A program made the position numbers and the translations under genes. Below the pieces are notes generated by a model. It was given only the letters and a program-made list of their open reading frames with translations. It was not told where the DNA came from and ran no database searches. Positions 1 to 37,292 of a DNA stretch of 37,292 nucleotides are shown here, piece by piece. The DNA is from a virus: IMG/VR virus record IMGVR_UViG_3300043449_002497, positions 1 through 37,292 of that record. One strand, written 5' to 3'. Position 1 is the first letter of the stretch. Each line of letters opens with the position of its first letter.

Positions 1-706
1 CGTTTGTAAGCTGAATGTAAGATTTTGTGGGGGTAGCAACAGTGGCGTTACTTCCGGTTGTTGCAGCGTCAGTCTGCGCGTTTAACGCGAGTTTAGAAGT
101 AACCGCAGTAAGAGAAGCAAGCTGAACTTCTCCAGTTCCTTGCGCTTGAACAACAAGATTTTGATTGCTTGCCGATTGAACAGTAAGGGTTGAGGCTCCA
201 CCTGTTACGGTATTCGTATCAATGCTAAGCGATTCAAGTTGAACAACGCCAGTTCCAGCCGCTTGAAGTGAAAGATTACCAGTGCCTTGTGCTTGAACAG
301 TAATGTTTTGATTGCTGGCCGATTGAACCGTAAGAGCGGCAGCACCACCAGTTACAGTATTTGCGTCAATTGTAAGAGATTCAAGTTGAACCGTTCCTGT
401 GCCACCAGCTTGAAGAGAAAGATTTTGATTGCTTGCTGATTGAACGGTAAGCGCACCACCCGCAATACCGGTGATGGTGTCGGCAGTTGGGGTGTTAATG
501 ACGGGAGAAGTGAGGGTTTTATTTGTTAAGGTAGCTTGATGTGCTTCGGTAACAACGGGAGAGGTGCTAGTACCGTTGTGGTAATTAAGTGTACCATCGG
601 ACTCTTTTACCTGTAAATCGCCCTTTTCGCACTGAAGATCAGGCGTAAGAGTGGCTTTCGGAATAATCCGAAGACCCTCTAAAAATTTACGAAATGAAGT
701 AGCCAC
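1..706 (-). CDS. Repeat-rich tail/fibre-type structural protein (3' end outside window)
   Basis: The reading frame stays open from a GTG at 706-704 to the left edge, so only about 235 N-terminal residues are seen. GTG is chosen because AGGAG lies 7 bases upstream; no better ATG exists. After an N-terminal segment (VATSFRKFLEGLRIIP), residues from about 85 are built of roughly 45-residue repeats containing LTVQSASNQN, QAxGTG and VQLESL, at least three copies. Such hydrophobic-polar repeats with NKTLTSPV-type motifs are typical of trimeric beta-structured phage tail proteins. It follows the 177-aa gene by 9 bases and probably shares its transcript. The exact role (fibre, spike or baseplate) cannot be told without the C terminus. 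Confidence 0.8.
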   Translation of the reverse strand, partial: MATSFRKFLEGLRIIPKATLTPDLQCEKGDLQVKESDGTLNYHNGTSTSPVVTEAHQATLTNKTLTSPVINTPTADTITGIAGGALTVQSASNQNLSLQAGGTGTVQLESLTIDANTVTGGAAALTVQSASNQNITVQAQGTGNLSLQAAGTGVVQLESLSIDTNTVTGGASTLTVQSASNQNLVVQAQGTGEVQLASLTAVTSKLALNAQTDAATTGSNATVATPTKSYIQLTN

Positions 707-715
707 TTAAAACTC

Positions 716-1249
716 CTAGCTAGTTTGTGATAGAGCTTGTGCCGCAAACGATAGTTTGCCTGTATAGTTAGTGCCCGTTAAAGCCTTTACTGTGCAATAT
801 ACCTGTCCATCGTCATCTATTCTAAAATTAATTCCGGAAATTGTCAACCCATCGCCTGAACTTCCTTCCGGGGTGAGATTTCCAATAAAATCTCTTTGAA
901 TTTCCCATTTTTCATTAAACCCGGCGTTTGGGTTATAAACAACGGTAAGAAGCCCTGTTTCAGTATGATTGCCAGTGGTACTGTTTCGGTATACGCTATA
1001 TCTGATATTCGCGGCTCTTACCGAATCTGTTGGAAACGCCAAAGAACGTGATGCGGTTTGAACCGTTTGTTCGTTGTCGTTGTTTAGAATGTCCATGACC
1101 TGTGGAGGAATGTCATTTGGACCAACGATTCCGTTAAGAGCATCCGCCGTATTTTGAGCAAACTCAATTAGAGCTGGTGCCCAATTCGGAGATTGAGCAG
1201 AAGAAGGGAAGTCAATTGGGGTGCTGTTTACTATAATGGTAATTGACAT
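716..1249 (-). CDS. Hypothetical virion-associated protein, 177 aa
   Basis: The protein has a mixed alpha/beta look: an N-terminal part with IEFAQNTADALNGIVGPNDIPPQ, then a beta-rich half with IRYSVYR, TETGLLTVVYN and KWEIQRDF. Similar small proteins are common next to phage tail genes, but I do not recognise a named family and assign no function. The ATG at 1249 lies about 25 bases downstream of a TTTAACAACT promoter-like element. The gene is separated from the capsid gene by a strong terminator, so it probably starts a new transcription unit with the tail protein downstream. Confidence 0.75.
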   Translation of the reverse strand: MSITIIVNSTPIDFPSSAQSPNWAPALIEFAQNTADALNGIVGPNDIPPQVMDILNNDNEQTVQTASRSLAFPTDSVRAANIRYSVYRNSTTGNHTETGLLTVVYNPNAGFNEKWEIQRDFIGNLTPEGSSGDGLTISGINFRIDDDGQVYCTVKALTGTNYTGKLSFAAQALSQTS

Positions 1250-1270
1250 AATTGCCTTACAAATAAAGGT

Positions 1271-1289
1271 CTTATATAGAGTTGTTAAA
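1271..1289 (-). promoter_or_regulatory. Putative late promoter element (TTAACAACT family)
   Basis: On the minus strand the sequence reads TTTAACAACTCTATATAAG, ending about 20 bases before the ATG at 1249. It lies just beyond the capsid-gene terminator, where a new promoter would be expected. It differs from the shared TTAACAACTATA form by an inserted CT. Confidence 0.6.
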
Positions 1290-1339
1290 TATAGATATGT
1301 ATTAATAATACACAGTCGATTTTGTTAATAATACACTAT

Positions 1340-1380
1340 AAAAACAAAAAGGACGGCGGGAAATTAATCCCACCGTCCTT
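1340..1380 (-). terminator. Intrinsic terminator after the major capsid gene
   Basis: On the minus strand a 13-bp stem (AAGGACGGTGGGA paired with TTCCCGCCGTCCTT, one mismatch) with a short AT-rich loop is followed directly by TTTTTGTTTTT. It sits 25 bases past the capsid stop codon. Confidence 0.85.
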
Positions 1381-1404
1381 AAAGTTAGCTCAAATCAACC
1401 AATA

Positions 1405-3484
1405 TTAGGTTGAGTTGACAATGTCCTTAACGAGAACATTTCTCGCTGGGGCCATGCAAAACAGAGCCTGATCCGAGTACAGACGAAGCTCGTAAGCTGC
1501 GCTGTTTTCGAGATCGCGGAAGAACTCTTCGCCTTGGCCCGGACGCTTGAAGGTCATGTCGGTTGAACCAACACGGAACCAGTCATCAGCGCTCAGGAGA
1601 TAAGCGTAGCCTTCCTTGACGTAAATCGAAGGTTCGATTTCGATCATGCCGTTCTGGGAGTGGAACATGAGCTTTTCAGCGCCATTTTCCATCTTACCAG
1701 CGCTGTAAGAGCCGTCATAACGACGGAGTGCAGCTTGGTCAGAAAGCATGTTTGCCCATGCGCGTGGGTTAACCATCGCATAGAGCGGACCTTCGAGGCC
1801 CTTTTCAACTGCGCGCGCTGCAGCGAGGTTCAGCTTGGTGAAGCTGAGGGCGGCAGAGCCAGCAGAGAAAACGTTACCACGGAAGAGGTTGTAGGTGCCA
1901 ACGTCGATGTTGAACAGAGTTCCAGCACTAATGCTTAGAATCTTGTGGATGCCCGGGAATTCGTTCCCATAAGCGCCCTTGTGCCAGATAACGTCGCCTA
2001 CACCGGGACCGCCAAAGGCAAGACCGGCTGGAGCAGCGTTAAGAGTGAGAACGCGGGTATCCATATCAACTGAAACGACTTTGAATTCGCCTTTGCTGGT
2101 GCTACCGGTAAAGTCGCGAATTTCAATCGGCATTCCTTCTGCGCCGGCCCAAATGCCCGGTGCCCATTCGGAAGTGCTGATGGTAATTTTTACAGCATCA
2201 ATTCCAGCACCTTGAGCAGCAATTGTTGCATAGCCCATCTGACCGTAAAGCATTTCGATTTCAAGCTTCTTAGCCATCGAACGAAGCATGTTCGCGACGA
2301 GGAACTTGGTTGCATCCATGAAAGCCTTCTGACCGCCAAGGGCGGCACGGCTTGCAGCAACGTAGCCAAGGAGGGAACGGAGAACCACTGGGGAACCCTT
2401 AACCTGTGCGTCCTTGACCTGTCCTGCTACTGGAGCATTGAGGTTGAAAGCGTCTTCATCGCTACCTGCGAAGGTGACGCCGTGTTCGAGACCGAGAATC
2501 ACCGGTTGCACCGGTTTGTTACTCTCTTTTTCAAGAGGGAGAAGTCATTTCTGCTTCTCTCTACCGTTTCTTATAAAATTCAAAGTGTAATCCACCAGTT
2601 GTTGATCGCTTACCGTTACAAACTAGGCTAATTTTACTGTATTGTAAGCCTAGTTCTTTGGCCGCGTGTCTCGCGCTGGGGTATACTTTACCGGTTTCTA
2701 AACAAATAACAGGTTTAGCGTGACTCTCAAATTGAGCTTGTCTCCACTTTTCTCCGTTTGTTTTTCCTAATCTAGCGGTTTTATTTTTTGCCGCATGTTC
2801 AGGACTAACCGGTTTACCTTTTCTTTCTAAAGACCATTTCTTTTTTTGTTCTTCAGAATGTTCTTGAGAATATCCGTTTATTGAACCGGGACTTTTATTT
2901 AATCCCCTTTGTAAAAGATTATACTGAGAGATAAGTTTGCGTTCTAAAATCGCAGCCTCTTCTCTAGTTAAATAATCAATAACCAGTTCAATCGTATAAG
3001 TATCATCAAGTTTTTTAGTATATCGGTGTTCTGCCAATCTTTTTTCAATAGATTGACCGGTTAAGCCGCAGTAAACAACTTGTTTTTCCTTATTACGGAT
3101 AAGGTATACTTTGTAATTTTGCATCGCGTTGTTCCTCGAAAGGATTCCGCTACTTTTATTTCGGTAGATCGGACTATCGCATCAACAGTAACATCATTAA
3201 CTTACTGTTGTCAACTCGTTTAGTCTCTCACGGTGTCTTTCGACTTCCGCCTTGTTTCCCTGTTTTCAGGGGTTTCAAGTCAATTAGAGTTGATTTTACT
3301 ACCACCAACATTAATGGTAGAGATTTCCGGGCTGCTTGTCCTTAGACATGAACTTAATCTTATTCAGAAGCTTAACGCCATCTGGGATCAGTTCACCGAG
3401 TTTTTCTGCATAGGTCTCTTTGAAGAAACCGTTTAGTGTACCAACTGTATTATTCGGCGTACCGAATGTATTTGCTGTTGCCAT
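1405..3484 (-). CDS. Major capsid protein, split by a group I intron (exons 3484-3314 and 2508-1405)
   Basis: Exon 1 starts at the ATG at 3484 and encodes 57 residues ending QPGNLYH. Exon 2 resumes at 2508 with QPVILGLEHGVTFAG and runs to the stop at 1405, giving a 424-residue protein. The join leaves the frame intact; without splicing, translation stops at the TAA formed by the first three intron bases. Exon 2 has features usual for phage coat proteins: an RSLLGY and AFMDATKFL helical segment, the WAPGIWAGAEGMPIEIRD stretch, and a C-terminal domain with AMVNPRAWANML and ELRLYSDQALFC. It lies downstream of scaffold and a small capsid-associated gene, the usual order. The family call rests on these features and context rather than an alignment. 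An in-frame GTG at 2511 could let exon 2 be mistaken for a complete gene. Confidence 0.9.
2509..3313 (-). ncRNA. Group I self-splicing intron (805 nt) in the capsid gene
   Basis: The 5' splice site follows CTACCAT, which pairs with GTGGTAG (3305-3299) to form a 7-bp P1 with the required U-G pair at the junction. The intron ends in G, and exon 2 begins CAAC, which pairs with GTTG (3309-3306) as P10. Core elements in order: P3 TCAACTC (3293-3287) with GAGTTGA (3217-3211); P4 CTTG (3279-3276) with CAAG (3254-3251); P5 CCCTG with CAGGG (3271-3258); P6 CGG with CCG and a GTC-GAAA-GAC cap (3249-3231); P7 GACTA (3225-3221) with TAGTC (3176-3172); P8 AACAGTAA with TTACTGTT (3209-3184). The GAGAGACTAAA and GATAGTCC segments match the classical R and S consensus. 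The endonuclease gene lies in the P9 region. No P2 or P7.1 insertion is evident. Confidence 0.95.
2561..3124 (-). CDS. Intron-encoded GIY-YIG homing endonuclease
   Basis: The 187-residue protein has an N-terminal GIY-YIG nuclease module in variant form: KVYLI (residues 5-9) and YCG (18-20), with candidate catalytic R29 in EKRLAEH and E61 in AAILERK. It is followed by NUMOD3-like DNA-contact segments (YSQEHSEEQKKKW, SPEHAAKNKTARLGK, residues 85-120) and a NUMOD1-like helix-turn-helix (KPVICLETGKVYPSARHAAKELG, written here only in outline, about residues 137-160). Such enzymes cut intronless alleles and spread the intron. The gene lies wholly inside the capsid intron, starts at an ATG preceded by GAGGA, and ends 52 bases before the 3' splice site, leaving the ribozyme core upstream intact. 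Confidence 0.93.
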   Translation of the reverse strand: MQNYKVYLIRNKEKQVVYCGLTGQSIEKRLAEHRYTKKLDDTYTIELVIDYLTREEAAILERKLISQYNLLQRGLNKSPGSINGYSQEHSEEQKKKWSLERKGKPVSPEHAAKNKTARLGKTNGEKWRQAQFESHAKPVICLETGKVYPSARHAAKELGLQYSKISLVCNGKRSTTGGLHFEFYKKR

Positions 3485-3509
3485 ATATTATTCCTATATT
3501 TCCTTTCTA

Positions 3510-3812
3510 TTATTCTGCTACAACGTACTTAACGATGATTGAGTCATCGTTAGCAATTGCGGCACTGAGAGTGAGAGTGATTTGTGAACCAGAGATTGCA
3601 ATCCCGGCCTGAGCGATGAGATAAACGCCATCAGAATCATCGCAGTGCAGTGCAGCGCGAACTTCCTTGACTGGTTCTTTAACATCGATGGTTACGTCGG
3701 TTCCTGCTCCCACAGAGAGAACAGCAACATCTGACTTCTTGACGCAAAGTTCTTGAACCTTCAGTTGAAGACCAAGGACCGCTTCATCTTTTGCTTGATA
3801 TGAAATAGACAT
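3510..3812 (-). CDS. Small capsid-associated protein, 100 aa (possible decoration protein)
   Basis: A compact, beta-rich protein (TDVTIDVKEPVKEVRAAL, GSQITLTLS and SIIVKYVVAE near the end) encoded 25 bases upstream of the capsid gene and downstream of scaffold. Small proteins at this site are often head decoration or cement proteins, so that role is likely by position; no diagnostic motif is visible. It has its own upstream promoter-like element at 3959-3972, about 145 bases before the ATG, suggesting that it and the capsid gene can be made at higher levels than the genes further upstream. Confidence 0.75.
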   Translation of the reverse strand: MSISYQAKDEAVLGLQLKVQELCVKKSDVAVLSVGAGTDVTIDVKEPVKEVRAALHCDDSDGVYLIAQAGIAISGSQITLTLSAAIANDDSIIVKYVVAE

Positions 3813-3958
3813 TTTTTAGTCCTTTACATTTTGAGTTAATAATAAGAACGCAAAGCGTTCAGTTTCGTCTACAACGTGCCCAGAGCTTTACCCAATGTCC
3901 ATACTCGGTATTTCCGGTTATATAGAGTCGAATAATAACAGACACTTAATAATCTAAA

Positions 3959-3972
3959 TATAGTTGTTAAAA
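3959..3972 (-). promoter_or_regulatory. Putative late promoter element (TTAACAACTATA family)
   Basis: The minus strand reads TTTTAACAACTATA followed by TTTAGAT. It lies between the HNH gene and the small capsid-associated gene, placed to drive that gene and the major capsid gene. The remaining sequence at 3813-3958 shows no gene. Confidence 0.65.
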
Positions 3973-3986
3973 TTGATAAAAAAAAG

Positions 3987-4553
3987 TTAAATATTTGATT
4001 TTATTGTTTTTTTAATTGTTTTTAAAAAAACGTCATTAATTTGAACGTCGATTGAATTGACTTTATTTAAGTTAGCGAACTCTTTGTATAATATTATAGC
4101 CGCCTTATTGTAGGCGTTTGCTGCTTCGGTTTCCGTGTTAAAAAAACCTAAATGAATAGAAGTATAGTTTAGATTGATATACGCACGCCACTTGTTGTTT
4201 AATTTTGTAACACCTTTAAATTTAGACGCTTTTTTGTTTTTTGATAAACTGGAAGTTTTTCGATTGGCAGAATTATCTAACTGAGAACAAACTCTTAAAT
4301 TTTCTTTTCTGTTGTCTAAGCCGTTTCCGTTTTTGTGGTCAACCACCTTTTTGGAATCAGCAACTCCCATGATAATTCGATGTATTTTTACTATTTTGGG
4401 CTCAGAATGAGAAATGCCCCTTGCTTGCACGTACTGTTTAGTCTGTCTACCGCGATATTTCACGTTAGCAACATACCATTTGTATTTGCTCACAAGGGGC
4501 AAATCTTCATCGTCAATTAATATAGACGCGTTTTTAATTTGAATAAGAGCCAT
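3987..4553 (-). CDS. Free-standing HNH homing endonuclease with AP2 domain
   Basis: The 188-residue protein has an N-terminal segment with LPLVSKYKWYV, an HNH core with IHRIIMG and VVDHKNGNGLDNRKENLR (about residues 57-88), and a C-terminal AP2-type DNA-binding domain (SKFKGVTKLNNKWRAYI to AYNKAAILYKEF-like, residues 110-160). This architecture is common in phage mobile endonucleases. It is inserted between the scaffold and the small capsid-associated gene. Both neighbours are complete, so I see no intron here. It is strikingly AT-rich compared with the scaffold gene, consistent with recent transfer. Confidence 0.93.
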   Translation of the reverse strand: MALIQIKNASILIDDEDLPLVSKYKWYVANVKYRGRQTKQYVQARGISHSEPKIVKIHRIIMGVADSKKVVDHKNGNGLDNRKENLRVCSQLDNSANRKTSSLSKNKKASKFKGVTKLNNKWRAYINLNYTSIHLGFFNTETEAANAYNKAAIILYKEFANLNKVNSIDVQINDVFLKTIKKTIKSNI

Positions 4554-4581
4554 GTGTATAATTACAAATTATGTTTTGTGA

Positions 4582-5556
4582 TTATACGCCAAAAAAATCA
4601 CGGAAGCTTTTCTTTTCCGCCGAATTTGCACTGGTTGCCTTAGAAGAAGCACCGGTATCCTTGATGGCAGACTTAACGGGAGTGGGAGCTGACTTAGCCT
4701 TTGCAACGTTCTTCTTGCGAACGCGGCTAAACACTTCCTTGCCAACAATCTTTTCAATAACTTCGTCTGGCATTACAGCAAACATTTCACGAAGATCGTT
4801 TTGAATTTCTTCACGAACGAGCGGAAGAACGTCTTCTGGAGAAACATCGATGCCTTCGTTGAGCCCAAGAAGCATGTAGTCAGCCATCTTCTTCACGACA
4901 TACGGAGACTTTGGAAGATCGCTAGATTCAAGCGCTTTGGACATGAGGTTGTCATAACGCTCATATTCAATTTCCTGAAGACGGGCAAATTCTTTTTGAC
5001 GAAGCTCTTCGCGCTCTTGTTCACGCTCTTCCTGAAGCGAACGAAGTTCATTCTCAAGACGCTCTTTTTCAAGCTGTTCTGGTGACTTTTGAGCGTTAGC
5101 AATTTCTTCTTCAATGATTTGAGCAGCAAGTTGCTTAACATCAATACCGATTGAAGGATCGGCAAGAATCTTCTTTGGGTTCTTGCGGAGTTCTTCAAGG
5201 AAATACTTAACTTCTTTTTGAAGCTGAGCGTGTTCGCCCATGCGCTTTTGAGCAGCCTTGGACATTTGAAGCTGACGGGTCATGTATTCAACAGCTTCCG
5301 GATTATCGTCGATTTCAAACGGAAGCTCTTCTTCAAGCTCCTGACCGTCAACCTTGAGCTTGAGCTTTTTAATGCGAGCCGCTTCTTTCTTAGCAGCAGC
5401 GGATTGTGCAGCTTGGGCTTCGGCAGCTTCGCCTTCGGCGGCGGCGCCCTCAAGACCTTCAGCGGCTTGCGTTGACTCTAGTTCAGACGATTCGGAAGAA
5501 GCAGTTGCTTCAGTGGCAGGGGATGCAGATGCAGTAGCAGTAGTAGATTCAGACAT
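4582..5556 (-). CDS. Capsid scaffolding protein
   Basis: The 324-residue protein is acidic and mostly helical. It has a low-complexity Ser/Ala/Glu N terminus (residues 1-55), a central region with EELPFEIDDNPEAVEYMTR, a long charged coiled coil (about residues 160-210, rich in Glu-Arg-Gln), and a basic C terminus with RVRKKNVAKAKSAP. An acidic body with a basic, coat-binding tail is characteristic of phage scaffolds. The position upstream of the capsid genes supports this. The start is supported by GAAAGG 6 bases before the ATG, and a promoter element lies about 65 bases upstream. Confidence 0.85.
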   Translation of the reverse strand: MSESTTATASASPATEATASSESSELESTQAAEGLEGAAAEGEAAEAQAAQSAAAKKEAARIKKLKLKVDGQELEEELPFEIDDNPEAVEYMTRQLQMSKAAQKRMGEHAQLQKEVKYFLEELRKNPKKILADPSIGIDVKQLAAQIIEEEIANAQKSPEQLEKERLENELRSLQEEREQEREELRQKEFARLQEIEYERYDNLMSKALESSDLPKSPYVVKKMADYMLLGLNEGIDVSPEDVLPLVREEIQNDLREMFAVMPDEVIEKIVGKEVFSRVRKKNVAKAKSAPTPVKSAIKDTGASSKATSANSAEKKSFRDFFGV

Positions 5557-5621
5557 ATATTACCTTTCATAGCCCTATTAAGGGTATATTATTTGGATAC
5601 CTCGTCCGATATGGATGGAGG

Positions 5622-5641
5622 CTTATATATAGTTGTTAAAA
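5622..5641 (-). promoter_or_regulatory. Putative late promoter element (TTAACAACTATA family)
   Basis: The minus strand reads TTTTAACAACTATATATAAG, about 65 bases before the scaffold ATG. It sits in the only sizeable gap between the polyvalent genes and scaffold, so it probably begins the head-assembly transcript. Confidence 0.65.
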
Positions 5642-5650
5642 GTATAGAAA

Positions 5651-6439
5651 TTATTTTGGGCCTAAAAGAGACATTGTTTTTAGCCAACGCTCTTCTTCGG
5701 TTTCGGGCTGTTCTGATTGTAACGCTTGTTTTGCTGCAAGTCCACCTAAACCAACGGCGCTTAATCCCGCCGCAATGTTGTCTGAGTCGGCCTTAGAAGG
5801 ATCAAATTTTGCAAATTTAGAACGAATGTTTTTAGGATCAAACATGACTATTTCAGATGATCTTGCTAGTCCTTCAAATTCTTTTGGGTGCTTTTGTATC
5901 AGGTCGGCCAACTGATTTCTGTCTAGTTTTTGTAATTCTGAAATAGATTTTCCAGTCAACTGACTCAACTTATTAAAGCTATCTTCTTTTGAAGGGATCG
6001 CACTTAAAACACTGTCGGCAAGATATCCTTCTCCGGTGTTAAATATTTTTTTACCCCTAAGCATTAAAGGGTAAATATGCTCGCCTTCGCCCCGCGTAAA
6101 TTCGTTCACTTTGTACATGTGCTCTTTTGGAGCGGTATAAATGCCTTTTCCGTGAAAAGCTTCATTTGATTTAAAGTTTTTTATTCCGGAATTTATTGTT
6201 CGTTCATGTACACTTGGGTAGACGTTTTTTAACACGTCAAAATTTTTAAAATCGGGCAAGGTTCTTTTTGCTATTTTTTCAGTGCTGGTACCGTGATACA
6301 CGGGAAGATCAAACCCCATCTCTTTAGCGCGAGCCATTCTGGATTCTAAATCCATGGGAAGATCTTCTAATTTTTTTGCAGCAGGAGCAATCTCTTCTGC
6401 AATTTTAGCAAGTTGTTTTAAAGATTTAAGATTTGGCAT
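5651..6439 (-). CDS. Putative ADP-ribosyltransferase (polyvalent-protein type)
   Basis: The 262-residue protein has features of the ART domain found in phage polyvalent proteins: YHGTS (residues 48-52), holding the NAD-binding His; GKGIYTAP (97-104), matching the Gly-x-Tyr motif; and SSEIVMFDPKNIRSKFAKFDP in outline (194-214), with candidate catalytic Glu196 and the FDP-x2-IRS-x-FA-FDP signature of this family. This predicts transfer of ADP-ribose from NAD to a host protein or molecule; the target is unknown. The C terminus has a Gly/Ala-rich hydrophobic segment (GLSAVGLGGLAA). The gene follows the zincin-type polyvalent gene by 2 bases, and the two are likely co-translated internal virion proteins. 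Confidence 0.8.
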   Translation of the reverse strand: MPNLKSLKQLAKIAEEIAPAAKKLEDLPMDLESRMARAKEMGFDLPVYHGTSTEKIAKRTLPDFKNFDVLKNVYPSVHERTINSGIKNFKSNEAFHGKGIYTAPKEHMYKVNEFTRGEGEHIYPLMLRGKKIFNTGEGYLADSVLSAIPSKEDSFNKLSQLTGKSISELQKLDRNQLADLIQKHPKEFEGLARSSEIVMFDPKNIRSKFAKFDPSKADSDNIAAGLSAVGLGGLAAKQALQSEQPETEEERWLKTMSLLGPK

Positions 6440-6441
6440 AT

Positions 6442-8604
6442 TTATCGTCTAAGTCTTTTTAAAAGTTTTGCCAATTCAACACCGCTCTTAACGCCACCCT
6501 GAATCTTAGCCCCAGATTCAGCTTCTTCAAGGGTAGAGGGTTCGTTTAATTCATCAAAAACAGAGTGTTCGCTTGGCTCAGAAAAGCCAGCAAGTTCCTT
6601 AATTTTTTGCTCAGGGAAAGAAACCGCTGGAATAAAAGCAGCGCCTTCGCCAGCCGCGAGTCCTGTTTTTGTAATAGCACGAGCGGCAGGAGCACCAACT
6701 GCGCCACTAAGTTTTTTTAAAGCACCAGCTTTATATAACGCTTCTCCAGCTTTAGCCGTACCTTTTCCTATTAACCCTGCTATTTTTGCAGCAGGTCCAA
6801 CAGGAGAAAATGCGCCAGCCAACGACCCGCTAATATCTGCAATTGGGTGTTCTTTTTGCATTCGCTTACGATATTCAACATCGCTTTCGTATTCTTTTTT
6901 AAATCTTTCTGGACTCGTTGCCTTTTTAACAAAGTCCAAGGCATCTTCCGCATCAAACCCGGCCGAAATAAGAGAACCAACTGCCGCACTTAATCCGGAA
7001 ACAACAGGCTCCGATGTTCCAAGGAAAGCGGAACTAACACCGGATCTAGCCGCAGTACCGTATGTTTCTAACGCGTTTAATAAATTAGATTTTCTTTGTT
7101 CTTCAGCGGCAGCTTTTCTTACTGTATTAGAGGTTGAGCTGGAGCTGTGTTCTGGATTAGATTGAGAAACAGTTGGCCCCTCGTCTGCATGAGCTGACGG
7201 GGAATTAGCAAGCATTCCTGCGCCAATTGCCGCGCCACCGATTGCGGCCGCTTTTTTATCCAAAGAAGATGCAGTGTCGCTATACTCGCGATCAAGCTGA
7301 ATCATTCTTTTTAGTTGATCCGCCTCTTTTATCGGAAGAATTCCTTTTTCAACAATTTCTCTAGCCTTTTCTAACTCATAATTTTTTGGGTAAGAAACAT
7401 GGTGGTTCAAGGAAAAAGAACTAAACAATTCTTCTGGAGACAAAAGACCCAATTGTTTATTATCCCCAACAAGTCGAGTACGCCCGTATGGATTTTCAAC
7501 CAATTGTTTAACATGTCGTATTAAAATTGGAGAACTGTCGTTTTTTATTCCAAGTTCTGCCATCAATTTGTTGATTTCATCGTAGTTTTTTGGTTTATTA
7601 GAAAGAAGAGAACGTAAGTTTTTATATGCCTGAAAATCCGTTTTTGCGTATGGAAAATAGGTTGCTGTTGGAAAAAAAATATCGTCTCTAAGATGCTGGG
7701 CTTCGTGACCAAGTAAAGCAGCAAGGCTAGTTTTTTCTACCTTCTCAGGATTATACGAAATTTTTGATTTTAACGGGTTCTGTTTTCCTATTTTTAGTGG
7801 ATCACCAAAATACGCACCAAACGTATTTTTTTCGAGATCGTATCTTTCTTTAGGATTAGTAAATCCCTTGGCTAAAGTTAAAAGATCCCCCTCTATTGGT
7901 ATGTTTTTTGTCTCTGGGTAAATTTGACGAATTGCCTCTATTGTTTTTTCTTCGGGAAGACCAGTTCGATCTAAAATAAGATGGTTTAAAATTTCTTGAG
8001 ACGCGAGTTGTGATTTTTCTGACGGAACCCAACCATCAGCGTCTTTTCTTAAAGACCGAAGAAACTGATTAAAATCAACCCCTCCGGGAGAAAAAATGTT
8101 TTTAGACTTGTTTAATGCCTGTTCTATGGTTTTTCTTGGAATTTGAGGAGCGGCCTCTGATTCGTTTGGGTTTAAAGTAGCAGCTAACGCACCAATTCCA
8201 ACCGTCGCTTTTAATTTGGATAAATCAATATCTCTAGCGCCTTCGGCTTTATCTTGTTGAAACCGCTCCAGAGCGGCACGCCTAAGCTCTTCGGTTGTTG
8301 GTCCACCTTCTGCCCAATTTTTATACCCGCTAAACTCACGGCCTTGTTGAGATTTAGCAATGGCTTCTTCAAGCTCATCGGCTTTAAGTTCTTTACGTCT
8401 TTGTATAGCAATTTCTTGTTTAGGAGCAACTTCGGTTGCTAAAAATTTTTCAAGCTTTTCTTTGTCAAGAGCAGCTTTAGCTTCGGCTTCTGCTTTTGCA
8501 AGGGCATCCGGGTCAATTGTGGCCGTTTTTTCACCGGAAGCAGAAGGAAGGACTTTTTTGATACCCAGTTTTTCGACTAACTTTGAAAATCTGCGCGGAC
8601 TCAT
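6442..8604 (-). CDS. Large polyvalent internal virion protein with zincin-like HExxH motif
   Basis: The 720-residue protein begins with an Ala/Lys/Glu-rich helical region, then a hydrophobic stretch (residues 133-145). A domain at about 240-420 contains LLGHEAQHLRDD (HEAQH at 300-304), the zinc-binding and catalytic motif of zincin metallopeptidases. It ends with several Gly/Ala-rich, membrane-compatible segments (AAAIGGAAIGAGMLA; PVGPAAKIAGLIG). That mix, next to an ART gene, fits large phage polyvalent proteins thought to be packaged and ejected with DNA. The peptidase activity is inferred from one motif only; a third ligand is not certain. Its ATG overlaps the stop codon of the upstream 41-aa gene. 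Confidence 0.75.
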   Translation of the reverse strand: MSPRRFSKLVEKLGIKKVLPSASGEKTATIDPDALAKAEAEAKAALDKEKLEKFLATEVAPKQEIAIQRRKELKADELEEAIAKSQQGREFSGYKNWAEGGPTTEELRRAALERFQQDKAEGARDIDLSKLKATVGIGALAATLNPNESEAAPQIPRKTIEQALNKSKNIFSPGGVDFNQFLRSLRKDADGWVPSEKSQLASQEILNHLILDRTGLPEEKTIEAIRQIYPETKNIPIEGDLLTLAKGFTNPKERYDLEKNTFGAYFGDPLKIGKQNPLKSKISYNPEKVEKTSLAALLGHEAQHLRDDIFFPTATYFPYAKTDFQAYKNLRSLLSNKPKNYDEINKLMAELGIKNDSSPILIRHVKQLVENPYGRTRLVGDNKQLGLLSPEELFSSFSLNHHVSYPKNYELEKAREIVEKGILPIKEADQLKRMIQLDREYSDTASSLDKKAAAIGGAAIGAGMLANSPSAHADEGPTVSQSNPEHSSSSTSNTVRKAAAEEQRKSNLLNALETYGTAARSGVSSAFLGTSEPVVSGLSAAVGSLISAGFDAEDALDFVKKATSPERFKKEYESDVEYRKRMQKEHPIADISGSLAGAFSPVGPAAKIAGLIGKGTAKAGEALYKAGALKKLSGAVGAPAARAITKTGLAAGEGAAFIPAVSFPEQKIKELAGFSEPSEHSVFDELNEPSTLEEAESGAKIQGGVKSGVELAKLLKRLRR

Positions 8605-8729
8605 TATTTCTTGCCTTTTTTATCCTTACACTTACACGTTTCCTTGACCTTTTTGAAACGTTCTTTAGACCCATATGATTCTTTGTATATAGGCTTAAGA
8701 GTGGTGTATGTGTTAGCGGAGGAGGACAT
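8604..8729 (-). CDS. Small Lys-rich protein, 41 aa
   Basis: An ATG at 8729 directly abuts the TAA of the preceding gene (TAAATG), and its own TAA shares a base with the next ATG (TAATG), a coupled arrangement that strongly supports translation. The product starts MSSSANTYTTLKPIYKES and ends in a basic tail with CKCKDKKGKK. No family is recognised. Charge and location among internal head proteins suggest a DNA-associated or virion peptide; that is inference. Confidence 0.65.
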   Translation of the reverse strand: MSSSANTYTTLKPIYKESYGSKERFKKVKETCKCKDKKGKK

Positions 8730-9275
8730 TTATTCAAGATCTTCGACTGGTTTTAAAGACATTTTTTTTCTTGATGCTTCGATTGCGTTTTTTAATTGTT
8801 TAAATCTTTCTTGGTTATTTTCGCGATTTTCACGCTTTGTTAAAAGCGAATCTAAAACATTAAGCTGATGAAGACTAGGAAGCTCGTCATAATGAGGAAA
8901 ATCTCTCTCCATGTTGCGGGGGGACATAAATCCGCCCTGATTTAACTTTTTTGCAACATCAACTTCAGATGGACCGAGCTGCTCTATTATTTTTCCACGG
9001 TTGTCATAAACAGGCGCCGGAGATTTTGCTTGTTCTATTATGCGATCTCTTTGATATAACAAATCCGCAAGCGGTGCATATGGATTATATTCATCGTAAT
9101 CGCTATCTCCAGCATGAGCGCGCCCCAATAAATCGTTTTGTTTAAGATTTGGATAATAACCAGCCTTTGTTCGATCAGCTAATCGTCGAAGACTGTCAGA
9201 AACATTCTCCTCTTCTCCTTCCCAATAAGGAGGGTTTTGTAAAAGAGGATTTTTAGGTTTTTTGTCTTTAGGCAT
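8730..9275 (-). CDS. Hypothetical protein, 181 aa
   Basis: A hydrophilic, Pro/Asn-rich protein beginning MPKDKKPKNPLLQNPPYWEGEEE, with internal DEYNPYAPLADLLYQRDRI and a helical C terminus. It has no membrane segment or recognised motif. It lies between the Dps-like gene and the 41-aa gene with almost no spacing, so it belongs to the same late operon. The lack of predicted enzyme motifs and the operon position make a minor virion component most likely. Confidence 0.7.
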   Translation of the reverse strand: MPKDKKPKNPLLQNPPYWEGEEENVSDSLRRLADRTKAGYYPNLKQNDLLGRAHAGDSDYDEYNPYAPLADLLYQRDRIIEQAKSPAPVYDNRGKIIEQLGPSEVDVAKKLNQGGFMSPRNMERDFPHYDELPSLHQLNVLDSLLTKRENRENNQERFKQLKNAIEASRKKMSLKPVEDLE

Positions 9276-9277
9276 AA

Positions 9278-9694
9278 TTATTTAATCCTTTGCTTAATCT
9301 TATACTGACGAACTTCAGAAAAATCACACAGATTTCCAAGTAGCTGCTCGGTTCCCGGAGAAACACCGGCAGCAATCGTCATCGAAATCTTTTTACAAAG
9401 CTCTTGTTCCATCATAAGCTGGAATTGATAAAACACTTTGTTTTCTTTGACACCCGTCGAAGGTGCCATCTTAAGTTTCTCACCAACTTCAAGAAGAAGT
9501 GTCTGCGGTTTGAGCGCTTCTTCGCCCATGAGCCCAATAATACGCTCAGCAACAGAGTCGTAAGCATCTGAAAGTGCCTCGTATGTTTCGCCAAAAAATG
9601 CGTGATCACTATGAAATGGAGCACGCGCCACTAGATTATGTGCGTTGTGTGCAAACAAATGCATCGCACGAAGATGCACTAAAATGTCTCTCAT
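9278..9694 (-). CDS. Dps/ferritin-like protein
   Basis: The 138-residue protein resembles the N-terminal half of Dps: LRAMHLFAHNAHNLVA, then FHSDHAFFGETYEALSDAYDSVAER. Spacing reproduces the Dps ferroxidase ligands: H19, H31, D46 and E50 fall at the relative positions of E. coli H51, H63, D78 and E82. The position of D67 is Gly35, with Glu36 next to it. Dps proteins bind iron, remove peroxide and can coat DNA. Whether this one keeps ferroxidase activity is uncertain because of that change and a divergent C-terminal half. It overlaps the transglycosylase-like gene by one base, within a late virion operon. Confidence 0.75.
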   Translation of the reverse strand: MRDILVHLRAMHLFAHNAHNLVARAPFHSDHAFFGETYEALSDAYDSVAERIIGLMGEEALKPQTLLLEVGEKLKMAPSTGVKENKVFYQFQLMMEQELCKKISMTIAAGVSPGTEQLLGNLCDFSEVRQYKIKQRIK

Positions 9695-10176
9695 TATTCT
9701 TCTCCCATGTCGCCATTATCAGCGAGCATTGTTTTCTTTCCAGAAAGCATCTTTTTAAGCTTACGGAATTTATCAACGTAATTAGATGCTTCAAGAGAAT
9801 CGTCGTCAATAGACGAGGCTTTCTTGTTATGTCCCATGTTCCACATGTATGCAGCTTTATCTTCGTCACCACCGGAACGACGAAGAACGTGTTCTGCAAT
9901 ATCACCAGCTAAATTTTGCTCAACCCGATCTTGTTGAGCTAGAAATTCTTTCAATTCTTTTGGATTCAATTGAGCCATAATCGCTTCATCTGGACCAAAC
10001 TGTCCACGCATTTTGCGACGATTAACAAACTCTTCAGCCGTTTTAGGCATAATGCCGTACTCGCCCATTGCAGCCTGACCTTTGTGAAGCCCAGACGCCA
10101 TTGTGCGGTGATCAACGTTTTTACCACCTGAAGATTCGATTTGACGAATCAACTCAAGGAATTTTTCTTTATCCAT
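9694..10176 (-). CDS. Lytic transglycosylase/lysozyme-like protein
   Basis: The 160-residue protein begins LELIRQIESSGGKN, where Glu14 matches the catalytic Glu of soluble lytic transglycosylases (E-S-x-G). This is followed by AAMGEYGIMPKTAEEF, the G-x-x-G-I/x-P-x-T-A motif, and AYMWNMGHNKK, the counterpart of the A-x-N-x-G segment. The C terminus is charged and extended. In phages such small domains usually open peptidoglycan during DNA entry or particle exit. Its location with internal proteins rather than with the endolysin suggests a virion-borne role. Activity is inferred from motifs. Confidence 0.78.
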   Translation of the reverse strand: MDKEKFLELIRQIESSGGKNVDHRTMASGLHKGQAAMGEYGIMPKTAEEFVNRRKMRGQFGPDEAIMAQLNPKELKEFLAQQDRVEQNLAGDIAEHVLRRSGGDEDKAAYMWNMGHNKKASSIDDDSLEASNYVDKFRKLKKMLSGKKTMLADNGDMGEE

Positions 10177-10177
10177 A

Positions 10178-10423
10178 TTAAGACTTTTTCATAGCTTTCT
10201 TTAATCGAGAAAATCGCACCTTGCTGGTTTTGTGTCCTGTTTTCTGTTTATCAGCAACGGCTCTTTTCTTTTGCGATTCTGAAAGCTCACCCCATGTTTT
10301 AGGTGTTTCGGAAGAAACTTTTTTAGATGGACGACACTTTGGAACACCTTTTGTTGTTCCTGCGCCACATTCGTCGCCCTTTTGGTTGGTCCACTTTTCA
10401 GCAAACCAGCGTTTTAAGCTCAC
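10178..10423 (-). CDS. Small basic protein, 81 aa
   Basis: A Lys/Arg-rich protein starting MSLKRWFAEKWTNQKGDECG, with KCRPSKKV and TPKTWGELSESQKKRA. The combination of a K-R-W-F-x-E-K-W start and a C-R-P-S-K segment is seen in small phage and algal-virus proteins, generally without known function. The start is GTG at 10423, supported by GGAGG 9 bases upstream and a 4-base overlap with the preceding stop. It is one of three consecutive basic proteins, plausibly DNA-binding virion parts. Confidence 0.75.
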   Translation of the reverse strand: MSLKRWFAEKWTNQKGDECGAGTTKGVPKCRPSKKVSSETPKTWGELSESQKKRAVADKQKTGHKTSKVRFSRLKKAMKKS

Positions 10424-10608
10424 GAGCGGTAGCCTCCGCCACGAGCTTTATAAGTTTTTACTACCCAAGCCGAAGCATAAGCAGATGGCCATCTATCAAA
10501 CTTTTGCTTTGCTTCTGATTTAACACGAGAATACAATTCGGGATTTGTGGGTTTTGCTCCCTCCGTCTTTCGCATTGCTTTTCGTGTTTTAGAAAACCGT
10601 TCAGCCAT
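10420..10608 (-). CDS. Small basic protein, 62 aa (resembles DUF5872-like proteins)
   Basis: The sequence is basic and ends with FDRWPSAYASAWVVKTYKARGGGY, a pattern (W/Y-P-S-A-Y-A-x-x-W-x-V-x-x-Y-K-x-x-G-G-x-Y) that I recognise from small proteins of large viruses and phages annotated as DUF5872-like; the match is from memory. It begins 4 bases after the 84-aa gene and overlaps the next gene by 4 bases. Function is unknown. Confidence 0.75.
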   Translation of the reverse strand: MAERFSKTRKAMRKTEGAKPTNPELYSRVKSEAKQKFDRWPSAYASAWVVKTYKARGGGYRS

Positions 10609-10611
10609 AAA

Positions 10612-10866
10612 TTAGCGCCGGGATTTATTTCCGATGCATTTCCATTTACGGCGAGAAAGATTATTAGGCGAATTGGGATCGCTTCTCCAATCGCCCTTAA
10701 TCTTATTAGATCTAGCACAGTATGCGTCCGCTTTAGAGGTCGAAGGACGAATTCTGTCCCCGCCATCAGACGCTTTTCCGGCCTGTCCATACGACACTTT
10801 ACGCGTACGACCGCTTAATGTTTTAACAACCTTAACAAAACGTTTGCCCTTGGCAGGAGTAGCCAT
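10612..10866 (-). CDS. Small basic protein, 84 aa
   Basis: The protein is very basic, with GRTRKVSYGQAGKASDGGDRIRP followed by ADAYCARSNKIKGDWR and DPNSPNNLSRRKWKC. The SPNNLSRRKWKC-type ending occurs in uncharacterised small proteins of other phages and large viruses (DUF6321-like by memory). The ATG lies directly downstream of a TTAACAACTATA element with only AAC between, so an mRNA begun there would have almost no leader and no Shine-Dalgarno site. Confidence 0.75.
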   Translation of the reverse strand: MATPAKGKRFVKVVKTLSGRTRKVSYGQAGKASDGGDRIRPSTSKADAYCARSNKIKGDWRSDPNSPNNLSRRKWKCIGNKSRR

Positions 10867-10867
10867 G

Positions 10868-10881
10868 TTTATAGTTGTTAA
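10868..10881 (-). promoter_or_regulatory. Putative late promoter element abutting a start codon
   Basis: The minus strand reads TTAACAACTATAAACATGG, in which the ATG is the start of the 84-aa basic protein. The element overlaps the 3' end of the upstream membrane-protein gene region and would restart transcription for the basic-protein/Dps cluster. Confidence 0.6.
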
Positions 10882-10882
10882 T

Positions 10883-11086
10883 TTACATTAACCGTTGTAT
10901 TTTATTCAGTAATTTTACAAATAATACATCTGCAACGGGCTTATTTAATACGTAAACAAGCCCGCCACAAAGCAAAATGTTAAGAAATATTGACAGTCTT
11001 AAGTATCGCTTATACTTAACGGATAGCGGAGTATGCGTTTTTTTAAGCGACGGCTTATTAGGATCTTTAAGAATTACCCGAGCCAT
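10883..11086 (-). CDS. Small single-span membrane protein, 67 aa
   Basis: A basic N-terminal segment (VILKDPNKPSLKKT, YKRYLRL) precedes one transmembrane helix (SIFLNILLCGGLVYVL, about residues 32-48) and a short amphipathic tail. It overlaps the end of the coiled-coil gene by 20 bases. A holin-like or spanin-like role is possible but unsupported; the single helix and strongly basic N terminus do not decide it. Confidence 0.7.
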   Translation of the reverse strand: MARVILKDPNKPSLKKTHTPLSVKYKRYLRLSIFLNILLCGGLVYVLNKPVADVLFVKLLNKIQRLM

Positions 11087-11738
11087 CGGAATTTGCCTTA
11101 TGTTCTAACTGTTTGGCTTGTTCGGCTTGCATTTGCTCAAGCTTTAGCAACTGATCGTTTGTTAGGAAGGAAATGCCGTCATGCCCGCGAACGGCTGTAA
11201 GGCCGATCTTCTGAAGCGACTGAAGGGTACCCCTATCGATTGAGCCATTGCCCGTCAGATTGGCGCGTGCGTCGTCTAATAAGCGCATTTCCCAGTACTT
11301 CTGCTCTGCTCTTTCAAAGTTATCGCGATTAACCTCGCCAACAGCGGCTTGAACTTCACGTAAAAGATTGTCATAAGTCTGAACTTCGGCAACGGTATCA
11401 TTTACAAGCTTCATGCTTGCGGCGTGATCCATTTGCTTTTCAATCAAATCGATCTCAAGACGTTTACGTTCGCGTCCTTCAGCCTTATTAATCTTTTCTT
11501 CAAGCTCTTCAAGATCAAGCTCAATACGTTGACGATTAAGCTTATACTTCTCAAGTGACGTAATCTTCTCGTTCATCTGGAGAAGAATCATGCGAAGCTG
11601 GCGTTCAGGGGTATATTCACGAAGAAAGTGTTGAATCTGGAAGCTAGTGTTACCAAAGGGAATATCCCACATCATCTTTTTAATTTCTTCAACACGGTCA
11701 TTAGAAAGAACGGATGGTAGATTTGTATTATCAGACAT
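11067..11738 (-). CDS. Coiled-coil protein, 223 aa
   Basis: Residues 45-135 form a long predicted coiled coil rich in Glu, Lys and Leu (LDLEELEEKINKAEGRERKR; IEKQMDHAASMKLVNDTVAEV). The N terminus contains EEIKKMMWDIPFGNTSFQI, which looks like a conserved, possibly binding, segment. The product is called a 'coil containing protein' in many phages and has no known role. It is the first gene after the fibre-operon terminator at 11752-11787, and thus may start a transcript, although I see no TTAACAACTATA copy upstream. Confidence 0.75.
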   Translation of the reverse strand: MSDNTNLPSVLSNDRVEEIKKMMWDIPFGNTSFQIQHFLREYTPERQLRMILLQMNEKITSLEKYKLNRQRIELDLEELEEKINKAEGRERKRLEIDLIEKQMDHAASMKLVNDTVAEVQTYDNLLREVQAAVGEVNRDNFERAEQKYWEMRLLDDARANLTGNGSIDRGTLQSLQKIGLTAVRGHDGISFLTNDQLLKLEQMQAEQAKQLEHKANSDGSGNS

Positions 11739-11751
11739 ATTTACTCCTATA

Positions 11752-11787
11752 AAATAAAAAAGGGCAAGAGATTGCTCTCCTGCCCTT
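11752..11787 (-). terminator. Intrinsic terminator after the second fibre gene
   Basis: On the minus strand AAGGGCAGGAGA pairs with TCTCTTGCCCTT around a GCAA loop, followed by TTTTATTTTAT. It lies about 30 bases past the stop codon at 11819. Confidence 0.85.
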
Positions 11788-11818
11788 AATTATGACACTA
11801 TTTTTGTCTTATGTCAAA

Positions 11819-13570
11819 TTAGCCTTCGAATCCTGCGGCAAACGCCCTATTTTGAGAAAGCAGTTCGCTATGAAGAGTGTACGCATCCGTTGACATAAGG
11901 ATTCTTTTAATTTGTCTTTGTCCGGCTGTGGAAACGCCGGCTGTAGTTGTGTTTTGTCCGCCACAAAAGTAACCACAAGTATTTCCTTGTGTTGCAGAAG
12001 CACCCTGTCCTGCACCAGTGAGAGCCGCCACAAGCGTACTCCACACATCTGTTGATTTTAGCATTTTATAACAACGAACGGTTCCGCTTGAAGTCGCGCT
12101 TGTTGTTTTCTGCACATATCCAGCATCACTACCATCAACAGCTTCACCCCACCCACCACCGTCGTTTGATGAATAAGAAGCGGTTGTGCTTGCTGCAGAA
12201 GCGGTTTCTGTTGCAAAAGCTAGCTTATATCCAGAGGTGAGTGCCCCAGTAAGACCCCAAGTATAACCAATGGAAGCTGTAGACATACCGATGTTATATC
12301 CAACCGGGGTTCCAATTCCCGATGCAAGTGTTACAGTCGAAAACGCATCGGTTGAAAATGCCATTTTTGCAAACGTGGTGGTCGCGCTGTGTTTATATGC
12401 ATTGTCTGCAGATTGAACAATAGAACGACGATTTGCTCCATACCAAAGAGAGGTATTAATCGGACGAATTGTTGTAACTTGTCCAGAATCGGTTGCAAAC
12501 GCCATCTTTGTGACACACATGTTGTTATTACCATTTACAGTCGGTAAAGCCGAGTATAATTGATAATCACAATATCCATGTGTTGAAGATTGTGTACCCT
12601 GTCCATTTGATGTATGCGAACCGGATTGCTGCGAAGCATATCCACCGGTTGTGTTAAATCTTGAAGAAAACTGACTTTGAACAGTGGTGATAATTGTGTC
12701 CACGTTAAAATCAATTTTTTGAATTGAAGTAACAGCGGCTGTTAGTCCTCCGCCCGTTACACCCCCAGCAATATATCCTTTTTTTGACTCAAGCGCCACA
12801 ACTGGCTCAATAAAATAATTACTTGCGGTGGGATAAAACGTTTTTTTAACATATCCAATGTAGTTGGTTCCATCGTAATAAAACGCTAACAACATTGTTA
12901 AATAATTATTAAAAGAACTCGGCGGCGCACCCGCGCTCCAAACAATCTCGCTAGGCCAATAAACATTTATTGACCCGTTATTTTGAATTAGCTTTAAAAA
13001 ATAAACACTACCGGAAACAGGATTAGCAAAAGAAACAGTACAAGCGGTATTTATTGTTAAACTTTGAGAAAGTCCATTAGACCAATCAATTGTTTTAAGT
13101 GATCCACTATTTCCATTATCGTATTCGCTATTTACCCCGGCAACATATGGAATGCCAATGTTAACAGATGACGGAGTTGAAATATTAGCCTTGCTTTCAA
13201 GCGCAGCAATACGAGCTTCAGTTGTTGCGTCTAACGCAGCGCTGCCGGCTGCTCCCTGCGGACCTTGGTCGCCAGTAAGTCCCTTTGGACCTTGCGGGCC
13301 AGCATCGCCAGTGTCACCTTTAACGCCCTGAATGCCTTGCGCTCCAGTGTCTCCAGTTGCACCTTTTTCGCCTTGTGGACCAGCGTCGCCAGTGTCGCCT
13401 TTTACTTGGTCAGCATCGACGTGTTCAATCCACTCGGAGACGGTTTTAAATAGCCAATTCATTTGAGCAGCTGACGGTTTTTCGCCGGCGGCCCATCCTT
13501 GTGACTTCTTAGTAGACGAAGGCTCTACGCCTGTAGAACTCCATCCCGGTTTATTAGTTGGTTTAGACAT
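11819..13570 (-). CDS. Collagen-like tail fibre / receptor-binding protein, paralogue 2
   Basis: The 583-residue protein has a conserved N-terminal anchor ([29 protein letters not shown]; residues 1-55). A Gly-x-y collagen-like shaft follows (about residues 58-112, GDTGDAGPQG units), then a beta-rich region, and then a distal domain of recurring blades with F/STD-x-TT and GY-x-GG motifs resembling a beta-propeller. It ends in GFEG. This is typical of host-range fibres. It lies 9 bases downstream of a close paralogue with the same ends but divergent distal blades. The pair probably forms separate or mixed fibres. Confidence 0.85.
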   Translation of the reverse strand: MSKPTNKPGWSSTGVEPSSTKKSQGWAAGEKPSAAQMNWLFKTVSEWIEHVDADQVKGDTGDAGPQGEKGATGDTGAQGIQGVKGDTGDAGPQGPKGLTGDQGPQGAAGSAALDATTEARIAALESKANISTPSSVNIGIPYVAGVNSEYDNGNSGSLKTIDWSNGLSQSLTINTACTVSFANPVSGSVYFLKLIQNNGSINVYWPSEIVWSAGAPPSSFNNYLTMLLAFYYDGTNYIGYVKKTFYPTASNYFIEPVVALESKKGYIAGGVTGGGLTAAVTSIQKIDFNVDTIITTVQSQFSSRFNTTGGYASQQSGSHTSNGQGTQSSTHGYCDYQLYSALPTVNGNNNMCVTKMAFATDSGQVTTIRPINTSLWYGANRRSIVQSADNAYKHSATTTFAKMAFSTDAFSTVTLASGIGTPVGYNIGMSTASIGYTWGLTGALTSGYKLAFATETASAASTTASYSSNDGGGWGEAVDGSDAGYVQKTTSATSSGTVRCYKMLKSTDVWSTLVAALTGAGQGASATQGNTCGYFCGGQNTTTAGVSTAGQRQIKRILMSTDAYTLHSELLSQNRAFAAGFEG

Positions 13571-13579
13571 ATAAACCTC

Positions 13580-15322
<1,743 letters not shown>

Positions 15323-15336
15323 ATATTATCCTTTTA

Positions 15337-15759
15337 TTAGCTAAAAAAAGCTCCAACGTCAAATCCACCAAGATTTGCGTCGTTAGTTCCATCAAAAGCG
15401 AAGTAAATTTCTTCAGAAGGAGATGAATTAAATGTAATTGTTTGTTCAGAAAGAGAAACGACTGAAGGAGAAACAACATGTGTTCCACCATCATAGTCCA
15501 CTAAAATAATTTGTTCAAGATTAAAAACGTCGTTTGCTTTTTCAGAAAAACCAACCGCATCAGAAGGGGCTGAATCCGAAACCATGAATTGGATTCGTTT
15601 GCGTTGATGACCGTCTTCGCTTCTGTAAACAAAAATAATCTTTTCAACGTTTGCTTCTACTGAAAAATATTCATCTGAAACAACCGCAAAAAGAGCGGTT
15701 TTGTCTAGTGTAAAGGTCAAATCTTGACCTTTTACAAGACTGTTAGGAAATGTAATCAT
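15337..15759 (-). CDS. Small beta-rich structural protein, 140 aa (paralogue of next upstream gene)
   Basis: The N terminus FPNSLVKGQDLTFTLDKTALFAV and the middle part (ANVEKIIFVYRSEDGHQRKRI, LEQIILVDYDGG) parallel the 115-aa protein encoded just upstream, indicating an ancient tandem duplication. A C-terminal extension of about 35 residues is unique to this copy. Both lie between the giant coiled-coil fibre and the collagen fibres, which suggests connector or fibre-tip roles, though nothing in the sequence proves it. Confidence 0.72.
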   Translation of the reverse strand: MITFPNSLVKGQDLTFTLDKTALFAVVSDEYFSVEANVEKIIFVYRSEDGHQRKRIQFMVSDSAPSDAVGFSEKANDVFNLEQIILVDYDGGTHVVSPSVVSLSEQTITFNSSPSEEIYFAFDGTNDANLGGFDVGAFFS

Positions 15760-15770
15760 ATAATTTCCTT

Positions 15771-16118
15771 TTAGATGATTGTAATATCAAAGCCGTTTGG
15801 TAGGTCGGCTCTTTCAATAACAAGATTTCCTTCATCAAAGTCTTCAAGAACAATACGATCTAGCAAAAAGCTAGAACGAGCATGGCTGCTTACTTGAAAA
15901 ACAGCAGTCGGCGATGCTTCTGCCATGTCAAAAATGAGGTATTCACGTTGATTGCCCGGATCGGAGTTGTACTCGACGATCGCACGCTTAACGTTTGCGG
16001 AATCTGAAAAATAAGAGTTAGACGATACAGCGCTAAGAGCAAAAAGAGCGCTTTTATCAAGAGTAACCGACTGAGCTGCGCCTTTAGCAACAGAAGCCGG
16101 AACAGTAAGTAATGGCAT
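15771..16118 (-). CDS. Small beta-rich structural protein, 115 aa
   Basis: The start is set at the ATG at 16118 because AAAAGGA precedes it; an open frame extends upstream to 16166 but runs through a stem-loop and lacks a ribosome site. The sequence (VAKGAAQSVTLDKSALFAL, SANVKRAIVEYNSDPGNQRE, LLDRIVLEDFDEGN) matches the layout of its 140-aa downstream neighbour. The function is unknown; the context is tail fibres. Confidence 0.72.
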   Translation of the reverse strand: MPLLTVPASVAKGAAQSVTLDKSALFALSAVSSNSYFSDSANVKRAIVEYNSDPGNQREYLIFDMAEASPTAVFQVSSHARSSFLLDRIVLEDFDEGNLVIERADLPNGFDITII

Positions 16119-16136
16119 ATAAATCCTTTTTAATAG

Positions 16137-16173
16137 AAGGGGTGCATCTGTTATATAAACAGACACACCCCTT
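16137..16173 (-). terminator. Stem-loop between fibre genes, possible terminator or processing site
   Basis: On the minus strand AAGGGGTGTGTCTGTT pairs with AACAGATGCACCCCTT around TATA, with two mismatches. It lies just past the giant fibre gene. The following CTATTAAAAAGG has no U-tract, so termination would be weak; RNA processing or stabilisation is an alternative. Confidence 0.5.
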
Positions 16174-16195
16174 ACATTTTAGCTAGTTAGCTAGA

Positions 16196-19100
16196 TTACT
16201 GAACCCAGTAGCGGACGACAAGAGTGTCGCCAGCAACAAGAGCCTGTGATCCGCCGGAAGCAAGCTCACCTGCGAAGGTAAGGCGTACTTTTCCGCCGGT
16301 TCCACTGCTTTGGGTGAGTTCGCCCGGCATAACGTTCAAGCGGTTAACGTGTGCAACAATTGAATTTGCAACAACAGCGGTAACTGCGAGTTCGATATAA
16401 CCGTTAGCAATATCACCAGCGCCGAGTTCAAAAGTCTCAGGAGCAGCTGGATGATATGCAGCAACGCTTGCTTGAAGAGCATTAATAGCAGCTTCAAGAA
16501 CAGCATCTTGTGAAGTACGTGCAGCACTTTCAGCAGCAAGAGCACCATCGACATAAGTCTGGGTGACTGGATCTGCTTCTAGTGCGTCAAGACGACCACT
16601 GAGTGCCGAGTCAGCAGCTTCACGAGCGGAAGCTTCAGCAGCGTCAGCATTTTGACGAGCAGTAGCTTCAGCCGCATCAGCAGCTTCACGAGCAGCGGTT
16701 TCGGTCGCAAGGTTTGCACTTGCGCTTGATGCAAGGTTGCTGATAGCGGTGTTAATGCTACCATCGGCGCCTTGGAAAGCGGTAACAATCTCAGCGAGTG
16801 AATCGAGAGCGGCTGGATCAGTGTTATCAACAATGAACTCAATCTTGTCTTCGATCTTCTTGAGAGTGTTATAAGAAGTGCTTACGCCACCCTTAAGAGC
16901 GGTGACTTCTGCGTCGGTGTATGCTTCAGCAGCAGCTTGAACTGCAGCTTCAGCGGCAATTGCACGAGCTTCTTCTGCAGCAAGATCAGCAGCGAGATCA
17001 GCTTCCGCACCAGTTGCGCGAGCAACTTCGTCGGCAAGAGAATCACTGAGTGCTGAGTCAGCAGCTTCACGAGCAGCCTGTTCAGCGCTTACTGCAGCCG
17101 CACGAGCGGATGCCTCAGCGGTGTCAGCGGCTTCACGAGCAGCAGCTTCAGCTGAAACAGCGGCGATACGTGCAGCTTCTTCAGTTGCAAGATCTGCAGC
17201 AAGAGCGGCTTCAGCTGCCATTGCACGAGTTTCTTCAGCACTGACTGCAGTAGCGCGAGCAGATGCTTCAGCGGACACAGCGGCGATACGTGCGGCTTCT
17301 TCAGCAGCAATATCGGACGCAAGACCTGCTTCAGCGGCTTCTGCGCGAGCCTGTTCTGCGCTATCAGCGGCTGCGCGAGCAGACGCTTCTGTAGCAAGAT
17401 CAGATGCTAGGTCAGCTTCAGCGCCTTGAGCGCGGCTAACTTCAGCAGCAAGGTCAGCAGCAAGAGCTGCTTCAGCGGCCTCAGCACGAGCTTGTTCTGC
17501 TGCTAGAGCAGAAGAAGCGCTTGCGCTAAGGGAGCTAATTGCACCGTTGATGGTTGAATCAGCAGCTTCGAAAGCGGCAACGACTTCCGAAAGGGAGTCG
17601 AGAGCGGCTGGATCGATGTTGGAGATAACAGCATCAATACGAGCGTCAAGTGCTTCATCAGCAGCTTGGCGTGCGGCGGCTTCAGCCGAGACAGCAGCAG
17701 CGCGAGCAGCAGCTTCGTCTGCGATGTCGCTAGCTAGACCAGCTTCAGCGGCTTCTGCACGAGCTTGCTCGGCAGAAACAGCTGCAGCGCGTGCTGCAGC
17801 TTCAGCAGAAACAGCAGCTTCACGAGCAGCAACTTCGTCTGCAAGATCAGAAGCAAGAGCAGCGTCAGCAGCTTCGCGTGCTGATTGCTCAGCAGAGACA
17901 GCGGCAATACGCGCGGTTTCTTCAGCAGAAACAGCAGCGATACGAGCCGCTTCTTCAGCAGAAACTGCAGCAATACGAGCAGCTTCTTCAGCGGCAATAT
18001 CGGCAGCTAGACCGGCTTCAGCAGCGGTTGCGCGAGTTTCTTCAGCAGAAACGGCGGCAGCGCGTGCAGTTGCTTCAGCAGTGACAGCCGCTGCACGAGC
18101 GGCTGCTTCATTATCAATTGCTGTTTGAAGAGCAGCTTCTGCTGCTTCGGCGCGAGCCTGTTCAGCAGCAATATCACTTGCTAGATCTGCTTCAGCAGCT
18201 TGAGCACGGGCAACTTCAGCAGCGAGTGCTGAGCTTGCACCGGTACCAAGAGCGGTGATAGCAGAGTTGAGATTAGAATCAGCTGCTTCAAAAGCTGCAA
18301 CGATTTCAGAGAGCGAATCGAGAGCTGCTGGGTCTGTATTAGAGATAACAGCGTCGATACGTGCGCTAAGAGCATCGTCAGCAGATTCGCGAGCAGTTGC
18401 TTCTGCGCTCACAGCTGCTTCACGAGCAGCTTGTTCAGCGGAAACAGCAGTTTCGCGGGCTGCTTGTTCGGCAGCAATGTCTGCGGCAAGGTCAGCTTCC
18501 GCAGCTTCTGCACGGCTTTGTTCAGCGGAAACAGCTGCAGCGCGGGCGATTGCTTCAGCAGCATCACCAGCGATACGAGCGGCTTCTTCAGTGGACACAG
18601 CTGCAATACGAGCCGCTTCTTCAGCAGCAATATCACTAGCTAGACCAGCTTCTGCACCTTCAGCACGAGCTTGTTCTGCGCTATCGGCAGCTGCGCGAGC
18701 AGCGGCTTCAGCAGAAACTGCAGCAATACGAGCAGCTTCTTCAGCAGAAATGTCGGAGCTAAGAGCTTGTTCAGCTGCTTCGGCACGAGCTTGTTCTGCA
18801 GAGACAGCGGCGGCGCGAGCCGAGGCTTCAGCGCTGTCAGCAGCAGCACGAGCTGCAGCTTCAGCTGCAATATCAGCAGCAAGAGCTGCTTCAGCGGCCT
18901 CAGCACGAGCCTGTTCTGCACCGAGCGCAGAAGTTGCGCTGGTACCAAGAGCAGTGATTGCTGAATCTAGGTCGCCATCGGCAGCCTGAAACGCAGCAAC
19001 GACTTCAGCAAGTGAGTCAAGAGCAGCTGGGTCTGTATTAGAGATAACAGCATCGATGCGAGCACCGAGTGCTTCGTCGGCAGACTGACGAGCAGCAGCT

Positions 19101-19633
19101 TCAGCGGAGACAGCAGCCGCACGAGCGGACGCTTCAGCGGTGTCAGCAGCTTCACGAGCGGCTTGTTCAGCTGAAACAGCAGTAGCGCGAGCGCTAGCTT
19201 CTGATGCAATGTCAGCAGCAAGACCTGCGTCTGCAGCTGCACGAGCAGCAGCCTCGGCAGAAACAGCAGCAGCGCGAGCAGATGCTTCTGATGCAATATC
19301 AGCAGCAAGAGCAGCTTCTGCGCCTTCAGCGCGAGTTTGTTCAGCTTCAACAGCCGATTCAAGAGCAGCTTCAGCTGCTTCACGAGCAGACTGTTCAGCA
19401 GCAACCTGAGCATCGACGTAATCTTTGTTAGCAAGATCCGAACCTTCAGCCGGAACAGCGCTTGATTTTGGACTTACAAGAAACTGGAGCTTGTCGGCAG
19501 AGTCAAGCTTGAAAAGCTCAACCGCAGACCCGCCCGCAGCTTTTGCGCGAACCGCTTGGTTGTTGAGCACCAGAATCTTGGCACCGTCAACCTCGCCTTC
19601 GCCTATAAACTTCTTTTTAATAAAAATACTCAT
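16196..19633 (-). CDS. Giant coiled-coil tail fibre, 1145 aa
   Basis: After an N-terminal cap (MSIFIKKKFIGEGEVDGAKI; VSPKSSAVPAEGSDLANKDY, residues 1-75), nearly the whole protein is Ala/Glu-rich repeat of the types AEAAARAAAVSAEQARAE and AADIAAEEAARIAAVS. It is interrupted four times by a conserved ALDSL module (N-x-DPAALDSL-x-E-x-V-x-AF). The C-terminal 90 residues (FELGAGDIANGYIELAV to LVVRYWVQ) form a beta-type tip. This is the organisation of long trimeric fibres in other phages. The promoter-like element at 19647-19670 precedes it. Long antisense frames across it follow from Ala/Glu/Arg codon bias. Confidence 0.88.
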   Translation of the reverse strand: MSIFIKKKFIGEGEVDGAKILVLNNQAVRAKAAGGSAVELFKLDSADKLQFLVSPKSSAVPAEGSDLANKDYVDAQVAAEQSAREAAEAALESAVEAEQTRAEGAEAALAADIASEASARAAAVSAEAAARAAADAGLAADIASEASARATAVSAEQAAREAADTAEASARAAAVSAEAAARQSADEALGARIDAVISNTDPAALDSLAEVVAAFQAADGDLDSAITALGTSATSALGAEQARAEAAEAALAADIAAEAAARAAADSAEASARAAAVSAEQARAEAAEQALSSDISAEEAARIAAVSAEAAARAAADSAEQARAEGAEAGLASDIAAEEAARIAAVSTEEAARIAGDAAEAIARAAAVSAEQSRAEAAEADLAADIAAEQAARETAVSAEQAAREAAVSAEATARESADDALSARIDAVISNTDPAALDSLSEIVAAFEAADSNLNSAITALGTGASSALAAEVARAQAAEADLASDIAAEQARAEAAEAALQTAIDNEAAARAAAVTAEATARAAAVSAEETRATAAEAGLAADIAAEEAARIAAVSAEEAARIAAVSAEETARIAAVSAEQSAREAADAALASDLADEVAAREAAVSAEAAARAAAVSAEQARAEAAEAGLASDIADEAAARAAAVSAEAAARQAADEALDARIDAVISNIDPAALDSLSEVVAAFEAADSTINGAISSLSASASSALAAEQARAEAAEAALAADLAAEVSRAQGAEADLASDLATEASARAAADSAEQARAEAAEAGLASDIAAEEAARIAAVSAEASARATAVSAEETRAMAAEAALAADLATEEAARIAAVSAEAAAREAADTAEASARAAAVSAEQAAREAADSALSDSLADEVARATGAEADLAADLAAEEARAIAAEAAVQAAAEAYTDAEVTALKGGVSTSYNTLKKIEDKIEFIVDNTDPAALDSLAEIVTAFQGADGSINTAISNLASSASANLATETAAREAADAAEATARQNADAAEASAREAADSALSGRLDALEADPVTQTYVDGALAAESAARTSQDAVLEAAINALQASVAAYHPAAPETFELGAGDIANGYIELAVTAVVANSIVAHVNRLNVMPGELTQSSGTGGKVRLTFAGELASGGSQALVAGDTLVVRYWVQ
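16700..19410. repeat. Internal repeat array of the giant fibre gene
   Basis: Degenerate Ala/Glu codon repeats fill this stretch. Four copies of the DPAALDSL module lie near 16815, 17615, 18335 and 19035, roughly 0.7-0.8 kb apart, showing that the gene grew by duplication of large units in addition to short heptad- or hendecad-like units. Confidence 0.8.
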
Positions 19634-19646
19634 TAAAAGTACCTTT

Positions 19647-19670
19647 CTAAGTTGTTGTTATTGTTGTTAA
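19647..19670 (-). promoter_or_regulatory. Putative late promoter element upstream of the giant fibre gene (degenerate)
   Basis: The minus strand carries TTAACAACAATAACAAC followed by AACTTAGAAAGG, a stretched form of the TTAACAACT element, immediately before the fibre ribosome site and ATG (19633). It is a poorer match than the other copies. Confidence 0.4.
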
Positions 19671-19672
19671 TA

Positions 19673-20062
19673 TTAAACGATCGTTAAATAATGGAGAATG
19701 AAAACATCCCCCTCTTCAATAAATCCATCTAATTCCTTACCATTCCAATAAAGGACGGTAGAGTCTAGCGTAGAAATATCAAAACCTAATCCTTTGATTT
19801 GAGGTCCACCCCCGTGGCCTATAACTAATGAGATATTATCGGGTTCAATTGGTGTTGCCTGTAAAACAAGCTGCTTATTGGCTGCTTCTTGTGCAGTAAT
19901 TACCCGTGGTTCAATCTTTAGGGTTGCTCTTCCTGAAACTTTAACTTCAGTGCCGTTATCCTTCTTCATATAAAGCTCACCGTCTGGTTTTACATAGACG
20001 GAAACCTTGTTTGTTGAAGGAGTAGAAGGTGTTGTCCTTTTATTAAAGATTAATTGGGACAT
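19673..20062 (-). CDS. Small structural protein, 129 aa
   Basis: The N terminus MSQLIFNKRTTPSTPSTNKVSVYVKPDGELY with KKDNGTEVKV resembles the anchor found at the start of many phage fibre-associated proteins. The C-terminal half (STVLYWNGKELDGFIEEGD) is beta-rich. It shares one base with the upstream gene's stop. It is likely a virion component between portal and fibre genes; no enzymatic motif is visible. Confidence 0.72.
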   Translation of the reverse strand: MSQLIFNKRTTPSTPSTNKVSVYVKPDGELYMKKDNGTEVKVSGRATLKIEPRVITAQEAANKQLVLQATPIEPDNISLVIGHGGGPQIKGLGFDISTLDSTVLYWNGKELDGFIEEGDVFILHYLTIV

Positions 20063-20289
20063 TATGTCACCTCCACAGAGCTATCTGTGTAGATTGAAAA
20101 TGCGCCGGTATCGGTAATCTCAACAAAATCAATAACAGTAAGGTTATTGACCATTAATTCTAACGGAGCAGGTACGATCAGAGCACTGATCGTAGCAGAA
20201 CTACCATCGCCAATAACGACAGTAGTGCTTTTCTTTTTTTTGCCAATTACCATTTCAGTGGTAACTGGATCAAACTGCAAGTTAAACAT
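20062..20289 (-). CDS. Small structural protein, 75 aa
   Basis: A short beta-rich protein (LQFDPVTTEMVIGKKKKSTTVVIGDG; TVIDFVEITDTGAFSIYTDSS) translationally coupled to its downstream neighbour. It lies 4 bases after the 124-aa gene. I recognise no family; location suggests a minor virion part. Confidence 0.68.
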   Translation of the reverse strand: MFNLQFDPVTTEMVIGKKKKSTTVVIGDGSSATISALIVPAPLELMVNNLTVIDFVEITDTGAFSIYTDSSVEVT

Positions 20290-20293
20290 TGTT

Positions 20294-20668
20294 TTAGTTT
20301 ACCGTAAGGCTTAGTATCTCATCTTTATCGGTGTTAGTATAGACAATATTTACTGTCGCTACAGTAACACCACTTGATCCCCCTCTTTTATAGACATAAG
20401 TACTGGTAGTATCAGTGTGACTACCGCTAAAGTAGTCAAACGCTTGTTTTACTAAACCAGCACTTACTCTAAGTGATCCATCCGGATTCACTTGTGTTAA
20501 GTTTGTCCCATCCCCTAGTCTAATCGAATCGTCTTTGTCGGAAATAGCGACTTCCATCGCATTTGCAACGACCCTAGCTTCTGTTTGGACCCTGAGTGCG
20601 TCGGCGCTTTCATCGAAAGCCCGTTGCATGATTTGATTTTGGTCTAACGAACTATAGTTTCGTGGCAT
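20294..20668 (-). CDS. Small structural protein, 124 aa
   Basis: The start MPRNYSSLDQNQIMQRAFDESADALR is followed by DDSIRLGDGTN and a beta-rich C terminus (TSTYVYKRGGSSGVTVATVN). Proteins with this NYSSLDQNQI-type start and DDSIRLGDG segment recur next to head and tail genes of many environmental phages, without a known role. It follows a TTTAACAACTTTAGG element, so it probably heads the operon that ends with the giant fibre. Confidence 0.75.
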   Translation of the reverse strand: MPRNYSSLDQNQIMQRAFDESADALRVQTEARVVANAMEVAISDKDDSIRLGDGTNLTQVNPDGSLRVSAGLVKQAFDYFSGSHTDTTSTYVYKRGGSSGVTVATVNIVYTNTDKDEILSLTVN

Positions 20669-20678
20669 TTTCCAACAC

Positions 20679-20695
20679 CTAAAGTTGTTAAATTT
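20679..20695 (-). promoter_or_regulatory. Putative late promoter element (TTAACAACTATA family)
   Basis: The minus strand reads AAATTTAACAACTTTAG followed by GTGTTGGAAAATG, so the element ends 10 bases before the ATG of the 124-aa gene. The gap 20669-20730 holds nothing else. Confidence 0.6.
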
Positions 20696-20730
20696 GAGAT
20701 TAAAAAGTGTATTATTTTTTAATCTGAATG

Positions 20731-22806
20731 TTATTGCGGAGTTAGCTGATCAGGGCTAACTGGCATATTTTGAAACGGAGCGGGCGGCTTTGGCATGTTT
20801 GGAAGCGGTTGATTTTCTACACCCGGACCAGACATAACAGCAGCTTGCTCTTGTCCCATCATATCAGACATTGGACTTCTTTCCAACGCCCTATTTGGAA
20901 TATTTTCACCCTGCTGTCCTTGAACTGGAATACTTTGTCCAGTTGGCATCGGAGGAGCTGGAGGCTGAAGCGGAGGAAGTGGTTGCTCACCAACAAGAGC
21001 AAGAAGATCTGGATCGGTATTACGAAGAAGATCAATGTGCTCTAAAATGTGATTAAACACTTTTTCAGTTAGAACCGGATCGCGGCGAAGATCTGGATCA
21101 GCAAGCACTGACTTGTGTTCCATGATATGAAGACGATGCGCGTCAATTGAGGTGGCGCTAACATCTTCGCCTTCCATCATGCGCTCATTCTCAGACTTGA
21201 TAAGCATTAGTTCACTAAGCTCACCTTCAAACATAGAATCAAGTCGTCCTGTGTTCATAACCTGAAAATATTGCTGAGGAGACTTAATAAGATTCATCTG
21301 CAGCATTTGTTCAGCCATTTGAACACGACCGGCGATGGTTCGAGAAAGAGGATTACCCACGTCAACAACGACTCGATTGATTGAGCTTACTTGCTCACCC
21401 GTAAATTCCTTTAATTCGGTGCGATTGTGCTTTCCAACAAGAGCAATAACTTTTGGTGTCTTAGCAAAATCCTTTAGGATGTTAATAAGAGCAGTTCCAA
21501 CGTCTTCAATAAGCTTAACATAAGACTGCTGAAGCCCAGAAACGAACTGAAGCGACATGCTTTGAACAAGGGCAAGCGCCGCTCCTGATTTAAGTGAAGC
21601 TTCTGGATTTCCGCGTGCAACACTGTTAACACCAGAAATCGTTTCAGCAGCTTGAATTAGAGTGTCAAGAAACTTAAACACTTCTGCAGGGGTTTGCGTA
21701 AAGTTAATTGGTTCTGGCTTGCTGTTTCCTTCAATAATATTCATTCCCGACTGAAGTGAAGCAAGAGAAACGTCGGCATCGCGAGGCACGAATAGATTCT
21801 GAACACCAAATGCGTTTTGGTTTGTCATAATCGTGCTGTAAAGCGAGTTGATTCCTTCTTGAATTGGAAAAATATCAAACATGGGGGTATATCCATAAGG
21901 AGTTCCCATAATAGTAGAAGGAGCAATACGGAAAATTGGCATTGTCCGATATGGCATCGGAACATCTAACAAAACAACATCGGCATCCACAAACAACATA
22001 TAGCGACCATCGGGCATCGCTTCGGTACGCTTGTGAAAAAACTCATAAACAGGAATATCATCGGTATCATCGTTTGAAAATACAGCAAGACGATAGACAG
22101 CGCTTTGATTTTTAGGCGGAATTGAGCGAATCTTGTCGGCAAGCTCTGGGTACTTTGCCATTAAATCATAACGATTCTTAAAAGTACGACACATGATCCA
22201 GTCGTTGTCCCAAGTTTCCTTGGTTCCATCAACAACAACGTCAAACGGCGAAAGATTTGAAAACTCAATCTCACCTTCGTAATTAAATTCTCCAGTGTCA
22301 GGGTCAACGTCGTAAGCTTCACCAGAAGTTGCGTTCCATTCAAGCTTAACAAAACCTGAACCTAGAACAATTGCCATTTCTGTTGCGTACTTTAGGCAAT
22401 CTTCAAGGCGCTTTTCGCGCATGTAATAGTCAAGAACGCCGTTTGCAATGTGAGTTTGCGCCAGTGACCGATAATCGGTGTTAATAGCGCGAGCTTCCAT
22501 CGTGGGACGATTGGAAGTGATCATCACGTAAATGTGTTGTGCGATGTTTCTAAAGTGATTCACCGAAAGTTGAGTGAATTCACCTTGTTCGCCGGTAAAA
22601 TTGATGCGATGACCAAAGCCTAGATCGTTATCATACGCACCGTGATAAGCGCGCCACATGCGTTGAAGCTTTTCAAGGTAAGCGTTTGCGCGGAGAAGGT
22701 TAAAAAAGGAGGCAGCCTTCTCAAGAAGATTAGAAGACACGTCTTTTGCTGATTTTGCGGCAAAATACTGCTCTTCGGCTGACTGATACTTGCTTTGTCC
22801 GTCCAT
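20731..22806 (-). CDS. Portal protein (P22 type)
   Basis: The 691-residue protein has the wing/stem layout of P22-like portals: an N-terminal helical part with MWRAYHGAYDND, SVNHFRNIAQHIYVMITSNRP, and GSGFVKLEWNATSGEA. Central portions include NLSPFDVVVDGT, IFRIAPSTIMGTPYGYTPMFDIFPIQE and NSVARGNPEASLKSGAALALVQSMS. The C terminus is a disordered Pro/Gln tail from about residue 610. The portal is the dodecameric ring for DNA passage. It begins 2 bases after the large terminase, the classical order. Confidence 0.93.
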   Translation of the reverse strand: MDGQSKYQSAEEQYFAAKSAKDVSSNLLEKAASFFNLLRANAYLEKLQRMWRAYHGAYDNDLGFGHRINFTGEQGEFTQLSVNHFRNIAQHIYVMITSNRPTMEARAINTDYRSLAQTHIANGVLDYYMREKRLEDCLKYATEMAIVLGSGFVKLEWNATSGEAYDVDPDTGEFNYEGEIEFSNLSPFDVVVDGTKETWDNDWIMCRTFKNRYDLMAKYPELADKIRSIPPKNQSAVYRLAVFSNDDTDDIPVYEFFHKRTEAMPDGRYMLFVDADVVLLDVPMPYRTMPIFRIAPSTIMGTPYGYTPMFDIFPIQEGINSLYSTIMTNQNAFGVQNLFVPRDADVSLASLQSGMNIIEGNSKPEPINFTQTPAEVFKFLDTLIQAAETISGVNSVARGNPEASLKSGAALALVQSMSLQFVSGLQQSYVKLIEDVGTALINILKDFAKTPKVIALVGKHNRTELKEFTGEQVSSINRVVVDVGNPLSRTIAGRVQMAEQMLQMNLIKSPQQYFQVMNTGRLDSMFEGELSELMLIKSENERMMEGEDVSATSIDAHRLHIMEHKSVLADPDLRRDPVLTEKVFNHILEHIDLLRNTDPDLLALVGEQPLPPLQPPAPPMPTGQSIPVQGQQGENIPNRALERSPMSDMMGQEQAAVMSGPGVENQPLPNMPKPPAPFQNMPVSPDQLTPQ

Positions 22807-22807
22807 A

Positions 22808-24265
22808 TTATTTCTTCCTTATTCCAAAAATCGCTTTGTAAACGCTACTTTTATCTTCTTTTTGAGCAACTGGATTAAAACTGTCGTGATTTCTTACTTC
22901 CGGTGCGTAATACTGATAAAGTTCTTTGTTGTAAGTTTCCGGATACGGGTTTTTGTTGTAATTAATTGATCGCACAAAGTATTTTAAGGCATCAACAGCG
23001 TCATAGTGTCCGTCATCTGGAGAGCGAGCAAACTTATCCTTATTGTTCGGACTCTTCCATTTTACATTCTTTAGGTGACGAAGTAAAGTTTTACATCTTG
23101 GGTGAATAATAATTTGTTTTTTTGCCAAAAGAACACGAATTGTATTAATTGCGGCTTCGTTGTTGTCTTTTTTTGTTGCGTCAAACCGAATTTCGTTGTT
23201 ACTAATTCGTCTAATTTCATTTAAAACGATGTAATCAATATCACTTACGCGTTTTGTTGGTCTTTTTTGTTCATTTGTAAGATGATTAAACCACAGATTG
23301 TATTCTATCTCTCTGATTTTGTCTACCATTTTAGGCAAATGAAGCTCGTGACCGTTAATTACATACTCATCTTCAATAATAATCTTAGCGCTTCTAAAAT
23401 CGTAGTAACCAAAAAGGATTACTGTGAGGTCGTTGAACCCCAAGTCCATCGCTTCATACGCTTCATAAAACGGCGGCTTAGGCCATTCTTTTACAATCTC
23501 AGCATACAGCTCGTCTGTTGCTTCCGGAATAACAGAAGTGGTGCTATCTTTGACAATTTCACACAAAAGTTCGCGTCTGGCCGCCTCAGTGTTTAATCCA
23601 CCAAGTTCCTCAATTAGTTCTTCTAACTGATCCTTTGAAATACGCGGGTTGTCGTAAACCGTTTTTTTAACCAAAGAGCCACGAAGATCGGCTTCTTCAA
23701 TAAATTTAATAAAATCATGTCCGGACTCTTGCGGCGGGGTACTAGCAAGCACAAGCTTACCGCGAGTAATAAGAGTGGTTGGAAGAAGAATGCTTTTTAC
23801 AACAGTCTCAAGCTGATCGCAGCTACCAGCTTCGTCAACAATGCAAATGTGCGAGTCGCCACCGCGAAGCTTTTCGGCGTGGCCGGAGTCGGTTCCGGCG
23901 AGTTGAATTTCTGAACCGTTTGGAAAATAATAAATATAATCTTTTGTTCGAAACTCAGGCTTAATGTCTTCCGGGCAGTCACCAAGAATTGTTTTAAAAA
24001 GAGGACGAACGTTATTGTTAACCTGAAGCTTTGTGGGAGAAACGAACTTTACAATGCTGTTGGGTGTTTTAATGCATTGCTCAAGAGCGAGAATACAAAG
24101 CAAAAATGTTTTTCCAGAACGACGAGCAAGAAGCCAAGTATGGGTTTTAAACTTAGATTCGTAAAACGACTTGTGCATTTGCTTTTGCACACCGTCAAGC
24201 TTCCAAGAAAGCTCTCCTCGGCGCCATAGTTCTTTTATGGCCTCTTGACGGGAAATTTTACTCAT
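22808..24265 (-). CDS. terL: Terminase large subunit
   Basis: The 485-residue protein has an N-terminal packaging ATPase with Walker A LARRSGKTF (residues 46-54), Walker B ICIVDEAG (140-147) and the coupling motif LVLASTPP (171-178). The C-terminal RNase H-like nuclease has first acidic motif AMDLGFND (Asp274), a middle IIEDEY motif and the last motif SPDDGHYDAVDAL (Asp418, Asp422). It translocates DNA through the portal and cuts concatemers. It overlaps the upstream candidate small subunit by 4 bases. Confidence 0.97.
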   Translation of the reverse strand: MSKISRQEAIKELWRRGELSWKLDGVQKQMHKSFYESKFKTHTWLLARRSGKTFLLCILALEQCIKTPNSIVKFVSPTKLQVNNNVRPLFKTILGDCPEDIKPEFRTKDYIYYFPNGSEIQLAGTDSGHAEKLRGGDSHICIVDEAGSCDQLETVVKSILLPTTLITRGKLVLASTPPQESGHDFIKFIEEADLRGSLVKKTVYDNPRISKDQLEELIEELGGLNTEAARRELLCEIVKDSTTSVIPEATDELYAEIVKEWPKPPFYEAYEAMDLGFNDLTVILFGYYDFRSAKIIIEDEYVINGHELHLPKMVDKIREIEYNLWFNHLTNEQKRPTKRVSDIDYIVLNEIRRISNNEIRFDATKKDNNEAAINTIRVLLAKKQIIIHPRCKTLLRHLKNVKWKSPNNKDKFARSPDDGHYDAVDALKYFVRSINYNKNPYPETYNKELYQYYAPEVRNHDSFNPVAQKEDKSSVYKAIFGIRKK

Positions 24266-24684
24266 GACGGGTCTTGTTCAATTAAGCTAAGCAGTTCTTT
24301 ATTATCAAGATTTTTTGTTTCAACCTTAATTGTCTTTGGGCTATTTTCAAGAACGTTAATGATCTTTGAAAAAATCTCAACGCGTTTTGCCTCTTCAAGT
24401 GTAAGCTCGCGTTCGTAAGAAACTTCCTTAAGGCGATTAAGTTGCATTCTACAAATAGCTTCCTGATCAGTTGTTAAAAACTTATCAGCCGAAACAGACG
24501 GAACTGCTTCATTGTTTGAAATGATTGGAGCAGTTGTTTCAAGGAGCTTTTTTAGATGAGAAATCTCGTCTTCAAGCTCTTTGTTTTTCTTAGAAAGCTT
24601 TACAATGGTTTTTTGTTGCGCTTCAGAAAAAACCCGAAGCTCGGCTAAATCTTTCGCTTCATCAAGCATTTTTTCTAGCGACAC
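24262..24684 (-). CDS. Candidate terminase small subunit, 140 aa
   Basis: The product has an N-terminal coiled coil (IVKLSKKNKELEDEISHLKK, residues 27-46) and a helical C-terminal half containing AICRMQLNRLKEVSYERELT and LEEAKRVEIFSKI. It starts with GTG, preceded by AGAGGC in the neighbour's last codons, and overlaps the large terminase by 4 bases. Position and helical composition suit a small terminase, but I see no clear DNA-binding motif, so the role is inferred. Confidence 0.65.
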   Translation of the reverse strand: MSLEKMLDEAKDLAELRVFSEAQQKTIVKLSKKNKELEDEISHLKKLLETTAPIISNNEAVPSVSADKFLTTDQEAICRMQLNRLKEVSYERELTLEEAKRVEIFSKIINVLENSPKTIKVETKNLDNKELLSLIEQDPS

Positions 24685-24686
24685 AA

Positions 24687-24980
24687 TTAGCCTCTATTGG
24701 ATTGGATAGTCTTTAGCTGCTGACCCAGCTTTACGCTTGAAAGAAGAGCCTTAACGTCTTCTATCTCTTTAGCCTTTTGGGTGATAACCCGTTCGTTTTC
24801 CTTTAATCGATCTTCAAATTCTTTAATCTGTTTATCAACAGTTTTAAATTCGTGGTAAGCGGAATATGACGCTAATACCAAAAGAACGAGAGAATCGGTG
24901 AGCTGAGCACCCAAAGCCATTAACTTTAAAGAGAAAACACAAAACAAGCCCAGTGGTAAAAATCGCGTTAATTTTTCCAT
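24687..24980 (-). CDS. Membrane protein with coiled coil, 97 aa
   Basis: Two hydrophobic segments (FLPLGLFCVFSLKLMALG, LTDSLVLLVLASYSAY; residues 6-45) are followed by a charged coiled coil (IKEFEDRLKENERVITQKAK). Such proteins recur just upstream of terminases in environmental phages. A holin-like role is possible given the topology and the nearby endolysin, but it is not demonstrated. It starts the packaging operon, about 105 bases downstream of the divergent promoter element. Confidence 0.7.
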   Translation of the reverse strand: MEKLTRFLPLGLFCVFSLKLMALGAQLTDSLVLLVLASYSAYHEFKTVDKQIKEFEDRLKENERVITQKAKEIEDVKALLSSVKLGQQLKTIQSNRG

Positions 24981-25080
24981 ATCTTCCTAACCGGTTGTTT
25001 TATAAGCATTTTTTGCGTAAACCGCTTTGTTTGTTAATTGCCGTAAAAACGGCGGTCGGTGTTGCTATAAATACTTATAA

Positions 25081-25111
25081 ATAAAGTTGTTAATTTCAAC
25101 AACTATATTAG
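25081..25111. promoter_or_regulatory. Divergent pair of overlapping promoter elements
   Basis: The segment AAGTTGTTAATTTCAACAAC is an inverted repeat (AGTTGTT-AATTTC-AACAACT). Read leftward it gives AAATTAACAACTTTAT before the packaging operon; read rightward it gives TTTCAACAACTATATTAG directly before GAGGG and the endolysin ATG. It occupies the only strand switch in the late arm. The rest of 24981-25119 shows no gene. Confidence 0.65.
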
Positions 25112-25119
25112 AGGGTTAT

Positions 25120-25641
25120 ATGCCATTTAATTACAAAATATGCAGAATGTGCTCATCGTTTATGGGTCTTCACCCAAGCGCCCAAGGATGGTTAAAGTGT
25201 CCATCCTGTGGATTTTCAAAAATAGAAAAGCAAGTTATTACACAAGCCGCCTATCTAATGGGTAGAGACTCACAGTATCCTCAAGAGTTAACCCAAGAAA
25301 TACTAGATAATATTATCATACTTCTTGAAAAAGTAAACGCTCTTCTTTGGGAGTTAAAAATCACAAAGGCCGAAGTTTCGTCCGGATGGCGTCCTGCTGC
25401 TATAAACTCTAAGGTCGCAAACGCGGCCAAGAAAAGCCTACACATGACCGGAAAGGCCGTCGATATAAAAGATGATTCCGGACAATCGCTTGCTGCTAAA
25501 ATTTTATCTCAACCGGATCTGCTTAAAAAATACGAGTTGTGGTTAGAAGACCCCGCGCACACAAAGGGTAAAAATACAAATTGGGTACACCTTGATATTG
25601 GCTCAAGGTCCGATCGTCCGCTAAGAATGTTTAAACCTTAG
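25120..25641 (+). CDS. Endolysin: M15-type peptidoglycan peptidase with N-terminal zinc ribbon
   Basis: The start is the ATG at 25120, preceded by GAGGG; longer in-frame starts lie inside the promoter element. The 173-residue protein has four cysteines (C8, C11, C27, C30) forming a zinc ribbon. Its M15 domain carries SSGWRP, SLHMTGKAVDIKD (zinc ligands H108 and D115) and NWVHLDIG (H157). The family cleaves peptide cross-links or stem peptides (D-Ala-D-Ala carboxypeptidase or L-Ala-D-Glu endopeptidase). There is no signal peptide, so release would need a holin. It is the only plus-strand gene of the left 29 kb and overlaps the end of the convergent PLP-enzyme gene. Confidence 0.9.
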   Translation: MPFNYKICRMCSSFMGLHPSAQGWLKCPSCGFSKIEKQVITQAAYLMGRDSQYPQELTQEILDNIIILLEKVNALLWELKITKAEVSSGWRPAAINSKVANAAKKSLHMTGKAVDIKDDSGQSLAAKILSQPDLLKKYELWLEDPAHTKGKNTNWVHLDIGSRSDRPLRMFKP

Positions 25642-26576
25642 ACAATAGAATCCATTGGAAGTTTCTTTTTTGCAAATAGATTGTGAAAAGAAATAAAGCT
25701 TTCAGAAGAACAGCCGATATTAAGACGAAATGTTCCAGATGGACCACGAAGAGTTCTACCGTCTAATCCAATGATTTCTTTTGGACAGTCTCCCTCGGCC
25801 CACAGAAACATTCCTGCCGTTTTAATGATTTTGAATGGCAGCCGTTTTTCAATTTCATCAAGCAACGACATTCGGTCGTCTAGTGTTTTTTTGCCATCAT
25901 CAAATACGGTATAGTCGGCATTTAGCTGACTAGAAAGAACCGCTTCTGCGGTAAGCTGAGAATCAATAGACAGTCCGCTGGTGCTATACTCAATATATTG
26001 CTCTAACCCACGCGCAATCATTTCGTCTTCCAAAATCGCCCAACCAATACGGGTACTCGCATGTCCAGTCGCCTTGCTAAGAGAAAACACCATTGCAGGG
26101 TGATCAAAGTTTTTCACCTTGGCAAGATACTGAGGCCAGTTATAAGTAAGATCCAAGATCGCGGTGTTTTTATGTACAATCTGCGATCCGTCTGGGTTGT
26201 TAGGGACGGTTGTAATAATAAGCGAGTTTTTCTTTTTAGCCCACTCAAGTCCAGCAAATTCTGAAAGATGAGGGAACCGAGAAAAATGAGGAGGATTAGC
26301 CCAAGCCGCGCCCGCCCCGGTTTCTTTCTTTAAAACGTGGAGAAGTCCAAGGATAATCTGAGTGGCTCCCGCAGCAACAACAATATGTTTACCGTCGGTT
26401 TCGGCGTTTTGTTCTTGGTTATGAATGTCTCGAATAATTTGTTTAAGAGATTCACGAGAACCAAAATTATACGTCATATCGCGGTCAATTTGACGAGCAA
26501 CTTTAATTCCATGCGTTTCCCAGTATGGAACTAAAAAAGCCGGAGATCCCCATGACATATCAATTTTATTCATCAC
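25638..26576 (-). CDS. PLP-dependent enzyme, alliinase/tryptophan-aminotransferase-like (fold type I)
   Basis: The 312-residue protein shows fold-type-I aminotransferase motifs: VVAAGATQII (PLP phosphate loop, about 66-75), PPHFSRFP, TVPNNPDG (123-130), LDLTYNWPQ with candidate Asp142 and Tyr145, and FSLSKATGHASTRIGWA with the Schiff-base Lys168 and Arg176. FRLNIG near the end holds the substrate-carboxylate Arg. S-K-x-T-G-H-x-x-x-R-x-GWA is specifically like the alliinase/TAA1 group. At 312 residues it is shorter than usual (near 400). The reaction could be transamination or C-S lysis; the substrate is unknown. It sits in a late operon with two genes of unknown function. Confidence 0.85.
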   Translation of the reverse strand: MMNKIDMSWGSPAFLVPYWETHGIKVARQIDRDMTYNFGSRESLKQIIRDIHNQEQNAETDGKHIVVAAGATQIILGLLHVLKKETGAGAAWANPPHFSRFPHLSEFAGLEWAKKKNSLIITTVPNNPDGSQIVHKNTAILDLTYNWPQYLAKVKNFDHPAMVFSLSKATGHASTRIGWAILEDEMIARGLEQYIEYSTSGLSIDSQLTAEAVLSSQLNADYTVFDDGKKTLDDRMSLLDEIEKRLPFKIIKTAGMFLWAEGDCPKEIIGLDGRTLRGPSGTFRLNIGCSSESFISFHNLFAKKKLPMDSIV

Positions 26577-27195
26577 GATTTACTCCATACAAATAACTAG
26601 AGTCATATCCAACCGTCCACTTGTTGCCGTCCTCACAGCCCCATTCCGTGGTATTTACTTGGTACTTAATAGTATCGATTTTTGTCGCTTTAGTCAAAGA
26701 CGCGTCCCGGAAAATAATTCGATTTTGAGGGTAAAGAGCAAAGCGTCCGTTTTTTAATTTAATAAAATGAAAAGTCTTCCATTCGTTGGGACTTTCTGCG
26801 ATTCCTGTTAATCCGGTTTGATTAGAAAAATCGATTGTAAACAGGTACTCCCCGTCGTGCTTTTCCTTGTTTCGAAGCAATACCGTACAGGCCATGCCTC
26901 GCAAAAAATCGATTTGAAAAATAGAATGGTCGTAAGATAAAGAATCCCACATTTCCAAATCACCCAAATCAAGCATGGGTGCGCTTTCTTTGTGGCAAAG
27001 TGCGTGTATTGGAAGTCCCGTAAATAAAACGCCGTTTTCTAATAAAACGTAAAAGGTAACAGCCAGTCCCTTAATGGTTCTAACAGCAACAACCCAGCCC
27101 TTTGTAAACTGATTGAACCCTTCTTTTTGATTATGAAGAAATTCATTTTTTACAAGGACCGGTATTGAGGGACAAGAGCTGCTAATGTGTGCCAT
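26566..27195 (-). CDS. Hypothetical protein, 209 aa
   Basis: The start is taken at the ATG at 27195 because GGGAAATAGT precedes it and it abuts the upstream stop; an open frame extends further but inside the peptidase gene. The protein is beta-rich: GWVVAVRTIKGLAVTFYVLL, GVLFTGLPIHALCHK, MWDSLSYDHS, GEYLFTIDFSN, NEWKTFHFIKLKNGRFALYP. I recognise no family. It overlaps the PLP-enzyme gene by 11 bases and follows the peptidase by one base, so the three are probably translated together. Confidence 0.7.
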   Translation of the reverse strand: MAHISSSCPSIPVLVKNEFLHNQKEGFNQFTKGWVVAVRTIKGLAVTFYVLLENGVLFTGLPIHALCHKESAPMLDLGDLEMWDSLSYDHSIFQIDFLRGMACTVLLRNKEKHDGEYLFTIDFSNQTGLTGIAESPNEWKTFHFIKLKNGRFALYPQNRIIFRDASLTKATKIDTIKYQVNTTEWGCEDGNKWTVGYDSSYLYGVNRDE

Positions 27196-27196
27196 A

Positions 27197-27640
27197 CTAT
27201 TTCCCGCATCGCCCGCGCAAGAATTCATCAAACTGAACGTACAAGACATCTTCTGGAATTGAGTAAAAAAACGGAGCCATAAAATGCTTTGGATCAGACA
27301 CGTGATCTTGTTTAAAAAGACAATGAGTCATCTCGTGTATCATTAATTGGGTACGATCGATTGGAGCCAGCATGTTGTTCCAATACCGCTCATCAAATAC
27401 TAACTTAAATCCGTTTATACGCCGTTGGCAATAAGCTACTTCTTCATACAACCGATCAAATTCAATGGTGATTGATTGTGGAAGATAATACTGCGAAGGT
27501 TCGCAATGCTTTTTTACTATCTCCATCACCTTTTCAAATTCTAAATTTAACTTAACATTCTTTCTTGGAAAAAGAATAAAAGTCATATTTATTTGATAAA
27601 GTAACGTTGCCAGTAAAAGAACCCTAAGTATTATCTTCAT
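27197..27640 (-). CDS. Membrane-anchored zinc metallopeptidase-like protein, 147 aa
   Basis: The ATG at 27640 is preferred because the product then begins with a typical signal/anchor (MKIILRVLLLATLLYQINMT). The zinc motif is LMIHEMTHCLFKQDHV: HEMTH at 102-106, D112 and H113, then HFMAP with Met121 as a possible Met-turn. This is close to the metzincin HExxHxxGxxH/D pattern but lacks the Gly. It likely acts outside the cytoplasmic membrane on an unknown protein. It overlaps the zinc-ribbon gene upstream by 17 bases. Confidence 0.72.
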   Translation of the reverse strand: MKIILRVLLLATLLYQINMTFILFPRKNVKLNLEFEKVMEIVKKHCEPSQYYLPQSITIEFDRLYEEVAYCQRRINGFKLVFDERYWNNMLAPIDRTQLMIHEMTHCLFKQDHVSDPKHFMAPFFYSIPEDVLYVQFDEFLRGRCGK

Positions 27641-27854
27641 TCTTTGTCGCCGCCCTTTTAGCGCGTTGCCGTTCGGCACATCGTTTACGATGACACTCTG
27701 GACAAACGTGTCCATTCCAGTATCCGTCTCCGTTTGCGCCCTTCCATTTTTTATCTTTTTTATTAAACTTACCTTTTAGTATGCGGTATTTTAACACACC
27801 GCACACCTTACATATTTTAGCTTGTTTTTCGTTTAACACAAGTGGTTTGTTCAT
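27624..27854 (-). CDS. Zinc-ribbon protein, 76 aa
   Basis: Two Cys pairs, CKVCG (about residues 15-19) and CPECH (51-55), frame a Lys-rich loop (KGKFNKKDKKWKGANGDGYW). The C terminus is basic (RKRCAERQRAKRAATK). This resembles the zinc ribbon or HNH-like zinc scaffolds of small phage regulators, with no catalytic His evident. Function is unknown, though nucleic-acid binding is plausible. Confidence 0.7.
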   Translation of the reverse strand: MNKPLVLNEKQAKICKVCGVLKYRILKGKFNKKDKKWKGANGDGYWNGHVCPECHRKRCAERQRAKRAATKNEDNT

Positions 27855-27858
27855 GTTT

Positions 27859-28122
27859 CTATAACCGCCTTTTCTTAAATGGCTTAAAACTAATTTTATT
27901 GAGGGCAGCCGCCTCTGTCTCTAGGTCAAAGAATATCTCTTCTTTACTTTCGCCGAACTGGATACAAAGGGCTTTATTTAAAGGATACGCCCCTTCCAAA
28001 AAACTACAAATCAGTTCGTTTTTTTTCTCTAAAAGCAAATCCTCGGTAGTCAGGTTAATGATTCCGTAGTTTAATCCCAGCTGAAGAATCTTGCGTCTTT
28101 TCCTTACGCGACCACGAGACAT
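27859..28122 (-). CDS. Hypothetical protein, 87 aa
   Basis: The ATG at 28122 is chosen because GAGG lies 9 bases upstream, inside the preceding gene's last codons. The N terminus is very basic (MSRGRVRKRRKILQLG); the rest is helical with EDLLLEKKNELICSFLEGA and ends in basic residues (FKPFKKRRL). No family is recognised. It lies in a compact chain of unknown late-strand genes. Confidence 0.65.
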   Translation of the reverse strand: MSRGRVRKRRKILQLGLNYGIINLTTEDLLLEKKNELICSFLEGAYPLNKALCIQFGESKEEIFFDLETEAAALNKISFKPFKKRRL

Positions 28123-28123
28123 A

Positions 28124-28333
28124 TCAATCAACCTCGTTTAATTCTACTTCCCCAGCGGTCATCCCACAGGCAGTGCATTCTAACCGATCATTACAGTTAT
28201 ACGCCCACTTATGGGGCTGGTCTAAATTGTAACAGTTGATAAGCCGCCCTCTACGAAAATTTTTTTCTTCCATAGAGTTAAAGAAAACACCCAAAAACGG
28301 CACCAAAACTAGGATTAGCACAAGGAATTCCAT
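28124..28333 (-). CDS. Small membrane-anchored zinc-ribbon protein, 69 aa
   Basis: An N-terminal hydrophobic helix (MEFLVLILVLVPFLGVFF) is followed by a short soluble part with three to four cysteines (INCYNL, YNCNDRLECTACGM), suggesting a small metal site. The function is unknown. It follows the TTAACAATATAG element at 28352-28363 by about 20 bases. Confidence 0.68.
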   Translation of the reverse strand: MEFLVLILVLVPFLGVFFNSMEEKNFRRGRLINCYNLDQPHKWAYNCNDRLECTACGMTAGEVELNEVD

Positions 28334-28351
28334 ACGTTAAAAAAATACTTT

Positions 28352-28363
28352 CTATATTGTTAA
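28352..28363 (-). promoter_or_regulatory. Possible late promoter element (one-base variant)
   Basis: The minus strand reads TTAACAATATAG, the shared element with the C of ACTATA missing, overlapping the stop codon of the upstream frame and lying before the 69-aa gene. Confidence 0.4.
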
Positions 28364-28630
28364 GAAATCTACCCCGTTAACAACTATCGTTATAGCTAAA
28401 TACGTTGGTAGCAGACGATAAGTCTGCGGGCGTAAGATCACTACGTCATTGGGATTCGTGTATCTTCGGTTCCCTGCTCCGAAAAATTCTAAATACCTCT
28501 GTCTATCCAATACCATACAGTATCCCACAATACCCTTAAGATACCCGAAGATAATGCGTTGTATGTTGACTGACGCATCCAGTATGCATTTTCCAATGCG
28601 TTGCATCATGCAAGCGTATTTACTATGCAT
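28352..28630 (-). CDS. Possible small protein, 92 aa (uncertain)
   Basis: An open frame follows the 178-aa gene closely, with possible starts at GTG 28636 (overlapping the previous stop) or ATG 28630. The product includes IIFGYLKGIVGYCMVLDRQRYLEF in outline and a hydrophobic C terminus (YLAITIVVNG). There is no strong ribosome site and an opposing frame also exists, so the call rests mainly on tight spacing with the neighbours. Confidence 0.45.
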   Translation of the reverse strand: MHSKYACMMQRIGKCILDASVNIQRIIFGYLKGIVGYCMVLDRQRYLEFFGAGNRRYTNPNDVVILRPQTYRLLPTYLAITIVVNGVDFLTI

Positions 28631-28632
28631 TG

Positions 28633-29169
28633 TCACGAATCTCCAAGTCTAGGAATGTCATACCTTTCTAGGTAGGACTTGGTAAGGGTGTTTGTGGCAT
28701 ACTGAGGGATAATGTATTCCTTTTCTTTGTAGGTGTTAGTAATCCATTGATTGGCTAGACCCAGATTACGGAATACGCCTATCACATATCCCCGATTACG
28801 AGTATTAACGGCTTTAACGAGTACATTCCCTAATTCGTCGTATTCCACGCGTAAACGGTATTTAACGGCGTTGATCTTACCATATAAGCCGTATCCCTTA
28901 GCCACGTATTGATCGACCCAGTAACGGGTTCTTACGCTCAATGCGTTACGTTCTTGTACCTCCTCCAGCACAACGAACCTAAGCTTCTCCCGGTCGATAA
29001 TCATATTCATACTCGTATGCGTCTTCTCTTTGAGTTGACGTATTAGCTTCCCTAATGACTCAACGACGCAAGACGAATGGGTGATGAGAACCACCCTGTC
29101 TTGGTCGTTTATCAGACCGATTACTGCCATTTTAGGCAGGGATAAGAGAGTTTTAACGTCTACTTCCAT
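28633..29169 (-). CDS. Hypothetical protein, 178 aa, possibly degenerate GIY-YIG-like fold
   Basis: The N-terminal half has the order of a GIY-YIG domain without its key letters: AVIGLINDQDRVVLIT, then helix VVESLGKLIRQLKE, strand LRFVVLEEVQE and helix RTRYWVDQYVAKGYGLYGK. The C-terminal half (KYRLRVEYDELGNVLVK, VIGVFRNLGLANQWI) is unassigned. Neither GIY/YIG nor the catalytic Arg/Glu is evident, so nuclease activity is not claimed. Its ATG abuts a TTAACAACTATAGG element, and it is the first gene of the leftward arm. Confidence 0.6.
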   Translation of the reverse strand: MEVDVKTLLSLPKMAVIGLINDQDRVVLITHSSCVVESLGKLIRQLKEKTHTSMNMIIDREKLRFVVLEEVQERNALSVRTRYWVDQYVAKGYGLYGKINAVKYRLRVEYDELGNVLVKAVNTRNRGYVIGVFRNLGLANQWITNTYKEKEYIIPQYATNTLTKSYLERYDIPRLGDS

Positions 29170-29170
29170 A

Positions 29171-29187
29171 CCTATAGTTGTTAAAAG
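29171..29187 (-). promoter_or_regulatory. Putative promoter element abutting the first leftward gene
   Basis: The minus strand reads TTTTAACAACTATAGGTATG, in which the final ATG starts the 178-aa gene. If transcription began at the GG after TATA, as in T7-type promoters, the mRNA leader would be about three bases. Confidence 0.6.
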
Positions 29188-29487
29188 TTTCTATCTACTG
29201 TGAGCAATATATAAGAATGTTAAGTAGTATTAACACGATTCTGTAAAATCGCGTATATAGGATGGTATTAAATTCGACGTTTCTATACCTTTGAAACCTA
29301 AGAATTTGCGTGTGGGCTAGAACTTGTTCAGTCTACATCAAAATGCCACCTACCCCCCCTATACGACGCTCTCGCGACTCTATATGCGCGCGACTCTTAC
29401 TGTTTCCCTCAGTCGGGGCAGTTCAATCGCGCACGGGCGTGCGGGCGCGTGCGTGCGCTGCGCGCGGGTGCGTTCCTTTAAACAGGG
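29188..29487. other. Non-coding stretch between divergent arms, left part
   Basis: This has AT-rich sequence to about 29300, then increasingly GC-rich sequence. An imperfect hairpin (CACGATTCTGTAAAATCGCG) lies near 29234. A GC-alternating stretch at 29425-29470 contains CGCACG-GG-CGTGCG (29430-29443). Open frames here lack ribosome sites and have atypical composition; I call no gene. Confidence 0.6.
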
Positions 29488-29783
29488 TGTGTCCGGCCTG
29501 ACACATCTGTTATCATTACACTGGGTTTGGGATGACACATCGTGGGGCGTGTCGGGGATGACATAGCACTCCGCTAACATCCTGTGTCACTCTTGACCTA
29601 CTGTTACGCCAACAGTGTGTCACCTGTTTTTGCGATTTTCCTTAGGACGGGCGATCGGGGTTCGGTCCATACCTACCCTGCATCCTTAGGTTGTCGTCGT
29701 TCCTAGGGCATTTCTGAGCGGCTAATAGGCCCCGGTTTGTATCATTATACATGGATTGCGATGGGTGTGTCACTGGCGACACA
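29488..29783. repeat. Cluster of TGTGTCA / TGACACA elements
   Basis: Copies or near-copies occur at 29488-29493, 29500-29505, 29533-29539, 29548-29553, 29559-29563, 29583-29589, 29616-29622, 29766-29772 and 29778-29783, on both strands. Two pairs form inverted repeats (29488-29505 and 29766-29783). Such clusters serve as operators or replication-initiator sites; which applies here is unknown. Confidence 0.6.
29744..29773 (-). promoter_or_regulatory. Possible sigma-70-type promoter reading left
   Basis: On the minus strand GTGACA (29773-29768) and TATAAT (29749-29744) are separated by 18 bases. The -35 hexamer overlaps a TGTGTCA element, so a protein bound there could regulate it. It is the only near-consensus host-type promoter I found in the gap. 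Confidence 0.4.
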
Positions 29784-29868
29784 TGCCTTTCTTTTTTCTT
29801 GCGGTTTGCCTTGACCCGTGTTTTACTTATCCTGCACACGCAGGGGAGCCGGGTTCTCTGACTCCCAC

Positions 29869-29931
29869 TGGGGGCTTTTCCGCTAAGCCCTTGAATTCAT
29901 TAAACAATAATTTTTCTTTTTTTTCTTTTGC
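29869..29931 (+). terminator. Hairpin followed by a T-rich tract
   Basis: GGGCTT pairs with AAGCCC (about 29872-29890, loop TTCCGCT). A T-rich run lies about 20 bases further on (29909-29931). The spacing is too long for a canonical terminator, so its role is open. Confidence 0.3.
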
Positions 29932-29934
29932 ATT

Positions 29935-30456
29935 ATTTCCGGGTTGTGGGATGCTGGATTCACCGGCCCTGACCCGCACACCACGCGGAAGGCCGGGAGA
30001 CCGGATGGCCCCTGCATCCGGCGCGCTGAGGGTATCGCCTGACCGGCACGAACCCCGCGCCTGACCCCCGGACTTGCGCTTCCAGCGCGAGACCCCGGGA
30101 CGACGGCCCGGGCGGGATGCAGTGGGGGCGACTAAGCAAGTGCCCGGACCGCGTAGGTCCGGCCGCTCTGACGCCCCGGCGCATTACATAGGCACCTCCA
30201 GCACCACGCGGGAACGCGTGGCGCGGTCGCAGGAACCAAGCGACTGGGGTAATAGCCTACTGAAGACGGTAAAGCCACCGCCGGACGCGCACGACGCGCA
30301 AACACGGTACGGACCTTTACTCGGGAATGACGCGGCAAGCTACCAGAAGCGCATGAAACAGTGCGCGGGGTGCGGCGGGTCGAGTCGAACCCCCGGGTAA
30401 GGGTACAGGGCGAAGTCCGATTTATTCAGTAGGTCGCGCGTGATGCGTCACGCGCA
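29935..30456 (+). ncRNA. Candidate large structured RNA, GC-rich and hairpin-dense
   Basis: By hand count 30001-30420 is about 68% GC, far above neighbouring genes. Perfect stems include 30001-30007/30015-30021, 30073-30080/30084-30091 (one G-U), 30094-30099/30107-30112, 30144-30150/30156-30162, 30204-30210/30215-30221 (GGAA tetraloop), 30226-30230/30240-30244 and 30436-30443/30448-30455. An outer stem, 30125-30130 with 30172-30177, encloses the 30144 hairpin, giving a nested domain. No frame has a ribosome site or plausible protein. The plus strand is preferred because a terminator-like hairpin follows at 30484, but strand and ends are inferred. It matches no class I can recognise. Confidence 0.55.
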
Positions 30457-30483
30457 AACATCAGTTCAAACCAATTAAGTTTG

Positions 30484-30528
30484 AGGGGTGCGTTAATCTT
30501 AACAGGTTGACGCACCCCTTGATGTTTC
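30484..30528 (+). terminator. Terminator-like hairpin before the early genes
   Basis: A perfect 10-bp stem AGGGGTGCGT (30484-30493) with ACGCACCCCT (30510-30519) around a 16-base loop, followed by TGATGTTTCTTTC. It could end the candidate RNA or act as a leader attenuator for the rightward genes. Confidence 0.5.
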
Positions 30529-30610
30529 TTTCGAGCGTTTCCTGTAAGCTTTAAAGTTTGCCGCCTATCATGTCGGTATGCGGTAATGCACAAAACGGAA
30601 GGAAAACCCA

Positions 30611-30865
30611 ATGTCTACCAAGTCCAATGTCCAGCTCCAACAGGAACTTGCCGCCGCTCTCGAAGTAGTAAAGGCACTCAAGACTCAAATTGGTCGGCCT
30701 CTCAGGCTCGAAAAGAGTCAAAAAGGCGGGGTTTCAATCTATGGTCTGCAGCGTTTCCCTGTCACCCTCTATCCGAATCAGTGGAAGAAGGTTTTTGCAA
30801 TGAGCGAAGAAATTCAGGCTTTCATTGCCAAGAATTGCCCGGAGTCTGAGGAAGAAGCCGCATAA
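30611..30865 (+). CDS. Small early-type protein, 84 aa (LQRFPVTLY family)
   Basis: The protein has an N-terminal helix (NVQLQQELAAALEVVKALKT) and a conserved-looking block YGLQRFPVTLYPNQWKKVFAM. I recognise the G-L-Q-R-F-P-V-T-L-Y-x-x-QW pattern from small proteins of many phages, where its role is unknown. The start at 30611 is supported by GGAAGGA 8 bases upstream. It is the first gene of the rightward arm. Confidence 0.78.
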   Translation: MSTKSNVQLQQELAAALEVVKALKTQIGRPLRLEKSQKGGVSIYGLQRFPVTLYPNQWKKVFAMSEEIQAFIAKNCPESEEEAA

Positions 30866-30890
30866 GCTACTCCCTCACCCAACAAACCAA

Positions 30891-30928
30891 GGGGAGAGTG
30901 TGCCCAGTGTACGCTCTCCCCTAAACTT
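30891..30928 (+). terminator. Intercistronic hairpin, possible terminator
   Basis: GGGGAGAGTGT (30891-30901) pairs with ACGCTCTCCCC (30911-30921) with one G-U pair, then TAAACTTTTCC. It separates the first two early genes. A short U-run makes partial termination or RNA stabilisation possible. Confidence 0.55.
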
Positions 30929-30946
30929 TTCCCCAAGAGGTGTCCC

Positions 30947-31174
30947 ATGAAGTCTTATCGTATCCGCACCAAGGCCGGAGTGTATGCTGGAAACGCCATC
31001 AAAATCGATCGCTTCGGAGAGATGCGCCTGTCTGGTTTCGCGCCCACGACTAACCGGATGTTCGCACGGGTGTACTCTGAGGAAGACACCTACCAGATGC
31101 GGGCGGATATTATCCGTCTCGCCCAGTTTGTGAGGGAGTCGGTGGAAGACTTCTCGCTGGAAGAAGTGGCATAA
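30947..31174 (+). CDS. Small early-type protein, 75 aa
   Basis: The product reads MKSYRIRTKAGVYAGNAIK, then a central FGEMRLSGFAPTTNRMFARV and an acidic helical C terminus. AGAGG lies 8 bases before the ATG. No family is recognised. The following 93 bases contain only short GC-rich hairpins and the next ribosome site. Confidence 0.7.
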   Translation: MKSYRIRTKAGVYAGNAIKIDRFGEMRLSGFAPTTNRMFARVYSEEDTYQMRADIIRLAQFVRESVEDFSLEEVA

Positions 31175-31267
31175 GCTAACCCCGACGCGCGAAAAACCGC
31201 GCCCCGTGTAGGAGCCGAGCGAGGGAGAGTCGGCCCAACTTGTCTAGCTCAACCAAAGGAGGTCCGT

Positions 31268-31462
31268 ATGAAGTGTCCCAAGTGTCCCGTCTGTAACTCT
31301 GTCCGACTGACCACGATTCAAGCCACACAAGTAGCAGGGAATCTCATGAGACACATGGGATGCGTCGCCTGTCTTCACAGCTGGGTGATTGACCTCGGCA
31401 AGTCCGAAGTAATCTTCGTTGACTTCAAGAGAAAGATTGTTCTGGAAAAGAAAGCTAGCTAA
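31268..31462 (+). CDS. Zinc-ribbon protein, 64 aa
   Basis: Cysteine pairs CPKCPVC (residues 3-9) and CVACLHSW (about 32-39) form a typical zinc ribbon, followed by a strand with VIDLGKSEVIFVDF. A near-perfect ribosome site (AAAGGAGG) precedes the ATG. Such small ribbons in early regions often bind host RNA polymerase or other host proteins; no target can be named here. Confidence 0.75.
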   Translation: MKCPKCPVCNSVRLTTIQATQVAGNLMRHMGCVACLHSWVIDLGKSEVIFVDFKRKIVLEKKAS

Positions 31463-31482
31463 CCAACCAAAGGAGAACCACC

Positions 31483-31815
31483 ATGCCGATCTTCACAATT
31501 TCAAAAGAAACATGGGAAGTAATCATGAGTAACCGTGCGAAAGCTAAGGAGCTTTTCGCTGGGGAGCGCGTCATGTTTTTGGATGGGCGAGGGCTGTCTG
31601 TCGGAGAAGTCGTGACTTGCGACGCGTGTCCGAATGTTTCGACAATCAATGTCGGATGGCATAAGATGCCCACCGAAACCGAGCTGCGCACTCTTCGTTT
31701 TTGTAAGTCAACCCGGTTTCTCATGCCAGAAGAAATTTACCCATACGACGAAGATGGGAGCGGCGACACTCTTTGTCCTGAGTGCCGAGCAAAACGGGAA
31801 ACAAAAGTTAGCTAA
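31483..31815 (+). CDS. Small protein with Cys-pair metal site, 110 aa
   Basis: CDAC (about residues 46-49) and CPEC (101-104) could bind zinc. Between them lies GWHKMPTETELRTLRFCKS. An in-frame ATG at 31525 exists, but the ribosome site AAAGGAGAACC favours 31483. It has no recognised family; it adds to the run of Cys-pair proteins in this arm. Confidence 0.72.
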   Translation: MPIFTISKETWEVIMSNRAKAKELFAGERVMFLDGRGLSVGEVVTCDACPNVSTINVGWHKMPTETELRTLRFCKSTRFLMPEEIYPYDEDGSGDTLCPECRAKRETKVS

Positions 31816-31848
31816 CACAACACAGCCAAATGGCCGGGAGGAATCAAC

Positions 31849-33045
31849 ATGAGCACGAGTCTTAAAATCATTACTTATTTTTACAGTGACAGTCACGGGA
31901 GGCTTGCCAAAGCTAACGCCGACAGCTACAAAAAGTACCTTGCTACCAAGGCCCTTGCTCAACGGGTTATGAAGGATGCTAAGAGTACGCTGGTTGGTAC
32001 TGCAGATGTAGCGTATGATCTTAATCAAGCAATCCGTAACTATCGAAGCAGACACTTCAAGGGTCGGATGGTTAAAGAATACACCTTGACTTTCAAGTAC
32101 AACGGCGAAGATTATACCGCCCGAGGTACCACTGCTAATATTGCAAAACAAAACAAGCGTCAAGTGATTCAAAGTATTCGTCATGATTTCAGGACGCCGC
32201 GCGTAAGACTGCGCGAACATCCAACACGCAACTATGGTTATGTTAGAAGGTCGCTCGTGGGTGGCGTGCATATGGAGCCGGGGTTTTATTCCACGCTGTA
32301 TACTCGCCGACTCTCTCGCCTTGTGTATGAGCCAAAGCATCCCAAGACCACCGAGCATCATGTTGGTATCGAGCTTGAGTTTACTGCGTTGGCAAACCGC
32401 GACACTCTCGGTGCTGCGTTGTTTAATGCTGGTCTTGCCCAGTTTGTTACCCTGAAGGGAGATGGTTCTATTCGGATTGAAAAAGCTAATCACTACGCTC
32501 ATGAGCTTGCAATCTGCGTACCACAATCCAAGGTTGAAGAAGTGGTCGCTGTTGTAACCAAGGTGCTGGCTGCACATTCGGCAAGCGTGAATAAGTCAAC
32601 GGGTATGCATACTCATATCGATGTGCGTAACCGTGATCGAAGCAAGGTCTTTAGTCGGCTGGTGGCAGCGCAAGGTATCTTATACGCCATGCAGCCTAAG
32701 TCGCGGCGTGACAATAATTACTGCAAGCGCACCAAGTCACGCGACTTGTCCACGGCTCGAAACGCTGGTCGCTATCAGGGCGTTAACCCCGAGGCTGCAA
32801 GCAAGTACAACACCATCGAAGTCCGGCTGCACGCCGGAACGGTATCGTTTGACAAAATTGTAAATTGGGTTAAGCTCCTGATTGCAATTGTCGATGGTGA
32901 TTACATCGAGCCGACCCGCGCACCTCGCAAGCTCGACACCTTCTGCGAAGCGTATAAGATCGGAAGCGAACTTCGGTCTTATATCAAGTCTCGAATGGAT
33001 AAGTTCGGATCGGTTGAATCAATTGAAGAAGTTGAGTCTGCTTAA
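31849..33045 (+). CDS. Amidoligase family enzyme (COOH-NH2 ligase)
   Basis: The 398-residue protein has a basic N-terminal region and an amidoligase core (about 168-350). HVGIELEF (171-178), LKGDGSIRI (202-210), HEL (219-220 region), GMHTHIDVR (252-260), RYQGVN (308-313) and TIEVRLHAGT (322-331) match the signature strands of this GCS-like ATP-dependent ligase family. These enzymes join a carboxylate and an amine through an acyl-phosphate. GGGAGGA precedes the ATG. The next gene is a class II glutamine amidotransferase, which could supply ammonia, so amidation of a peptide or peptidoglycan group is the simplest idea; the substrate is unknown. Confidence 0.88.
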   Translation: MSTSLKIITYFYSDSHGRLAKANADSYKKYLATKALAQRVMKDAKSTLVGTADVAYDLNQAIRNYRSRHFKGRMVKEYTLTFKYNGEDYTARGTTANIAKQNKRQVIQSIRHDFRTPRVRLREHPTRNYGYVRRSLVGGVHMEPGFYSTLYTRRLSRLVYEPKHPKTTEHHVGIELEFTALANRDTLGAALFNAGLAQFVTLKGDGSIRIEKANHYAHELAICVPQSKVEEVVAVVTKVLAAHSASVNKSTGMHTHIDVRNRDRSKVFSRLVAAQGILYAMQPKSRRDNNYCKRTKSRDLSTARNAGRYQGVNPEAASKYNTIEVRLHAGTVSFDKIVNWVKLLIAIVDGDYIEPTRAPRKLDTFCEAYKIGSELRSYIKSRMDKFGSVESIEEVESA

Positions 33046-33068
33046 CAATAACCAAAGGAGATAACAAT

Positions 33069-34055
33069 ATGTGTAAGGTAATGATGATGGCTGGTGTAAC
33101 TGCAGAAACCCGCGAGAAAGCGTGGACCTTCGTTAAGGAGATGGCAAAAGAACTAAGCCCCGGCAATCAAGACGGGTGTGGATATTCGGCAATGGCCGCC
33201 GATGGTAGTATCTTCGGTGAGCGGTGGCACCTTAACGCGGAAGCTTTTGTTAACCGCGAACTCACTCCACCAATCAGTGACTTCGAGGGCGGTTTGCTTG
33301 AGCAATACCTTGGAGCAATCAAGCGCAAGCAAACTCCTGTTAAGTACTCCAAGTTCGGCTCGCTTCAATTCGATTCGATGACTGCCATCACACTGCACAC
33401 TAGGTTTGCAACGAGCGGCAAAGAGTTTGTTAACACTCATCCGTTTGTTGTCGGTTCAACGTCTCTTATTCACAACGGGGTTATCAGCAATGCATCTCAG
33501 CTTGAGATCAAACAATCGACCTGCGACTCTGAGGCAATCTTGAATCTTTATGTCAAGCACAAGGTGGCCGATGGCATTAAGTCAATTCAACGAGTAGCTG
33601 ACAAGTTGCAAGGTTACTATGCTTGCGGTGTGTTTGCGCAGTCTAAGGCACACGGCGCAATCTTGGATATCTTCAAGTGTGATGCAGCAAACCTGCAAGC
33701 CGCCTATGTCAAGGAGCTTAGGACGCTCGTATTCTCCACGAACATCAATGATATTAAGTCGGTTTGTACTCGTCTCGGGTTTACGGTTGTTCACGACTTT
33801 ATCTTTGACAACGACACGCTGTTGCGCCTTGATGCAATTGACGGTAGTGTGATTGATTCTGTTAAGTTTGTTTCAACTCAACCAGTCAGCATCACGAGTT
33901 TCAACAAAGGCAAGCACAAGAAAAATCGCAGCTTGCCGAGCCAACCGGTCAGTGCTAAAAGTCCTGTAATGCGCAGCTGGAAAGCGGAAGAAATTGAAGT
34001 TGAACATAACGACTGGTTGTATCAAGGTGACTGGTACGAAAAGCGTAAGAAGTAG
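33069..34055 (+). CDS. Class II glutamine amidotransferase (Ntn hydrolase)
   Basis: The protein begins MCKVMMMAG, placing the catalytic Cys at residue 2, to be exposed after Met removal. Further class II motifs are GCGYSAM, LHTRFATSG (about 108-116), THPF, LIHNGVISN (oxyanion Asn-Gly, about 133-141) and CDSEAIL (about 151-157). The domain hydrolyses glutamine to release ammonia for a partner synthetase. No synthetase domain is fused: the 328 residues end in a basic Ser/Lys-rich tail. It lies 23 bases after the amidoligase, with AAAGGAGA before the ATG, so the two are one operon and probably one pathway. Confidence 0.9.
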   Translation: MCKVMMMAGVTAETREKAWTFVKEMAKELSPGNQDGCGYSAMAADGSIFGERWHLNAEAFVNRELTPPISDFEGGLLEQYLGAIKRKQTPVKYSKFGSLQFDSMTAITLHTRFATSGKEFVNTHPFVVGSTSLIHNGVISNASQLEIKQSTCDSEAILNLYVKHKVADGIKSIQRVADKLQGYYACGVFAQSKAHGAILDIFKCDAANLQAAYVKELRTLVFSTNINDIKSVCTRLGFTVVHDFIFDNDTLLRLDAIDGSVIDSVKFVSTQPVSITSFNKGKHKKNRSLPSQPVSAKSPVMRSWKAEEIEVEHNDWLYQGDWYEKRKK

Positions 34056-34105
34056 GTCGAATAGTCCCGCGCGATTGAAACAAAAATTTTAGGGGAGAGT
34101 TTATT

Positions 34106-34297
34106 ATGAATAAACTTGTCAAGCTGATTCGTGATGTAGCAGAACAAGCTAATGCTTTGGCCGAGGAAACCGGCAATGACGAACTAAGTGGAAATGCAGC
34201 GTATTTGCTCGCCGTAATTGACTTAGATTACGGAAGTTTCGACAAGGTTGATGAAACTCTTATGTCTTTGGCAGAAAGATTACAAACCCTAAAGTAA
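34106..34297 (+). CDS. Small acidic helical protein, 63 aa
   Basis: Two helices are likely (MNKLVKLIRDVAEQANALAEE; SFDKVDETLMSLAERLQTL). It has AGGGGAGAG before the ATG. No motif is recognised. It follows the amidotransferase by 50 bases and may be cotranscribed. Confidence 0.68.
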   Translation: MNKLVKLIRDVAEQANALAEETGNDELSGNAAYLLAVIDLDYGSFDKVDETLMSLAERLQTLK

Positions 34298-34322
34298 AAC
34301 TTTCGTTGAATAGGAGAAAAAA

Positions 34323-34544
34323 ATGAAATATCACTGGAATCCTAAAAATCCTACTGCACCAAAAAAAGGCTCTCCTGATTTTTCTGGTAAATGGGAAATT
34401 TACGATACCGTATTAGACAAGGAGTTGTATTCGGGTAATTTTGTAAGCTGTTTGGATTGGTTAGAAGAATCAGGAGTTAGTTACTTTATAAATTATAAAA
34501 CTAAAACTTTTTATCTCAACGAAAACGCATACGAAGGGGAATAA
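34323..34544 (+). CDS. Hypothetical protein, 73 aa
   Basis: A Lys/Tyr/Trp-rich product starting MKYHWNPKNPTAPKKGSPDF, with ELYSGNFVSCLDWLEESGV in the middle. TAGGAG precedes the ATG. The gene is more AT-rich than the enzyme genes upstream. No family is recognised. Confidence 0.68.
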   Translation: MKYHWNPKNPTAPKKGSPDFSGKWEIYDTVLDKELYSGNFVSCLDWLEESGVSYFINYKTKTFYLNENAYEGE

Positions 34545-34563
34545 CTTTAAGAGGTTAAAGAAA

Positions 34564-34689
34564 ATGCTAAAGCAATGCGTTGAATGTGGCACTGAAACAG
34601 ACGACAGTTTAATTATGGACACTGACATATTCGGAAACATTGTTCTAATTTGTGGACCGTGTTTTCGTGAGCAAAACTGGGAGGAGTGA
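34564..34689 (+). CDS. Tiny zinc-ribbon protein, 41 aa
   Basis: The product begins MLKQCVECGTETDD and contains ICGPCF, so two C-x2-C pairs make a compact zinc site. AAGAGG lies upstream, and the TGA is directly followed by the ATG of the next gene. It is a real gene by ribosome site and coupling; the function is unknown. Confidence 0.68.
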   Translation: MLKQCVECGTETDDSLIMDTDIFGNIVLICGPCFREQNWEE

Positions 34690-35121
34690 ATGAATAATGT
34701 AACCGAACGAGTCTATATCTTTGGGGTCTTTAACTCTAAGCGTAACGCGGCTGCTAACCTTGCGGCACACAAAGAAACGATCGACTCTCTTAAATCTAAA
34801 TACTATACCCCAACCGAGGTCACGCAAAGATATAACGGAATTGACGAGACTTTGATTATGCTTTATGGTACTAACCTAACGCAGCCGGTGATTGACGAGA
34901 TTGCAAAAAACAACTTCCAAGAAAGCTACCTTGTAGTATATCACGATGGGGTGGCGGAGCTTATCTGTTCGGATAAAACCAGTAAAATTATGGGCGACTT
35001 TATTTCCGTGAGTGAATCGGAAGCTAAAGCAAAAGATGGGTACTGCAAAATCGGCAATCAGTATTTTATTATTGATGAGTGTTATTCAGGCAACGCCATT
35101 CCAAAAGAGCTAAAAAAATGA
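34690..35121 (+). CDS. Hypothetical protein, 143 aa (loosely DUF3293-like)
   Basis: An alpha/beta protein: VYIFGVFNSKRNAAANLAAH, YNGIDETLIMLYGTN, ESYLVVYHDGVAELI and YCKIGNQYFIID. The N-x-x-R-N-A-A-N start and the G-x-x-E and Q/E-S-YL segments recall DUF3293-type proteins, a tentative match from memory. The start codon abuts the preceding stop, with GGAGGAG 4 bases upstream. Confidence 0.65.
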   Translation: MNNVTERVYIFGVFNSKRNAAANLAAHKETIDSLKSKYYTPTEVTQRYNGIDETLIMLYGTNLTQPVIDEIAKNNFQESYLVVYHDGVAELICSDKTSKIMGDFISVSESEAKAKDGYCKIGNQYFIIDECYSGNAIPKELKK

Positions 35122-35435
35122 ACAAAAGAAAAATACTAATAAGCAAAAATTACGCAGAAAAAATTCAGTCGGTTTTAAATCGCGGCGTTCCCGATAGTTC
35201 GGACCAAGACCACTGTTTTACGGTTGAGTTTGAAAACAAGTACCAAGCCGACATTAAATTTGTCAACAATAACGGTCCGTATGTTGACGCCGTTTTGTTT
35301 GACGAAAACGGATACGAACTTTGTGTAATAAACCCGGTTAGTTACTCTTTGGTCGGCGAGTACGAATTTGAGCACAACAATGAAGTTTACCGCGTCGAAG
35401 TTACGGCGGTATCGTCAGACGCAAATAATTTGTAA
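35118..35435 (+). CDS. Hypothetical protein, 105 aa
   Basis: The ATG at 35118 overlaps the upstream stop (ATGA) and is preferred to an in-frame upstream start. The sequence MNKRKILISKNYAEKIQSVL leads into a beta-rich body (HCFTVEFENKYQADIKFVNN; YRVEVTAVSSD). No motif is recognised. Confidence 0.66.
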   Translation: MNKRKILISKNYAEKIQSVLNRGVPDSSDQDHCFTVEFENKYQADIKFVNNNGPYVDAVLFDENGYELCVINPVSYSLVGEYEFEHNNEVYRVEVTAVSSDANNL

Positions 35436-35536
35436 GCTATGGACTTGTTTATTATCAAAAAGGAGACAGCGATACCGACGGACCTCTAATTGAAATTAAA
35501 GTAGTGACTGAAACTAACTGCTTCCCGTGGAAGTAA
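35429..35536 (+). pseudogene. Start-less open frame, possible gene remnant
   Basis: A frame one base back from the 105-aa gene reads YGLVYYQKGDSDTDGPLIEI and continues to a TAA at 35534. It looks protein-like but has no start codon. It may be the remains of a gene tail or a frameshifted extension of the neighbour; chance is also possible at this length. Confidence 0.3.
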
Positions 35537-35560
35537 CATTAAACAAACAAGGAGAACACA

Positions 35561-36289
35561 ATGAATATCACCACTCTCGACACTAAGCACTCATCGCGCA
35601 GCGAACGCTACAAAGTTGTACCAACCAAGCTAATCGCAACCAAGTTTAAGGAGCTTGGATTTGTGGTTGACTCTTATCAGGAGGCGCGTGTCCGTAAGGA
35701 TACCACGCGGATCGGACACCAGAAGCACCTTGTTCGCCTCTCTCACCCCGAGCTTCTGTCAACTGATCATAACGACGTGAAGCTGCAGCTTCTCGTAACT
35801 AACGCCCATGATGGGTCAAGTAGTTTTAAGATGCAGCTTGGGTTCTTTCGTTTCGTTTGCTCAAATGGTCTGATTGTTGGTGAGACTTTTGAAACCATCA
35901 AGCTGCGCCATAGCGGTACGATTCTTGAAGAAGTTGATTCAGCAATCGAACGCATTGTGGCTCAAACTAAAAAGCTCGATGCTGCAATCACCGCACTCAA
36001 GCAGAAGAAGCTTGACGAAGCACAAGTGCGGTCATTCATTGAGGAGGCAGTAAAGCTGCGCGGCAAGTCGGTGTCTGATGTTACGGTGTCGGCACGCCGC
36101 CCGGAAGACGAAGACTTCTCTAACCTGTTCCAACTTTATAACGCGGTACAGGAGAGTCTTGTGAACGGTGGTGACGAATACACCAACGCACTCGGTCGCC
36201 GCAGGGTGATGCGTCGTGTTAGTAACATCACCAAGTTGACGCAGCTTAATGAACAGCTGTTTGACCTTGCAATGAAGTACGCCGCATGA
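35561..36289 (+). CDS. DUF932-family protein
   Basis: The 242-residue protein has the family's features: RYKVVPTKLIATKFKELGF, a HLVRLSHPE strand, TNAHDGSSSFKMQLGFFRF followed by VCSNGLIVGE, then LRHSG and a helical C-terminal region. This family is frequent on phages and plasmids; its biochemical role is not established. CAAGGAG precedes the ATG. The amidoligase operon upstream and tiny overlapping genes downstream share its GC content and codon style. Confidence 0.85.
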   Translation: MNITTLDTKHSSRSERYKVVPTKLIATKFKELGFVVDSYQEARVRKDTTRIGHQKHLVRLSHPELLSTDHNDVKLQLLVTNAHDGSSSFKMQLGFFRFVCSNGLIVGETFETIKLRHSGTILEEVDSAIERIVAQTKKLDAAITALKQKKLDEAQVRSFIEEAVKLRGKSVSDVTVSARRPEDEDFSNLFQLYNAVQESLVNGGDEYTNALGRRRVMRRVSNITKLTQLNEQLFDLAMKYAA

Positions 36290-36429
36290 ATAGGTATGCA
36301 GTAAGTAACGAAGAGGAGACAGTAACAATTCACGTTTGGGCGTTCGATGAAGATGACGCTGTTCATAAAGTTGAACGACTAACTGATTCAGATCAATTTA
36401 GGAGGGTAAAGAAATGTCCCACGTCTTAG
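36286..36429 (+). CDS. Small protein, 47 aa
   Basis: The ATG overlaps the DUF932 stop (ATGA). The product, MNRYAVSNEEETVTIHVWAF and an acidic/basic helical tail, has no recognised motif. Its end overlaps the next gene by 16 bases, supporting a compact operon. Confidence 0.58.
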   Translation: MNRYAVSNEEETVTIHVWAFDEDDAVHKVERLTDSDQFRRVKKCPTS

Positions 36430-36593
36430 CTCTTTCAATTATAGCTGGGTGGTATTTTGCTTTGACGACAGAGCTTGGAAAGAAGATATTGTTCATATGT
36501 TCTGAAGTTCTGGGTATCATTATCTTTCTTTCGGTTATGTTGATTTCCGTGCTATGGTCGGCACTAATTCTAGTAGGAGCAATTCATGGTTAA
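36414..36593 (+). CDS. Small membrane protein, 59 aa
   Basis: A perfect AGGAGG site lies 7 bases before the ATG. Two hydrophobic segments are visible (VLALSIIAGWYFALT and ILFICSEVLGIIIFLSVMLI, running to VGAIHG). It overlaps both neighbours. The function is unknown. Confidence 0.66.
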   Translation: MSHVLALSIIAGWYFALTTELGKKILFICSEVLGIIIFLSVMLISVLWSALILVGAIHG

Positions 36594-36834
36594 AACATTT
36601 TCCGTCAGGCTAGAGAATGGAAAAGAGTTTGCGGCACAAGCTAATTACGAAACCACCTTTGAGGAAGGTCAGTTTGGGTGTTGGGTGGAATTGATGCACG
36701 TGGTACCTATTCAGGGCGAGGAAGCGTTGACTGAGCAGGTGCTTGATGAAATTGAATCGGTCGTTGCTTATATGATTCTGGATGATCACGAAACTCTAAA
36801 GGCATATGACGAAAGGGAAAATTATCCGTGTTAA
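36586..36834 (+). CDS. Hypothetical acidic protein, 82 aa
   Basis: The product MVKTFSVRLENGKEFAAQ is followed by FGCWVELMHVVPIQGEEALT and an acidic helix. TAGGAG precedes the ATG, which lies inside the end of the membrane-protein gene. No family is recognised. Confidence 0.68.
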   Translation: MVKTFSVRLENGKEFAAQANYETTFEEGQFGCWVELMHVVPIQGEEALTEQVLDEIESVVAYMILDDHETLKAYDERENYPC

Positions 36835-36974
36835 TTACAGCAAGTCTTTTGTCCTTGATTGGGCTGTTTACAACTACGATTGGTAGAATCTTGCTTGTTT
36901 TTGTTTTGAGTATTTTAACGACAACCCTGATTGGACCTTTTCTTATGATTTTGTTCATTGCTTATTGGAGGTAA
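36828..36974 (+). CDS. Small hydrophobic membrane protein, 48 aa
   Basis: A GTG at 36828 overlaps the previous stop by 7 bases. Nearly the entire product is hydrophobic (LITASLLSLIGLFTTTIG; ILLVFVLSILTTTLIGPFLM), giving two membrane spans. The ribosome site is weak (AAGGG at a long distance), so the call is moderate. Confidence 0.5.
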   Translation: MLITASLLSLIGLFTTTIGRILLVFVLSILTTTLIGPFLMILFIAYWR

Positions 36975-36979
36975 GACCT

Positions 36980-37207
36980 TTGATTAGAACTAGATTTGTG
37001 CATGAAGTTTATGGAGAGCAAGTCAAAGTTGTTGCAATTGCAAAAGATGTTGATGCTTATGGTGCAATCGGACTAAAGCTTAAGTTTGTTGACGATAATA
37101 ACGAACCAATCGAAGTTCCTCTTGATCCTAATATGTTTGAGGAAATTGAGGAGGCAGCAGGAGAGCATTTGTACGAAAAGAAATATGCAAAGGAGCTTGA
37201 TTTCTAA
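36980..37207 (+). CDS. Hypothetical protein, 75 aa
   Basis: TTG at 36980 is taken as the start because GGAGG lies 8 bases upstream; another TTG at 36965 in the same frame lacks this. The product begins LIRTRFVHEVYGEQVKVVAI and has an acidic C-terminal helix. No family is recognised. Confidence 0.62.
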   Translation: MIRTRFVHEVYGEQVKVVAIAKDVDAYGAIGLKLKFVDDNNEPIEVPLDPNMFEEIEEAAGEHLYEKKYAKELDF

Positions 37208-37292
37208 TGAAGCTAATAAAGACTAAGTGGCCTCAAGAATACGTGTGGCTTTATGGTCCCGGAAGTTCTACTCAAAAATTTTGCAGCGGCAT
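37207..37292 (+). CDS. Start of a further early gene (truncated by window end)
   Basis: The ATG shares a base with the previous stop (TAATG). The visible residues are MKLIKTKWPQEYVWLYGPGS and a few more. Too little remains to identify it. Confidence 0.5.
   Translation, partial: MKLIKTKWPQEYVWLYGPGSSTQKFCSG

Follow-up and report, generated by a model that had tools for sequence, protein, structure and literature searches.

The intergenic stretch of about 500 bases described here is very probably a real structured RNA lying outside every catalogued family, as judged from the comparison of two phage genomes. What this comparison shows is a conserved fold accompanied by no conserved protein. The compensatory base changes, the lack of coding conservation and the lack of an Rfam match reported below all bear out the preliminary description of the locus, which had suggested a large structured RNA of unrecognised class.

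Genomic setting

The window, i.e. the whole stretch of DNA analysed, is a 37,292-base record of an uncultured virus that encodes a P22-type portal and a Terminase_6N large terminase. Its late genes lie on the - strand, up to position 29169, and its early genes on the + strand, from 30611 onwards, the terms early and late being presumptive and resting on gene content. The RNA candidate sits in the divergent gap that separates these two arms, and the coordinates of its features are collected in Table 1. The GC content of 29935-30456 is 67.0%, as against 44.1% for the whole window, close to the hand count of about 68% reported earlier for this part of an AT-richer phage.

The gap also holds palindromes of the form GTGTC-N6-GACAC at 29489-29504, 29549-29564 and 29767-29782, two of them exact and one with a single mismatch; with four in the window against 0.6 expected, they are operator-like. 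Elsewhere, the late arm carries an alliinase-type aminotransferase gene (25638-26576) and the early arm an adjacent amidoligase/glutamine amidotransferase pair (31849-33045 and 33069-34055). The 143-aa protein encoded at 34690-35121 has a weak, sub-cut-off match to the S-adenosylmethionine lyase family (PF23780, E=1e-4), and its gene is a possible anti-restriction gene.

Table 1. Features of the candidate RNA and its surroundings (window coordinates)
Feature	Position	Strand	Basis or remark
Candidate non-coding RNA	29935-30434	+	No conserved ORF, counterpart in L007, predicted stems; 5' end undefined
Variable 5' half	29945-30115	+	Hairpins predicted in window and L007; helices fitted by hand only
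GGAUUC	29956-29961	+	Near 5' end in window and L007
Conserved core, ~320 nt	30116-30434	+	Similarity to L007; covariance model R1
Invariant block CUAAGCAAG	30132-30140	+	Alignment with L007
Invariant block (G)CCGCUYUGACGCC	30162-30175	+	RNAalifold, pair counts
Three-way junction	30196-30249	+	Outer stem CUCC/GGGG plus hairpins B and C; RNAalifold
Hairpin B	30204-30221	+	GGAA (GNRA) loop in window, GGAG in L007
Hairpin C	30226-30244	+	Near-invariant 9-nt loop AGGAACCRA
Closing helix, 5' strand GCCUACUGAA	30255-30264	+	Partner 30425-30434; pair probability 0.96 in window
Conserved block GACGGUAAAnCCnCC	30265-30279	+	Alignment with L007
Long hairpin arm, 3' domain	30313-30404	+	Pair probability 0.99; similar arm in L007
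Inner hairpin of 3' arm	30349-30366	+	Pairing kept in L007 (hand alignment)
Longest invariant block GAAGUCCGAUUUAUU	30412-30426	+	Alignment with L007
Closing helix, 3' strand UUCAGUAGGU	30425-30434	+	Partner 30255-30264
Hairpin, window only	30436-30455	+	Predicted; gap in L007 alignment
Terminator-like hairpin, 19 pairs	30481-30522	+	Poor T tract
Small conserved element	30560-30588	+	Between terminator and first early gene; L007 alignment
First early gene, 84-aa protein	30611-30865	+	Flanks the RNA, outside it; 70% identical in L007

A conserved core shared by two phages

Relatives of the window were found through its late-arm and early-arm proteins. One of them, IMGVR_UViG_3300013132_000169 (L007), keeps both arms, whose main aligned stretches and flanking genes are about 69-76% identical at the DNA level, and carries a homologous element at the same position in its gap. 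Part of the element is also present in L006, a sibling contig 98% identical to L007; the comparative evidence consists of only two independent sequences, those of the window and of L007.

Both halves of the core are similar to L007 at 7-8 SD above shuffles; the left intergenic region barely exceeds its shuffles (2.2 SD), and in the 5' half no sequence similarity to L007 above chance was found (alignment z 0.2). Five blocks are near-invariant between the two phages, namely CUAAGCAAG, CCGCUnUGACGCC, CAGGAACCnAG, AAGACGGUAAAnCCnCC and GAAGUCCGAUUUAUU. The paired helices that a hand alignment with L007 placed in the 5' half were discounted, because that alignment was fitted by eye to sequence without similarity.

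Secondary structure and compensatory changes

The structure was deduced with RNAalifold from a MAFFT alignment that had not been fitted to structure. From the window and L007 the program recovered the three-way junction de novo, and the three stems of this junction show nine two-sided changes with every pair kept. Of the RNAalifold structure, 26 pairs were tested: all 26 form in the window as well as in L007, and in 11 of them both bases are changed. When the partners were shifted by 1-3 columns only 33-40% paired, with zero or one two-sided change, and none of 500 shuffles reached the observed result, although these controls overstate the case somewhat since the sequences tested are the two that gave the structure. 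An earlier version with 25 pairs, drawn up by inspection, gave 92% paired and nine two-sided changes. The preliminary description had stated that the absence of compensatory changes in relatives would count against an RNA; between the window and L007 they are present. The short stems that it described are likewise found, many being predicted with high probability.

The 3' domain is closed by a long-range helix that adjoins invariant blocks and in which all seven contiguous pairs are kept, four of them changed on both sides; with only two sequences 37 of 500 shuffles reach this value, so that the main support for the helix comes from its fixed register and from the slid control. Pseudoknots could arise from two more pairings, neither of which contains two-sided changes. 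One would join 30162-30169 (CCGC-UYU) to AGACGGU at 30264-30270; it competes with a local stem of CGCU with AGYG at 30139-30142, and both are equally consistent with the alignment. The other would join GGAUUC near the 5' end to GAAGUCC at 30412-30418, and is beyond the covariation test because both strands are invariant.

The conserved features are not those first stressed. High GC and a GNRA tetraloop are indeed present in the window, but the RNA of L007 has 54% GC and its GGAG loop departs from the GNRA consensus, so that the tetraloop as such is not conserved. Folding energy alone is weak evidence, because other tiles of the window fold equally well: with its terminator the stretch has a fold z of -7.2 on the + strand and -4.8 on the - strand, whereas 29935-30440, which leaves the terminator out, has -3.5 on the + strand and -1.4 on the - strand. 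Values between -5 and -8 were obtained for several other 500-nt tiles, albeit in a noisy test of 12 shuffles. The one-sided changes give U-G pairs in the + sense and hence point to a + strand RNA. As a separate observation, strong folding is predicted on both strands of 20001-20500, within the late genes (z about -8 and -6; 12 shuffles).

Terminator-like hairpin, promoter-like sites and first early gene

The terminator-like hairpin noticed earlier after the stretch was recovered, and at the same place L007 possesses a canonical terminator of 12 pairs followed by CTTTTTT. Beyond it, the 84-aa protein has distant homologues in ctUh1700 and in an uncultured phage. On the + strand of the window no promoter of known type was recognised upstream of the RNA; in L007 a sigma54-type promoter-like site with one mismatch lies just 5' of the RNA, at 4646-4660.

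Such sites (TGGCAC-N5-TTGC, at most one mismatch) cluster in the L007 gap (4646-4995), which holds the majority of the 12 matches of the locus (1.6 expected). A similar cluster occurs in L004 (3643-4069; nine matches against 1.4 expected), a phage whose late arm is 97% identical to that of the window, and yet no cluster was found in window 29170-30640. The promoter type may have been swapped together with the early module.

Comparison with known RNA families

The Rfam search revealed no family in the window, nothing at E<=10 falling in the region and one chance match falling outside it; no tRNA or tmRNA gene was found in the window either (ARAGORN for tmRNA). Single-family searches on the window and L007 records, with a cut-off of E<=10, returned no match for RNase P (RF00010), tmRNA (RF00023), group I introns (RF00028), GOLLD (RF02032) or ROOL (RF03087). 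The same RNase P model detected 11 of 14 controls, archaeal and B-type ones included, and the tmRNA and group I controls were detected as well; the GOLLD controls responded only below the cut-off, and the ROOL search, which responded in no control genome, carries limited weight. The preliminary description had advised an Rfam search for GOLLD, ROOL, tmRNA and RNase P while claiming membership in neither GOLLD nor ROOL, a caution with which these results agree.

RNase P RNA was considered because ACGGUAAA..CC and a GAA-UCCG-UUAU-like block show a short resemblance to motifs of that RNA. It was rejected on the failed model search with its responding controls; the closing helix of the window RNA, moreover, differs in topology. 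As to group I introns, the element is intergenic and interrupts no gene.

GOLLD and ROOL are phage-borne RNAs of unknown function that often lie near tRNA islands; GOLLD combines a conserved 3' region with a variable 5' region and forms a 14-subunit RNA cage (PMC12286853). Like GOLLD, the window RNA is a large multi-stem phage RNA with a conserved 3' part and a variable 5' part, but it is shorter (many GOLLD RNAs exceed 800 nt), is accompanied by no tRNA gene in the window and is placed ahead of the early operon. With ROOL it shares a phage location, a similar length class (the Rfam model has 574 positions) and several proposed pseudoknots, but it does not match the model and has no tRNA island nearby. 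The window RNA resembles GOLLD and ROOL in kind, and neither of them in sequence or in tested membership.

Distribution

Covariance model R1 (30118-30279) matches only the window, L006 and L007. L004, whose identity to the window extends across the late arm up to 29315, lacks the RNA because its early module differs. The comparison of 29316-34563 with L004 1087-4118 reveals near-identical late arms joined to unrelated early modules, a sharp swap between siblings. The core model found no match in L010, L013, the early region of ctUh1700 or an uncultured early-arm relative; the last two were reached through the 84-aa gene, and ctUh1700 is a complete 44-kb genome whose early arm includes the 84-aa gene family and an amidoligase. 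As the RNA is missing from sibling phages, it is an accessory component of an early module that can be exchanged.

Phage and plasmid records searched with BLASTN yielded chance matches at most, and exact-pattern scans of IMG/VR with the conserved blocks, which detect close relatives only, returned L007, its sibling contig and chance matches. No further copy was found by the core model in 89 sources, for the most part loci of related phages and about 1.1 Mb in all, nor in 783 genomes from the phyla to which two MAGs, one of Bacteroidia and one of Lentisphaeria, belong, a search that excludes little since it had no positive control and the host is not identified. Given the limited reach of these searches, the rarity of the RNA is not proved. 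No description of this RNA was found in the literature covered, from which subscription journals were mostly absent.

Proposed role and alternative explanations

The model that we propose, and consider reasonably probable, is that of a stand-alone, accessory non-coding RNA that is made early and acts in trans, its discreteness, its trans action and its timing being what we infer. The RNA gene, read on the + strand, would open the early arm as a unit of its own, and the transcript would be ended by the gene's own terminator. The core would fold into the three-way junction and the long-range closing helix, probably completed by the pseudoknots, and the invariant loops and single-stranded blocks would constitute contact surfaces. 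Working in trans, the RNA would serve the early stage of infection in an accessory capacity; it might, for instance, bind a factor of the host or of the phage, or self-assemble. We prefer this model because both phages have a terminator, because a conserved element lies between this terminator and the gene, and because of the size of the core. The sigma54-type promoter-like site just ahead of the RNA in L007 also speaks for it; the failure to recognise a promoter in the window and the poor T tract of the window's terminator speak against it.

Its main rival, with which the fixed downstream gene agrees, is a long, cis-acting structured 5' leader of the early operon. Such a leader would control read-through of the terminator into the early genes, either by attenuation or by antitermination in the general manner of the put RNA of phage HK022. 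It would account for an RNA that, in both phages, precedes the first early gene on the same strand, is separated from it by a terminator, and is closely followed by the same gene family; put RNAs, too, are structured RNAs that head an early transcript before a terminator. Known put elements, however, need about 70 nt, far less than the conserved core, a non-exhaustive inspection of the predicted folds revealed no pairing through which the core and the terminator arms could work as a clear switch, and ctUh1700 has the same gene family with no match to the RNA, so that we regard a cis leader as unlikely while giving it real weight. More ambitious than our trans-acting model, and doubtful in our opinion, is the idea that the two elements are the first members of a new class of large phage RNAs with pseudoknots, an RNA machine that would be catalytic or self-assembling like GOLLD and ROOL; in this view the near-invariant loop of hairpin C could make a symmetric GGAACC:GGAACC contact with its like, leaving two A-A mismatches at the centre.

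The remaining explanations deny either the novelty of the RNA or the RNA itself. The RNase P-like short motifs and the contrast between the 3' and 5' parts that recalls GOLLD (PMC12286853) could betray a very divergent RNase P RNA, GOLLD, ROOL, tmRNA or group I intron, which is improbable in view of the failed Rfam and single-family searches and the different topology of the RNase P closing helix. Slightly less credible still is an element acting as DNA, such as a replication origin or a cruciform, in which the pairing would matter at the DNA level: its location in the divergent gap between the arms would be suitable, and compensatory changes by themselves cannot separate RNA from DNA, but the one-sided U-G changes of the + sense become A-C mismatches on the opposite strand, a terminator comes after the fold, which has multiple branches, and the + strand folds better than the - strand. 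Finally, a protein-coding region overlooked by annotation is very improbable. Frames that start with TTG do stay open for up to 108 codons, as expected at high GC, but no frame is conserved in L007, the best six-frame tblastn hit of the stretch against the homologous region having E=0.07 as against E=2e-30 for the neighbouring 84-aa gene in the same comparison, and the base changes track pairing; the earlier opinion that the stretch encodes no credible protein is thus upheld.

Conclusion

Few large structured RNAs are known from phages, and their roles are open. The compact core described here, with its mapped helices and invariant loops, belongs to a module that is missing in a near-identical sibling, and it thereby offers a defined object of study. 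If confirmed, it would indicate that such RNAs can head an early transcription unit, away from tRNA islands.
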